In this document: positions 1 to 47,124 of the stretch, in pieces | Position numbering within the stretch: the stretch's first letter is position 1 | Layout of the letters: each line of letters begins with the position of its first letter | Origin: a virus | Strand: one strand, 5' to 3' | Virus record (IMG/VR): IMGVR_UViG_3300022074_000083 | Span: 1 to 47,124 of that record | DNA length: 47,124 nt | Position numbers and translations under genes: made by a program | The notes under the pieces: model-generated | What the model saw: only the letters and a program-made list of their open reading frames with translations | Told to the model about the DNA's origin: nothing | Database searches by the model: none

Positions 1-116
1 GTATCAGCAGGTGTTGCCGCTAATGCTGTAGAACCAGTTATAACTGTAGCATCAATATGCTCTTCGGAAATTGCATCATCTGCTATTCCTCCTGCTGGTA
101 TTGTTGTTTTACTCAT
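1..116 (-). CDS. Tail fibre-like protein, N-terminal fragment cut by window edge
   Basis: Only the first 38 codons are inside the window. They read MSKTTIPAGGIADDAISEEH and continue with ATVITGSTALAATPAD, the kind of N-terminus seen on marine phage tail or fibre proteins. The start is supported by an AGAGGAG ribosome site about 8 bases upstream, and the gene follows the 543-aa tail protein after a 12-base gap. It may be the 5' part of the gene whose 3' part is at 46664-47124, but a direct join is out of frame, so sequence is missing between them if they are one gene. The role as a virion tail component is inferred from position. Confidence 0.7.
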   Translation of the reverse strand, partial: MSKTTIPAGGIADDAISEEHIDATVITGSTALAATPAD

Positions 117-128
117 GTGTTACTCCTC

Positions 129-1760
129 TTATCCGCAATGTAATGTGCATGGAACGCAATATGAACCATCACTATGTGTTATTGTTTTTGTTGTTGATGT
201 TACTTTAGCGATTGTGCTAGCTCTTAAAATATCATCTGCCTGTTTTTTTGCTGTGCCATCACCTTTACTCTGTAAGTAATCGCCAATAGACACTGTTTCA
301 TCTTTGTGTATTCTTACTAAAAATTCTCCCACAGATGCAACATACATGTCATTAACACCTGTTGTTCCATCATCATCGTCATCCCATGACATAAATACCC
401 CGTAAACAGCTTTACTATCTTCTGTGTCTGATATTTTACACATGGGTAATTGTTCATTATCTTCTTTAATTATTTTACCGACATAATCTTTACCATTATC
501 GGTATAAGTATAGTTATCTCCAACTTTACCTCCATCAGGTAAATCAATAGACTTTCTAACTTTTATTTTTTCTTCATCTTCATTTAGATGGTCTGACTCA
601 TACTCTACTTGATACCAATCACACATTGTTGCAATAGATTCCATTACAGTGCCACGAAGTATGGTTGGTTTAGAATTATCTGCAAGTCTTGACCAGTGAC
701 TTCCACAAAATGAACCATAAGATGTTGTGCTACCACTAATAGATATTGTTCCTTCAATGCTTCCTTGAGAAGCAAAAGTCATAATATCACCATCACCTGT
801 AGTTCTGTTAAGTCTTAAAGATGGATTGTTAGTTCTGGCAAGACAAAGAAAATTTGCTAATTCATATGAAAAACCTCCTCCACTTGTTGCTCCAGATAGA
901 GCACCTGCATCAACAGTTGTTCCTACTTCAAAACCATTAGCGGATGAATCAAATCTTGCAAATTCACTACCACTAGCTAAGAAAAATAAATCATCTGTAG
1001 CATGGTCATAAACTATACGACCTGCATCGTTATCTCCTGAGTCACCAAATTTAATACCGCCTTCACCACTTGTACCAGATAAGATTGTCATTCCAGAACT
1101 ACCGCTACCTTCAATAACTAATTCATCAGAAGCAGAATCAACACTTGCACTACTATCACCAGTTTTAATGTGTAATCCAACACCCAAGTCACCTTCGTTA
1201 CCTATGCCAACTACATCATTGCCACCACTGACAAATAACATATTAGCATTTCCGTTTGACTCTACTCTAAAGTCTACGTCATCAGAATCTTCGTTGATAA
1301 CAACTGCTGTATCTGTAATTGTGAGTTGGTCATCGTTAGAAGATGTTTGGTCGTCTATTCCTGCAAACGAAGCCGCAGGTATTAATGCTTTTTTTAATTC
1401 ACCATCAGTAGCATCTTCTATTAATACATGGTCAGCAGAATTATCTAAGGTAACTAAAGTTCTAGCAGAAATAGTGTCATCTGGTATTCCTATTGTACCT
1501 ACACTCTTTGCTTGGTGAACAACATAAATATTATTTGTGCCGCTAGGAGGTGCACCAGTAAACGATAGTGTTGTTCCAGATAAAGTGTATGCTGAGTTAG
1601 GGTCTTGTCTTACGTTACCAACAAATACTTCGATGTCTAATGTTGAACCAGGTGCTACATCTAATGTAAAATCAGTTGTGCTACCATCACCATTAAACCT
1701 CTTACCTACAAGAGATTGAAAAGTATTTCTGGTATCTAAAGGTGTACCTATAAAAGCCAT
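129..1760 (-). CDS. Tail fibre / receptor-binding type structural protein (543 aa)
   Basis: The N-terminus (MAFIGTPLDTRNTFQS, then KRFNGDGSTTDFTLDVAPGS, about residues 1-90) matches the common phage fibre-attachment style in which a short beta-sandwich links the fibre to the tail. The middle is Gly/Ser/Asp-rich with repetitive beta-type stretches, and the C-terminal ~150 residues form a distinct domain resembling tail-fibre C-terminal domains that carry short Asp runs (MSWDDDDDGTTGVND). It likely builds the distal tail spike or fibre that contacts the host surface. It lies last in the run nozzle, fibre, 115-aa protein, this gene, with 1-11 base gaps, so it belongs to the late structural operon. 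The exact partner is not visible. Confidence 0.75.
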   Translation of the reverse strand: MAFIGTPLDTRNTFQSLVGKRFNGDGSTTDFTLDVAPGSTLDIEVFVGNVRQDPNSAYTLSGTTLSFTGAPPSGTNNIYVVHQAKSVGTIGIPDDTISARTLVTLDNSADHVLIEDATDGELKKALIPAASFAGIDDQTSSNDDQLTITDTAVVINEDSDDVDFRVESNGNANMLFVSGGNDVVGIGNEGDLGVGLHIKTGDSSASVDSASDELVIEGSGSSGMTILSGTSGEGGIKFGDSGDNDAGRIVYDHATDDLFFLASGSEFARFDSSANGFEVGTTVDAGALSGATSGGGFSYELANFLCLARTNNPSLRLNRTTGDGDIMTFASQGSIEGTISISGSTTSYGSFCGSHWSRLADNSKPTILRGTVMESIATMCDWYQVEYESDHLNEDEEKIKVRKSIDLPDGGKVGDNYTYTDNGKDYVGKIIKEDNEQLPMCKISDTEDSKAVYGVFMSWDDDDDGTTGVNDMYVASVGEFLVRIHKDETVSIGDYLQSKGDGTAKKQADDILRASTIAKVTSTTKTITHSDGSYCVPCTLHCG

Positions 1761-1761
1761 C

Positions 1762-2109
1762 TTACGTTATCTCCATTATTGACAAAGCAATATCAGCCGC
1801 ACCAGATGCTGTCAGTGACAGTGTATCTGTTGTTTCCATTACTACTTTGTTACCCGAAAGTAATTCTAAAGTACCACCAACAGGTATAGGTGCATTAGTA
1901 ACTAGCTCAACTGTTTGGTTTGCTTCGTTGTTTGCTCCTGCTCTGCTAGAGGTATCTGAACCTAAACTAACTGTAGCAGTGATTTGTCCAGTTGTTGTAT
2001 TACCTATCATAACACCAAGAACTACAGTTGTTGTAGAACCTGCTACTGTATAGATAACATCAGCACTGGTTACACCTGCTTTAGTTACTACTTTAAAAGT
2101 ATTAGCCAT
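1762..2109 (-). CDS. Small tail-associated structural protein (115 aa)
   Basis: MANTFKVVTKAGVTSADVIY begins a Thr/Ser/Val-rich all-beta protein with no cysteines and no signal peptide. It is similar in feel to the small beta-sandwich proteins that sit between fibre genes in marine podoviruses. It is sandwiched between two fibre genes (gap 1 base downstream, 11 bases upstream), which makes a virion role very likely. It could be a fibre connector or a decoration subunit; nothing in the sequence decides between these. Confidence 0.65.
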   Translation of the reverse strand: MANTFKVVTKAGVTSADVIYTVAGSTTTVVLGVMIGNTTTGQITATVSLGSDTSSRAGANNEANQTVELVTNAPIPVGGTLELLSGNKVVMETTDTLSLTASGAADIALSIMEIT

Positions 2110-2120
2110 TTATCCTCCTA

Positions 2121-4424
2121 TTATCCTAATGCGATTGCTAAAGCTGTAGGGTCTTCTGTAGAAAATCCTGCACTTGTTAAATATGTTTTTAATGTTGTTA
2201 AAGCTACTTGCTTCATTGTTCCTGCATCATTTGTTACTAATCTATCTGCATCTACTAAAGTTACAGATGAAGCCGCAGTATCCCCATCCATAATATTTAA
2301 TTCTGCCGCAGTAGAAGTTACGCCATCAAGAATATTTAATTCTGCGGCTGTTGATGTGACACCATCAAGAATATTTAGTTCTGCCGCAGTGGATGTTACT
2401 GTTGTGCTTGCAATACTAAGAGCATCTGTTTCTAATGTTCCATCAATATCCACATCACCAGATATATCTAAGTTAGTAAATACTGAAGTTCCTACTGCTG
2501 TAATCTTATCATTAAATGTTGCCGCTCCTGCCGCAGACATATCAAGTGTTAATGCAGTTATTGCAGAGCCACCATCGTTACCTTTAAATATTATATCTTT
2601 ATCAGATGTAGTAGATTTAATTACAAAGTCTGTAGATGAATTAGTAAACTCACCAAATGTAGTTCCTGCATCTTTTAAGAAAATGTCTCCGCCATCAGCA
2701 TCTAACACAATATCTGTGGTTGCGTCAAGTGTTATTGTAGAACCAGAATCTATTTCTGCAATAACAGGAGTAGTTAAAGTTTTATTTGTTAATGTTGCAG
2801 TTGAGCTTACTGAAACTAAATCAGCATCACCCCCTGTGCTTGGTAATGTTAAAGTGTTTGATGCACTTTCTGAATGTGGTGCCGCTTGAAGTGCTTGTGC
2901 ATGTGCGTTTCCAGACTCACAATAAAAATTAATTTTAGACCTTGAGCCAGAGTTTTTTAAATCAATAGTACCAGATTCAATACCTACATTACCATCTAAT
3001 AATACTTGACCAGAACCTTTAGGTGTAATTTTTAAACTTATATTAGTATCGCCACCTGTAGCAGATAACTCTGGCGAGTTGCCTGTAGCGGCGTTTGTAA
3101 TATCAAATTGGTTAACTGCTGAAGCTGTAGTTTGAAATATTATTTGCTCATTGCCATTTTCATCACCTATAAAGTGTGCATCATCAATTAAAATGTTATG
3201 TGAATTAGTATCTAAGTTAGCTCCTAATTGTGGAGATGTATCTTCTACAACATTTGATATAGCTCCAGATGCCGCTAAACCCGATGTTAATGTAGACCTT
3301 GTAATTTTTTTAAGTCCACCACCAGAAGTATCTACTGCTAGTAGTACATCATCTCCTGCCACTGTAGATATTTCAGATAAAGAACCTACAGCTATAGAAT
3401 TAAAGTTTGTACCATCAGCTACAAGTAAATTACCTGCAGTGTTAGTACCCATAGTAATATCATCACCAGATACTGTTAAGTCTCCTGCTATAGTTACATT
3501 TTGACTTGCATCAATAGTTAGTGCACTAGTGCCTCCTGTTGCCATAGTAATAACATCAGAACCACTAAAAGTTATTGAAGTATTAGAATCTGCATCTCCT
3601 GCAATACTATCTAATTGTATACTACCTACATTTGTTATCGCAGAGTCACTAAAATCCAAAGTACCTGTTACATCAAAATTGCCATCTACTGTTAAGTTAC
3701 CCTCTACAGTTGCGTTAGCCCCACTAAGAGTTATAGCCGCAGTTGGTGTAGAACCAGATTTAATTACTAGCTCTCCACTAGAATTTGTTAAACTACCAAA
3801 AGTTGTACCTGCATCTTTAAGAGTAACGTCTGCACCATCAGCATCTAATATAATGTCTCCACTAGAATCTAATGTAATATCTGTGCCATCATTTGTAATA
3901 GTATCTAAAGCAATACTACCAATGTTAGTTATATTAGCATCACTAAAATCTAATGCACCGCCAACAGTTAATGTTCCAGATACATCTACATTGCCATTTA
4001 TATCTACAGTTGTAGCCGCTATTTGTATTTCTGTGTCAGCTACTAAATCTAATTGTCCATCTGTAGATGAATTAATATATATTGCTGTATCTCTAAACTG
4101 TAATTTTTCTGTGCTAGCTACAAGTATATCATCTGAAAATTCAAAGTAATCTTCATCTTCCATCCATTTTAAAACACCATCAGATGTTTCGCCATCGAAT
4201 GTAATTGCTATATCTGTTCCTGCTGTGCCCGCACCAAAAGTTAAAGTGTTACCTAGTAACTTAGTGATAGGGCCACCTTCATTAGCAGTCCCATCATGCG
4301 TATGTCCTGTACTAGCTTGAAAAGCCGCTAGTAACTGGTCAAACTCCGCATTAAAATGAGACGCTTCAATCGTAGCTCCATCAACAATAGTTGACGAACT
4401 CTGTCTTGTATACGTTTCTCCCAT
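2121..4424 (-). CDS. Large repetitive tail fibre protein (767 aa)
   Basis: The N-terminus (MGETYTRQSSSTIVDGATIE) is followed by a long array of beta-helix-like modules. A block of the type LDADGADVTLKDAGTTFG occurs near residue 190 and a close copy near residue 570, and TSTAAELNILDG is repeated three times near the C-terminus. Such repeats build trimeric fibre shafts. It follows the 515-aa nozzle-like protein by 3 bases, the usual position of a fibre in podoviruses. The C-terminus ends shortly after the AELNILDG repeats without a chaperone domain that I can recognise. A role as the main side fibre is inferred from length, composition and position. Confidence 0.8.
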   Translation of the reverse strand: MGETYTRQSSSTIVDGATIEASHFNAEFDQLLAAFQASTGHTHDGTANEGGPITKLLGNTLTFGAGTAGTDIAITFDGETSDGVLKWMEDEDYFEFSDDILVASTEKLQFRDTAIYINSSTDGQLDLVADTEIQIAATTVDINGNVDVSGTLTVGGALDFSDANITNIGSIALDTITNDGTDITLDSSGDIILDADGADVTLKDAGTTFGSLTNSSGELVIKSGSTPTAAITLSGANATVEGNLTVDGNFDVTGTLDFSDSAITNVGSIQLDSIAGDADSNTSITFSGSDVITMATGGTSALTIDASQNVTIAGDLTVSGDDITMGTNTAGNLLVADGTNFNSIAVGSLSEISTVAGDDVLLAVDTSGGGLKKITRSTLTSGLAASGAISNVVEDTSPQLGANLDTNSHNILIDDAHFIGDENGNEQIIFQTTASAVNQFDITNAATGNSPELSATGGDTNISLKITPKGSGQVLLDGNVGIESGTIDLKNSGSRSKINFYCESGNAHAQALQAAPHSESASNTLTLPSTGGDADLVSVSSTATLTNKTLTTPVIAEIDSGSTITLDATTDIVLDADGGDIFLKDAGTTFGEFTNSSTDFVIKSTTSDKDIIFKGNDGGSAITALTLDMSAAGAATFNDKITAVGTSVFTNLDISGDVDIDGTLETDALSIASTTVTSTAAELNILDGVTSTAAELNILDGVTSTAAELNIMDGDTAASSVTLVDADRLVTNDAGTMKQVALTTLKTYLTSAGFSTEDPTALAIALG
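2280..2400 (-). repeat. Three tandem ~39-bp repeats inside the fibre gene
   Basis: Three imperfect copies of a ~39-bp unit encode the repeated peptide TSTAAELNILDG (third copy LNIMDG). The copies differ mostly at synonymous positions (for example ccgcag, cggctg). Repeats of this kind allow length variation of the fibre shaft by slippage or recombination. Confidence 0.85.
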
Positions 4425-4427
4425 ATC

Positions 4428-5975
4428 TTATCTTCTTCCTCCTGGTGTAAATTCCATTTCAAATCCTTTTAAAGCTACTGGATTGTTTGTTGTTGCATCT
4501 AATATTTTTGTTGCTACTGTAAATCCACCACCCTCTACTGATTGTCTTATTAAACTTGAACCGCTTGAACCATATATTGCTCCGCCATATTGTGATTCAG
4601 CTAATCCATATTCTGCTATGTTACCTGTCCTTGCTAGTGTATACGCCGATGGTTGCGGTACATCATCATCCCCAAAATCATAAATTAGTAAAAAGCTAGA
4701 TGCTATAGTTCCTGTAGGGTCTATGTTCCATAATACTCTTTGAAAACTTTTTCTTAGTCCTGGGTCTCCCATTGTCATATCTGGAGAACGATAGATACCA
4801 CTTATATTATCTGTAGAACTAGCCCTAGTAAATACATTGCCAGACTCTTGTTGATATACAAAACCATCATAGCCACCATTAATAATTGTTTCAGAGCCAG
4901 ATATAAATCCAGAATCACATGCAGATACTTTTAATCCTTTTACATCAGCATACTCAAATCCTAATTGTTCTGTATTTGGATTTGCTTTAATTACAGCTAG
5001 TAATCCTTGTGCCGCATTTTCTGCTTGTGTAGTCCCAGTGGGAAAGAATATTCTGTATTGTGATTTACTTCTTATAACTAAAGAATTAATATTATGTGTG
5101 GTTATACTATTAATTCTTTGTTGTATTTGTTTTGATACAGTTCCTAATTCTACGTCACCAATTCTTTCTGTACCTGCAATAGTTCTTAAACCATCGGGTG
5201 CTAAGAATATAACGTCACCTGCAAGTTCCTGTATACTTCTACCATCTATACATCCTATCTTTCTAGTTACTGCAGTTACAACAAAATCACTTCTTGATGT
5301 TCCAGATATTTTAAATATTTTATCTTGGCCAAATACAAATAAATCATCACGAAAAACTTTAAGTCCTACTATCTCTGTATCTACTTTTATTGTCCCGCCA
5401 CCACTACCAGTAGTAAAACTATTAGTTTCAAATGGCCCCATAAAACTAAGTTCTTGTACATTAGAACTATGTCCTGCAAAGAATATGTGATTCTTAAATA
5501 CTTCTACAAATTTAAAATTAGATGTACCAGTAGCATTTACTACACTCGTACTAAAAGAAGTATTTAGTATTTGTGGGTTTGATGTTCCTGTTGCAATAAT
5601 AATTTTATCAGTACCATCAAAGTTAAATAATCTATGTTCATAGTTTTGTGTTGGTGTACCTAAACCTGTTATTGTAGATGTCCAACTACCAGAACCAGAA
5701 CTAGCTCTATGTATACTACCGCCTCTACCTGCTAAAACTACATCATTAAATATAGCAGTAAATACAACTCTCTCTGTAGATGCAGAAACTTGTGGGCAAA
5801 TGTTACTATTATATTTAGTAGTTCCTAAAACTTTTTTATAGCCACCTTCAATGTCTGGTTCAAAGTTTACTAACTGTAATGCCTCTCCTGGTGACATAGA
5901 AAACACATCTTTGTTTAGTGTTAATCCTCCACCTAGACTTACAACAGCAGGTCTTAGTTGTGAAGTATCTGGCAT
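4428..5975 (-). CDS. Tail nozzle / tubular-B-like tail protein (515 aa)
   Basis: The N-terminus contains PAVVSLGGGLTLNKDVFSMS and PGEALQLVNFEPDIEGGYKK, a pattern shared by the proteins that follow the head-tail adaptor in many marine podoviruses. It is likely the beta-propeller nozzle or stopper of the short tail. The body is beta-rich with repeated motifs such as VFKNHIFFAGHSSN and VFRDDLFVFGQDKI, spaced like propeller blades. It starts on the base where the 377-aa adaptor-like gene ends (ATG at 5975), so the two are translationally coupled. The function is inferred from order and repeated blades. Confidence 0.7.
   Translation of the reverse strand: MPDTSQLRPAVVSLGGGLTLNKDVFSMSPGEALQLVNFEPDIEGGYKKVLGTTKYNSNICPQVSASTERVVFTAIFNDVVLAGRGGSIHRASSGSGSWTSTITGLGTPTQNYEHRLFNFDGTDKIIIATGTSNPQILNTSFSTSVVNATGTSNFKFVEVFKNHIFFAGHSSNVQELSFMGPFETNSFTTGSGGGTIKVDTEIVGLKVFRDDLFVFGQDKIFKISGTSRSDFVVTAVTRKIGCIDGRSIQELAGDVIFLAPDGLRTIAGTERIGDVELGTVSKQIQQRINSITTHNINSLVIRSKSQYRIFFPTGTTQAENAAQGLLAVIKANPNTEQLGFEYADVKGLKVSACDSGFISGSETIINGGYDGFVYQQESGNVFTRASSTDNISGIYRSPDMTMGDPGLRKSFQRVLWNIDPTGTIASSFLLIYDFGDDDVPQPSAYTLARTGNIAEYGLAESQYGGAIYGSSGSSLIRQSVEGGGFTVATKILDATTNNPVALKGFEMEFTPGGRR
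5034..5042. promoter_or_regulatory. CCCAsTGGG palindrome, in-gene copy
   Basis: This exact copy of the dispersed palindrome lies in the nozzle-like gene, read on the minus strand as codons TTT CCC ACT GGG (Phe-Pro-Thr-Gly). See the repeat entry at 22835-34660 for the family. Confidence 0.6.
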
Positions 5976-7108
5976 TAGTAAGTAAATACAGGATTAGTTA
6001 CTGCACCCCTAGACGACATTTCTACATTAACTCTTGTATCTTTCATGTAGTCTTGTCTATTCAAAGATTCTATTCTAATTCTTTTTACTCCATCTTCATA
6101 TTCTGCATTTGCAATATTTGCTGATGGTATATCTGACCTTAATTTATATGCATAATATTTTGCTCTGTTTACAATAGTATCAGAATATATATCTGGTAAA
6201 TCTAAAGTATCAGTAGCTGATGATAATTCTGTGTGTGATTTGTAGTATTGATAATTTACTTGGTAAGTATCTCTATCTGGAATAGGACTAATACCAAAAC
6301 CTAAATTATCATTTGTTCTGTATACTGATTGTGGTTTTGCATAATGGTCACTACTATTTACTTTGTCTCTATGTATAATACCTTGTAAATAATTTTCATA
6401 ACTTACATACTGTAATTTAGTTGGTATTATATCTGCCTCTGATACTCTAACAAAATCAACTAACATATTAGTTGCAGTCGTTGGATTATTCAAAGTTATA
6501 ACTGTAGATTGCGATGTTGCTACAAATGTTTCGTCTACTATTTTACCTTGTCCAAAATCTGATACTGTAAGTGTTGTATTTAGATTAGTGGCATCCTCTG
6601 CAGATGTTCCTACTTGTATTTTAAACGCTTGTCCTGTTCCAACAGAATCTAAAGCTCTAACTTGTATTCTGTATGTTTTGTTTACAACAGTTGATATAGT
6701 CTGGTGTGCCGCAAAATCATTTAATAATAATCTACCATTACCTGTAGAACTATATGATGCAGAACCAGACCCTGCTATCGTAGTCCAGTTATTTATATTA
6801 GATGTAAACTCTCCATTAGTTACTAACTCTTTTGGTATTAAATAAAAAGAATCAAAGTCCGCTTTTCTAAATGCAGTTGGAAAAGTATATTCTTGTTGTC
6901 CAGAATTTACATCTTGTGTTGTGCTAGTATACAACCAAGGCCATTCTACTTCTGCTGTGTATAAATCATTAACAGCTTTGTTAACGAAAGTTTTTACTGC
7001 AGTTTGTATTCCTCTACTAGAACTAAAAGTAGATGAGGTTAACTCAACTTCATTCAGTTCTTGTAAAACATTATTTGCTAATGTTAAGTATGTTTTTGTC
7101 CCTGCCAT
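5975..7108 (-). CDS. Head-tail adaptor / tubular-A-like protein with inserted jelly-roll domain (377 aa)
   Basis: Residues 1-92 (MAGTKTYLTLANNVLQELNE through WPWLYTSTTQDVNSGQQEYT) look like the helical and beta start of a podovirus adaptor protein. Residues 226-377 (IIPTKLQYVSYENYLQGIIH onwards) resume that fold. Between them, about residues 94-225, sits a block of the type LVTNGEFTSNINNWTTIAG with TYRIQVRALDSVG. This has the look of a carbohydrate-binding-module-like beta sandwich, so the adaptor appears interrupted by a domain insertion. The gene is upstream of the nozzle-like gene, which is the expected order. The adaptor call is moderate; the insertion is read from sequence style alone. 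Confidence 0.7.
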   Translation of the reverse strand: MAGTKTYLTLANNVLQELNEVELTSSTFSSSRGIQTAVKTFVNKAVNDLYTAEVEWPWLYTSTTQDVNSGQQEYTFPTAFRKADFDSFYLIPKELVTNGEFTSNINNWTTIAGSGSASYSSTGNGRLLLNDFAAHQTISTVVNKTYRIQVRALDSVGTGQAFKIQVGTSAEDATNLNTTLTVSDFGQGKIVDETFVATSQSTVITLNNPTTATNMLVDFVRVSEADIIPTKLQYVSYENYLQGIIHRDKVNSSDHYAKPQSVYRTNDNLGFGISPIPDRDTYQVNYQYYKSHTELSSATDTLDLPDIYSDTIVNRAKYYAYKLRSDIPSANIANAEYEDGVKRIRIESLNRQDYMKDTRVNVEMSSRGAVTNPVFTY

Positions 7109-7271
7109 TTTCTATAGTGCCCCTTAATATTATAGTCTCTAACTGTCTTATTTTTAATTCTAAATCTTCTATTTTTGTTGAACAAGCACATGCAGGTTCT
7201 GCAACTGCATCTATTACATGTTGCTGACCAGAACTAGCTTTTGTTCGTTTTCTTAAATCGTGCACTGCCAT
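7071..7271 (-). CDS. Small protein with C-terminal coiled coil (66 aa), unknown
   Basis: MAVHDLRKRTKASSGQQHVI is followed by an ACAC pair and a short heptad-like helix (KIEDLELKIRQLETIILRG). AGGA lies about 8 bases before the ATG, and the gene starts one base after the 79-aa gene ends. It overlaps the first 38 bases of the adaptor gene in another frame. No family is recognised; placement between capsid and tail genes suggests a minor virion or assembly protein. Confidence 0.55.
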   Translation of the reverse strand: MAVHDLRKRTKASSGQQHVIDAVAEPACACSTKIEDLELKIRQLETIILRGTIENGRDKNILNISK

Positions 7272-7272
7272 A

Positions 7273-7512
7273 TTATATTCCTAATTGTATTTGATTAAAT
7301 CCTTCTATCGGATAAGCATCAACTTCAAAGCATATTGAATTAAAGTGTGCATCAAAGTCTCCTTGGCTATCAGCATAAGCTCTAAATTCCTCAACATACA
7401 TTTCTGTAGATGTTAAACATGTTTCCATATCTGGATATAAATATCCTTGATACTTTACCGATGGCCAATTAGGCATCGAGGTAATTATTATTGCCATTGC
7501 TACTTTTATCAT
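7273..7512 (-). CDS. Small protein with hydrophobic N-terminus (79 aa), unknown
   Basis: The N-terminus MIKVAMAIIITSMPNW is a short hydrophobic stretch that may be a membrane anchor or weak signal peptide. Two cysteines (in DMETCLTS and NSICFEVD) flank a Tyr/Glu-rich helix and could form a disulfide if exported. The gene follows directly after the hairpin terminator at 7523-7544. Function unknown. Confidence 0.6.
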   Translation of the reverse strand: MIKVAMAIIITSMPNWPSVKYQGYLYPDMETCLTSTEMYVEEFRAYADSQGDFDAHFNSICFEVDAYPIEGFNQIQLGI

Positions 7513-7522
7513 ATTATATTTT

Positions 7523-7544
7523 AAAAGGGGGCACTATGGCCCCC
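7523..7544 (-). terminator. Rho-independent terminator after capsid genes
   Basis: On the minus strand a GGGGGC stem, CATAGT loop and GCCCCC stem are followed by TTTT. It lies just below the 154-aa decoration-like gene (stop at 7560), so it would end or attenuate the capsid transcript before the tail genes and lower their level relative to capsid. Confidence 0.8.
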
Positions 7545-7559
7545 ATTATTATATTAATC

Positions 7560-8024
7560 TTACGAACCAGTGTCGTGTTGTGAATCTGTATTTCTGTCAG
7601 TTTCATCAACTCCAGAAATATCACACATTACAGCCCATACACGGATTTTACCCGCACTTGAGTCTGCACTTAACACTAGCACATCTAGAGTATCTGCTGA
7701 CGCTGAAATGTGTCTAGCAGTTGCTGTTAGTGTTGCATAACCAGTTGCGTTTGTGTCTCCATCTACATAGATGTCAACATCACCACCAGTGATACCTAAG
7801 TCTAACGTCACACTAGAAGATAATGCAGTTAATACTTCAATACCCGCTTCCATAATTAAAGTTTCTGCAGGTATATCTAATACTTGTAATACATCATTTT
7901 GTGACGCCCCTGCATCGCTATTAAGAGCAGAGATGTCAATCGTATTTTCAACAAGATAAGGTCTTCTACCTCTTGTTGGGTGACCAGTTGTTCCGCCTGG
8001 CCCAGTTACATTATATGTTGCCAT
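7560..8024 (-). CDS. Probable capsid decoration or head-fibre-like protein (154 aa)
   Basis: MATYNVTGPGGTTGHPTRGR leads into a beta-rich Asp/Thr/Ala-rich protein (SSVTLDLGITGGDVDIYVDG, KIRVWAVMCDISGV). It has no signal peptide and one cysteine. It follows the major capsid gene by 9 bases and ends just before a strong terminator, so it is likely expressed at capsid level. High expression and position suggest a decoration protein or abundant head component. Confidence 0.65.
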   Translation of the reverse strand: MATYNVTGPGGTTGHPTRGRRPYLVENTIDISALNSDAGASQNDVLQVLDIPAETLIMEAGIEVLTALSSSVTLDLGITGGDVDIYVDGDTNATGYATLTATARHISASADTLDVLVLSADSSAGKIRVWAVMCDISGVDETDRNTDSQHDTGS

Positions 8025-8033
8025 TTAGTCCTC

Positions 8034-8942
8034 CTAATCTATTTTTATATGTTCAGCAACTAGAGCAGTATCTCTTAATACTTTTCTACCAAACACATGC
8101 AAGCCTCTTACGACATCAGAGAATGAATCAGTGTCTCTAATAACTTCGATTTTTGCAATATGGTTAGCTGTTGCAGTGGATGACATATGCCCAGATAATA
8201 TTTTGAAGAAGTTCGCAGTTGAACTTGCCGCAAAGTTATTGGTCATATATAATTCCATGTTCATTACTTTACCCTCGTAAACTTTACCATTTCTTAATGG
8301 TGCCGCATTACCAGTGGTATCGCTCATTAATTTTGAACTAGCTTGTCCCATTTGTTCATAAAATTCTGGTGAACCCAAGAACCATCTATTTTCTTCTGGT
8401 ACGTCTTGAAGATTTAATAGTCTTGCGTGTTTAGAAATTATGTCTACTGGGTCTGTTTCACTAGAATCAAATCCTGTATCAACTCCAGAACCATCAGAAC
8501 CAATTACATGGTCTGGTGAGCTACTGCTAGGCCCTGCAAACATTGCCGCAATTACGTTTGCGTCATATGCGTTTTTTAGAGCATATGCACCAGAAGAAGT
8601 AGACACAGACTCAAAGTTAATATGAGAATGTCTTTCTTCGATGTCATCTACTTTAAAAGCAAATGTGTTTGCTTGGTCTACTGTCAGTTGCAGTTGGTCG
8701 TCTACAATTTCTTGTACATTAACTACTGCACCTCTAGTATATGAGCTAACAGAAACTACAGGTTCCTTGATGATATTCACTGTATCGCCAAAATTTTCAA
8801 TTTCGCCTGCGTAGTCAGTGTTTGTAAGTGCTTCTGCTACGGATGCTGTTCTGAAAAACTTTTGGACTTTTTGACTATAAATAATCGGACTAAAGTTACC
8901 ATTAGGCAAATTATTATAGTTAGCAGTTTTTGTAAATGCCAT
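8034..8942 (-). CDS. Major capsid protein (302 aa)
   Basis: The order portal, scaffold, this gene, decoration-like gene is the standard head module. The protein has the length and composition of an HK97-fold coat protein: an N-terminal arm (MAFTKTANYNNLPNGNFSPI), a long helix-rich P-domain region (DDQLQLTVDQANTFAFKVDD) and a segment with PEENRWFLGSPEFYEQMGQA typical of marine podovirus coat proteins. There is no recognisable pro-peptide or fused protease. It starts 37 bases after the scaffold gene ends. Confidence 0.85.
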   Translation of the reverse strand: MAFTKTANYNNLPNGNFSPIIYSQKVQKFFRTASVAEALTNTDYAGEIENFGDTVNIIKEPVVSVSSYTRGAVVNVQEIVDDQLQLTVDQANTFAFKVDDIEERHSHINFESVSTSSGAYALKNAYDANVIAAMFAGPSSSSPDHVIGSDGSGVDTGFDSSETDPVDIISKHARLLNLQDVPEENRWFLGSPEFYEQMGQASSKLMSDTTGNAAPLRNGKVYEGKVMNMELYMTNNFAASSTANFFKILSGHMSSTATANHIAKIEVIRDTDSFSDVVRGLHVFGRKVLRDTALVAEHIKID

Positions 8943-8979
8943 TTTAGTCTCCTAAAAGTTTGTTATTAAAACACTCAAG

Positions 8980-9825
8980 CTAACCTTGTACTATTCTACC
9001 TTCTTTACGAGCAAGGTCTATTTCCTTCTCATACTTATCAAACTCAAAAGGTTTCATCTTTTGTATATCAGATAACTTCCAAGTTTTCTTTTCAGTTTTC
9101 TGGTCGCCAGATTTAGTCTTTGTTACAGCTTTAGCCGCATCATTATTTTTAGATTTCGGTGCAGGTTTATCTGTCATGCCTCTATCCATCTTGTATAAGT
9201 CTATTGCTCGTACAACAAGTTTAGAGTTATCAACATTATCATATAGCCAACTTTGAATTGTACTATCCTGCGTTGAAGCCCAATCATGAAAGTCTTGAGA
9301 CTCTCTTAATGCAGAAAAATCTGGATGTGCTCTAGCTAACTCTACTTCTGCTTTCTGACGTAAAACTTCTGCTTGACGTTTTTCAAGTTCTGTAAGTTTG
9401 CTATTTACTTCCTTAGATTTTTCATCTGCTTGTTCATATGCTATCTGTTTAACAGCATCATAAACATCTGGATATTCTTTTCTCCATGCATCTAATTCTT
9501 CTTTAGACTTTGGAGGAACATATCTTTTCGATGCGTTTTCCACTTGTTTTTTAAGTTTAAGGATTTCATCCTTGTTCTTATTTAAAGTAGAATCGTAATG
9601 ACGTTTTAAGTCGTCATAGCGTTTCTTATATACTTTATCTTCAACAGTTTCAGTGCGTTCTTCTGGAGTAGCCTCCGCAGAGGTGTCCTTTTGTTCGGTA
9701 GCTGTTTCTGTCTCATCCTCTGCCTTATCCATTAAATTTCTGTTTGGATTTTTGTAAGGTGTTGGATTTAAATCCTCTTCTACTTTTGTTTCCTCAATAG
9801 CTTCGGATTGTTTTTCTTCTTCCAT
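8980..9825 (-). CDS. Capsid scaffolding protein (281 aa)
   Basis: This highly charged Glu/Lys-rich protein has an acidic disordered N-terminus (residues 1-80) and a long coiled coil (about 85-170, KRYDDLKRHYDSTLNKNKDE onwards). The C-terminus is Lys-rich, ending KEIDLARKEGRIVQG. Position directly upstream of the capsid gene and this composition are typical of scaffolds that shape the procapsid and leave on DNA packaging. A start with AGGAG about 6 bases upstream supports the ATG at 9825. Confidence 0.85.
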   Translation of the reverse strand: MEEEKQSEAIEETKVEEDLNPTPYKNPNRNLMDKAEDETETATEQKDTSAEATPEERTETVEDKVYKKRYDDLKRHYDSTLNKNKDEILKLKKQVENASKRYVPPKSKEELDAWRKEYPDVYDAVKQIAYEQADEKSKEVNSKLTELEKRQAEVLRQKAEVELARAHPDFSALRESQDFHDWASTQDSTIQSWLYDNVDNSKLVVRAIDLYKMDRGMTDKPAPKSKNNDAAKAVTKTKSGDQKTEKKTWKLSDIQKMKPFEFDKYEKEIDLARKEGRIVQG

Positions 9826-9866
9826 TTTATCTCCTATGGGTGCTGTTGGAAGAACAGGTCGCCCTA

Positions 9867-9879
9867 TTCCCAGTGGGAA
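9867..9879. promoter_or_regulatory. Perfect TTCCCAGTGGGAA palindrome before the scaffold gene
   Basis: This full 13-base copy lies in the 54-base gap between the 129-aa gene and scaffold. Read on the minus strand it directly follows a TATAAT box (AGTATAATTCCCACTGGG), so it would cover the start point of a scaffold/capsid promoter. No good -35 is visible upstream, so the promoter itself is uncertain. Confidence 0.6.
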
Positions 9880-10269
9880 TTATACTTGTGCAGGGGCTGT
9901 CTCTTCGACAGGTGGCCTGTTCATCATCATACCTTCTCCTTCTGCCACCATTGGCTCTTGAGTAGGTGCTGATTCTTGCATTGGTTCTCCTGCATCTAAA
10001 ATGTCTAAAAAGTCATTTATTGCAGGGCCAAAAATTTTTGTAACTATTTGTTTAAATTCTGGTGTAATACTACTAGCTAATATTTGTTTTTCTTCTTGAG
10101 GTAATTGTTCAACTCTTTGAATTAATACTTGTCTACCTCTTGCAAGTAATTCTTGCTGAGAAGTTTTTTCTTCTTGCATAGGTTGATTAGCCCCCATATC
10201 TGAGACATTTTCTGGAGGAGGAGCCATAACCCCACCACCCATTTGTTGATTCATCATTTCTTCTGCCAT
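9880..10269 (-). CDS. Met/Pro/Gln-rich small structural or assembly protein (129 aa)
   Basis: The ATG at 10269 (MAEEMMNQQMGGGVMAPPPE) is preferred over the upstream in-frame start because the upstream residues are untypical. The protein has disordered ends rich in Met, Pro and Glu and a helical middle (ELLARGRQVLIQRVEQLPQE to FKQIVTKIFGPAINDFLDIL). It overlaps the end of the 755-aa gene by 16 bases. Proteins of this composition often sit before the scaffold gene in marine podoviruses. Function unknown, probably head assembly. Confidence 0.65.
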   Translation of the reverse strand: MAEEMMNQQMGGGVMAPPPENVSDMGANQPMQEEKTSQQELLARGRQVLIQRVEQLPQEEKQILASSITPEFKQIVTKIFGPAINDFLDILDAGEPMQESAPTQEPMVAEGEGMMMNRPPVEETAPAQV

Positions 10270-12521
10270 AATAATAACCCCACTACAAAACAAATAGGTT
10301 CTAAAATAATTCTATATACTCTACCTAGTAAAGAAAATTTAGTTCCATACATTATGTGTTTAATATCTTTAGTTCTTTCTTGTGCAAAATGTCTTCCTAT
10401 ACTTGTTAGCATATTTGATTTTTGCATACCTTTTACAAAAGGTTTAAATAAAAAGTGATAACCCTTTTGATGTGTTTCTGATAAATATTTTTTTTGAAAT
10501 AAATACCATAATTTAATTGTTCTTTGCCAATCATCTAATTGTGTTTGTCTATACATTTCTGTGCAAACTATTTTTTCTTTTTTATCTGCACTTCCTCCGC
10601 TAGAACTTCCCCCTCCGCTTGGTGCACTTCCCATACCTGCGGGGCCTCCAGATTCTTTTGTTTCTTCTGCTTTCTTTTTTATTTCATAGTTTTGTTTATC
10701 ATTAGAATTATCTGGTGCCGCATTATCTACTGTATTACCATTACCCCCATTATCAACTACATCTCTATTTTCTTTTACTACATTACCTACATACTTTCCA
10801 TTAGCATCAACTACAACATTACCTTTTTTATCAACAAAAGTTCCATTTTTTGTTTTAGTGCCTATTTGATAATTACCACCTTCTAAATATAAATTTTTTA
10901 ATGTTCCGTCTGGATTAGTCATCCTACTTAAAGTTGCCTCTGGTAAAAATCCACCCTCTGCCGCTTCTTTTGCTTGACTTGCTGTTCCTCTAGAAGCCAC
11001 AGCATCTACTCTACCATCACCATCAGAATCAAAATGATATTTACCATCTGATGTATAATGTCCTCCATTTGAATCTAAAAAAACTTTTTCTTCATTTACA
11101 TGAGAGTTTGTAGTCCCCATTATAGGTTGTGATTTACTAATACCCCCAGAAATAAATCTATCTTCTGTATCAAACATTGCTTGGTCTAAGGTATCTAAAT
11201 ATCTAGGAGCTATAGGTACAGTGTCAGTTAAAGTTTCTTTACTTCTAAGTCTTCTTTGTTTTTCAGCAAATATTATAGGGTCTGTTGTGTATCTACCAAT
11301 CTGAGGGTCAAATATCTCTTGTACTTTTATAGGTTTACCTTCATTTTGTACTTTAGTTCTATAATCTTCTAAAATTTTTCCTGTGTTCGGGTCGTACTTA
11401 TCTCCATTTAATTTCATCCAATCATTGTATCTTTGTGTTTCTGCAGGACTTAATTCTGTATCTGGTGTAGATGGAAGTCTATAAGGAAACTTATCTCTTA
11501 TTTTGTCTAAAAAACTACCTTTTCTAAAAGGACTATTAGTATCGTTAGGGTCTCTACCTATTGCTTGTTCTAATGTTAAAACACTTTCTGGTATTTTTAA
11601 TTCATCTAATGTTGGTACTCTTGTTGCCTCTCGTACAATATAGGGGTCATCAAAAGGCCTTGCTACTTCTCTTGTAGTTGGTTCTGGTGTTGATGAGACT
11701 AAACCATTCATAGGTGCGTTTTCATCCTTAAATAATTTTTGTAGTGTAGCATTTTCATTTACTTTAAAATTACCTTTATCATCTACAAAGTCTGTAACTT
11801 CACCAGTTAACATTCCACCTTTTATCATTCTTGCAACCAAAGCTTTTCTTTCTCTTACTCCTAAAGTTGCATCTAATGCTTTTGCCGCTAGGCCTATAGT
11901 TCCTGCTTGTAGCTCATCTGTAACTTCACTCATGATACCTTCTTTTTGTGCAGTTGGTTCTACATAATATGGATTGTTGTTTTGAGATAACATTGAGTTT
12001 AAAGCACCAGTATCTATTGCGTATTCTAACACTTGTTCATTTGACCAATTATTAAATCCTCCTGGTAAATTTTTATACTTATCTCTATAATTAGAAGACA
12101 CAGTATATTGAGGTTTTTCTTCTCCGCCTATAATTATTTTAGGTTTAGTTACAAATGTAGGCTCATCTCTGCCTCTATCTACTTGCTCTGGTTGTGTAAC
12201 AATAGGCTGAACAATAGTTTCTGGTTCTGGGCTAGGCTCAAAAGGTTGTGTTATTTCTCCTGGAGGTTCTGGCATGTCAACAGGTGCATAGTTGGGTGCT
12301 CCACCTATTGGTATAGTTTTAAAAGTTTTACCTTCTGGTGTATACTCTGGTGTAACATCTCTTATACCAGGAAATGTAGGAACTATATCTTCTGTTACAG
12401 TTTCTTTTTCCCACTGACCTGTTTCTGGATTAAACTTTAGTTTGTAATATTCAGATTGCATTATACCAGTTCCGCTTACTGCGGTCTGTAATGCATCTGC
12501 TGTTTTAGTTGTCTCTACCAT
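10254..12521 (-). CDS. Large structural protein with disordered N-terminal part (755 aa)
   Basis: About residues 1-620 are Pro/Thr/Asp-rich with low complexity (many PEPETIVQP-like stretches, GGSSSGGSADKK at the end). There is a calcium-loop-like segment, SDGKYHFDSDGDGRVDA, near residue 490. The last ~100 residues form a compact conserved-looking domain (KIVCTEMYRQTQLDDWQRTI ... FLFKPFVKGMQ ... SLLGRVYRIILEPICFVVGL) with a hydrophobic C-terminus. That C-terminal domain recurs in other marine phages as I remember them. It starts inside the end of the overprinted 70-aa gene, directly after portal. A virion or packaging-vertex role is inferred from place. Confidence 0.6.
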   Translation of the reverse strand: MVETTKTADALQTAVSGTGIMQSEYYKLKFNPETGQWEKETVTEDIVPTFPGIRDVTPEYTPEGKTFKTIPIGGAPNYAPVDMPEPPGEITQPFEPSPEPETIVQPIVTQPEQVDRGRDEPTFVTKPKIIIGGEEKPQYTVSSNYRDKYKNLPGGFNNWSNEQVLEYAIDTGALNSMLSQNNNPYYVEPTAQKEGIMSEVTDELQAGTIGLAAKALDATLGVRERKALVARMIKGGMLTGEVTDFVDDKGNFKVNENATLQKLFKDENAPMNGLVSSTPEPTTREVARPFDDPYIVREATRVPTLDELKIPESVLTLEQAIGRDPNDTNSPFRKGSFLDKIRDKFPYRLPSTPDTELSPAETQRYNDWMKLNGDKYDPNTGKILEDYRTKVQNEGKPIKVQEIFDPQIGRYTTDPIIFAEKQRRLRSKETLTDTVPIAPRYLDTLDQAMFDTEDRFISGGISKSQPIMGTTNSHVNEEKVFLDSNGGHYTSDGKYHFDSDGDGRVDAVASRGTASQAKEAAEGGFLPEATLSRMTNPDGTLKNLYLEGGNYQIGTKTKNGTFVDKKGNVVVDANGKYVGNVVKENRDVVDNGGNGNTVDNAAPDNSNDKQNYEIKKKAEETKESGGPAGMGSAPSGGGSSSGGSADKKEKIVCTEMYRQTQLDDWQRTIKLWYLFQKKYLSETHQKGYHFLFKPFVKGMQKSNMLTSIGRHFAQERTKDIKHIMYGTKFSLLGRVYRIILEPICFVVGLLLWQKK

Positions 12522-12717
12522 TTCTATTCAACTGTTCCCGTAGGGCCAGTATCTGGCGAAGAGAAACTAGCTTCCCCTGGTTGCGGAACATTTCCTGTTC
12601 CGATGTTGCCACCTCCAACGCCTGTTGGGTCTTCTGAATCTGCTCCTGCAGGTGCTCCTCCAAAACCTTCCATACTTGGTTGTTGTTCGTTAACACCTTG
12701 AGTCGCTCTGCTTCCAT
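12505..12717 (-). CDS. Overprinted helical protein (70 aa) inside the portal 3' end
   Basis: The protein has a regular helical, heptad-like sequence (VWKVLEEHLQEQIQKTQQAL, then FRNQGKLVSLRQILALREQL) and a QGxxxxLRxxL pattern that recurs in small phage proteins found after portal genes. Almost all of it (12524-12717) overlaps the portal gene in another frame, where the portal reads as a Gly/Pro/Asn-rich disordered tail. The ORF then runs 17 bases into the 755-aa gene. The well-formed helix is unlikely for a chance frame, but expression is not proven. Confidence 0.65.
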   Translation of the reverse strand: MEAERLKVLTNNNQVWKVLEEHLQEQIQKTQQALEVATSEQEMFRNQGKLVSLRQILALREQLNRNGRDN

Positions 12718-14650
12718 TCATACCTCCATACATTTGTGCAAATATTGCCGCTTTCTCTGGGTCATTTACTACTTGGTCTGGGTCTACATCTAATGACTTA
12801 GCAATCTCTCTAATGATACTGTGCCACTTTACAAAAGGTGCTAAGAATTGATTTGATGCTACTTGCATAAATGTCATCAATCTTTGAGAGCGAACTTCTT
12901 TCATCATTAAAGAAGAAGTACCTCTAGCTTTAACATCGAGGTCTCCTTCTATAGTGGGTTTATCTTCGTTAAATTGCATATTCCATTGAAACATAGATTG
13001 TCCCAAAGGTCGTAATAAATAATCATCAATATTTTTTATTACTGTTTTTACATTTAAAGCCGCCGCTCCCATTAACATTGACATACCTGCCGCAGTTCTT
13101 GTCGTTGACATTACTCCAGTCGTTCCATGTGAATACGATGGTATACCTGTTGACTCATCAGCTAATTGTCTAAACCTATCAAACATCTGCATATTCTCTG
13201 GTGCAGTGTTTGGAAATCTTAATCCGTGTAAGGCTTGTCCTACCTGTCCACTTTGTCTTCTAAATATTTTACCAGGAAATATTGTCATGTCTTGTCCTGG
13301 TACTAACATTGTTTCATCTACATCAAATACTAGATTACCTGCTAATGCTAAGTTATCTACTGCCATTCTTGCGTGTCCATTCATAACAGTTTGTGCATCA
13401 TCCATATTTTCTGGAATACCTACACCAAAAAACTGATAAGGATTTATTTCATATGGACATACCATGTATGGTATTCTATTTGGTGTAAATGGATTTAATA
13501 CTAATCGTAATATATTACCATTTGATACCCAAGCATTTACAGACACTTCATCTAACTCTGTAGTATCTTCATCTGTAATTTCTAAACCTGCTTCTTCTGC
13601 AAGTTGTTTATCTATATTGCCCCAGTATTCTAAAACCTCAAATCTATTTTTATCATAGTCATCTTGGTTTTCTCTATCATACAAAGCAGTTTCATAACTT
13701 CTTGTTTCGTAGTTAGGGCCACTTTCTAATAAATCTATAATAGCAGATTTTCTAAAGTAAGGCCTGTTAGATAAATCTCTTAACTGAGAACGATTCATTA
13801 CATGACGCTGTATTACATAATCTGCATCTTGAATACTTACTGCATCTGGGTCTGGATAAAAATCCCAACAACTTACAGCTTCTACTCTTGGTACAGATTT
13901 ATCTTGTGGTGTATATACAGATTCTCCTGTATCAAAATCTTTCTGCCACTTATGTAAAGTTTTATCGTATGTAAAAGGCCCTTTTAATATTCCTGTACCA
14001 AGTAAACACATTTCAAATAAAACATGTCTTAGTACAGTTATAGCTTGGCTTTCATCTAACTGGTCATGGATTAATGTCTCCATGTTTTTAGCAGATTCAT
14101 CAGCAGGTTCTATTTGAGGCATCTTTGATAAGTCTGGTGCAGGGCCTGGTTTAAATCCTGCCCCTTGATACTTTTTGGCTAATCCATTTAGTATCATACT
14201 CTCAGTTGCCCCTGGTGGTATATCCATTCCATCACCAGGAAATCCATAAGGACTTTTTGGCTCTTCCATTTTTTCTTCTGGATTTAGGTGTGCATATTTC
14301 TCTGCTCCCTCTGGTACTTCTGTTGGATGTATTCCAATAGGAAATTTACCTTGTGAGAACAATACTTCAATTAGTTGTCCATATGCCGCTAGAACTTTTG
14401 TCTTTGTTATCTTAACAAAAACTCTAGACTTCTCAGTGTCTCTAAACGCCATATCAGAACTATAGATTCCTCTATAGTTTCTGTACGCTCTTAACCAACG
14501 CTTTTCATCATATAGCCTAGTTGTCTCGGCAGATTTAAGTCTGCCTTCAATAACTTGACCAAGACTAATATAGTCTATCTTTTCATCTTTTAACGATGCA
14601 GTTGCGTCAGTTCCAGTTGCACCACCAGAACCTGTTGCTGTATATGCCAT
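12524..14650 (-). CDS. Portal protein (708 aa)
   Basis: This is a large portal of the podovirus type that forms the dodecameric channel for DNA packaging and ejection. Seen are LYDEKRWLRAYRNYRGIYSS near the N-terminus, a middle region with RVEAVSCWDFYPDPDAVSIQ and DADYVIQRHVMNRSQLRDL (a wing/stem pattern common in long portals), and GVMSTTRTAAGMSMLMGAAA near the tunnel region. The last ~65 residues are Gly/Pro-rich and overlap the 70-aa gene. It sits between the terminase module and scaffold/capsid, the expected order. Confidence 0.88.
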   Translation of the reverse strand: MAYTATGSGGATGTDATASLKDEKIDYISLGQVIEGRLKSAETTRLYDEKRWLRAYRNYRGIYSSDMAFRDTEKSRVFVKITKTKVLAAYGQLIEVLFSQGKFPIGIHPTEVPEGAEKYAHLNPEEKMEEPKSPYGFPGDGMDIPPGATESMILNGLAKKYQGAGFKPGPAPDLSKMPQIEPADESAKNMETLIHDQLDESQAITVLRHVLFEMCLLGTGILKGPFTYDKTLHKWQKDFDTGESVYTPQDKSVPRVEAVSCWDFYPDPDAVSIQDADYVIQRHVMNRSQLRDLSNRPYFRKSAIIDLLESGPNYETRSYETALYDRENQDDYDKNRFEVLEYWGNIDKQLAEEAGLEITDEDTTELDEVSVNAWVSNGNILRLVLNPFTPNRIPYMVCPYEINPYQFFGVGIPENMDDAQTVMNGHARMAVDNLALAGNLVFDVDETMLVPGQDMTIFPGKIFRRQSGQVGQALHGLRFPNTAPENMQMFDRFRQLADESTGIPSYSHGTTGVMSTTRTAAGMSMLMGAAALNVKTVIKNIDDYLLRPLGQSMFQWNMQFNEDKPTIEGDLDVKARGTSSLMMKEVRSQRLMTFMQVASNQFLAPFVKWHSIIREIAKSLDVDPDQVVNDPEKAAIFAQMYGGMNGSRATQGVNEQQPSMEGFGGAPAGADSEDPTGVGGGNIGTGNVPQPGEASFSSPDTGPTGTVE

Positions 14651-14657
14651 TATTTAA

Positions 14658-14900
14658 TTAATAGTCTCTTTCGTCTGCCATTGAAAATACTTTAGCATCA
14701 ACACCATTCTTTCCTGCTTTTGGATATGCTTTATCCGTGCTATCATAAGCATCTGCAGGTAAAGCTGTTGAAGGCTTTTTTACTCCTACACTTGCTTCTG
14801 TTTTTGGAGCAGTATCTGTTGATTGGTCATCGAAACCTTCACCTTGTGAATATTGTTTCATAACCTTTGGGTCAATGTCTTTTCCATTCATATTTTTCAT
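14658..14900 (-). CDS. Small hydrophilic protein (80 aa), unknown
   Basis: The start at 14900 (MKNMNGKDIDPKVMKQYSQG) follows a GGAGG ribosome site and overlaps the metallopeptidase stop. The sequence is Lys/Asp/Ala-rich and looks disordered, with an ending AKVFSMADERDY. It sits 7 bases before portal. Probably a minor head-assembly protein; no family recognised. Confidence 0.6.
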   Translation of the reverse strand: MKNMNGKDIDPKVMKQYSQGEGFDDQSTDTAPKTEASVGVKKPSTALPADAYDSTDKAYPKAGKNGVDAKVFSMADERDY

Positions 14901-15199
14901 TTTAGTTTTTCCTCCAAATATTTGGTTAACCAAGGATTATCTACAAGAACAGTTGTTGTTGCATTAGCTAATACATTTACAATATGTTCTTCTTTATCTC
15001 CCACATCTAATCCCCACTGATATATTATAGCATGTAAAACTTCGTGGAGTAAAGTATTAACATGAGATATATTATCTTCGTCAGATAATCCTATCAAACC
15101 TTCCTTTGATAAAAATTGTCCATGTGCATCAGAAAAATTAGTATCAATCTTTTTAAATTCGTAATTCTTATAACCTATCTTTATTGTTTTATGTTTCAT
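14897..15199 (-). CDS. HExxH zinc metallopeptidase-like protein (100 aa)
   Basis: Residues 50-58 read LLHEVLHAI, giving a zinc-binding HExxH (H52, E53, H56). A downstream Glu (E70/E71 in DKEEHIVNVLANA) is well placed as third ligand. Small HExxH proteins of this size recur in marine phages near terminase and portal genes. The fold would be a minimal metzincin- or SprT-like peptidase. It begins at the base where the terminase stop ends, so it is coupled to packaging genes. Processing of a head protein is one possible role; host targets are another. Confidence 0.7.
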   Translation of the reverse strand: MKHKTIKIGYKNYEFKKIDTNFSDAHGQFLSKEGLIGLSDEDNISHVNTLLHEVLHAIIYQWGLDVGDKEEHIVNVLANATTTVLVDNPWLTKYLEEKLK

Positions 15200-16854
15200 T
15201 AGTAACCAAAAACAGAATCGCTAGGTTTATATGTTTGACCAGAAGTCATTTTAATATCATTCATTCTAGTCTCAAAAGCTCTTGGATGTGAAGGTCTTGA
15301 CATACATCCATATCTAAGAGCATCGTAAGCGTGGTCTTCTGCATCTGTATCTACATCTTCTGGGTTGCTTTTGTCAACAGGTAACATTGGTAAAGTTCTA
15401 ATTAAATTTAAACAATTACTAAATACAAATAAAGATGGCCTTTCTGTATCTTCATTTACTCTTAATCGTTTGTGTAATTCTAACTTTCCGTTTATCCTAC
15501 TTCCAGGCGACCTATCAGATGGTCTCCATCTACATCCCTCTTGTATCATAGTCTCTGCAATACTAGGCCCTATATCACCTCGTCTTGCCCATGTTGAAGA
15601 ATCAAGAACTCCGTATCTTATATACTCTCCTGCTTCACTATTCAAGACTCTTTGTGCAAAAATATCTGCTGTAATATTCTTCGTATACAATTCTCTATAA
15701 ATATATATGTTATTGTCGTAATCAACAGCAAACCATAAGCAACATGCAAAAGAAGAGTAACCCCAGTCACAAGAACGAAACCGCATAAAGTTTCTAGGTA
15801 TATCAAAAGGTTCGATGACATGTACCTCTCTACTAAACTCTGGAAAGGCCGAACTTTCATATGACTCCCAATCTCCTTCTAAAAACTGTTTTTTTTGTAC
15901 ATCTGGTAATGATGCTAACATTACATAGTAATCATCTGTTTGCATCAAGTATGGATTATCCTGTAGCTTTGCAGGTATAAATCTTCTACTAATTTTTCTA
16001 TTCCCTGTGGGAGTTTGTATTTCTAAATAAAATTTTGTATTTGGCTGTGCAGGGTCAACAAACATTTCTTTAACCCAACCAGAGCCTACGTTACCAGGGT
16101 TTCCTGTTGCCCTCATAAAGACGGGAATCTCGGGGTCAACACTTCGCAAAGATGAACGGAGAAAATTATATATGTCTGGAGTTGGGTATTGTGGTAATTC
16201 ATCAATACCTATCCATGTGTATGATTGCCCTTGATAACGTAGTGCATCTGTTAGATTTTCAGCATAACCAAATTCTATTCTTGCCCCAGATGGAAACCGC
16301 CATTCTTTTTCCTGCTCTCTCCACTTTGCTCCAGGATATGCTTTGGAATATAACTGCTGAGAATGATTTATTAAATCTCTTAACTCTGGCATTGTTCTTC
16401 TTATTAACAATGCTCTGTGTGCACTTTTGTGACAATAACGTAATGGGTCTACTAACATTGCGTATGATTTGCCACCGCCTCTTGCTCCACCATAGAATAC
16501 TTCTCTTTCTGATGATGCAAGAAATTCTGTTTGAGGCCCAGAGTTAGGTTGAAATATTACTTCTCTTTCTCTTATTGCCTCTTGTATTGAAGGTGTTGCT
16601 TCTTCTATTTGCTGTTCATCTATTACAGCTTTTTCACCTTCTAGTACGCTATCTAATTCTTTTAACTTTTCTTTTTTATTTTCTAGTCTCTTTTCAGCTA
16701 AATCAACTTTTTGTTTAGCATCTTCTAATTTTTCTTTTTCTGCTCGGAGAAGATGTAAAGCGGATTGTCTAGCTTTCTTTTCTGACTCAGAAAGTTTAGG
16801 AACTTTTTTAACTCGTTTACGACCTGCAGTCTTTGGCTTTGGGGGTTCTACCAT
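15199..16854 (-). CDS. terL: Terminase large subunit (551 aa)
   Basis: The ATPase/nuclease motor pumps DNA into the procapsid. Residues 23-80 form a Lys/Glu-rich coiled coil, an unusual N-terminal extension. The Walker A motif is GGARGGGKS at 122-130 and the Walker B motif IGIDE at 215-219. The nuclease domain begins with CDWGYSSFAC (D363), and the conserved Asp-rich DAEDHAYDALRYG lies near the C-terminus. Motifs and length fit a complete TerL. It overlaps the upstream 81-aa gene by 7 bases. Confidence 0.93.
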   Translation of the reverse strand: MVEPPKPKTAGRKRVKKVPKLSESEKKARQSALHLLRAEKEKLEDAKQKVDLAEKRLENKKEKLKELDSVLEGEKAVIDEQQIEEATPSIQEAIREREVIFQPNSGPQTEFLASSEREVFYGGARGGGKSYAMLVDPLRYCHKSAHRALLIRRTMPELRDLINHSQQLYSKAYPGAKWREQEKEWRFPSGARIEFGYAENLTDALRYQGQSYTWIGIDELPQYPTPDIYNFLRSSLRSVDPEIPVFMRATGNPGNVGSGWVKEMFVDPAQPNTKFYLEIQTPTGNRKISRRFIPAKLQDNPYLMQTDDYYVMLASLPDVQKKQFLEGDWESYESSAFPEFSREVHVIEPFDIPRNFMRFRSCDWGYSSFACCLWFAVDYDNNIYIYRELYTKNITADIFAQRVLNSEAGEYIRYGVLDSSTWARRGDIGPSIAETMIQEGCRWRPSDRSPGSRINGKLELHKRLRVNEDTERPSLFVFSNCLNLIRTLPMLPVDKSNPEDVDTDAEDHAYDALRYGCMSRPSHPRAFETRMNDIKMTSGQTYKPSDSVFGY

Positions 16855-17093
16855 CCTCTTTTTAATACCTTGCGTAATCCCATTCCTGTTATTGGCCTAC
16901 CAGTTTTATTTGTAACCCAATCTGCAACTTCTTTGTAGGAACAGTTTTCTAAATATTCTTCTGCCTCTTTCAAAGCATCTAACTGCTCTGGAACAGGTTC
17001 TAACATTCTTTCCTCTTCATCGGATACTTTGTATCCAAAAGGAACTGTTCTACTCCGTAGCTTCCTCTTTGGGCGGGAGAATAAAGATTCCAT
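16848..17093 (-). CDS. Small recombinase-domain-like / HTH protein (81 aa)
   Basis: The sequence VPFGYKVSDEEERMLEPVPE followed by YLENCSYKEVADWVTNKTGR and GMGLRKVLKRGW resembles the DNA-binding Recombinase domain that follows the catalytic part of large serine recombinases. That domain has a PFGY start, a helix-turn-helix and an ending of the type xVxxILxxx. The catalytic resolvase domain is absent, so this is not an active recombinase. Lying between the terminase genes, it could be a DNA-binding packaging accessory. It overlaps both neighbours. Confidence 0.6.
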   Translation of the reverse strand: MESLFSRPKRKLRSRTVPFGYKVSDEEERMLEPVPEQLDALKEAEEYLENCSYKEVADWVTNKTGRPITGMGLRKVLKRGW

Positions 17094-17442
17094 GTGCTAC
17101 CTTTGCATTTATATCTAGTTTTTCTTTTCTAGCTAAACCTACTCTATCTAGAATTTGTTTAGCCGCTTCTATTCTAATATTTGCTCCTGGAGTTTTTCCA
17201 TCTTCATCAAGAGCATTTATTAAACCCATTGTTGCTTTTGGACTGTGTACAGCCAACTGATGTTCAGCCCTTTCTATAATTTCTTCTTTTAAACTTTTTA
17301 ATACTTTAGGATAAGAGTTTGCAGAATATCCTGCTATCTCTCCTGCCATCTTTGGATTACCCTGTGCTTCACCAAATAAAGCATTAAGAAATTTTTCTTG
17401 TTGTTCTGTTAATAAATCGTTTTGTTTTTTAGGAACTAACAT
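17050..17442 (-). CDS. terS: Terminase small subunit (130 aa)
   Basis: The start at 17442 (MLVPKKQNDLLTEQQEKFLN) is chosen because it gives the usual TerS beginning; upstream residues are Lys-rich read-through. Residues 8-60 form a helix-turn-helix-type region (FLNALFGEAQGNPKMAGEIA), followed by a helical oligomerisation part (NIRIEAAKQILDRVGLARKE) and a short beta C-terminus (HGIFILPPKE). TerS recognises phage DNA and loads TerL. It overlaps the 98-aa gene and the 81-aa gene by a few bases. Confidence 0.8.
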   Translation of the reverse strand: MLVPKKQNDLLTEQQEKFLNALFGEAQGNPKMAGEIAGYSANSYPKVLKSLKEEIIERAEHQLAVHSPKATMGLINALDEDGKTPGANIRIEAAKQILDRVGLARKEKLDINAKVAHGIFILPPKEEATE

Positions 17443-17725
17443 TTCTAATCTTCTGTAATTTTTTTTCTGTTTTTTCTTGTAACCACTCTGGTGTTTTTCT
17501 AAGACCAACTTGGTCTTCTATTTGTCTTTGCCTCATACCTGCTCTTGCTGATTGTAGTATCTGGTCTCTTGCTCCATGTTCTTTTCTATCTATCGTTGCA
17601 AGTCTTGGTGCGTTAATCAGCAATTCGATATTCTTATCTTTCAAAGGTTTCTTTCTATCTTTGATTGGAAGATACTCTGTGAATATCTTTCCTGTTAATT
17701 TATTTCTGTATTCGTATATTGGCAT
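17429..17725 (-). CDS. FmdB-like N-terminus without cysteines (98 aa)
   Basis: The start MPIYEYRNKLTGKIFTEYLP copies the MPxYEYxCxxCGxxF opening of FmdB-type zinc ribbons, but the cysteines are replaced (N, G). The later CPxC is also missing, so no metal site remains. Similar cysteine-free forms occur in marine phages as I recall. The rest is a helical Lys/Arg/Gln-rich tail. It overlaps TerS by 14 bases and shares TAATG with the upstream 32-aa gene. Function unknown. Confidence 0.65.
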   Translation of the reverse strand: MPIYEYRNKLTGKIFTEYLPIKDRKKPLKDKNIELLINAPRLATIDRKEHGARDQILQSARAGMRQRQIEDQVGLRKTPEWLQEKTEKKLQKIRNVSS

Positions 17726-17823
17726 TATTGATGTTCACAAGTAGAACAATCACATTGTCCACCTAAACATGTTCCGCCATTACTACAATGACACTCATGT
17801 TCACATATTCTACATATTGGCAT
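17725..17823 (-). CDS. Cysteine-rich metallothionein-like peptide (32 aa)
   Basis: The 32-residue product contains eight cysteines (positions 4, 7, 11, 13, 19, 24, 26, 29) plus three histidines, with CxxC, CxC and CxxC spacings (MPICRICEHECHC, then GGQCDCSTCEHQ). An AAAGGAGAG ribosome site lies 6-10 bases before the ATG, and the stop shares TAATG with the next gene, both strong signs of real translation. The spacing fits a metal-thiolate cluster as in metallothioneins, binding perhaps Zn, Cd or Cu. A small disulfide-rich peptide is less likely in the cytoplasm. Confidence 0.8.
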   Translation of the reverse strand: MPICRICEHECHCSNGGTCLGGQCDCSTCEHQ

Positions 17824-17824
17824 A

Positions 17825-18598
17825 TTACTTCTCTCCTTTTATTAAGTTAAAATATTCTTTTTGGTATGAATTTAAATCTAATATACTTTCTATACTAGAA
17901 TCTTTTTCACATAATTTTTTATACATATTTTTATTGCTTATCCAACCTCTGCCTGTCCAAAACTCAAAACCATCAAATCGTGATTTATACATACTACTTT
18001 TTTCATATGAATATGACAAGTAATATTTTTTACATTTGTTTTCAATAGCCCATTTTATTTCAAACAGTGTTGCATAAGTCCCAAGACTTAATTTAGGATT
18101 TTTATAGTCCCATGCAAACTGTCCAGTTACGACATGCTTACTTGCAAATACTTTTAATTCTGTAAATGCAACTGGAGCATTTTGATGATAGTAAATAAAA
18201 TATTTCCAATCAATAGGGTCATCCTTAATAAATATTTCACTATCTTCTTCGTTACCCTTTTCGTAATAATCTTTATGCTTAATATATTTTATGTATATAT
18301 CAGAAACAATCGCACTTAAATTTTTATCAAGTTTGTCAAAGATTTTTACTGTAATATCTTTTTTATTTAATATCTTCCTTTGTTTTTTACTAAATGTAAA
18401 TTTAGGTAAAATTAATCTAGACCCTCTAGCATTTATCCAAGTCATTTGATGTAACTTTTTGTAATACCATGATAGGGGTATCCAACCATTATCTAGTGCA
18501 TAGCCATATTCATCTTCATCAAATGTTGCCAGTGCTAACGAATAAACTAAATCGTGGTTTGTAAGTTTACCCGTTATGTGGTCAAAAAATATTTTCAT
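17825..18598 (-). CDS. Ate1/Bpt-like aminoacyl-tRNA-protein transferase (257 aa)
   Basis: Residues 60-80 (SRLILPKFTFSKKQRKILNK) and 171-220 match the two halves of the arginyl/leucyl-tRNA-protein transferase fold. The second half reads SLGTYATLFEIKWAIENK, then KYYLSYSYEKSSMYKSRFDG, compare SLGTY...YYLGYY...KMxYKxRF in Ate1/Bpt. Cellular enzymes of this GNAT-like superfamily attach Arg or Leu from tRNA to protein N-termini and mark them for the N-degron pathway. The cysteine-rich N-terminal region of eukaryotic Ate1 is missing, as in bacterial Bpt. It could retarget host protein turnover; the actual substrate is unknown. Confidence 0.7.
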   Translation of the reverse strand: MKIFFDHITGKLTNHDLVYSLALATFDEDEYGYALDNGWIPLSWYYKKLHQMTWINARGSRLILPKFTFSKKQRKILNKKDITVKIFDKLDKNLSAIVSDIYIKYIKHKDYYEKGNEEDSEIFIKDDPIDWKYFIYYHQNAPVAFTELKVFASKHVVTGQFAWDYKNPKLSLGTYATLFEIKWAIENKCKKYYLSYSYEKSSMYKSRFDGFEFWTGRGWISNKNMYKKLCEKDSSIESILDLNSYQKEYFNLIKGEK

Positions 18599-18601
18599 TC
18601 A

Positions 18602-19270
18602 TTACAGATGGCCCTTGCCTTTGTCATAACTCGTTCCTTGATTATCTATAAACTCTGTTATGTAAGAGTCATCTGTAAACTTATCTTCTCTAGTATTCTC
18701 TACTGTGTAAACTGTTTGGTCAATTTTATATCCAGGATTTTGTAATAATCTATTTGAAATGTAAGAATCATCCATCCAAATAATTCTGTTATTAGGGTAT
18801 ATAAAAAAATTACCATCATCCATTTTAAACAGATGTCCACATTTATGTTCTGGGTCTTCTGAGAAATTAGTATCAGTTGTGCCTGCTTTGTTTTCCCATG
18901 ACCAATCTATTGTGAACATATATGTTCCTCTTCTCCATGTGCCTTTGTAATCTATTAGGTCTGCTCTGCAGTTTGCTAATCTATTTCTTCTATTCACATC
19001 AACATATGGAGAAAAACAATCCCAATACATGTGAATGTTTAAATTATGTACTGGTGCATCTTTCTTCCAACAAAAGGCATGTATTGGTCTTCTTGTCCAG
19101 TTTACTCCATTCTCAAGTAAACATTCAAACAGTGGTACTCTTCTTTCTAAACTTGCAACGCTGTGAACATCGCATACACTAAAACTACCATGGCCTTTTT
19201 CGTGGTCATACATGTATTCATCTCTAATGAAACAATTAAATACGGGTAAGTTATGATTTAAAAATGCCAC
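18602..19270 (-). CDS. Conserved marine-phage protein, function unknown (222 aa)
   Basis: MAFLNHNLPVFNCFIRDEYM begins a Trp/Tyr/Cys/His-rich globular protein (HEKGHGSFSVCDVHSVASLE, RPIHAFCWKKDAP, YMFTIDWSW) with no signal peptide. I recall the same opening and the AFCW motif in several marine phage genomes, always unnamed. It lies 3 bases from the Ate1-like gene and directly after the basic-protein cluster, so it is in the late transcript. Confidence 0.7.
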   Translation of the reverse strand: MAFLNHNLPVFNCFIRDEYMYDHEKGHGSFSVCDVHSVASLERRVPLFECLLENGVNWTRRPIHAFCWKKDAPVHNLNIHMYWDCFSPYVDVNRRNRLANCRADLIDYKGTWRRGTYMFTIDWSWENKAGTTDTNFSEDPEHKCGHLFKMDDGNFFIYPNNRIIWMDDSYISNRLLQNPGYKIDQTVYTVENTREDKFTDDSYITEFIDNQGTSYDKGKGHL

Positions 19271-19543
19271 TTATTTTTTCTTCTTATGTCTGTTCGCAAA
19301 ATTACGAGCTGATTCTTTTGAACGAAAACCCCAGGCCCTCAGTGCCAAACCAAGTCTTGTAGGCTTTCCCTTCTCATCTTTTTCTTTTCCCTTCATACCT
19401 GCAAATCTTGCGGCGAAAGAAATTCTTCGTGGATTAACTCCCCGTTTGACTGGGGGCTTTAAATTAGAACCTTCTTTTCTTTTAAAGTAAGCTCTTCCTT
19501 TTGCTGTAAGTCCACCCTTTGGATTCTTGTGTTCTTTCCTCAT
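19271..19543 (-). CDS. Basic phage protein, DUF6321-like (90 aa)
   Basis: Residues 8-85 ([52 protein letters not shown]) match the pattern I remember for DUF6321. It is strongly basic with a Lys-rich C-terminus. Its ATG overlaps the stop of the 53-aa gene (ATGA). Probably a nucleic-acid-binding protein of the late cluster. Confidence 0.75.
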
Positions 19544-19701
19544 TTCTTCTTACGAGCATTTTTCTTTGTCTTACGTTTTGGTTTTTCAGCCACAGTTAGA
19601 GCAATAGCAATGATTTGCTTCATTGGTCTCTTGCCTTTTTTTTTCATCTTGCGAATATTCTCGCTAATGGCTTTCTGTGACTTACCTTTTTTCAAAGGCA
19701 T
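19540..19701 (-). CDS. Basic phage protein, DUF6496-like (53 aa)
   Basis: [20 protein letters not shown], then [18 protein letters not shown], follows the known pattern of DUF6496 peptides (MPLKKGKS...ISENI...KQAIAIAL). It ends in a Lys/Arg run. The start shares ATG bases with the stop region of the 100-aa gene and its stop overlaps the next start, so it is translationally coupled on both sides. Confidence 0.8.
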
Positions 19702-20003
19702 TATCCCATCCTTTTCATTGGTTTAGCCATGCCTGTTCTTTTCTTTGTTCTTTTCTTTTGATTTCTAAGCATAGCAAAATCTGCCGCATCTATTTTATTA
19801 TTTCTATTTGCATCTAGATTTCTTTGGCCACCCATTAAAGGTTTACCTTTCTTGGCCATAGCTTTTTTTGCTTTAGCAACACCAGTAGCTTTACCCGCCG
19901 CTAGTTTGGGTTTCATCATGGAACCAGTCTTTGTTTGTTTTAGGGCTCCTGCTTGTGGCTTCTTCTTGCCTTTTGTTTTTTTAATAGTTGGTTGTACAGC
20001 CAT
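19701..20003 (-). CDS. Very basic protein with EF-hand-like loop (100 aa)
   Basis: Lys/Ala-rich sequence ([16 protein letters not shown]) surrounds a single loop [17 protein letters not shown] whose D-x-N-x-N-x-K-I-x-x-x-D spacing fits an EF-hand or dockerin calcium loop. The C-terminus is basic ([18 protein letters not shown]). Calcium binding plus a polybasic body would suit a DNA- or virion-associated protein. It is coupled by overlap to the 99-aa gene. Confidence 0.7.
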
Positions 20004-20302
20004 TATTTACCTCGCATACGTTTTGTCTTTTTCTTTTGTTGGTTTATAAAACTTCTATATACAGAAGCCGCTTGTGTTTTACCTGCCACCTTAGCTCTCT
20101 GTTCCATTGCTATTGCGGCCTGTGTTTTGTGAGCATGCTTTCTCCCGCTCTTCTTTATTTTGGCTACACTGCTCTGTGCGGCCCTCTTGTCTTTAAACCC
20201 TAATCCTTTTATTGTACCTTTAGGATTTTCATCCGTATACAAATCACTATGTTTCTTACTTCCTACTGGCTGTCCCTTTTTCCTAGGTATTCTAGGGGCC
20301 AT
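20003..20302 (-). CDS. Basic phage protein, unknown (99 aa)
   Basis: Seen are MAPRIPRKKGQPVGSKKHSD, a middle TIKGLGFKDKRAAQSSVAKI and HAHKTQAAIAMEQRAKVAGK, then a Lys/Arg end. The motif GLGFKDKxAA...AMEQRA is one I associate with small conserved marine phage proteins. It starts by overlap with the stop of the 43-aa gene (TAATG). Likely nucleic-acid binding from charge. Confidence 0.7.
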   Translation of the reverse strand: MAPRIPRKKGQPVGSKKHSDLYTDENPKGTIKGLGFKDKRAAQSSVAKIKKSGRKHAHKTQAAIAMEQRAKVAGKTQAASVYRSFINQQKKKTKRMRGK

Positions 20303-20433
20303 TACTTTTTCCTTACAGTTTGTTTCGCTCTTCTAAAGTTCTCAGCAGTCGGAGCACCTTTGTCTCCCTTCTTTTTCATCTTGCCTCCACGCTTTCTCTT
20401 AGCATGAATGTTAGCATATAAACCTTTTCTCAT
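20302..20433 (-). CDS. Basic phage peptide (43 aa)
   Basis: MRKGLYANIHAKRKRGGKMK, then KGAPTAENFRRAKQTVRKK, closely follows a widely conserved phage peptide pattern (MRKGLYANIHAKRKRI...SKGAPTA..F). The ATG overlaps the stop of the 84-aa gene. Function unknown. Confidence 0.85.
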   Translation of the reverse strand: MRKGLYANIHAKRKRGGKMKKKGDKGAPTAENFRRAKQTVRKK

Positions 20434-20684
20434 TTTTTCTTCTTGCCACCCTTGAGTAAATCAGCATCTGCCTTTCTAGCACCACCTTTGCCCGTAGCAA
20501 AGCTACGCACTCGGCCCATTGCCCACTGTTGTGGACTAACACCCGCTCTGGAACCACTAGAATAGTATGCACCCATTCCTCTTTTGTAGACTTTTCTTAG
20601 TTTATCTGCAGAAATGCCATACTTTTTAGAATAAAATGCTATTCCTTTAGGCTTTGTACTTTTTTTTGTAGCTTTTTTTGCCAC
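20430..20684 (-). CDS. Basic phage protein, DUF5824-like (84 aa)
   Basis: The middle reads GMGAYYSSGSRAGVSPQQWA followed by MGRVRSFATGKGGARKADAD, a conserved phage motif I link with DUF5824. The N-terminus and C-terminus are Lys-rich. It overlaps the upstream 70-aa gene by 38 bases in another frame. Role unknown; abundance of such peptides in late operons suggests a virion or DNA-compaction role. Confidence 0.75.
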   Translation of the reverse strand: MAKKATKKSTKPKGIAFYSKKYGISADKLRKVYKRGMGAYYSSGSRAGVSPQQWAMGRVRSFATGKGGARKADADLLKGGKKKK

Positions 20685-20859
20685 TCTTACTCCTTATCTT
20701 AGCTATTCTATTCATTTCAGCCACAGTTAGCTTGCCTTCTCTGTATTTTTTGGCTGTAGATTTAATCTCACGCTCTGTAGCACTAGGGTTTTTAGACCCT
20801 GCTACATATTTGACAGGTACTCCTGCCTTAGTTTTTGGTACTTTCTTAAATTTACGCAT
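20647..20859 (-). CDS. Basic phage protein (70 aa), first gene of the late cluster
   Basis: MRKFKKVPKTKAGVPVKYVA, then SATEREIKSTAKKYREGKLT, ends in a Lys run. The VPKTKxGVPxKYVAGxxxPSxREIxxT pattern recurs in marine phages. It is the first gene downstream of the consensus promoter at 20935-20962 with a leader of about 70 bases, so it should be strongly expressed. Confidence 0.75.
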   Translation of the reverse strand: MRKFKKVPKTKAGVPVKYVAGSKNPSATEREIKSTAKKYREGKLTVAEMNRIAKIRSKSGKKSYKKKYKA

Positions 20860-20934
20860 AGACTTGCTTGTCTAAGTCCTCTTGTTTGCAATATGATGTG
20901 TGTGACCTGTGCTTAAACAAGTCTATACCTACTA

Positions 20935-20962
20935 ATTATAGCGGGTATGAGCATCTTGTCAA
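20935..20962 (-). promoter_or_regulatory. Consensus sigma-70 promoter for the leftward late operon
   Basis: On the minus strand TTGACA (20957-20962) and TATAAT (20935-20940), both perfect, are separated by 16 bases. The expected start is near 20928, and the first gene begins at 20859. It faces away from the plus-strand promoter at 20980 and the two -35 boxes are part of an inverted repeat TTGTCAAG/CTTGACAA. Confidence 0.85.
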
Positions 20963-20979
20963 GAAAAAAAATAATTAAC

Positions 20980-21008
20980 TTGACAATAATGCTCTCCACA
21001 TGTATAAT
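20980..21008 (+). promoter_or_regulatory. Consensus sigma-70 promoter pointing into noncoding DNA
   Basis: TTGACA (20980-20985) and TATAAT (21003-21008) are perfect and spaced by 17 bases. The transcript would start near 21015 and no plus-strand ORF of note follows before 22932. It is therefore the presumed promoter of the noncoding RNA at 21015-21380 or of an antisense RNA to the leftward genes at 21399-22715. Confidence 0.8.
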
Positions 21009-21014
21009 ATATAT

Positions 21015-21380
21015 TGCCTACCAAGGGGGGCCCTATATATATGGAAATGATTTAGAGTAGTTTCATTCCTTTCAGCTCTATATTATAGTACCATACTTAG
21101 GAATAATACTTCAGTCATATTATTAAACTTACCCCCCTTGATATGGCTAAGGTGGTTTCAAATGATTTTCAGTATTTTTACCCCGTGGTCGTATATATAG
21201 GAAGGTACACCCCCCACTGCCACCTGCATGGGTACACGCAAGACAATCTTTTTATATTCTAGGGAAACAATCCCTTGTGGTTTTATCCCTGTGGGAATAG
21301 AGGTGGGTCAATATTTTGTATTTATTTGGTTTCAATTAAAGGAATAAAAAAAACCCCCATGAATTAACAAGGGGGCTTTT
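21015..21380 (+). ncRNA. Candidate structured noncoding RNA, ~365 nt
   Basis: The block 20860-21398 has no gene. From the consensus promoter, the plus-strand sequence can form a 9-bp helix CAAGGGGGG (21022-21030) with CCCCCCTTG (21132-21140). That helix encloses two hairpins: GGAAATGA/TCATTCC (21043-21069, one bulge) and AATAATA/TATTATT (21102-21124). Further hairpins are AGGGA/TCCCT (21261-21275) and TCCC/GGGA (21286-21296). The 3' end coincides with the terminator hairpin at 21354-21375, followed on this strand by CTTTT. GC-rich runs in an AT-rich genome support structure. An origin of replication or packaging site is an alternative reading. Confidence 0.5.
21345..21377 (-). terminator. Terminator below the 101-aa gene, possibly bidirectional
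   Basis: On the minus strand a CCCCC...GGGGG stem (21371-21375 with 21354-21358, plus TG/CA pairs) is followed by eight or nine T. It closes the gene ending at 21399. On the plus strand the same hairpin is followed by CTTTT and could end the candidate RNA. Confidence 0.8.
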
Positions 21381-21398
21381 AAAAGGGGTTAACCTGTT

Positions 21399-21704
21399 TT
21401 AAAATAATTGTGGGTGTTCGCTTATTTCGTTGTGGTATTCTCTCTCTCTTTCTTCTTTGTATTCTTTCTCTCTCTGTAACATAACCCTATCAATCTCACT
21501 ATTAAACTTATCAAAGTTAAATAGCTTATTATCTTTCTTTAACATAGTTGTAATATTATCTTTCATATTTATAAACTCATTAATTAAGTCTTGCTTGGTT
21601 TCATAATCTATTTGATTAATAGTAGCTTTTCCAAATTGTTCTAAATGGAATTTAAAAGTACCTAGATAGTCAGCTAATTTAAAATAATGTTTTTTACTTG
21701 CCAT
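21399..21704 (-). CDS. Unknown helical protein (101 aa)
   Basis: MASKKHYFKLADYLGTFKFH is followed by a charged helical body (NLINEFINMKD-like middle, YKEEREREYHNEISEHPQLF end). There is no recognised family. It sits between two terminators with an AAAGGA ribosome site, so it may be a separate unit from the 298-aa gene. Both leftward genes flank the divergent promoters and could be regulators, but no helix-turn-helix is obvious. Confidence 0.7.
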   Translation of the reverse strand: MASKKHYFKLADYLGTFKFHLEQFGKATINQIDYETKQDLINEFINMKDNITTMLKKDNKLFNFDKFNSEIDRVMLQREKEYKEEREREYHNEISEHPQLF

Positions 21705-21768
21705 TTTATTATCCTTTGTTTTAATTATTTATATACTACAATTAAGGCAAGAATAAGATAATAATAAA

Positions 21769-21796
21769 TAAAAAAGCCCCCTAATAACTGGGGGCT
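21769..21796 (-). terminator. Rho-independent terminator below the 298-aa gene
   Basis: On the minus strand AGCCCCC and GGGGGCT form a perfect 7-bp stem with an 8-base loop, followed by TTTTTT. It ends the transcript of the first leftward gene, isolating it from the later operon. Confidence 0.9.
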
Positions 21797-21818
21797 AGTC
21801 TTTGAATATGGATAAGAA

Positions 21819-22715
21819 TTAAGCAGCAATAGGACTTTTTACAGCTTCAGCTTTTTTAACCTTTTCCTTTTCTCTCTTTTCTTCTTCATCTATTTTTAAA
21901 TTAGCATGTTCTTCAACTTGGTTTAATGTTTCAAGAATACTAGTATTAAAATTTTCAAATAGTTCTGTGAAATCGTTATCACTATCTATTAATGTTTTAA
22001 TATCGCCATGCTCTTTATTAGTGAAATCAGTATTATAAAACTTATCCATTAAATTATATCTAAATGAAGAGTCATCTATAGCTTTTCTCATGAACTCTAC
22101 AAATTTATATAATTGATGCGAACTTGTCGAACTATTGGACTCGCCTTTATTTCTAAAAGTTTTTCCATGTAGTTTTTCCATGCCATCTATTGTGATTGGT
22201 ATTCTTTTAGAATCATCGGGGGTTACCCATTGTTTAGTTTCATTCCCCTCTTCATCCATTCCAATTTCTTGAATTTTATCAGTAACAACTTTTTGTTGAA
22301 CTGTAATTGTTGGCTTTTGAGATTTACCTAATAACTCTATTGATATTTTACCAACACCATAAAATTGTAATTCAGATAGCATTGAAGCTCTAGAAATAGC
22401 ATTATCAAAACTTTTATTTTTTAATACTCTTCCTGTTGTTTTATCTACTGATTTAATTTTATAAGTATTTCTAATTGTTGTTGTGATATCTTTTCTAGTA
22501 ATATCGTTAATACCATCGTTTTGATATGCCTTGTAGATATTACCACATACCCCAACCAACTCAAAGAATATACTTGAATTGTCGTTTTTTGTTTTCTCAT
22601 TAAATAACTTTTTTGTTATATCATAAGTATTTTGGGTTAACTCTACATTGCCACATATTACATTAGCATTATAAGTTTCGCCCACATTATTTTTAAATTG
22701 TAATGTATCAGTCAT
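21819..22715 (-). CDS. First leftward gene, unknown (298 aa)
   Basis: The N-terminal half (MTDTLQFKNNVGETYNANVI, ITKKLFNEKTKNDNSSIFFE) is mixed alpha/beta. The middle carries TITVQQKVVTDKIQEIGMDE, and the C-terminal ~100 residues are helical and charged, ending KKAEAVKSPIAA. No domain is recognised. It is driven by the promoter at 22803-22832 with a perfect palindromic site beside the -35, and has its own terminator. It is therefore a single-gene, probably early and regulated, unit. It is a candidate regulator or host-takeover protein. Confidence 0.8.
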   Translation of the reverse strand: MTDTLQFKNNVGETYNANVICGNVELTQNTYDITKKLFNEKTKNDNSSIFFELVGVCGNIYKAYQNDGINDITRKDITTTIRNTYKIKSVDKTTGRVLKNKSFDNAISRASMLSELQFYGVGKISIELLGKSQKPTITVQQKVVTDKIQEIGMDEEGNETKQWVTPDDSKRIPITIDGMEKLHGKTFRNKGESNSSTSSHQLYKFVEFMRKAIDDSSFRYNLMDKFYNTDFTNKEHGDIKTLIDSDNDFTELFENFNTSILETLNQVEEHANLKIDEEEKREKEKVKKAEAVKSPIAA

Positions 22716-22739
22716 TTTTACAACCTTTGTTATAATTAA

Positions 22740-22762
22740 TAAGATTAACTAATTTAATCTTA
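22740..22762. promoter_or_regulatory. Inverted repeat in the leader of the 298-aa gene
   Basis: TAAGATTAA (22740-22748) and TTAATCTTA (22754-22762) form a perfect 9-base inverted repeat with a 5-base spacer, between the leftward promoter and its gene. It could be an operator or an RNA hairpin in the 5' leader. Confidence 0.5.
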
Positions 22763-22802
22763 ATTATCTATTACATACCAATTATGTCATAAATATGATT
22801 AT

Positions 22803-22832
22803 GTTATAGCATGGGAATTATCTTATTGTCAA
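22803..22832 (-). promoter_or_regulatory. Leftward early promoter
   Basis: On the minus strand TTGACA (22827-22832) and TATAAC (22803-22808) are spaced by 18 bases, with a TGC extended -10. The perfect palindrome 22835-22847 lies two bases upstream of the -35, ideal for a repressor or activator contact. It drives the 298-aa gene. Confidence 0.75.
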
Positions 22833-22834
22833 TA

Positions 22835-22847
22835 TTCCCAGTGGGAA
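22835..22847. promoter_or_regulatory. Perfect TTCCCAGTGGGAA palindrome between the divergent arms
   Basis: This 13-base copy lies in the 216-base intergenic region from which both arms start. It is adjacent to the leftward -35 and 29 bases upstream of the rightward -35. It is the best candidate for an operator controlling both early promoters. Confidence 0.65.
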
Positions 22848-22875
22848 TTGTTTTTATTTGTTTGTTGTATCACAT

Positions 22876-22904
22876 TAGACAATCAATACAAGCTCATATA
22901 TAAA
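22876..22904 (+). promoter_or_regulatory. Rightward early promoter
   Basis: TAGACA (22876-22881) and TATAAA (22899-22904) are spaced by 17 bases; the start would be near 22911, 20 bases before the first rightward gene. Its -35 context GACAATCA is repeated at the promoter 23360-23388. Confidence 0.7.
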
Positions 22905-22931
22905 TGGGATGTTAACAAAGGGATAAACGAT

Positions 22932-23204
22932 ATGAATAATAAAATACACTCTATTTCTGAAATCATGGAACCATCCCACCTAAAAACTATTGAAAAAAAT
23001 AAATCATTAGTCCCAGTGGGAATTATTAAAATGGGGGATAAGGTTCAGTATAATAAAGATATGGTTCCATTAAAAGATTTTGAAGAAGTTATAAGGTATG
23101 CTTTATTGTTGGATAGATACCTAACGCAAGATATATGTGATTGGGAAACAATAAAAGCTAGTATGCATATTAGAGATTACTCACGCAAATATAATGTTAA
23201 GTGA
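22932..23204 (+). CDS. First rightward gene, unknown (90 aa)
   Basis: The start at 22932 (MNNKIHSISEIMEPSHLKTI) is chosen because AAAGGG lies 9 bases upstream and the promoter at 22876-22904 would begin the RNA after the alternative ATG at 22848. The protein is mixed, with a beta-like centre (VPVGIIKMGDKVQYNKDMVP) and a helical end (FEEVIRYALLLDRYLTQDIC). A palindrome copy (23012) lies within it. No family is recognised. As the first early gene it could be a regulator. Confidence 0.7.
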   Translation: MNNKIHSISEIMEPSHLKTIEKNKSLVPVGIIKMGDKVQYNKDMVPLKDFEEVIRYALLLDRYLTQDICDWETIKASMHIRDYSRKYNVK

Positions 23205-23211
23205 TTTAATA

Positions 23212-23268
23212 ATGATGTTTATACTGTGTATAGTCGGTATGCTGATATTGTTTTGGTATTTCAGATGA
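23212..23268 (+). CDS. Possible 18-aa hydrophobic peptide
   Basis: An ATG-ATG start opens a short, almost entirely hydrophobic reading frame (MMFILCIVGMLILFWYFR). There is no clear ribosome site, and it overlaps nothing. It might be a leader or toxin-like membrane peptide, or chance. Confidence 0.25.
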   Translation: MMFILCIVGMLILFWYFR

Positions 23269-23269
23269 G

Positions 23270-23298
23270 TTGACTATCCAATAGTATGAGAGTATACT
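23270..23298 (+). promoter_or_regulatory. Sigma-70 promoter of a short transcription unit
   Basis: TTGACT (23270-23275) and TATACT (23293-23298) are spaced by 17 bases. Transcription would start near 23305 and meet a terminator at 23324-23357, so its product is only about 50 nt. Confidence 0.7.
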
Positions 23299-23304
23299 GA
23301 ACCT

Positions 23305-23357
23305 TTCATTACTTCCTTATAGTACCCTATCACTCCTCCCAGTGGTAGGGTTTTTTA
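23305..23357 (+). ncRNA. Candidate ~50-nt small RNA
   Basis: This is a self-contained promoter, RNA and terminator cassette. The unpaired 5' part is pyrimidine-rich (CTTTCATTACTTCCTTATAG) and the terminator loop is TCCTCCCA. Both are complementary to purine-rich ribosome sites such as AGAAAGGA and GGAGGA used by this phage. It may act as an antisense regulator of translation initiation. No ORF lies in it. Confidence 0.45.
23324..23357 (+). terminator. Rho-independent terminator
   Basis: ACCCTATCAC (23324-23333) pairs with GTGGTAGGGT (23342-23351) in a 10-bp stem with one G-T pair and an 8-base loop, followed by TTTTTT. A near copy of the palindrome (CCCAGTGGT) spans loop and stem. Confidence 0.9.
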
Positions 23358-23359
23358 TT

Positions 23360-23388
23360 TGGACAATCAGTTAAGTGTCTGATATACT
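23360..23388 (+). promoter_or_regulatory. Sigma-70 promoter directly after the terminator
   Basis: TGGACA (23360-23365) and TATACT (23383-23388) are spaced by 17 bases with a TGA extended -10. It begins 3 bases after the terminator T-run and re-initiates transcription for the 29-aa and following genes. Confidence 0.75.
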
Positions 23389-23411
23389 TACATTATTTAG
23401 AAAGGAATACT

Positions 23412-23501
23412 ATGAGTATATGGGAATTACTATTCTGGGCTACACTAATTAATTGTGTATGGCTTGGAGGTGCAATAATAATTTTAGGGATACCGACATG
23501 A
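23412..23501 (+). CDS. Tiny membrane protein (29 aa)
   Basis: MSIWELLFWATLINCVWLGG then AIIILGIPT is one hydrophobic segment that spans the membrane. AGAAAGGA lies 6 bases before the ATG, and the stop overlaps the next ATG (ATGA). It is the first gene after the promoter 23360-23388. Function unknown; small early membrane peptides may alter the host envelope or superinfection. Confidence 0.7.
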   Translation: MSIWELLFWATLINCVWLGGAIIILGIPT

Positions 23502-23731
23502 AAACATGGATAGACGACAACAACAAACTTAATATTAATTTTGGTAAGTTTGATGCAAGTTGTAGGGATGGTAAGTGGACATTTTATATTCCATTTAATC
23601 TTCCCACTGGGAATAAATTTAGAAATATAAACGCAAGATATGAATTAGTTGCTAAAGCTACATTTGTTGACAATGATTCATCAGTAGTTAAAAGTTTATA
23701 TATAGAAGACATAAAGGAAACAAACCCATGA
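23498..23731 (+). CDS. Unknown beta-rich protein (77 aa)
   Basis: The start at 23498 overlaps the stop of the 29-aa gene. The sequence MKTWIDDNNKLNINFGKFDA, with WTFYIPFNLPTGNKF and KSLYIEDIKE, is beta-rich with one Cys. A palindrome copy encodes its Leu-Pro-Thr-Gly. No family is recognised. Confidence 0.65.
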   Translation: MKTWIDDNNKLNINFGKFDASCRDGKWTFYIPFNLPTGNKFRNINARYELVAKATFVDNDSSVVKSLYIEDIKETNP

Positions 23732-23979
23732 TGCATATGAAAACAAATCCGTTGTATAAAAAAATGCAAGAGAAAAGTAAATTAGATAAATGCAAAGAAG
23801 CTGAACAAGAGCTTAATAAACTCATAGACTTTTACAGGGATATGACAAAGACCTCATACTTTAGAGGGGCAGATAAAGAAATAAAGAGAATGGAAAAATC
23901 ATTACAGTATCTAGTAGATAATTTTGACCCAAATGAAACTGTGCCTTTTCATCCTGCTCATGGGAACTATAAATTATAG
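23728..23979 (+). CDS. Unknown helical protein (83 aa)
   Basis: Starting in the stop of its neighbour (ATGA), MMHMKTNPLYKKMQEKSKLD is followed by a charged coiled-coil-like helix (CKEAEQELNKLIDFYRDMTK, EIKRMEKSLQYLVDNF) and a short Pro/His tail. It is probably an early accessory protein. No family is recognised. Confidence 0.65.
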   Translation: MMHMKTNPLYKKMQEKSKLDKCKEAEQELNKLIDFYRDMTKTSYFRGADKEIKRMEKSLQYLVDNFDPNETVPFHPAHGNYKL

Positions 23980-24147
23980 ATGAAACAAGAAGTAAAAGAA
24001 TTTGTGTTACCAGATTATTATAATAATTCTAAACCTAAAGAAGATAAAGTAGAAGAGACAAAGCCCAGGAAATGTAATCTATGTTCTAAAGTAATACCTA
24101 TGACTAGATTCCAAAGGTTTTGTTTACCTTGTAAGAGTAGAATATAG
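23980..24147 (+). CDS. Small zinc-finger protein (55 aa)
   Basis: Four cysteines C32-x2-C35 and C48-x2-C51 (CNLCSKVIPMTRFQRFCLPC) form a zinc-ribbon pair separated by 12 residues. The N-terminus is acidic/Lys-rich. The ATG immediately follows the stop of the 83-aa gene. Such small phage zinc ribbons are often annotated as transcription regulators; it is a possible partner for the dispersed palindrome, but this is only a guess. Confidence 0.75.
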   Translation: MKQEVKEFVLPDYYNNSKPKEDKVEETKPRKCNLCSKVIPMTRFQRFCLPCKSRI

Positions 24148-24171
24148 CCATACCCATAGATTATATATAAG

Positions 24172-24194
24172 GCCCCCACATACAGGGGGTTTCT
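24172..24194 (+). terminator. Rho-independent terminator after the zinc-finger gene
   Basis: CCCCC (24173-24177) and GGGGG (24185-24189) with a 7-base loop are followed by TTTCTT. It ends the first rightward operon (23412-24147). The 285 bases to the next gene hold this terminator, an operator-bearing promoter and a leader hairpin. Confidence 0.8.
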
Positions 24195-24298
24195 TATTGT
24201 ACCAATTATTCCATGATTGTCAAATCCATATACATAGATATACTATAGGTATCCCCACTCTCCATAACTGTTAAAAAATATACATTAGTGCGACAAGT

Positions 24299-24327
24299 TT
24301 GACTATGCCCACTGGGAATGATATAAG
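24299..24327 (+). promoter_or_regulatory. Promoter with the palindrome exactly in its spacer
   Basis: TTGACT (24299-24304) and TATAAG (24322-24327) are spaced by 17 bases with a TGA extended -10. The core CCCACTGGG (24308-24316) lies centred between them, where a bound protein would block RNA polymerase. It drives the GP88-like gene and the primase-to-polymerase genes behind it. Confidence 0.75.
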
Positions 24328-24365
24328 TATAGTTAGATGCAAACTTAATTGAAGCATCGGTGTGT

Positions 24366-24414
24366 GGCTTGGTTACTCGGTACAGTTTAGAAGTATACGC
24401 CAAAGTGCCAAGCC
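24366..24414 (+). promoter_or_regulatory. Leader RNA hairpin before the GP88-like gene
   Basis: GGCTTGG (24366-24372) pairs perfectly with CCAAGCC (24408-24414), closing a 35-base loop, 19 bases before the ATG and just before the AAAGGAG ribosome site. It might regulate translation; no known riboswitch class is recognised. Confidence 0.45.
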
Positions 24415-24432
24415 ATAACTAAAGGAGCTTAT

Positions 24433-25083
24433 ATGACTGACAAATTTATTCCCACTGGGATGACTAGAAAAGAAGCCGAGGCGATTATACCAAGACTCGG
24501 TAAAGCAAGTAAGATGCCTTGCAAGACTTTTAACATACCTGCATCTCTCTGTAAAACTGGGGCAAGACTTCGTAAGATAAAAGGTTCTACTTGTTATGGG
24601 TGTTATGCCTTTAAGGGTAATTACTTATTCCCATCGGTACAAGAGGGATTGATGAAAAGGTTCGATGCCTTTTATGAAAATGGCTTTGTTGAGGCCATGA
24701 TAATTATGATTAAAGCTACCAACAAATCTAAATACTTCAGATGGTTTGATTCTGGGGATGTGCATGATATGGAAATGCTAGATAAAATTGTAATGGTTTG
24801 TAATGGTACCCCAGAAGTAAAACATTGGCTTCCCACAAGGGAAGTAAAATTAATTACTGACTACAAGAAAACTAAAAAGTTTCCTAAAAATCTAGTGGTA
24901 AGAATATCTGCCCCTATGATTGATGGAGAGCCAGTCAAGTCTCATAGGTGGACTTCGACAGTGCATAGTGCTAAATTGCCTATAGGTTATGATTGCCCAT
25001 CAAGATTTCAAAACAATTCATGTGGAGACTGTAGAGCTTGTTGGGATAAAAGAATACCAAATGTTAGTTACCATAAACATTAG
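24433..25083 (+). CDS. GP88-like phage protein (216 aa)
   Basis: The cysteine pattern is distinctive: MPCKTFNIPASLCKTGARLR, then GSTCYGCYAFKGNY, and CGDCRACWDKRIP at the C-terminus. This fits the phage gp88 domain family, which has conserved CxxCYAxKG and CxxCxxCW motifs and no established function. The cysteines could bind Fe-S or zinc. Residues YFRWFDSGDVHDMEMLDKIV and VVRISAPMIDG recall a nuclease or radical-type barrel but I cannot assign activity. It has a strong ribosome site and heads the replication operon. Confidence 0.75.
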   Translation: MTDKFIPTGMTRKEAEAIIPRLGKASKMPCKTFNIPASLCKTGARLRKIKGSTCYGCYAFKGNYLFPSVQEGLMKRFDAFYENGFVEAMIIMIKATNKSKYFRWFDSGDVHDMEMLDKIVMVCNGTPEVKHWLPTREVKLITDYKKTKKFPKNLVVRISAPMIDGEPVKSHRWTSTVHSAKLPIGYDCPSRFQNNSCGDCRACWDKRIPNVSYHKH

Positions 25084-25094
25084 AAAGGATATTT

Positions 25095-25208
25095 ATGAAT
25101 AAACTAAAAGAATTTGTAGCATATACTTTTATATTGTTACTACTTGGGAATGTATTGTTAGCTTCATTCTTTGTTACACAGAAGTTAATGATAGGATTAT
25201 TATATTAG
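25095..25208 (+). CDS. Tiny membrane protein (37 aa)
   Basis: MNKLKEFVAYTFILLLLGNV continues LLASFFVTQKLMIGLLY, one long hydrophobic segment with a short basic N-terminus. An AGAAAGGA ribosome site precedes the ATG by 7 bases. Function unknown, probably an inner membrane peptide. Confidence 0.7.
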   Translation: MNKLKEFVAYTFILLLLGNVLLASFFVTQKLMIGLLY

Positions 25209-25220
25209 AAAGGAAATAAC

Positions 25221-25715
25221 ATGGCTATAATAGGACAGATAGGAACACTAGGGGAAGCATTGCGTAGTCAAATAGGTAATGGCTTTTTCTACATGATGTT
25301 TCAAAAAAAGAATGGAAATATGCGTGAGGGCATATACAAGTTTGGGGTTAGAAATAAATCTAAATCTTACATAGATGATAAACCATACACTACCAGTGGG
25401 AATCCATCTACAATGCCTAAAGATTTAGGTATGACTGTATGTGAGTTTAGCAATAGACAATACATAGAAAAACAAGCAGAATTAAATGGAGAACCAGAAT
25501 GGTCTCCCCATGATTTTACTAATCTAAAGTTCCACCAAATACGATTGTTACGTTATGGTGGTACACTAAAGAAAGTAGATATAGAGGAAGACCATATGTT
25601 TAGAGTTACTAAAATACAGGTTGTCCCTCAAGAGTTTGAGCAATCAGCCAAGTTGTTAATGCGTAGTGGTATTAACTTTGATATGGTTGGTATCTCAGAG
25701 TTCTCCAAGCATTAG
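25221..25715 (+). CDS. Unknown protein (164 aa)
   Basis: MAIIGQIGTLGEALRSQIGN has an AGAAAGGA ribosome site. The protein is mixed alpha/beta with basic Tyr-rich stretches (KFGVRNKSKSYIDDKPYTTS) and a beta end (MFRVTKIQVVPQEFEQS). It is followed immediately by a strong terminator. No family is recognised. Confidence 0.7.
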   Translation: MAIIGQIGTLGEALRSQIGNGFFYMMFQKKNGNMREGIYKFGVRNKSKSYIDDKPYTTSGNPSTMPKDLGMTVCEFSNRQYIEKQAELNGEPEWSPHDFTNLKFHQIRLLRYGGTLKKVDIEEDHMFRVTKIQVVPQEFEQSAKLLMRSGINFDMVGISEFSKH

Positions 25716-25727
25716 TTTGGAGTATGT

Positions 25728-25769
25728 GGTGGTGGGTTTATCTTCGCTCCTTGTTCCCACCACCTTTTT
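25728..25769 (+). terminator. Rho-independent terminator
   Basis: GGTGGTGGG (25728-25736) pairs with CCCACCACC (25756-25764), 9 perfect bp with a 19-base loop, followed by TTTTT. It may attenuate transcription into the primase region, since no clear new promoter is seen before 25793. Confidence 0.9.
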
Positions 25770-25792
25770 AATTAGGAGTGATAGGAGATAAA

Positions 25793-26017
25793 ATGAGCGA
25801 CCCACAGTGGGATGCATGGGCAGAGCATATGAAAGAGACCATGCTAGATGATATTGCTATAGATATTTCTAAGGTGCACATAGGTAAAGGGCACTTAGAA
25901 CTAAAATCTGTTATGGATTATGTAAATGCAAAATACAATGACTGGGAAAGATTTATAACTAAAGAAGATATAACAGAGGTATTTAATGAGTACATCAAAA
26001 AAAACCTCAAAACATAA
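25793..26017 (+). CDS. Unknown small acidic protein (74 aa)
   Basis: The ATG at 25793 (MSDPQWDAWAEHMKETMLDD) follows AGGAG by 5 bases and is preferred over an in-frame GTG at 25778. The protein is helical and acidic with a Lys end. It overlaps the next small ORF by 32 bases. No family is recognised. Confidence 0.65.
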   Translation: MSDPQWDAWAEHMKETMLDDIAIDISKVHIGKGHLELKSVMDYVNAKYNDWERFITKEDITEVFNEYIKKNLKT

Positions 26018-26162
26018 ACAAGAACTTACTGATGATATGTTAAGAGAGTTAGATGAACTTACAGATATATTGTCTGGATACTTTAGTATAGGGAAGGATA
26101 CATACCAAATAAAAAAGAGGGAGAAAAATGTCAAGCGAAATAGAAATAGTAAAAAATCTTAG
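25986..26162 (+). CDS. Possible small basic protein (58 aa)
   Basis: MSTSKKTSKHKQELTDDMLR continues as a helical segment and a basic end (KREKNVKRNRNSKKS). It overlaps both neighbours by about 32-35 bases in another frame, as short phage genes often do, but has no clear ribosome site. Coding is uncertain. Confidence 0.45.
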   Translation: MSTSKKTSKHKQELTDDMLRELDELTDILSGYFSIGKDTYQIKKREKNVKRNRNSKKS

Positions 26163-26898
26163 TGTTCCCAGTGGGACTAATAAAAGAATGGATTGTCCTT
26201 TTTGTTATCACAGGAATACATTTAGTGTTAGGAATGAGAATGGTAAATTACTTTGGAATTGTTTTCATTCTTCTTGTAATATCAAGGGAGGAGAACAAAC
26301 TGAATATAGTATGGAAGATATAGAAAATTATTTAAATCCAAAACAAAAAGAGATGGAAAGATTTATTATACCAAAACATTTTATTAACATTCCAACAGTG
26401 CCAGGTTGTATGGCAATGCTACAACGATATGATTTAGATAAATTATGGGGAGAGGGACAGTTAGCTTTTTACTATGATGTAAAACAAAACAGATTAGTAT
26501 TTCCTATCGAGAAAGATAACGTAGTTGTTAATGCTACTGGCAGAAGTTTAAAAGGAGAGAAACCTAAATGGTATATCTATGGTAAGGAAACATACCCATA
26601 CATTGTAGGTAATTCTGATACTGCTGTGCTTGTAGAAGATTGTATATCGGCATGTGTTTTATTTAGTGCAGGTCTCACTGGGATTGCAATACTTGGAACA
26701 AGTTTAAAAGATAGTTACATACCTGTATTTAAAAAATATAAAAAGGTTTACGTTTGTCTTGATGAAGACGCAACAAGCAAGGCTTTTGACATTGCCGACC
26801 AACTAAGGTATTATGTAGATACTGAAGTTAAGATACTCGATGATGACATAAAGTATCTTGGAAACTCAAAAATACAGGGGATGTTTGGTGGATATTAG
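26128..26898 (+). CDS. DNA primase with zinc finger and TOPRIM domain (256 aa)
   Basis: The N-terminal zinc-binding domain has CPFC and WNCFHSSC (about residues 23-50), which reads the DNA trigger. The TOPRIM part has the metal-binding Glu in VLVEDCISACVLF (about 169) and the Asp pair in VYVCLDEDATSKAFDIADQL (about 212). This equals the primase half of T7 gp4; the helicase is a separate gene here. A GAGGGAG ribosome site precedes the ATG. A palindrome copy at 26167 encodes VPSG near its start. Confidence 0.85.
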   Translation: MSSEIEIVKNLSVPSGTNKRMDCPFCYHRNTFSVRNENGKLLWNCFHSSCNIKGGEQTEYSMEDIENYLNPKQKEMERFIIPKHFINIPTVPGCMAMLQRYDLDKLWGEGQLAFYYDVKQNRLVFPIEKDNVVVNATGRSLKGEKPKWYIYGKETYPYIVGNSDTAVLVEDCISACVLFSAGLTGIAILGTSLKDSYIPVFKKYKKVYVCLDEDATSKAFDIADQLRYYVDTEVKILDDDIKYLGNSKIQGMFGGY

Positions 26899-27240
26899 AT
26901 GTGGAAATATATTAATTGTGGTACTGCTTTTTGGTACATTAGAACTGATAGGAAATATCATCACTGCTATAAACCTCATGGGAATAAGTCAGTTAAGATT
27001 AAGATTGGTAGAGCTAACCCAACAGTTTTACAAAACTATTATGTGCATAACCTTCACAGGTGGCTCAAACTTTTTGATGAGGGAAAGATACAGTTGGAAT
27101 GTTACTTACCTAGAATGACATCAAAGAGTAGAAAAGATAATATAGAAAGATTAAAGCAAAACACATTAACAAAGAAAGTAAAAGAGATAATTAAAACAAT
27201 ACAACAAACGAGGAAATATGAAAAAGATAGTAAGAGTTAG
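26899..27240 (+). CDS. Unknown protein between primase and helicase (113 aa)
   Basis: MWKYINCGTAFWYIRTDRKY starts directly after the primase stop. Its first half is beta-like and aromatic, with HHCYKPHGNKSVKIKIGRAN, possibly a DNA-binding domain of the small phage type. The second half is Lys/Gln-rich helical. No family is recognised; it may be a replication accessory. Confidence 0.65.
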   Translation: MWKYINCGTAFWYIRTDRKYHHCYKPHGNKSVKIKIGRANPTVLQNYYVHNLHRWLKLFDEGKIQLECYLPRMTSKSRKDNIERLKQNTLTKKVKEIIKTIQQTRKYEKDSKS

Positions 27241-27550
27241 AAAACTAAATGATATAGACCCATTTGATTGGGAGATAACCTTTGATGATAATACTACAAT
27301 CAATCATAAGCATGAACATTTTTTTAATTTAATACAGAAAGGTATAGAACAAACAATTTTAAAACCAGAAAGAAAGATAGAAGATAACCCAGAACATCCT
27401 CACTTCTTTGTTAAAGACCCAGAAGAAGAAGCCCTAGATATTAAGAACCCTAGGAATAAAGAATTGATAAAACAATTTAGAGAAGATGTAAAGACAATGA
27501 AAGTAAGTGAGTTCAATGCAAAGTACCCATCGAAAAAAATACTTAAATAA
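27218..27550 (+). CDS. Unknown acidic/basic protein (110 aa)
   Basis: Overlapping its neighbour by 23 bases, MKKIVRVRKLNDIDPFDWEI is a small beta domain with DDNTTINHKHEHFFNLIQKG. The rest is a charged Pro/Glu/His stretch and a helical end. An AACGAGG-like ribosome site lies within the previous gene. No family is recognised. Confidence 0.65.
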   Translation: MKKIVRVRKLNDIDPFDWEITFDDNTTINHKHEHFFNLIQKGIEQTILKPERKIEDNPEHPHFFVKDPEEEALDIKNPRNKELIKQFREDVKTMKVSEFNAKYPSKKILK

Positions 27551-27704
27551 CTTAGTGAAACTAATACAGTTGGCAGACACTTTTCAGAGTAAGAAAATGA
27601 AACTTAAAATATTAAACAATATAGAGGCGGATGTTAGAGAGAAAATTGCTAAAACTTCTGATGGACAAAGAGTTCTATCAGAGGACAAAAAACAAAATAA
27701 ATAA
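27516..27704 (+). CDS. Possible small protein overlapping the helicase start (62 aa)
   Basis: MQSTHRKKYLNNLVKLIQLA then MKLKILNNIEADVREKIAKT looks like a genuine helical sequence, but it overlaps the previous gene by 35 bases and the helicase by 74 bases, and its ribosome site is weak. An internal ATG at 27597 is an alternative start. Coding is uncertain. Confidence 0.45.
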   Translation: MQSTHRKKYLNNLVKLIQLADTFQSKKMKLKILNNIEADVREKIAKTSDGQRVLSEDKKQNK

Positions 27705-28848
27705 GAAAACTTTTACTAATGGTTCATATGAACTATACCAAACATTAGTAAAAGCATATGAAGAATATCCAGAGATAGAAGCTGTGGATATGGATACACT
27801 TCGTACATTACATTTTGATAAGTATAATCCTATGATTACTACTGCCAACAAAAGAAATGTAGAAGACTTAATTGATATTGTTAGTGAGCAAGAAGTTCCC
27901 AGTGGGAAAGCAATAGAAGATACATTGAATAGAGTTTACATTAGAGACAAAGCCAAAGACCTGGCAAACATGGCAACAGATGTATTCAATGGTAAGACAC
28001 ATAACTTCCACATTATTCGCACATATCTAAATGACATAGACAATGTAAAAGAAAAAGAAATAGTACCAGTATCATCTAACATAGAAGATATTATGAGAGG
28101 TGTAGATACCTCTAACAATTATCATTTTAATATAAGAGAGTTGCAGGATAGAATAGGTGGCATTGGCAAAGGTAATTTTAGTATTATCTTTGCTAGGCCA
28201 GAGACAGGTAAGACAGCTTTCTGGGTTTCATTAGTCGCAAATGAGAACGGATTTGCCCATCAAGATATAAAAGTACATGCATTTGTTAATGAAGAGCCTG
28301 CAATTCGTACACAAATGAGACTAATTACTGCGTGTTGTGGTATGTCTAGAGAAGAAATTGCGACAAATGTGGACTTAGCCAAGGAGAAATGGTCTCAAAT
28401 CAGCCCTAATATTAAGCTATATGATACTGTTGATTGGGATATGTCAGACTATGATTCCCACTGCGAACAACATAATCCAGACTTATTAATCATAGACCAG
28501 TTAGATAAAGTAAATGTTGGGGGTGCATACAATAGACAAGATGAGAAGTTAAGAGAGATTTATAAACAAGCAAGAGAGCTTTGTAAGAGAAGAGATTGTT
28601 GTGTGATAGGCGTATCACAAGCAAGTGCAGATGCACATGACAGAGAAAGGATAGGGTTTGATATGATGGAGAACTCAAAGACAGGTAAAGCCGCAGAGGC
28701 AGATTTAATTATAGGTATTGGAAAGAAAGATGATTTAGAACAAACATCTATTGAAAGACATTTATCTATTAGTAAAAATAAAATGTCTGGTTGGCATGGC
28801 GTAGTGACTACACAGCTACAAGCAGAACTATCAAGGTTTGTAGACTGA
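27631..28848 (+). CDS. Replicative DNA helicase, DnaB/T7 gp4 type (405 aa)
   Basis: The N-terminal part (MLERKLLKLLMDKEFYQRTK, TFTNGSYELYQTLVKAYEEY) resembles the helical collar of phage DnaB-type helicases. The RecA-like ATPase has Walker A ARPETGKT (188-195, with Ala where Gly is usual), Walker B PDLLIIDQLD and a later CCVIGVSQAS sensor segment. It unwinds the fork and pairs with the separate primase. GAGG lies 3 bases before the ATG. A palindrome copy at 27898 encodes VPSG. Confidence 0.88.
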   Translation: MLERKLLKLLMDKEFYQRTKNKINKKTFTNGSYELYQTLVKAYEEYPEIEAVDMDTLRTLHFDKYNPMITTANKRNVEDLIDIVSEQEVPSGKAIEDTLNRVYIRDKAKDLANMATDVFNGKTHNFHIIRTYLNDIDNVKEKEIVPVSSNIEDIMRGVDTSNNYHFNIRELQDRIGGIGKGNFSIIFARPETGKTAFWVSLVANENGFAHQDIKVHAFVNEEPAIRTQMRLITACCGMSREEIATNVDLAKEKWSQISPNIKLYDTVDWDMSDYDSHCEQHNPDLLIIDQLDKVNVGGAYNRQDEKLREIYKQARELCKRRDCCVIGVSQASADAHDRERIGFDMMENSKTGKAAEADLIIGIGKKDDLEQTSIERHLSISKNKMSGWHGVVTTQLQAELSRFVD

Positions 28849-29060
28849 TGAGAATATTATTATTAATATTATTAGTTACATTTTGTAATGCTTGTGCTTT
28901 TATTGTTGCAAAAGAAACAGCTAAAGTTGTGGACATAATAACAGAGGATAGCCCTAACCCAGAAAAGAAAAAGAAAATATTAGAAAATAAAAAGAAGAAA
29001 CAGAATAAAGCTAAAGAGTTTTATTGTAGTAAAGTAAAAGATGTAGAGAAGTGCGAATGA
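28848..29060 (+). CDS. Small putative lipoprotein/membrane protein (70 aa)
   Basis: The start at 28848 overlaps the helicase stop (TGATG). MRILLLILLVTFCNACAFIV is a signal-like hydrophobic stretch with two Cys; FCNAC is an imperfect lipobox. The rest is a Lys/Glu-rich mature part ending FYCSKVKDVEKCE with two more Cys. It sits between helicase and polymerase and is coupled to both. Role unknown. Confidence 0.65.
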   Translation: MRILLLILLVTFCNACAFIVAKETAKVVDIITEDSPNPEKKKKILENKKKKQNKAKEFYCSKVKDVEKCE

Positions 29061-31084
29061 TTTCCACAGTAGATATAGAAACAACATACGATACTAATTT
29101 TAATCCATCTCCATTTATCGCTACAAATAAATTAATCTCAGTGGGAATAAACAAAGAATATTATTTCTTTAATCATTATGAATTTACTGGTGACGCATCT
29201 AAAAGTTTTAATGCAGTACAAGAAATACTAAATCAAACTACAGTATTGATAGGACATAATATTAAATTTGATTTAATGTGGATGTTAGAAGCAGGATTTA
29301 AATACAGTGGTGCAGTCTATGATACAATGATAACTGAATATGTTTTACTTAGAGGAACAAAACAATCTTTAAAATTATCAGAGTGTTGTAAGAGAAGACA
29401 CTTAGGTACTAAACTTGTAAACAAAGTAGACCAATATATTAATGATGGTAAATCATTTGGAGATATACCAATAGATATTTTAGAGGAGTATGGAAGAAAA
29501 GATGTAGACATAACAAAAGAACTCTATGATTCACAACAACATAATTTAAGAGAGGCCACACACTTACAACAAACAGTAAACTTAATGAATGAATTTTTAT
29601 TAGTTCTTATTGAGATGGAAAGGAATGGCGTATTCATAGAAACAAATCTATTAGATGAAGTTGAAAAAGAATTTACAAAAGAATACCACCTTGTCCATAA
29701 TAAAATAAAGACTATAATTCAAAGAGTTATGGGTGATACTCCAATTAATTTATCTAGCCCAGAACAATTATCATGGATGGTTTATAGTAAGAAAGTTGTA
29801 GACAAAAAGGTTTGGTCAGAAACATTTAACATAGGAATAGACAAAGCATCTGGCAGACAGAAGAGAAGAAAAAAATATTCACAGAATGAGTTTGAAGGTA
29901 TCATCCATAAATGGACAGAGCCTATATTTAAAACATCTGCATTACAATGTAAGTTTTGTCATGGTGTAGGTTATGTACAAAAGTATAAAGTAAATGGAGA
30001 GCCATACAAAAATAAATCCAAATGTTCTTCATGTGGTGGAGAAGGTGTAAACTATATTCAAAAAGAACAAGTAGCAGGATTTCAAATACCAGTGAAGTAT
30101 GCTAACGATGTATCAGAGGGTGGATTTAAAACTGATAAAGACACTTTAAAAAGAATAGCATCATATAATTCTGGATTGATAAGAGAGTTTGTAGAGCTAG
30201 TAACAAGACATAACGCACTAGAAGTTTGGCTTAGTACATTTGTTAAAGGTATTAAAGATGCATTGATTGGAGATTATTTACATCCTGCTTTCATGCAATG
30301 TATTACAGCTACAGGAAGATTATCTAGTAGAAATCCTAACTTCCAAAATCAACCAAGAGCAAAAACATTTCCTATTAGAAAAGTTATTCGTTCTAGATTT
30401 AAAGATGGTAAGATTATGGAAATAGATTATTCACAATTAGAATTTAGGGCCGCAGTATTTTTAGCACAAGATAAACAAGGCATAGAAGATATTGTTAATG
30501 GTGTAGATGTGCACCAGTATACTGCTGACATAATTAAATGTTCAAGACAAGAAGCAAAGCCACATACATTTAAACCTTTGTACGGAGGTAAGTCTGGAAC
30601 AGAAGATGAGAGAAGATACTACAAAGCATTTTTAGATAAATATAAAGACATATCAAAGTGGCATGTTGAATTAGAAAACAAAGCTATCAAAACTAAAATG
30701 GTTACTCTTCCCACTGGGAGACAATATTGTTTTCCATACATAAGAAGAATGTCCTGGGGTTCATCAAACTACCCCACACAAGTAAAGAATTATCCAGTGC
30801 AAGGATTTGCAACAGCAGACATTGTACCCCTTGCGTGTATTAATATACACAAACTGATGAAAGAACATGGGTGTAAAAGCCTATTAATAAACACTGTTCA
30901 CGACTCAATAGTAGTCGATGTGTATCCGACTGAAGTAGAAGTTCTAAGTAAAATACTAAAAAAAGGTTGTCTCGATGTGAAAGATGAGTTAAAGTCAAGA
31001 TATAACATTGATTTTAATGTACCCTTAGACATTGAAATAAAAATGGGATGTGATTGGTTAAATCTAGAAGATATAACTAATTAG
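29057..31084 (+). CDS. DNA polymerase A with inserted DnaJ-type zinc motif (675 aa)
   Basis: The 3'-5' exonuclease has Exo I TVDIETT (D6, E8), Exo II IGHNIKFDLMWM and Exo III YGRKDVDITK. The insert has CKFCHGVG (C298, C301) and CSSCGGEG (C323, C326), two of the four CxxCxGxG motifs of DnaJ. The polymerase half has motif A IDYSQLEFRAA (D457), motif B around KPHTFKPLYGG and motif C VHDSIVVD (D616). Motif C has Ser in place of the usual Glu after HD. The start at 29057 overlaps the previous stop. This architecture is the signature of HMO-2011-type phages. Confidence 0.92.
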   Translation: MISTVDIETTYDTNFNPSPFIATNKLISVGINKEYYFFNHYEFTGDASKSFNAVQEILNQTTVLIGHNIKFDLMWMLEAGFKYSGAVYDTMITEYVLLRGTKQSLKLSECCKRRHLGTKLVNKVDQYINDGKSFGDIPIDILEEYGRKDVDITKELYDSQQHNLREATHLQQTVNLMNEFLLVLIEMERNGVFIETNLLDEVEKEFTKEYHLVHNKIKTIIQRVMGDTPINLSSPEQLSWMVYSKKVVDKKVWSETFNIGIDKASGRQKRRKKYSQNEFEGIIHKWTEPIFKTSALQCKFCHGVGYVQKYKVNGEPYKNKSKCSSCGGEGVNYIQKEQVAGFQIPVKYANDVSEGGFKTDKDTLKRIASYNSGLIREFVELVTRHNALEVWLSTFVKGIKDALIGDYLHPAFMQCITATGRLSSRNPNFQNQPRAKTFPIRKVIRSRFKDGKIMEIDYSQLEFRAAVFLAQDKQGIEDIVNGVDVHQYTADIIKCSRQEAKPHTFKPLYGGKSGTEDERRYYKAFLDKYKDISKWHVELENKAIKTKMVTLPTGRQYCFPYIRRMSWGSSNYPTQVKNYPVQGFATADIVPLACINIHKLMKEHGCKSLLINTVHDSIVVDVYPTEVEVLSKILKKGCLDVKDELKSRYNIDFNVPLDIEIKMGCDWLNLEDITN

Positions 31085-31110
31085 TAATTTATATACCCAG
31101 GAGGTATTTT

Positions 31111-31935
31111 ATGAATGAATTAGCAAACATAGACGGAATGTCTAATGCTGATATTATGGATGCCATTGGTCAATCCAAAGGCACCAACCTACCTATCTTA
31201 CCAAAGCTATCTATTAATAGAGATGCTACAGATGAAGAAGGTAATCAACTCCCAGTGGGAGTATTCAAAACTTATGATACTGTAAGTGAACAAGAAGTGT
31301 TTGGTAAACCTGTAAAGATTAGACCATTCATTAATAACTTTCAGTACATGAAGTATGATGAAGAGAAACAGGAATATTCTAATAGAACTGTTATCTTTCC
31401 TACATGGGATAGCCCACAAGAAGATATTCTTGGCACTGAAAAGTGTGGTAGAATAGCTAGAAAAGAGTGGGATAATCTTACACCAGATAAGTTAGTCGAA
31501 CAAAAAAAGATTAGATGTTATCGTTTAGTCTATGGTCTACTTACTATGGATGGTAAAACTGCAGGAAAAGAATCTGTTAAATTAGAAAACTATCCTGTTC
31601 TTTACAGAGTATCTGGTTCTAACTTTAACCCAATAGGTACAGCTATTGAAAGTTTAGGTAGAAGAAATAAGATTATGTTTAGACATAACATTATTCTATC
31701 AGATACTGAAAGAAGAAAGACAGGTTCTAATGTTTATTATGTAGCCAAAACAAAGATAGACGACAAACAAATAGACTTCTCTGATAAAGACAGAGAGACT
31801 ATGGATGTCTTCAAAGCAATAATTGAAAAAGAAAATGCTTCTGTCTTGGAACTACATAATGCTGTTCTTAAATCTAAAACTAATCCACAAGACATGGTGG
31901 ATGCTAAAGTTATTGAAGAAGTAACTGCCGCATAA
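31111..31935 (+). CDS. Candidate ssDNA-binding or replication protein (274 aa)
   Basis: MNELANIDGMSNADIMDAIG has a strong AGGAGGT ribosome site. The middle (PVKIRPFINNFQYMKYDEEK to IRCYRLVYGLLTMDGKTAGK) has an OB-fold-like beta pattern, and a conserved EKCGRIARKEWD segment lies between. The gene follows the polymerase and precedes the nuclease, where phages often encode ssDNA-binding protein. There is no typical acidic C-terminal tip; it ends IEEVTAA. The call rests on position and pattern only. Confidence 0.5.
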   Translation: MNELANIDGMSNADIMDAIGQSKGTNLPILPKLSINRDATDEEGNQLPVGVFKTYDTVSEQEVFGKPVKIRPFINNFQYMKYDEEKQEYSNRTVIFPTWDSPQEDILGTEKCGRIARKEWDNLTPDKLVEQKKIRCYRLVYGLLTMDGKTAGKESVKLENYPVLYRVSGSNFNPIGTAIESLGRRNKIMFRHNIILSDTERRKTGSNVYYVAKTKIDDKQIDFSDKDRETMDVFKAIIEKENASVLELHNAVLKSKTNPQDMVDAKVIEEVTAA

Positions 31936-32840
31936 TGTCTAATGTAGTAGAACAACTACAAAACTTTTTGGCACAGGCTTGTAAAGGGCCTGTGTCTATG
32001 TCTGATGATGTTGTTGAAGAGTTTGGTGAGTTATGTAAAACAGCACTAAGAAAACAATTTACAGAAGAAAGAGAGAAAAAATTTAGAATAAGAATGTCTA
32101 ATGCAGGTAGACCTATCTGTCAATTACAGATGGAAAAGCTACATGAGGACAATGACTTTGAAGAGATGTCTTATAATTCTAAACTTAGAAATATGTTTGG
32201 GGATATAATAGAAATCATAGTCTATGCTATGATGAAGTCAGCGAATGTTAATATAGAAAGTTACCAGAAAAAAGTAAAGTATAAAGTCCATGATGAATTA
32301 GAAATGTCTGGTAGTACAGATGTAGAAATAGATGGTAAAGTATATGATATAAAATCTGCTAGCCCATTTTCATATGATAAAAAGTTTGGAAAAGATGGTG
32401 GTGGATTTCAAAAGGTAGCTGATGAAGATGTATTTGGATACTTATCCCAAGGGTATTTATATGCAGAAGCATTAAACAAACCCTTTGGTGGTTGGATTGT
32501 TATTAATAAATCTACAGGTGAGATACAACTTACTGCCCCTCCCAGTGATGATAGTAAATATAGAGATAAGGCTTTACAAATAGCAAGAGATAATGCTAGT
32601 CATTTATTAGAGAATAAACCATTCAAAAGATGCTTTGAAGATGAAGAAGAAACATTTAGACAAGTTAAAACTGGCAATAGAAAACTTGGACTCATATGTG
32701 GGTTTTGTAATTTTAAGAAACCTTGTTGGGGTGATGACTTACAATTTTTACCACAGCAACAATCAAAGGCTCGTAATCCAAAATGGTTTTGGTATACGAA
32801 AGTAACACAACCTAAAGAGGATAGCAATGTCGAAGGGTAA
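31935..32840 (+). CDS. PD-(D/E)XK nuclease, Cas4/RecB-like exonuclease (301 aa)
   Basis: The core GSTDVEIDGKVYDIKSAS (about residues 127-144) supplies the Asp and D-I-K of the PD-(D/E)XK site, preceded by RNMFGDIIEIIVYAMMKS with a conserved Glu. The C-terminal CGFCNFKKPCW, with a Cys in the N-terminal ICQLQMEKL, fits the 4Fe-4S cluster of Cas4/AddB-type nucleases. It likely processes DNA ends in replication or host-DNA degradation. The start overlaps the previous stop. Confidence 0.8.
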   Translation: MSNVVEQLQNFLAQACKGPVSMSDDVVEEFGELCKTALRKQFTEEREKKFRIRMSNAGRPICQLQMEKLHEDNDFEEMSYNSKLRNMFGDIIEIIVYAMMKSANVNIESYQKKVKYKVHDELEMSGSTDVEIDGKVYDIKSASPFSYDKKFGKDGGGFQKVADEDVFGYLSQGYLYAEALNKPFGGWIVINKSTGEIQLTAPPSDDSKYRDKALQIARDNASHLLENKPFKRCFEDEEETFRQVKTGNRKLGLICGFCNFKKPCWGDDLQFLPQQQSKARNPKWFWYTKVTQPKEDSNVEG

Positions 32841-33153
32841 CGGAAAAGATAAGTTTGATTTTTCTAAAGGTATAACAATAGTTATATCTCCACATTCAGA
32901 AAGTTCATTTGCATGTGGTATAGATAAATCATACGGAGAAGAAACTGCAGAGAAACATGCAGTAAAAACAATAGCCATGGGCCTATGCGACCTAGCCCTC
33001 AATCATGCTGATATGGTTTACGAAGTAGGATTAAAAGTTAGAGCATTACAAGATGCTCAAATGTATGATGCTGACTTATCAGATTTAGAACAAGACAATG
33101 TTGAAAGCCTAGAAGAATGGATAAAAAAATTAAGAAAACCAACGCTAAATTAA
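32827..33153 (+). CDS. Unknown protein (108 aa)
   Basis: MSKGNGKDKFDFSKGITIVI overlaps the nuclease end by 14 bases. It has a beta start (ITIVISPHSESSFACGIDKS), a helical middle (EKHAVKTIAMGLCDLALNHA) and an acidic end. No family is recognised. It is probably a nucleotide-metabolism or replication accessory by context. Confidence 0.65.
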   Translation: MSKGNGKDKFDFSKGITIVISPHSESSFACGIDKSYGEETAEKHAVKTIAMGLCDLALNHADMVYEVGLKVRALQDAQMYDADLSDLEQDNVESLEEWIKKLRKPTLN

Positions 33154-33524
33154 ACAACGATAACAAGTTTGACCTTGATTTAAAGTATGGACAAATGCGT
33201 GAGAAACAAGTTCACAATATGTTTTACAATAAAAAGATTGAGGTCAAGACTGAAAGAGATTGGTGGGCCAAGACAGGAAACATAGCTATAGAAGTAGAAT
33301 GTAATGGAAAACCCAGTGGGATTAGTGTAACTAAATGTGATTACTGGATACATGTTTTAGCTATAGGTAAGAAAGATTACTGTAAATTAGTTTTTCCTGT
33401 TGACAGAATAAAAAAATTAGCTAAAAAATATAAGGATAAATCAAGAATGTTAGGAGATAGAAACGCATCTAAGTGTATCCTAATACCACTAAAAGAATTA
33501 TTTAATAAGGAGAATATCGCTTAA
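33117..33524 (+). CDS. PD-(D/E)XK-like endonuclease (135 aa)
   Basis: The sequence YGQMREKQVHNMFYNKKIEV, KTERDWWAKTGNIAIEVECN, GKPSGISVTKCDYWIHVLAI matches a small nuclease common in marine phages. In it EVK and the later IEVE supply the metal site and WWAKTGN is conserved. The last 40 residues are Lys-rich. It may be a resolvase-type endonuclease like T7 gp3 in role. A palindrome copy at 33312 encodes its KPSGI. Confidence 0.75.
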   Translation: MDKKIKKTNAKLNNDNKFDLDLKYGQMREKQVHNMFYNKKIEVKTERDWWAKTGNIAIEVECNGKPSGISVTKCDYWIHVLAIGKKDYCKLVFPVDRIKKLAKKYKDKSRMLGDRNASKCILIPLKELFNKENIA

Positions 33525-33799
33525 TGAAAAGTTTAGATATACTAAAACAAGCATCAAGTTATGTGGGAGACAGTAGAGAAAAAGAGTATGGTAATAAATT
33601 AAAGAACCATGACAACATCGCAAAGCTCTGGTCTGCCTACAAAGATATAGAGTTTACAGCTAGAGATGTAGCTGTAATGATGGCACTACTAAAGATTGCT
33701 AGAACAAAGCAAGGTAAAGTATCAGAAGATACCTTTATAGATGGTGCCGCATACATGGCAATAGCAGGAGATATACACGATGAACTTCATAATAAGTAG
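33524..33799 (+). CDS. DUF6378-like phage protein (91 aa)
   Basis: Residues DSREKEYGNKLKNHDNIAKL, WSAYKDIEFTARDVAVMMAL and DGAAYMAIAGDIHD follow the conserved pattern of phage DUF6378 (RxxxYGD..NH.NIA.LW..Y, DV..M..L.KIAR, DGAAY.AIAG). It is an all-helical small protein similar in build to MazG-type folds. Function unknown. It shares its start with the previous stop and overlaps the next gene by 20 bases. Confidence 0.85.
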   Translation: MKSLDILKQASSYVGDSREKEYGNKLKNHDNIAKLWSAYKDIEFTARDVAVMMALLKIARTKQGKVSEDTFIDGAAYMAIAGDIHDELHNK

Positions 33800-33950
33800 A
33801 GAACAAGTTGAGAAACTTGTAAGTTATCTATTTACCAGACCCTATAAGGAGGTGTATGGTTTAATAGAAATGTTATCTAAAAATTTAAAGACACTGGATG
33901 ATAAGATTAATCCAGACTTTGTAGAAAAAGATGGAAACAAAAAAAAATAG
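33780..33950 (+). CDS. Small phage protein (56 aa)
   Basis: MNFIISREQVEKLVSYLFTR, then PYKEVYGLIEMLSKNLKTLD, is a helical peptide. The pattern TKPYxEVxxLIExL is one I recall from small marine phage genes next to DUF6378. It overlaps the DUF6378 end by 20 bases and the next gene by 20 bases, so it is tightly packed. Confidence 0.75.
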   Translation: MNFIISREQVEKLVSYLFTRPYKEVYGLIEMLSKNLKTLDDKINPDFVEKDGNKKK

Positions 33951-34164
33951 TTCCACTTTAGTCAACCTCGAAGTGAAGCTGAATAAAGATGGAACTATAA
34001 GTTTTGATTATGATTTTGTTGACCCAGATACTTTTGTGTCTGAGGTTAACAGAGTCAATCCCAATTATCCTCACACCCACACAATAGCGGCTATGATTAG
34101 AAACACTGTTAACGAATTAGAATATGTAGGTAGTGAGATGCAAAAATTATTGAGAGCTGTCTAA
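33931..34164 (+). CDS. Last rightward gene, unknown (77 aa)
   Basis: METKKNSSTLVNLEVKLNKD, with TISFDYDFVDPDTFVSEVNR and HTHTIAAMIRNTVNELEYVG, is a small alpha/beta protein. It ends the rightward arm and its 3' end overlaps the opposing 317-aa gene by 18 bases, with no terminator visible. Confidence 0.7.
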   Translation: METKKNSSTLVNLEVKLNKDGTISFDYDFVDPDTFVSEVNRVNPNYPHTHTIAAMIRNTVNELEYVGSEMQKLLRAV

Positions 34165-35100
34165 ATATTTTTTAGCTGTGCTGTGATAAGTGTAGCTCTC
34201 GTCTCTCATCCTATCCATCGCCATACTATAAGCACTATTAAATACCTTATCTCTTTCTGCCTTTGGTATGTTATTTTTAAATGTGCCCATTTCAGAAAGC
34301 AACATGTAGTCAAACCATTTAATTGCTTCTTCTTTATTAAATAAATTAAATTTAGTATTTAAATTTATTCCTAAACCTTTTCCTACATTAACATAGTTAG
34401 TTGAATTTTCCATGTATCCAGAATCTATTAATTTTTTTAATGTCATTTCTGGGCTACCTGTTTTAAGAGCTTTAGTCATTACGTCTACCATTGCCGCTCT
34501 AACCCCAAACTCTGGTGTATTAAATACTTCCATTACACTGTGAGTTTCTTTTTTAAAATTAGGTAATACTTTTTTATCTTCTTTTACTTCGGACAAACCA
34601 TCCCAAGGTATTCCTAGCTGATGTATTGAAAGCCAGTTATTTGTTCTGTATCCCAGTGGGAGTTGGTACCCCATCTGTTGGCCTACCTCTCCTGTAGCAT
34701 ACAGATTAGAGTATGATTTATCTTTTAGAATATTTATTGTATTTTCTGACTGATACCAATTATCATCTAAAATTTGCGTCTCTTTCGTGGTTACTTTTGG
34801 AGACACCATCATTTTTGTATCATCTTCCACGGGTTTGGCAGGAGTAACTTTTAGTTCTGGTACCTGTATAGTTTCAAGGGGTAATTCTTCCTCTACTTTT
34901 GGTTTAGATTTAAATATGTTAAAAAGGCTATTAAAAAATCCTTCATCTTCTTGCCTACCTTGCTCCTTTGCAATTTGATATGCTTTTGCATCTGCTTCTA
35001 AATCATAAAAACCTGGCCCAAGAACTGCTTCTACTTCTCCAAACTTTTTTGTAGTTAGCTTTTCTGTTTGCTTACTTAGTGCATCACTTGTTTCTGTCAT
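34147..35100 (-). CDS. Putative virion-associated or lysis-linked protein (317 aa)
   Basis: The start at 35100 (MTETSDALSKQTEKLTTKKF) is the ATG; upstream in-frame codons begin with GTG and read into the previous gene. Residues 1-110 are Lys/Glu/Pro-rich and disordered. The C-terminal ~170 residues (NWLSIHQLGIPWDGLSEVKE, NTPEFGVRAAMVDVMTKALK, KGLGINLNTKFNLFNKEEAI) form a domain with the TPExGxRA pattern seen in phage structural proteins near the lysis genes. No endolysin motif is recognised. A palindrome copy lies at 34652. Confidence 0.6.
   Translation of the reverse strand: MTETSDALSKQTEKLTTKKFGEVEAVLGPGFYDLEADAKAYQIAKEQGRQEDEGFFNSLFNIFKSKPKVEEELPLETIQVPELKVTPAKPVEDDTKMMVSPKVTTKETQILDDNWYQSENTINILKDKSYSNLYATGEVGQQMGYQLPLGYRTNNWLSIHQLGIPWDGLSEVKEDKKVLPNFKKETHSVMEVFNTPEFGVRAAMVDVMTKALKTGSPEMTLKKLIDSGYMENSTNYVNVGKGLGINLNTKFNLFNKEEAIKWFDYMLLSEMGTFKNNIPKAERDKVFNSAYSMAMDRMRDESYTYHSTAKKYLDSSQ
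34652..34660. promoter_or_regulatory. CCCAsTGGG palindrome, in-gene copy
   Basis: This copy in the 317-aa gene is read as CTC CCA CTG GGA (Leu-Pro-Leu-Gly) on the minus strand, a different codon phase from most others. Confidence 0.6.
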
Positions 35101-35119
35101 AAATAATAATATAATTAAA

Positions 35120-35557
35120 CTATTTCTTAACCAGACTACCACCGAAATATAATCCTATGATAGCTGACATTAGATGTGTATCTAATGGTGTAATAACTAC
35201 ACCAAAAAATTCTTTATCTAATACTATTTCTTTTTGTTCTATTAAGAATAAAAAGCCTCTAGTAAATTCTGTCCAAGTTAAATACACACTTGTATCAAAA
35301 AATACTGGCACTAGTTTTGGCCAACCAATAATAAAGAATACAGCAGTCAATGCAATAATTCTTCTTGTCCATTGAAAGCCTTTGTTATCATACGTTCTAG
35401 CTTTCTCAATATGTTTCATTTGATTATCAGCTCTTGCTAATAACAATTTTTGTTCATCTTGTTTTGCTTTTATGCTCTGCCCCCAGATGGACATAAATCC
35501 ACCTAGAAGGCTAGAGCCTAGCATTGTAATCATTTCTACTGGTAATCCACCTAGCAT
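35120..35557 (-). CDS. Membrane protein, holin-like (145 aa)
   Basis: Hydrophobic segments occur at about residues 10-27 (TMLGSSLLGGFMSIWG), 68-88 (IIALTAVFFIIGWPKLVPVF) and 120-140 (VVITPLDTHLMSAIIGLYFG), with a charged loop (KAKQDEQKLLLARADNQMKH) between the first two. Similar proteins in marine phages are often called holins or virion membrane proteins. It lies next to other tiny membrane proteins (35 and 67 aa), as a lysis cassette would, but no endolysin partner is seen. Confidence 0.55.
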   Translation of the reverse strand: MLGGLPVEMITMLGSSLLGGFMSIWGQSIKAKQDEQKLLLARADNQMKHIEKARTYDNKGFQWTRRIIALTAVFFIIGWPKLVPVFFDTSVYLTWTEFTRGFLFLIEQKEIVLDKEFFGVVITPLDTHLMSAIIGLYFGGSLVKK

Positions 35558-35567
35558 GTATATCTCC

Positions 35568-35675
35568 TTATACTATGTAACTAAATATAATTAAAATTAA
35601 AATAGCACCAAGAGCACCTGCAACTATCTTGCCTCTCTTACTTAAACCATTCCATATTTCTTTTATTTTATTCAT
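35568..35675 (-). CDS. Tiny membrane protein (35 aa)
   Basis: MNKIKEIWNGLSKRGKIVAG then ALGAILILIIFSYIV has one transmembrane helix after a basic segment. A textbook CTAGGAGGAAGT ribosome site precedes the ATG. Located between the holin-like and coiled-coil membrane genes; likely part of the lysis group. Confidence 0.75.
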   Translation of the reverse strand: MNKIKEIWNGLSKRGKIVAGALGAILILIIFSYIV

Positions 35676-35683
35676 ACTTCCTC

Positions 35684-35887
35684 CTAGTTATCTAGTTTTT
35701 TATTTATATTTTTTAATTCTGATTCTATAACCGCAAGTCTAACTTCCATCTTTGTAAACATTACAAGAGCTTCCTCCATTCTATCTATGTCATTTTCCAT
35801 TGCAGATATTCTTTGTGAGGTCATTCCCCAGGTAACTCCAAGAGCTAATATTATTCCAACAAACCAAACTGTATCTTTCATATTCAT
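35684..35887 (-). CDS. Membrane-anchored coiled-coil protein (67 aa)
   Basis: MNMKDTVWFVGIILALGVTW is an N-terminal membrane segment, followed by a heptad-repeat helix (SAMENDIDRMEEALVMFTKM, VIESELKNINKKLDN). The form resembles small spanin-like or holin-regulator proteins. Its start overlaps the 1404-aa gene stop, with AGGAG 8 bases upstream. Confidence 0.7.
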   Translation of the reverse strand: MNMKDTVWFVGIILALGVTWGMTSQRISAMENDIDRMEEALVMFTKMEVRLAVIESELKNINKKLDN

Positions 35888-38800
35888 TAGTATAACTCCT
35901 CATCTTTTATGTTTTCTGGAACAAGCATCTCATCTCCAAAATCGTCTAGTGTTAAATTTTTTAATATTAATTCTAAATCTTTTTGTTTTAATTTTCTTGA
36001 TGGCCCAAATAAATCCCCCTTTAAAACATTATCTAATAAAGTTCTATCTCTATTTTTCATTCTAGTCTTTATAGATTTAAACATCTGCTCATCAGAGTAT
36101 CCCATATTTCTGCCTAAATTAAATATCCATTGTGGTAGAGCCGCATCTGGGGGTAAATTATTTACTGTGCTAACAGCAAAATCCATTAGTGTCCCATAAG
36201 TCAACTGTCTACTTTTTCTTATTTGCTGCAATTGAAATGTTAATTTTAATATTTTAGCTTCTTTTATTGAATAAGCAGAGAAATATCTAGAGAACCAATC
36301 ATAAAATTCTCTTTTTAATCTAGCAGTTCCTTTTTCATAATATGTAGGTTCTTCTTTTTGTTCTAACCACGGGACTGGAATACCTAACACTGTGCCATTT
36401 GTGTAGTATTCTTCTATGGCCCCATTAAAAGAATTTGGTGATATTAATTTCCAAGCGTTCATTAGTTCTGACCTTGTTGGTGGAATAACAAGAGGGGCAA
36501 GTTCTGGTGCGTCATCTCCAAAAATAGGTTTTGTAATTGCAAAGTCAATCGCTTTAGCTCCAAGAGGAGCAAGTAAATTTTTAAAAAATATATCCTTTGC
36601 ACCTACAGCCGCATCACTTAGTTTTTCATACCCAGGAAAAGAAAATATATCTCCTGGGCCTAAGCCTGGTGCCGCTAAAGTGGCTGTTAAATCTTGACCT
36701 ATAGCTTTACTTGGGGCTCCAAACATTGCTACGTCTGGTAGTCCTATAGACATTAACCATTGAGAAACAGTAGGTAAATTGACAGTCGTGCTTTGGTTTA
36801 ATTTTTCTATAAATTTGTCAGCAACTTGAATACCTATTACTCCAAACGCACCTGCTACTAAAACTTGAGCTCCATAAAAATGTGCTATCCCAGATACATC
36901 ACCATATCTAGCGGCATTTCTTATGGCTTCTAATTGTTGAGCGTGGTAGTTTTGTTGAAATGTTTTAAACAATCCTGCGGCTGAACCTAACAGGCCTATA
37001 CCCCCTTCACCATACATCATAGGTCTTTCAAAGGTATCATACCTAACCATGTAATTATCTGCTAAGTACCATGCATTATCTATAATTTTTTGTTCTTTTA
37101 CTCCTGCTCTTTTTAGTAAATGCCCAAACATAAGTAGTGTATTTGCTCTAGACCAAATTTCCATTCTTCCTGCAATACCTCTTCCAGATAGCATCCACAA
37201 TAATCTTTTAGGAAAACTTCCCTTATTTTTTCTACCTTGCTTTTGATATAAATTTTGACCTGCAAATTCTCTCATAAATTTATCATTAAGAGTTGTCATC
37301 TTTTGTCCACTTCTTAATAATTTTTTAGAAAAAGCATCTGGTTTTAACAGGTTTCTTTGTGCATCTAGTATGGCTAAGTATGGGTCAGCAAATCTACCAC
37401 CAGATAAGTCTCTAAGGTAAGCTAATTTTGGCAGTATCATTTGAAAAGGTTGTAGGCCTTGGGCTATTAAAAATCTTGCACTATAAGTAAATAAAAACAT
37501 TTGTGCGGCCATTTGATTTACTCCCCCAAATGCTCGTTTAATCATATTAGGACTTACACTTTTAAGCATAAGCAGACTAGCACCATCTGCAACAAATTTT
37601 GAGAACGGGTTTTTTAGTGCTCCCGTAGCAACATCATACAACTTTGTTGCGTATGCAGTTTGATTTGGGTATAATTTTGATATTGTTATATTTGCATCTG
37701 GTTTAAAGCCCTCCCTTGTAAGTCTTGTATAGACTGGGCCATTGACTATAGGAGTAGTTAAAAATTCACTTACCTCTTTATTTAATTTTATTTTATTAGC
37801 GGTTTTTACTAGGCCCTCTATGTAAGCACTTACTGCTGTTTCAAAATCAGTTATTTGTTTTCTGTTTTTTCTACTACCTGCAAAGCCATCTATAAACTCT
37901 TGTTTTCTAGACATTCTAGTTGCTCCAAATATACTTAAACCTTGGTCTGCCATTATATCATTGTATATATCCCTTAATTGTTTTGATTGCTCTCCTTTTA
38001 CTTTAGTATGGGATATAGCTTGAGCAAAGTAACTCATTGTCATGTCTTGCCCCACATGGCCCTTATCAACTTCTTTTACATTAACTATTGCATCGGGGTC
38101 TCTTTTTAATATTTCTTTTTTTAATTTGTTAGCACCAAATATAGTGTTTGCAGTAGCAATCTCCTTTAAATTTCTCACTCCTTTGGCATCAATTTTATCT
38201 ACAAATACTTTATACTCTCCTAAAAATAAATGAGGAAAATACCCTGGTATTTCTGGTATCTCAGCAACTGTTCCATTACTGTCTTCTTTGGCTGTCTTAT
38301 TAAAATACTTTAATCCACTTTTTAATTTTTCTCTCATCTGTAAATAAGAGAGAGTTTGAGTTTCATTTAATTTATATTTTTCTGTAAGACCTTTAGTGTT
38401 AGGCTCTAAAGTATCTTTATCAAAAAAAGGTCTAAGTTCATCTTGTACTTCTTTAAGAGGTCTATTTATTCCAAAAGGAACTTTTTCCCCTTCCTTAGTT
38501 CTCAAGACCGCAATATCTTTTTCTATTTTAAACAATGTGTTTATTAAATTAGTTTTTTCTTTGTTAGATAAATCATTAAAATAATAAAACATTCCATTAG
38601 GGCCAGGCTTAGATTTTAAAAGTTTAAATGCTGTCCCATTTTTATTTATATCTACATATTGTGGGTCGTCTAAAACTTTTAATATTTGTTGCTCATTATT
38701 TATTCTATAAATATTAAGTTTGTCTGCAACATACTTTACTATAGGAAATCTTTTTAAACCTAATGATGGAGGCAAAGCATACTTTTCAAAAAATTGGCCT

Positions 38801-40101
38801 GCATAACTTAGCCCTTTTTTAAATTCAGCATTGCTCATGTCCTTAAACTTTGGAACCACAGCTTTAGTTGAATCCTCAAAATTAATCATTTGCAGTCTTG
38901 CTTGTTTAGGTGTAGTTACATCTAACTTTTCTTGATGCACTCTAAATGCTATGTCTTTTGTTTCATTTAATAATGGGCTTAAAGCATACATTTCGGTAGA
39001 TTTGCTTTCTAATTGACGCTCTATATCTTTAGTATCTTTTTTATCTTTCTGTAATTGCTTTGCTTCTTTTACTAATACATTATATTCATCTATAGTTTTC
39101 TCTAATGCTTTATTATTATTGTTTATAACTTTACTTTCAAATGATTCTATAAATTTTCTATTTCTATTTTTTTTAATTGTTTCGCCTATGGTTCTTTCAA
39201 TAATAGTTTGATTACCATACATAGGGCCTATTGCAGAAGTCCCTCCAAAAACTATGGCGTTAGTAACTCTTTGTCCAAAATCATCAGCAGGTAAACTAAA
39301 TCCTAACGCTCCTGTAGATGTTATCCTAGACACAGGTGCCAATGGCCCTGCCCAATCTAAATATTTACCTACAGTTGCTCCAGTTGCAAATGCAACTCCT
39401 GCCTCTTTAGCACCTTTGTCAGATTCTCTAAGAGCATCAACTGCTCCAAATGCTATAGGTAACTTATACGCTTGATTTATAAACCCTAAAGCTCGTAGTC
39501 CCGATACGTATTCAGTTATTACAGGGATAGCACTTCCACCTGCCGCATATACATTGGGTATTATCCCTTCTGGTTTGCCAATTTTTTCTGCCCGTTTTCT
39601 TTCATCAGTCGATATTTTTTTTAAATTTTTATATAAGTAACCTGCTATTAATTTTATTTGATTATCATTAGTCACATTTTCTATAGGCATGCCTGCTTCC
39701 ATTGCTTTTTTCTGGTCATCAGAAAGTAACAGCCCAGGTATATTTGATAGTGTATGATAAAAAGATGCCGAGCCACTCCTCAATCCAAACCTAATATTTT
39801 TTTCAAACTCAGTAAATCCTAAAGATTTATTTAAAGGAACTTTTAACCAACTATCAATTTTTTCTGTTACTATTGGAGGTACAGTTACGTCATCGTCACT
39901 TTGATATATATCTCCTCCATCTGGTATTATTACGTCTGCATTTCCTGCCTCTTCAACTTTTTGTTCAAGCGGTTCACCAAACCTAGTAACAGCCTCTTCT
40001 TCTTTTTTTTCAGCTTCATCTAAAGGAATACCAAACCTTACTACATTAGTAGTTTTAGTTTCCTCATCTAAAGGAATACCAAATTTTTGTATTTCTGCCA
40101 T
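35887..40101 (-). CDS. Giant internal virion / ejection-type protein (1404 aa)
   Basis: The longest gene in the window. The first ~50 residues carry three copies of a short motif: KFGIPLDE, RFGIPLDE and RFGEPLEQ. After an Asp-rich linker comes a long helical body (NIRFGLRSGSASFYHTLSNI near 105, a Lys-rich helical region 300-420, AQMFLFTYSARFLIAQGLQP near 890). Hydrophobic stretches (IAHFYGAQVLVAGAFGVIGI near 1090) could insert in membranes. Such large helical proteins with amphipathic regions, placed by fibre and lysis genes, are DNA-ejection proteins of podoviruses. No protease or transglycosylase motif is recognised. Confidence 0.65.
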   Translation of the reverse strand: MAEIQKFGIPLDEETKTTNVVRFGIPLDEAEKKEEEAVTRFGEPLEQKVEEAGNADVIIPDGGDIYQSDDDVTVPPIVTEKIDSWLKVPLNKSLGFTEFEKNIRFGLRSGSASFYHTLSNIPGLLLSDDQKKAMEAGMPIENVTNDNQIKLIAGYLYKNLKKISTDERKRAEKIGKPEGIIPNVYAAGGSAIPVITEYVSGLRALGFINQAYKLPIAFGAVDALRESDKGAKEAGVAFATGATVGKYLDWAGPLAPVSRITSTGALGFSLPADDFGQRVTNAIVFGGTSAIGPMYGNQTIIERTIGETIKKNRNRKFIESFESKVINNNNKALEKTIDEYNVLVKEAKQLQKDKKDTKDIERQLESKSTEMYALSPLLNETKDIAFRVHQEKLDVTTPKQARLQMINFEDSTKAVVPKFKDMSNAEFKKGLSYAGQFFEKYALPPSLGLKRFPIVKYVADKLNIYRINNEQQILKVLDDPQYVDINKNGTAFKLLKSKPGPNGMFYYFNDLSNKEKTNLINTLFKIEKDIAVLRTKEGEKVPFGINRPLKEVQDELRPFFDKDTLEPNTKGLTEKYKLNETQTLSYLQMREKLKSGLKYFNKTAKEDSNGTVAEIPEIPGYFPHLFLGEYKVFVDKIDAKGVRNLKEIATANTIFGANKLKKEILKRDPDAIVNVKEVDKGHVGQDMTMSYFAQAISHTKVKGEQSKQLRDIYNDIMADQGLSIFGATRMSRKQEFIDGFAGSRKNRKQITDFETAVSAYIEGLVKTANKIKLNKEVSEFLTTPIVNGPVYTRLTREGFKPDANITISKLYPNQTAYATKLYDVATGALKNPFSKFVADGASLLMLKSVSPNMIKRAFGGVNQMAAQMFLFTYSARFLIAQGLQPFQMILPKLAYLRDLSGGRFADPYLAILDAQRNLLKPDAFSKKLLRSGQKMTTLNDKFMREFAGQNLYQKQGRKNKGSFPKRLLWMLSGRGIAGRMEIWSRANTLLMFGHLLKRAGVKEQKIIDNAWYLADNYMVRYDTFERPMMYGEGGIGLLGSAAGLFKTFQQNYHAQQLEAIRNAARYGDVSGIAHFYGAQVLVAGAFGVIGIQVADKFIEKLNQSTTVNLPTVSQWLMSIGLPDVAMFGAPSKAIGQDLTATLAAPGLGPGDIFSFPGYEKLSDAAVGAKDIFFKNLLAPLGAKAIDFAITKPIFGDDAPELAPLVIPPTRSELMNAWKLISPNSFNGAIEEYYTNGTVLGIPVPWLEQKEEPTYYEKGTARLKREFYDWFSRYFSAYSIKEAKILKLTFQLQQIRKSRQLTYGTLMDFAVSTVNNLPPDAALPQWIFNLGRNMGYSDEQMFKSIKTRMKNRDRTLLDNVLKGDLFGPSRKLKQKDLELILKNLTLDDFGDEMLVPENIKDEELY

Positions 40102-40107
40102 TAGTTT

Positions 40108-41127
40108 TTAAGGTTTTTTTGCTTTTGAGCCATCTGCATTTAAAAATATAAAGCCAGATGGTTTTGTATCATCTGCTAATAATGCTTCATACTCTTCTTG
40201 AGTTCTTATAATTGGTAAGTTTTCATCCGCATCTGTGGTTGATGTAGCATCTTTTTCTGGGATTCTACTTATACTTTGTTTTAATATTTCTTCGTATCGT
40301 TTTTGATAAGGCTCTAAATCTTTTTTTAAATTTGAAGATGTTAAAATTATTGTTTTTAATTTCACATCATCTGTAAACATATTTTGTAAATCATTTATAT
40401 TATTTGCTATTCCTAATATTTCATCTGCCTCATTTACTGACACAGGATTAAAACCTACTTCATTCATTGCTTCTTTACTAAATATATCTACTCCTAAATT
40501 CATAGCTGTAGCCACATTGAGAGCTTGTTCATTTAGTCTTTGTGATTGTGACATTGTTGTAGGAAAGGCAGATACTTTTACTCCCTCTCCAGGCATTACT
40601 TCAGTACCTAAAGTAGATTTAATTTTTTCTAACTCTTTTCTTCTTATAGCAACTTTGCCTGTTTTGTCTGGTATGTTATTTAAAGATTGCAATTCAGATT
40701 CAACTTTATCCAAAGTACCTAATAATGCATTTCTTGTATCAAATTGATAAGGATTTTCTGATGTTTCAAAGCCTCCTTCTGCTATAATTCGTGTTGCCTC
40801 TCTAGCTTTACTGTCTATATCTTTTAAAGCATTTACATTATTTACACCATCATATAAAGCAAATGTTTTGTTTTGAGATAAGTAATCAGCAACTCCAGGC
40901 CCATACATTTCTGCAGTTTGAGCAAACAATTCATCTCTTTTATTTATTAAAGCTACCTGTTCGTTAGCATCTTCTAATATTAATCCTGCAGAATCAATAG
41001 TGTTACTTAATCTTTGTTGGTCTAATTCTCTATCGTCTTTAAATCTATCTTGTATTGTTTCAAGTGCACCAATACCTATCTGTGTAGGTCTTACAGATTC
41101 CATTAAACCTTTTAAATTAAATACCAT
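40108..41127 (-). CDS. Helical internal virion-type protein (339 aa)
   Basis: MVFNLKGLMESVRPTQIGIG is followed by a long charged helical protein (LQQLSNTIDS-like, EKIKSTLGTEVMPGEGVKVS, NNINDLQNMFTDDVKLK). It has no signal, membrane segment or cysteines. It lies in a row with the 1404-aa, 165-aa, 84-aa and 547-aa genes with 0-6 base gaps, which is how internal core proteins are arranged in podoviruses. Function inferred from place and helicity. Confidence 0.6.
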   Translation of the reverse strand: MVFNLKGLMESVRPTQIGIGALETIQDRFKDDRELDQQRLSNTIDSAGLILEDANEQVALINKRDELFAQTAEMYGPGVADYLSQNKTFALYDGVNNVNALKDIDSKAREATRIIAEGGFETSENPYQFDTRNALLGTLDKVESELQSLNNIPDKTGKVAIRRKELEKIKSTLGTEVMPGEGVKVSAFPTTMSQSQRLNEQALNVATAMNLGVDIFSKEAMNEVGFNPVSVNEADEILGIANNINDLQNMFTDDVKLKTIILTSSNLKKDLEPYQKRYEEILKQSISRIPEKDATSTTDADENLPIIRTQEEYEALLADDTKPSGFIFLNADGSKAKKP

Positions 41128-41624
41128 TACTCCTCCTCACTCTTTCTAGACATTAAACCTTTTACAACTTCTTCCTCAAACTTTTCTTTTCTAGCTTTTG
41201 CAGTAGTAGGCCTAGCAGTTTCTTTAAGTGCCATGATTTCACCTACAACACTTTTCATTCTCTTTCTAGGTAAATCTAATGTTATATCTTCTAGTCCTGC
41301 CGCTTGTGCTAATGATACGTACATTTTAGCTATAGTAGGTGCAAGTAGTATAGCTAAATCTGGATTCCATAATCCACTAACAAACCCACTAAATAAAGTA
41401 GTTCTAACTAATGATTCTACTGGTACGCCAGAGTTTATTAAAGCTAATAGTCTTTGGTTATTTCTTTTTAAGTGTATTCTATTCCATATAAATGTAGATG
41501 CTTCCATAAAGTCTGTATACTTTGGTGGATGTTCCCATGGGTAGTTACCAGGTTTGTCTGTTAAAGACTGTCCAGGTATAGGAGCATCAAATGGATTTAT
41601 ATTTGGTTCTTCGTACTTTGCCAT
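41127..41624 (-). CDS. Small structural-type protein (165 aa)
   Basis: MAKYEEPNINPFDAPIPGQS then SLTDKPGNYPWEHPPKYTDF begins a short Pro-rich region. The middle is hydrophobic and helical (RTTLFSGFVSGLWNPDLAIL LAP), and the end is Lys/Arg/Glu-rich. The N-terminal PGNYPWExPPxYTDxxEA pattern is one I recall from marine and cyanophage virion proteins. Start and stop overlap the neighbours. Confidence 0.65.
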   Translation of the reverse strand: MAKYEEPNINPFDAPIPGQSLTDKPGNYPWEHPPKYTDFMEASTFIWNRIHLKRNNQRLLALINSGVPVESLVRTTLFSGFVSGLWNPDLAILLAPTIAKMYVSLAQAAGLEDITLDLPRKRMKSVVGEIMALKETARPTTAKARKEKFEEEVVKGLMSRKSEEE

Positions 41625-41878
41625 TATTTTATTGTCCTTGCCATATTTAAGTATTGTAATAATCTGTCATTCCAAAACTTTTGATATGTTATGTAATTAG
41701 ATACATCTGCTTTTTTTACAGCAGTTACATCTTCGGGTTTCAACATTGCCATGTCGTATTCATCAAAACTTACATAGTCTGGCCTCATTCCTGCAGAGCC
41801 GCCTCCACCAGAATCTCTACCTTTTAGTAGATTCATTCCTACTATTTTAAGACCTTCTTTAAATATTTCTCCCCACAT
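41624..41878 (-). CDS. Small structural-type protein (84 aa)
   Basis: MWGEIFKEGLKIVGMNLLKG, a Gly-rich hinge and RPDYVSFDEYDMAMLKPEDV, then a helical end. The amphipathic N-terminal helix could sit on a membrane. It overlaps its downstream neighbour by one base. Probably a minor internal protein. Confidence 0.6.
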   Translation of the reverse strand: MWGEIFKEGLKIVGMNLLKGRDSGGGGSAGMRPDYVSFDEYDMAMLKPEDVTAVKKADVSNYITYQKFWNDRLLQYLNMARTIK

Positions 41879-41881
41879 TAT

Positions 41882-43525
41882 TTATTCTCCTTCTCCAGAT
41901 GGTGGTCTGCTAGTAAAGTTTACAATAATATCCCCTATAACTCCACCTATTAATCTATTTAATGCATTTTTAGATGCTTCATCCATAAACGCTAAATTAG
42001 TTTCTCTTTCTAGTGCCGCTAATGTTATGTTGTGATTTCTATTTTCAATGTTTTCAGATGATGTATTAGCCCAACTCGCTTCATCTCTCCACTGTTGCCA
42101 TAGTGCAGACATTGCAAAGTTAGATAAACCTAGTAGGTTTGCCGCATCAGTTTGGTTTGCCGCATTTACTGCCGCAGTATTTGCTGTATTAATTTGTCTT
42201 CTCCATGCAACATTAGATTGGTCTACAACTCTTTGATTCTCTACATTAAATCTTTGCCTAGCATCTGTTAGTTGTGCGTTAAATTGATTTATTGCCGCCT
42301 CTCTTTGTGCATTAGCTTGGTCTATTTGTACTTGATTACCTGCATTTAGTCCTGCTATTTTATTAGATTCTGCTACAGAAAATTGATTCATTGCATCTAC
42401 TCTTTGTGCATTTTGTGTTTGTATTTGTGATTGTAAGCTATCAAAGAACTGGTCAGTTTGTTTTTGACTTGTTGCATTAAATTGTGATGACGCATTTTCT
42501 GCTGATGCATCTGATAATAATACTTGTTGTCTACTTTGCAAATTAGTTAAACTTGTTGCTTGTTTATTTGACAGGTTAGCCATATCAGTTTTAAAATAAA
42601 CATCTGCATTTTGTATTGCCGCTTGTTGTCTATTATTTAAATTAGCTAATATAACTTGTCTATAGGCTTCTGCATCTGCCGCCGCAATTTGTGTACCTGC
42701 TCTTAATACACCTTCTGCTATAGCTTCTGCCGCAATACTAGAAGCACCAAGTCCTCTCTTAGCCATTGCCGCTTCTGCTACTCTTTGTGCACCCCTTGCA
42801 AATGGAGGTAAAGGATTACCTTGTGCTAATGCATTTTCTACATCAGAAGTTATATTAGCAAGCTGTCCTCTTACTGTAGCATTAGCAGATAGTTCTGCTT
42901 GCTGTGCTTGTATTAATTCATTTTGATTTACTGCAGTTTGTTCTGCTTGTGCTTGAGCCGCAGTCCCTACAGTTGTAGGTGCATATGTTCTAAATGTTTC
43001 ATCAAATTGTGCTGGAGATACTTGAGTCCCAGTGGGAACAGTCATAGGTGTAATTGTAGGTGCAGGAGATGTAGTAGGTACTGCCGCTTGTACAGCCCCT
43101 GTTACACCTGGCACATCTTGTACTGTACCTTGAGTTATATTTTGTAATTGTAATTGTTGCCCTACACTAGTCCCAGTGGGAAGTGTTGGTTGTCTAACGC
43201 CTGCTCCTACTTGACCTTGTATAAATTGTGATGGGTCTGCAGTGCCTGGGCCTGTAGGTGGTTGTGGGGGTTTAGGTATTATAGTACCAGATGACATATC
43301 CCTTGCTAAACTATCTGGAACAGTTTTATTTGGTGGAGGAGGGTCATTAATTATTCCTGCACCTTCTCTCATAGTAAAATCTTGCCCATCTACTACGCCA
43401 CCTCTAAATCCTCTAGGTACTTGATACCTTCTTCCTTCAGAATCATATGCGTACACAAATCCTTCTTGGGGCATCACTGCTGTATAAGGCTGATTACCTG
43501 GCCCGTATCCTATCTCTATAGCCAT
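41882..43525 (-). CDS. Gln/Ala/Asn-rich virion-type protein (547 aa)
   Basis: A compact N-terminus (MAIEIGYGPGNQPYTAVMPQ, EGRRYQVPRGFRGGVVDGQD) is followed by a Pro/Thr/Val linker (residues 60-190). A long, low-complexity helical part is then full of Ala, Gln and Asn (QANAQREAAINQFNAQLTDA). Such helices occur in internal core or tail-needle proteins. Two palindrome copies (43028, 43172) lie in the linker and encode VPTGT and LPTGT. Function inferred from neighbours. Confidence 0.6.
   Translation of the reverse strand: MAIEIGYGPGNQPYTAVMPQEGFVYAYDSEGRRYQVPRGFRGGVVDGQDFTMREGAGIINDPPPPNKTVPDSLARDMSSGTIIPKPPQPPTGPGTADPSQFIQGQVGAGVRQPTLPTGTSVGQQLQLQNITQGTVQDVPGVTGAVQAAVPTTSPAPTITPMTVPTGTQVSPAQFDETFRTYAPTTVGTAAQAQAEQTAVNQNELIQAQQAELSANATVRGQLANITSDVENALAQGNPLPPFARGAQRVAEAAMAKRGLGASSIAAEAIAEGVLRAGTQIAAADAEAYRQVILANLNNRQQAAIQNADVYFKTDMANLSNKQATSLTNLQSRQQVLLSDASAENASSQFNATSQKQTDQFFDSLQSQIQTQNAQRVDAMNQFSVAESNKIAGLNAGNQVQIDQANAQREAAINQFNAQLTDARQRFNVENQRVVDQSNVAWRRQINTANTAAVNAANQTDAANLLGLSNFAMSALWQQWRDEASWANTSSENIENRNHNITLAALERETNLAFMDEASKNALNRLIGGVIGDIIVNFTSRPPSGEGE
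43028..43036. promoter_or_regulatory. CCCAsTGGG palindrome, first of a close pair
   Basis: Together with the copy at 43172-43180 it forms the closest pair (144 bases apart) outside the early arm. Both are read GTT/CTT CCC ACT GGG ACT on the minus strand. Confidence 0.6.
43172..43180. promoter_or_regulatory. CCCAsTGGG palindrome, second of a close pair
   Basis: An exact copy inside the 547-aa gene; see the first copy of the pair and the family entry. Confidence 0.6.
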
Positions 43526-43526
43526 A

Positions 43527-44027
43527 TTAATTACTCAATGGGTTAGTTGTTTGTAGTTTAAGCTCTTCTATCATAACATCTTGCACTTCATTTTCTTTTA
43601 ATGCAATAGCAACTTGTTTAGATAATTCAGATAGTAAACTTTCTAATGTTCTAATTGTTTCATTAATAGGTGAGATAAAAGGTTGTATGATAAAAGGTTC
43701 TGGAATATCTAGCATAGCTATCTGTTCTTTTACTTTACCTATTTCTTTAAACACTAATGTTAAATCTGTAGGCACAATCTTATCATCTACTTTTTTAATT
43801 CTATCAATCAAATCAACTTTATATTCATTTGCATATAATAATGCTTCATCAATTTTCTTTTCTAGTTCTTTATCTTTTTCTTTTAGTGGTGCTAAATTTA
43901 CTGGAGGCTCTGCTTCTAACATATCTAATCTAGAATTAAATTGGCCCCAGGTATAAAACCCTCCACCAATAGCACCAATTACTCCAAGCAGTGCCGCATA
44001 TGTACTAAGTTTTTCAATTATCTTCAT
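43527..44027 (-). CDS. Membrane-anchored coiled-coil protein (166 aa)
   Basis: An N-terminal membrane segment (STYAALLGVIGAIGGGFYTW, residues 8-27) is followed by a Lys/Glu-rich coiled coil (KEKDKELEKKIDEALLYANE) and a second helical stretch near the C-terminus. Start overlaps the 584-aa gene (ATGA-type). It may be an envelope-spanning or virion protein. Confidence 0.65.
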   Translation of the reverse strand: MKIIEKLSTYAALLGVIGAIGGGFYTWGQFNSRLDMLEAEPPVNLAPLKEKDKELEKKIDEALLYANEYKVDLIDRIKKVDDKIVPTDLTLVFKEIGKVKEQIAMLDIPEPFIIQPFISPINETIRTLESLLSELSKQVAIALKENEVQDVMIEELKLQTTNPLSN

Positions 44028-45778
44028 TGTTTAAGTGCCTCCAATTCAGCTATTAGTTTATTCTTTTGTGTGTTTAAAGTTATTAATTTTACTCGGTGTA
44101 TTTCTACTGGGTCATTGTTTGTGTAAGAACTTAGTGAAGCTCCTGCATAAATGTCCGTAGAATATGTAGATAAATCTATTTGCATAAATAATCCCATACT
44201 TGTATTCTCATATATATCCTTTGCTGAGTAAAACGCAATCTCTTTATACGCATCTAAATCATTCCCTTTAAAAAATAAATCTTCTTTTGTTAAGTTTTGA
44301 GTTGTTTCTTTTGTAACCTTTGCTATTTGTTTAGCTATTGTTTTTAAATTCTTTTTTAGTTTAGTCTCTACCTTTGCAACATCTGTAGTAACCCCGTCTT
44401 TGGTGTCCACTTCTGCGTCTTCCGATTGTACAGTTTCTTGTTCTCCACTTTCCTCTGTCGATACTTCTGACTCATCAGTTCCTGTGCTATCGGATTCCTC
44501 TTCTTTTGATTCTTCTGTGTCATTTGTTGCAACTTCTTTTTCCTCTTCTACTGGTTCAGACTCTGTTGGTTCTTCCATTGTTTCCGTTTCATCTTCAACA
44601 ATCTCTTGAAGGCCTTCTTCCTCCGTTGAGATGTCTTCCAATGGTTCCTCAAACTCTTCAAAAGATTCATCAGCAAGTTCTTCATTGAACTCCTCCTCTG
44701 TTATCTCTTCAAAAAATTCTTCGGCTGTTATACCTTCGTCTTCTAGAAACTCCATGAACTCTTCTTCCATGCCAGTCTCTTCTAAAAATTCAGTAAAGTC
44801 CTCCTCAAACTCTTCTGTGAATACCTCTTCCATCACCTCAAGAGGAGGCTCCATCATATAATCGTCTTCAAAAAATACTGTTTCTATATCCTGTATTTCT
44901 TCAAAACCCTCCATATCAAACTCTTCTATAGGAGGTAATTCGTCTATGTATACTGTCTCTATATCATCAAAGTAAAATGTATCATCAAATGTAAACTCAT
45001 CTTCAAATACTATTTCTTCCTCGTATACAGGTAATTCGTCATTAATCCAATCAAAATCTTCTGGTATATCATCTATAATATCTACTATATCCGTATCAAT
45101 ATCATCTATAATATCTTGTGTATCTTCATTTATAGGGGGCGTATAAGTGTAAGTAATATCTAATGTAACATTATCTACATCTGGCCCACGATGATAGTTA
45201 TCATAAGTTGTGCCTGCAGTTTCATTATACAGTTCTGCTCTAATTGTAATATCTGTTTGTGTATTTGAGCCTTGAGTATAAACATTTGTATAGTTTGTAA
45301 ACGTACCCCCATTCATTTGCCTACTAGGTTCGTTGTCATTTATATCTCTAACCTGTGTAGATACCGAACCATCTGAGCCTGTAACAGTTTGTTTAAGGGT
45401 AAGTGTATTTTCAATACCATTCCAGAACCATACGTCTGCTCCCATAGTTGAGGTAAAGCCTTGATTAACTTCTTGTTGTGTTAGATGTCCATCACCAACT
45501 AAATCTACATCTTGGTATACATTATCTTCTTCATGTCCTTCAAATGCTAATACACCACCGCTATCATCCATTCCTGTTTGATATGGAAATCCATTCCAAG
45601 CACCATGAGAGTGAACGCCATCATTACCATCTGTTAACCAACCAGTTGTACTTGTAGTGTTGCCTGTTCCAAAAGTAGAGTTAGAAAGAATATTACCCGT
45701 AGTTCTAGTCTCACTAAAAGCTGTATCCCATGCAAATAAAAAACTACATGTAATAAGTATAGGTAAAATATACTTCAT
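44024..45778 (-). CDS. Secreted, extremely acidic protein with jelly-roll start (584 aa)
   Basis: A Sec-type signal peptide (MKYILPILITCSFLFAWDTA, cleavage near FSE) is followed by a beta-sandwich-like domain (TGNILSNSTFGTGNTTSTTG, YQDVDLVGDGHLTQQEVNQG) to about residue 210. Residues 215-470 are dominated by Asp/Glu (repeated EEFxEEF-type units). The end is basic-helical (KLKKNLKTIAKQIAKVTKET) and aromatic. An acidic repeat of this sort may bind calcium or act as a spacer. It is coupled to the 249-aa gene, also secreted. Confidence 0.7.
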   Translation of the reverse strand: MKYILPILITCSFLFAWDTAFSETRTTGNILSNSTFGTGNTTSTTGWLTDGNDGVHSHGAWNGFPYQTGMDDSGGVLAFEGHEEDNVYQDVDLVGDGHLTQQEVNQGFTSTMGADVWFWNGIENTLTLKQTVTGSDGSVSTQVRDINDNEPSRQMNGGTFTNYTNVYTQGSNTQTDITIRAELYNETAGTTYDNYHRGPDVDNVTLDITYTYTPPINEDTQDIIDDIDTDIVDIIDDIPEDFDWINDELPVYEEEIVFEDEFTFDDTFYFDDIETVYIDELPPIEEFDMEGFEEIQDIETVFFEDDYMMEPPLEVMEEVFTEEFEEDFTEFLEETGMEEEFMEFLEDEGITAEEFFEEITEEEFNEELADESFEEFEEPLEDISTEEEGLQEIVEDETETMEEPTESEPVEEEKEVATNDTEESKEEESDSTGTDESEVSTEESGEQETVQSEDAEVDTKDGVTTDVAKVETKLKKNLKTIAKQIAKVTKETTQNLTKEDLFFKGNDLDAYKEIAFYSAKDIYENTSMGLFMQIDLSTYSTDIYAGASLSSYTNNDPVEIHRVKLITLNTQKNKLIAELEALKQ

Positions 45779-46527
45779 TAATTATGTACGTTTATTATTT
45801 TTTTCTCTTCTGTTTTTAAATCAGTTTCAATAATTATATTATCTACTTCTTCTTGTTTTTTTAGTGTCTCTAGTTTTGCTTGCTCTTCTGCTAGTTTTCT
45901 AGCAAGTTCTTCTTGTTCTTTTTGTATTCTTATAGCTTCTAGTTCAGCATCTATTCTAGACCTAGTTTCTAATTTAGATACATACTCCTCATAGTCTGGT
46001 CTTTCAACATCATACTTTTCCCACTGGGAAATAGCTTCTGAACCTATCTTACCTTCGAATGGACAAGGTGTGCCTGCCATAAGCATGGCCTCAAAAACTC
46101 GTTCATCTTGACATAGTAATGATACTGCCGCTACTTTCATACCATAATCATATAAAACTTTACTTAATTTTATACGCTCACAGTTTAAATCTCTTACATG
46201 TTTCCCACCAGATACACCAAAACCCAAAGTAGAAACGGAACCACTGATACCCATACTACAAACATCTTGAGACATTGCAGAGTATGACGGAGAGTTAGCG
46301 GAGTTAACTGGTACATCTGACCCATTGGTAGTTGAATTATTTGTCGTTGTGTTTGTCGTTGTGTTTGTTTGTCCATCATTATTGTTGGTAGTAGTCGATG
46401 TATAACCACCCGTGATTTGTGTATTACTACCTGTTTGATTTGTTTGAGAATTTGTATCATAGTTTGAGTCTGCTAATGTTGTTGTTGTAAATAATAAAAC
46501 TGATAATACTAATAAGTATTTAATCAT
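45778..46527 (-). CDS. Secreted Thr/Asn-rich protein with Cys motifs (249 aa)
   Basis: A signal peptide (MIKYLLVLSVLLFTTTTLA) is followed by a Thr/Asn/Gly-rich stretch (residues 20-75) and a compact domain with four Cys (DVCSMG, LNCERI, SLLCQDERVFEAMLMAGTPC). A Glu/Lys coiled coil closes it. I recall close relatives with the ANSPSYSxMSQDxC and CQDERVxEAMMMAGTPCP motifs in marine phages, always unnamed. Its signal and Cys suggest a periplasmic or outer-membrane location. Confidence 0.75.
   Translation of the reverse strand: MIKYLLVLSVLLFTTTTLADSNYDTNSQTNQTGSNTQITGGYTSTTTNNNDGQTNTTTNTTTNNSTTNGSDVPVNSANSPSYSAMSQDVCSMGISGSVSTLGFGVSGGKHVRDLNCERIKLSKVLYDYGMKVAAVSLLCQDERVFEAMLMAGTPCPFEGKIGSEAISQWEKYDVERPDYEEYVSKLETRSRIDAELEAIRIQKEQEELARKLAEEQAKLETLKKQEEVDNIIIETDLKTEEKKIINVHN
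46020..46028. promoter_or_regulatory. CCCAsTGGG palindrome, in-gene copy
   Basis: One of five full 13-base matches (46018-46030). It is read as TCC CAG TGG GAA (Ser-Gln-Trp-Glu) in the 249-aa gene, the third codon phase. Confidence 0.65.
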
Positions 46528-46664
46528 CCTTTGCCTTGCCCCCTGGTTCGTTTATGTAATCTTCTAGTATTCTTATTTTTAGGTCTACTCCTTGATGAGT
46601 CTCCTATACTTGTTCTTTTCTTTACAGGTGTAAAGTAAATATTTCTTACAGATAATTTACTCAT
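46524..46664 (-). CDS. Small basic peptide (46 aa)
   Basis: MSKLSVRNIYFTPVKKRTSI, then SRSRPKNKNTRRLHKRTRGQ ending GKG. The KNKxxRxxKRxRGQG ending is one I recall from small marine phage proteins. The start overlaps the tail gene stop and the stop overlaps the next ATG (ATGA). Likely nucleic-acid binding. Confidence 0.75.
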   Translation of the reverse strand: MSKLSVRNIYFTPVKKRTSIGDSSRSRPKNKNTRRLHKRTRGQGKG

Positions 46665-47124
46665 TATCTTGCCGTCGTTGGTACACCTTTTGATGATACA
46701 AAAGGATGTTCTGCAAATGCCATGTAGATGTAATTAATATTATTGTCATTATGAAACCCTGTTGCGGCTCTAGGTTTAAAACCATTTGAAAGTAAATCTA
46801 AATTTTTGGCTGATGAAACTTCAGCACTAGTAGAATCTGCATATAAAAATTTATTTCCTGCAGGGTTTATCGGTTCTCTAGTGCTATCAATCATAAACCA
46901 GTTACTTACATTATTGCTAGGTTTAATCATTAACCAAGCGGGTTTAAATCCTGTATAAACAAATGGCCCATCTGCATTACCATTACCTGTGTAGCTACCA
47001 AATTTACTGTAGCCTTGTATTTCTGCAAATGCATAACAAACATAGGTATCGCTAGAACCATTAACACTGCCATCAGTTCCTAAAACTATATTACTAGCTG
47101 TTGGTGCTGTTTTATTAAATGGCC
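46664..47124 (-). CDS. DUF7483-like tail protein, C-terminal fragment cut by window edge
   Basis: The visible 152 codons read, from the window edge inward, through SSDTYVCYAFAEIQGYSKFG, GPFVYTGFKPAWLMIKPSNN and INYIYMAFAEHPFVSSKGVP. This is the C-terminal part of a domain I know as DUF7483 from phage tail proteins. The full repeat of such proteins has WLMIK, LYDS and YIAYCFAE signatures. The 5' end is outside the window; it could belong to the same gene as 1-116. No internal start is needed, since the frame is open to 47124. Confidence 0.8.
   Translation of the reverse strand, partial: PFNKTAPTASNIVLGTDGSVNGSSDTYVCYAFAEIQGYSKFGSYTGNGNADGPFVYTGFKPAWLMIKPSNNVSNWFMIDSTREPINPAGNKFLYADSTSAEVSSAKNLDLLSNGFKPRAATGFHNDNNINYIYMAFAEHPFVSSKGVPTTAR

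Follow-up and report, generated by a model that had tools for sequence, protein, structure and literature searches.

A conserved DNA box of about 83 bp, located at an operon junction of the virus record IMGVR_UViG_3300022074_000083 (positions 1 to 47,124; this whole stretch of 47,124 nucleotides is hereafter called the window), is probably the packaging signal (pac site) of the phage, with an early promoter and its leader running across it in some lineages. The box lies within 21015-21380, a stretch for which a reading made from the sequence alone had proposed a structured noncoding RNA with a possible terminator/antiterminator switch. The coordinates of the features are listed in Table 1.

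Table 1 Features of the window that bear on the proposed pac site
Feature	Position	Strand	Evidence or remark
Terminase large subunit (TerL)	15199..16854	-	phrog_979, E 5e-59; 67% identical to HTVC033P TerL
Terminase small subunit (TerS), presumed box reader	17050..17508	-	59% identity to annotated HTVC033P TerS
Leftward sigma-70 promoter TTGACA-16-TATAAT	20935..20962	-	12/12; drives the operon to terS, terL and structural genes
Rightward sigma-70 promoter TTGACA-17-TATAAT	20980..21008	+	12/12; expected transcript start near 21016
Helix P1, 5' strand CAAGGGGGG	21022..21030	+	pairs with 21132-21140; p 0.027 against shuffles
Helix P1, 3' strand CCCCCCTTG	21132..21140	+	two G-C pairs read G-U in L012/L191/L014/L190
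Conserved box, proposed pac site	~21151..21233	+	aligned across HMO-2011-type phages; phiM6 homologue 48 bp from packaging start
Box parts GGTGGTTTCAA; GTATATATA; CCCCCC; TGCCACCTGCATGGG	21151..21161; 21191..21199; 21210..21215; 21218..21232	+	
Predicted first packaging cut, then leftward packaging	21260..21300		by transfer from phiM6
Intrinsic terminator of gene 21399-21704 (the 'terminator' of the sequence-only reading)	21354..21373	-	minus-strand score only; followed by T8

Gene context and promoters

TerL of the window is approximately 50% identical to its counterparts in Puniceispirillum phage HMO-2011 and the Roseobacter CRP phages and 67% identical to that of Pelagibacter phage HTVC033P, and on the basis of these identities the window is assigned to the HMO-2011-type phages. 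The ORF at 17050-17508 matches the terminase small subunit family phrog_51 (E 0.002) and is 36% identical (E 1e-18) to gp1 of phage phiM6, which adjoins the phiM6 pac. Minus-strand genes to the left of the locus lead to terS, terL and the structural genes. To its right, two minus-strand genes (ORFs 21399-21704 and 21819-22715) are followed by rightward primase, helicase and polymerase genes. The ORF pair 17825-18598 / 18602-19270, between terS and the box, holds an arginyl-tRNA-protein transferase C-terminal domain (Pfam PF04377, E 2e-8) and a ferredoxin-like protein (phrog_3704, E 2e-50).

The perfect plus-strand promoter named by the sequence-only reading was recovered in the promoter scan with all 12 consensus positions. 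That reading had missed another perfect promoter, which lies on the minus strand; most relatives carry an equally placed leftward promoter (10-12/12). The rightward promoter scores 10-12/12 in pelagiphage-type relatives, compared with 8-9 in shuffled sequences, and sits 100-220 bp upstream of the box in pelagiphages, whereas in CRP-1, CRP-345, HMO-2011, L321, L355 and phiM6 it is no better than shuffled sequence. A transcript from the rightward promoter is likely, since this promoter is perfect in the window and conserved in the pelagiphage lineages.

The stretch downstream of the promoter is non-coding, as had been claimed: within 21015-21380 there is no ORF of at least 70 aa, only ORFs of 20-39 aa, and none of those overlapping it is conserved. 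The candidate for a small conserved protein, 39 aa at 21143-21262, was rejected, as it spans only 12 codons in relative L014. No tRNA or tmRNA was found, Rfam gave no match in the window at gathering scores (in the region, matches only below them), and no direct DNA similarity was found in named phages and plasmids.

A conserved box at the operon junction

Among relatives gathered by terminase and neighbour-gene searches, an ordered set of DNA elements recurs, composed of GGTTnnCA (or a variant), GTATATATA, a C- or G-tract and TGsCAC.TGC. This box was found in all major HMO-2011-type lineages examined, i.e. pelagiphages, roseophages, HMO-2011 and rhizobial phages, except CRP-212, which gave no clear match. 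It is positioned where the leftward packaging/structural operon and the rightward genes meet, often directly upstream of terS; in the window, the CRP phages and HMO-2011, 3.6 to 7 kb separate the two, and the box tracks the operon junction rather than the terS gene. No box was present within the stretches searched of Aeromonas MQM1 and Vibrio CHOED, two more distant terminase relatives.

A blind scan of 2.9 million viral contigs was performed with the DNA pattern TATATATAC-N{0,9}-ACCCCCC alone. Among the matches checked, many contigs carried an HMO-2011-type terS or terL near the motif; some (e.g. L299 and L304) had neither and likely matched by chance. A core model calculated from 25 marine box sequences, with no sequence of the window clade or of rhizobial phages, found its best match in the window at 21191-21228 (E 0.023), the next reaching E 4.3, which corresponds to a single site per genome. 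The same model matched upstream of terS in RHph_N3_13 and RHph_I3_11 (both E 2e-5) and in RHph_N3_19 (E 0.003). HTVC033P and HTVC115P fit it poorly.

Close relatives (L007, L010, L012, L014, L184, L190 and L191) have the leader in common over whatever part of it their contigs cover; distant ones (L052, L074, L042, L033, L070 and others, and the isolates HTVC033P, HTVC103P, CRP-1 and HMO-2011) have little of the leader and retain the box. L355, CRP-1 and HMO-2011 keep the box without the rightward promoter or leader, L355 being devoid of the leader. In L036 the homopolymer tract reads C7, whereas its relative L037, with similar flanks, has G7; L070, L064, L151 and HTVC115P carry a G-rich tract. 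The flip between L036 and L037 makes it more likely that the tract acts as duplex DNA than as pairing RNA. An RNA switch predicts neither a box without promoter and leader nor a swap between C- and G-tracts. The persistence of the box without promoter or leader, the C/G flips of its tract and a leader fold at the level of shuffles in most lineages (see below) together favour a function of the family-wide element as DNA rather than as RNA.

Three further sequence features were observed around the box. The tract and the next few box bases differ at several positions between L012 and L191 (CCCCCCCATGGCACC and CCCCCACCTGCCACC, respectively), the leaders being otherwise similar; judged from this pair and from L036/L037, the centre of the box seems to change more rapidly than the sequence around it. 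In L340, L278, L365 and HTVC103P (L098), AGTTTACA occurs in the box and also in the spacer of the leftward promoter, and one protein might bind both places. Lastly, a conserved block, CAACTGTTATGGAATCAGTTGCC, lies approximately 150 bp beyond the box in CRP-1 (L102, ~7165-7190) and CRP-345 (L386, ~1730-1753), and in slightly changed form in HMO-2011.

RNA folding of the leader

The 9-bp helix closing two hairpins that the sequence-only reading had described is present in the RNAfold prediction, but the fold is not more stable than expected by chance (z -0.62 over 374 nt, with 26 of 100 shuffles as good; z -1.4 over 222 nt). In most lineages, too, the leader folds no better than shuffled sequences. 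The repeated segments exist exactly as described, CAAGGGGG at 21022 and 21368 and CCCCCCTTG at 21132-21140. Allowing one mismatch, the window contains 8 copies of CCCCCCTTG, where 3.4 are expected; 3 of 100 shuffles reach this count.

Pairing of the 5' end with a segment around 110 nt downstream exceeds the shuffles in the window (p 0.027) and, with different sequence, in L064 (p<0.001), L070 (p 0.015) and HTVC033P (p 0.028); in most other lineages it is not above shuffles (p 0.1-0.9). On these comparisons helix P1 is plausible but limited to certain lineages. A family-wide 5' helix was rejected, being absent from most lineages, and a universal helix between the 5' G-tract and the C-tract of the box is contradicted by L036 and L037, in which the tract flips and the 5' end is little changed. 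The check by covariation that had been suggested for the proposed helices gave no two-sided compensatory change: in the seven close relatives none of the base pairs of the fold had changed on both sides, and two G-C pairs became G-U by one-sided changes.

The arm at 21368, taken earlier as part of a plus-strand terminator, belongs to a hairpin (21354-21373) that scored on the minus strand only. The plus-strand terminator scan does not list it, and on that strand only CTTTTAAAA comes after the hairpin. In L070 and HTVC033P the third arm lacks complementarity. Nor does a gene to be regulated follow on the same strand, as 21399-21704 and 21819-22715 are both encoded on the minus strand. The terminator/antiterminator switch is thus not supported, and what stands of the earlier proposal is a probably transcribed, non-coding stretch in a conserved place. 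That a separate, trans-acting small RNA with such a switch is encoded here appears extremely unlikely: the perfect promoter, the lack of a conserved ORF and the complementary GC segments would suit it, but the plus-strand terminator and an Rfam match are missing, the third arm is not conserved and the z-score of the fold is unremarkable.

A cis-acting role of the rightward leader, exerted on RNA polymerase or on translation of the early operon, has more in its favour and is still an unlikely account of the locus. The antitermination element put of phage HK022 is a structured 5' leader RNA of an early phage transcript, and the leader described here resembles it as a structured 5' leader of an early transcript. 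The conservation of a perfect promoter in pelagiphages is consistent with such a function, as are the 5' helices of different sequence in four lineages and the course of the leader toward rightward genes in L090 and HTVC103P. Unlike put, however, no RNA structure is conserved across the family. Close relatives show no covariation, folding is not above chance in most members, the next genes in the window lie on the opposite strand, and the box is conserved without the leader.

Relation to the packaging start of phiM6

The Sinorhizobium phage phiM6 is a relative of HMO-2011, and its pac was predicted from sequencing reads by PhageTerm and set as position 1 of the genome (PMC6256558). In the whole phiM6 genome (68,176 bp), the best match of the core model is located at positions 97-49 of the record, 48 bp from position 1. 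By itself this match is weak (E 0.8-2.2 depending on search size, E 0.08 with rhizobial boxes added; next best E 7-20), and the phiM6 pac is a read-based prediction. The chance that a random best match falls within 100 bp of a given point is ~0.003. Over the same stretch, phiM6 and N3_13 align directly (E 2e-13). A first core model, from 40 diverse sequences, had missed the phiM6 site, and by the time the narrower 25-sequence core was built the phiM6 sequence had already been inspected, so this step was not blind; the evidence for a pac site is for these two reasons good rather than conclusive.

The phiM6 locus is similar to that of the window in its homologous TerS, in the placement of the site upstream of terS at an operon junction and in the box-like sequence near the packaging start. 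In contrast, its sequence resembles the marine box weakly, Rhizobium phages forming the bridge between the two, it has no strong rightward promoter, and its box lies ~0.5 kb from terS compared with 3.6 kb in the window.

In the 13 whole contigs obtained by the motif scan, ends were much nearer on the right of the box (median 614 bp) than on the left (6364 bp; p 0.003). On the right the ends cluster at distances of up to ~1 kb from the box, and no such cluster is present on the left. A physical DNA end could contribute to this asymmetry, and strain variation downstream of the box could do so likewise.

The junction between divergent operons is also an expected place for a replication origin or an operator. 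In the primary origin of T7 and in RNA-primed origins of the ColE1 type, a promoter is followed by an AT-rich element. By analogy, the AT-rich palindrome of the box would unwind and the transcript of the upstream promoter would prime replication. The arrangement in the window is alike in having a promoter and then an AT-rich element, here a palindrome beside the G/C tract, and the strong promoter 100-220 bp upstream in pelagiphages, the single box per genome and its location at the divergence point and at the GC-skew turn of the window fit as well. The promoter is not conserved family-wide, however, being absent in the CRP, HMO-2011 and phiM6 lineages; the skew merely follows gene orientation, for which reason locating an origin by GC skew was rejected; and the phiM6 box coincides with the packaging start. 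We therefore regard an origin as improbable, and a pac site as the favoured function of the box.

Proposed mechanism and significance

In P22 and SPP1, pac is a single cis-acting DNA signal that is read by TerS and from which headful packaging proceeds. The pac site proposed here would be of the same kind, a single cis DNA signal for TerS. It differs from the P22 pac, which is located inside the P22 TerS gene, in being intergenic, at an operon junction and of other sequence. TerS of the window phage would bind the box through its AT-rich palindromic stretch, the C/G tract and the TGsCAC.TGC half-site. Terminase (TerL) would then make the first cut ~50 bp to the right of the box, and heads would fill leftward through terS, terL and the structural genes; binding, cut site and direction are predicted by analogy, the cut being transferred from phiM6. 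The strong rightward promoter is probably an early promoter in the pelagiphage lineages, with an untranslated leader that would cross the pac region; this would account for the lack of coding sequence in the stretch and for its partial foldability. It is very unlikely that in pelagiphages the perfect promoter serves to transcribe a structured RNA through the packaging site, where the transcript or an R-loop would expose pac or help in its recognition, or would join the motor in the manner of the phi29 pRNA, and thereby couple early transcription to the start of packaging.

Published work (PMC9038755) describes HMO-2011-type phages as dominant in the ocean and broadly distributed there. A packaging signal is ordinary in kind, but in the marine phages of this abundant group none has apparently been described, as judged from the literature searched. 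The interpretation of this non-coding stretch as an RNA switch, although plausible, was wrong, and the present analysis corrects it. With the box as a conserved and searchable element, the packaging start can be predicted in many genomes, and metagenomic contigs could be oriented and closed; it also offers a concrete site for a direct test in cultured isolates or relatives.
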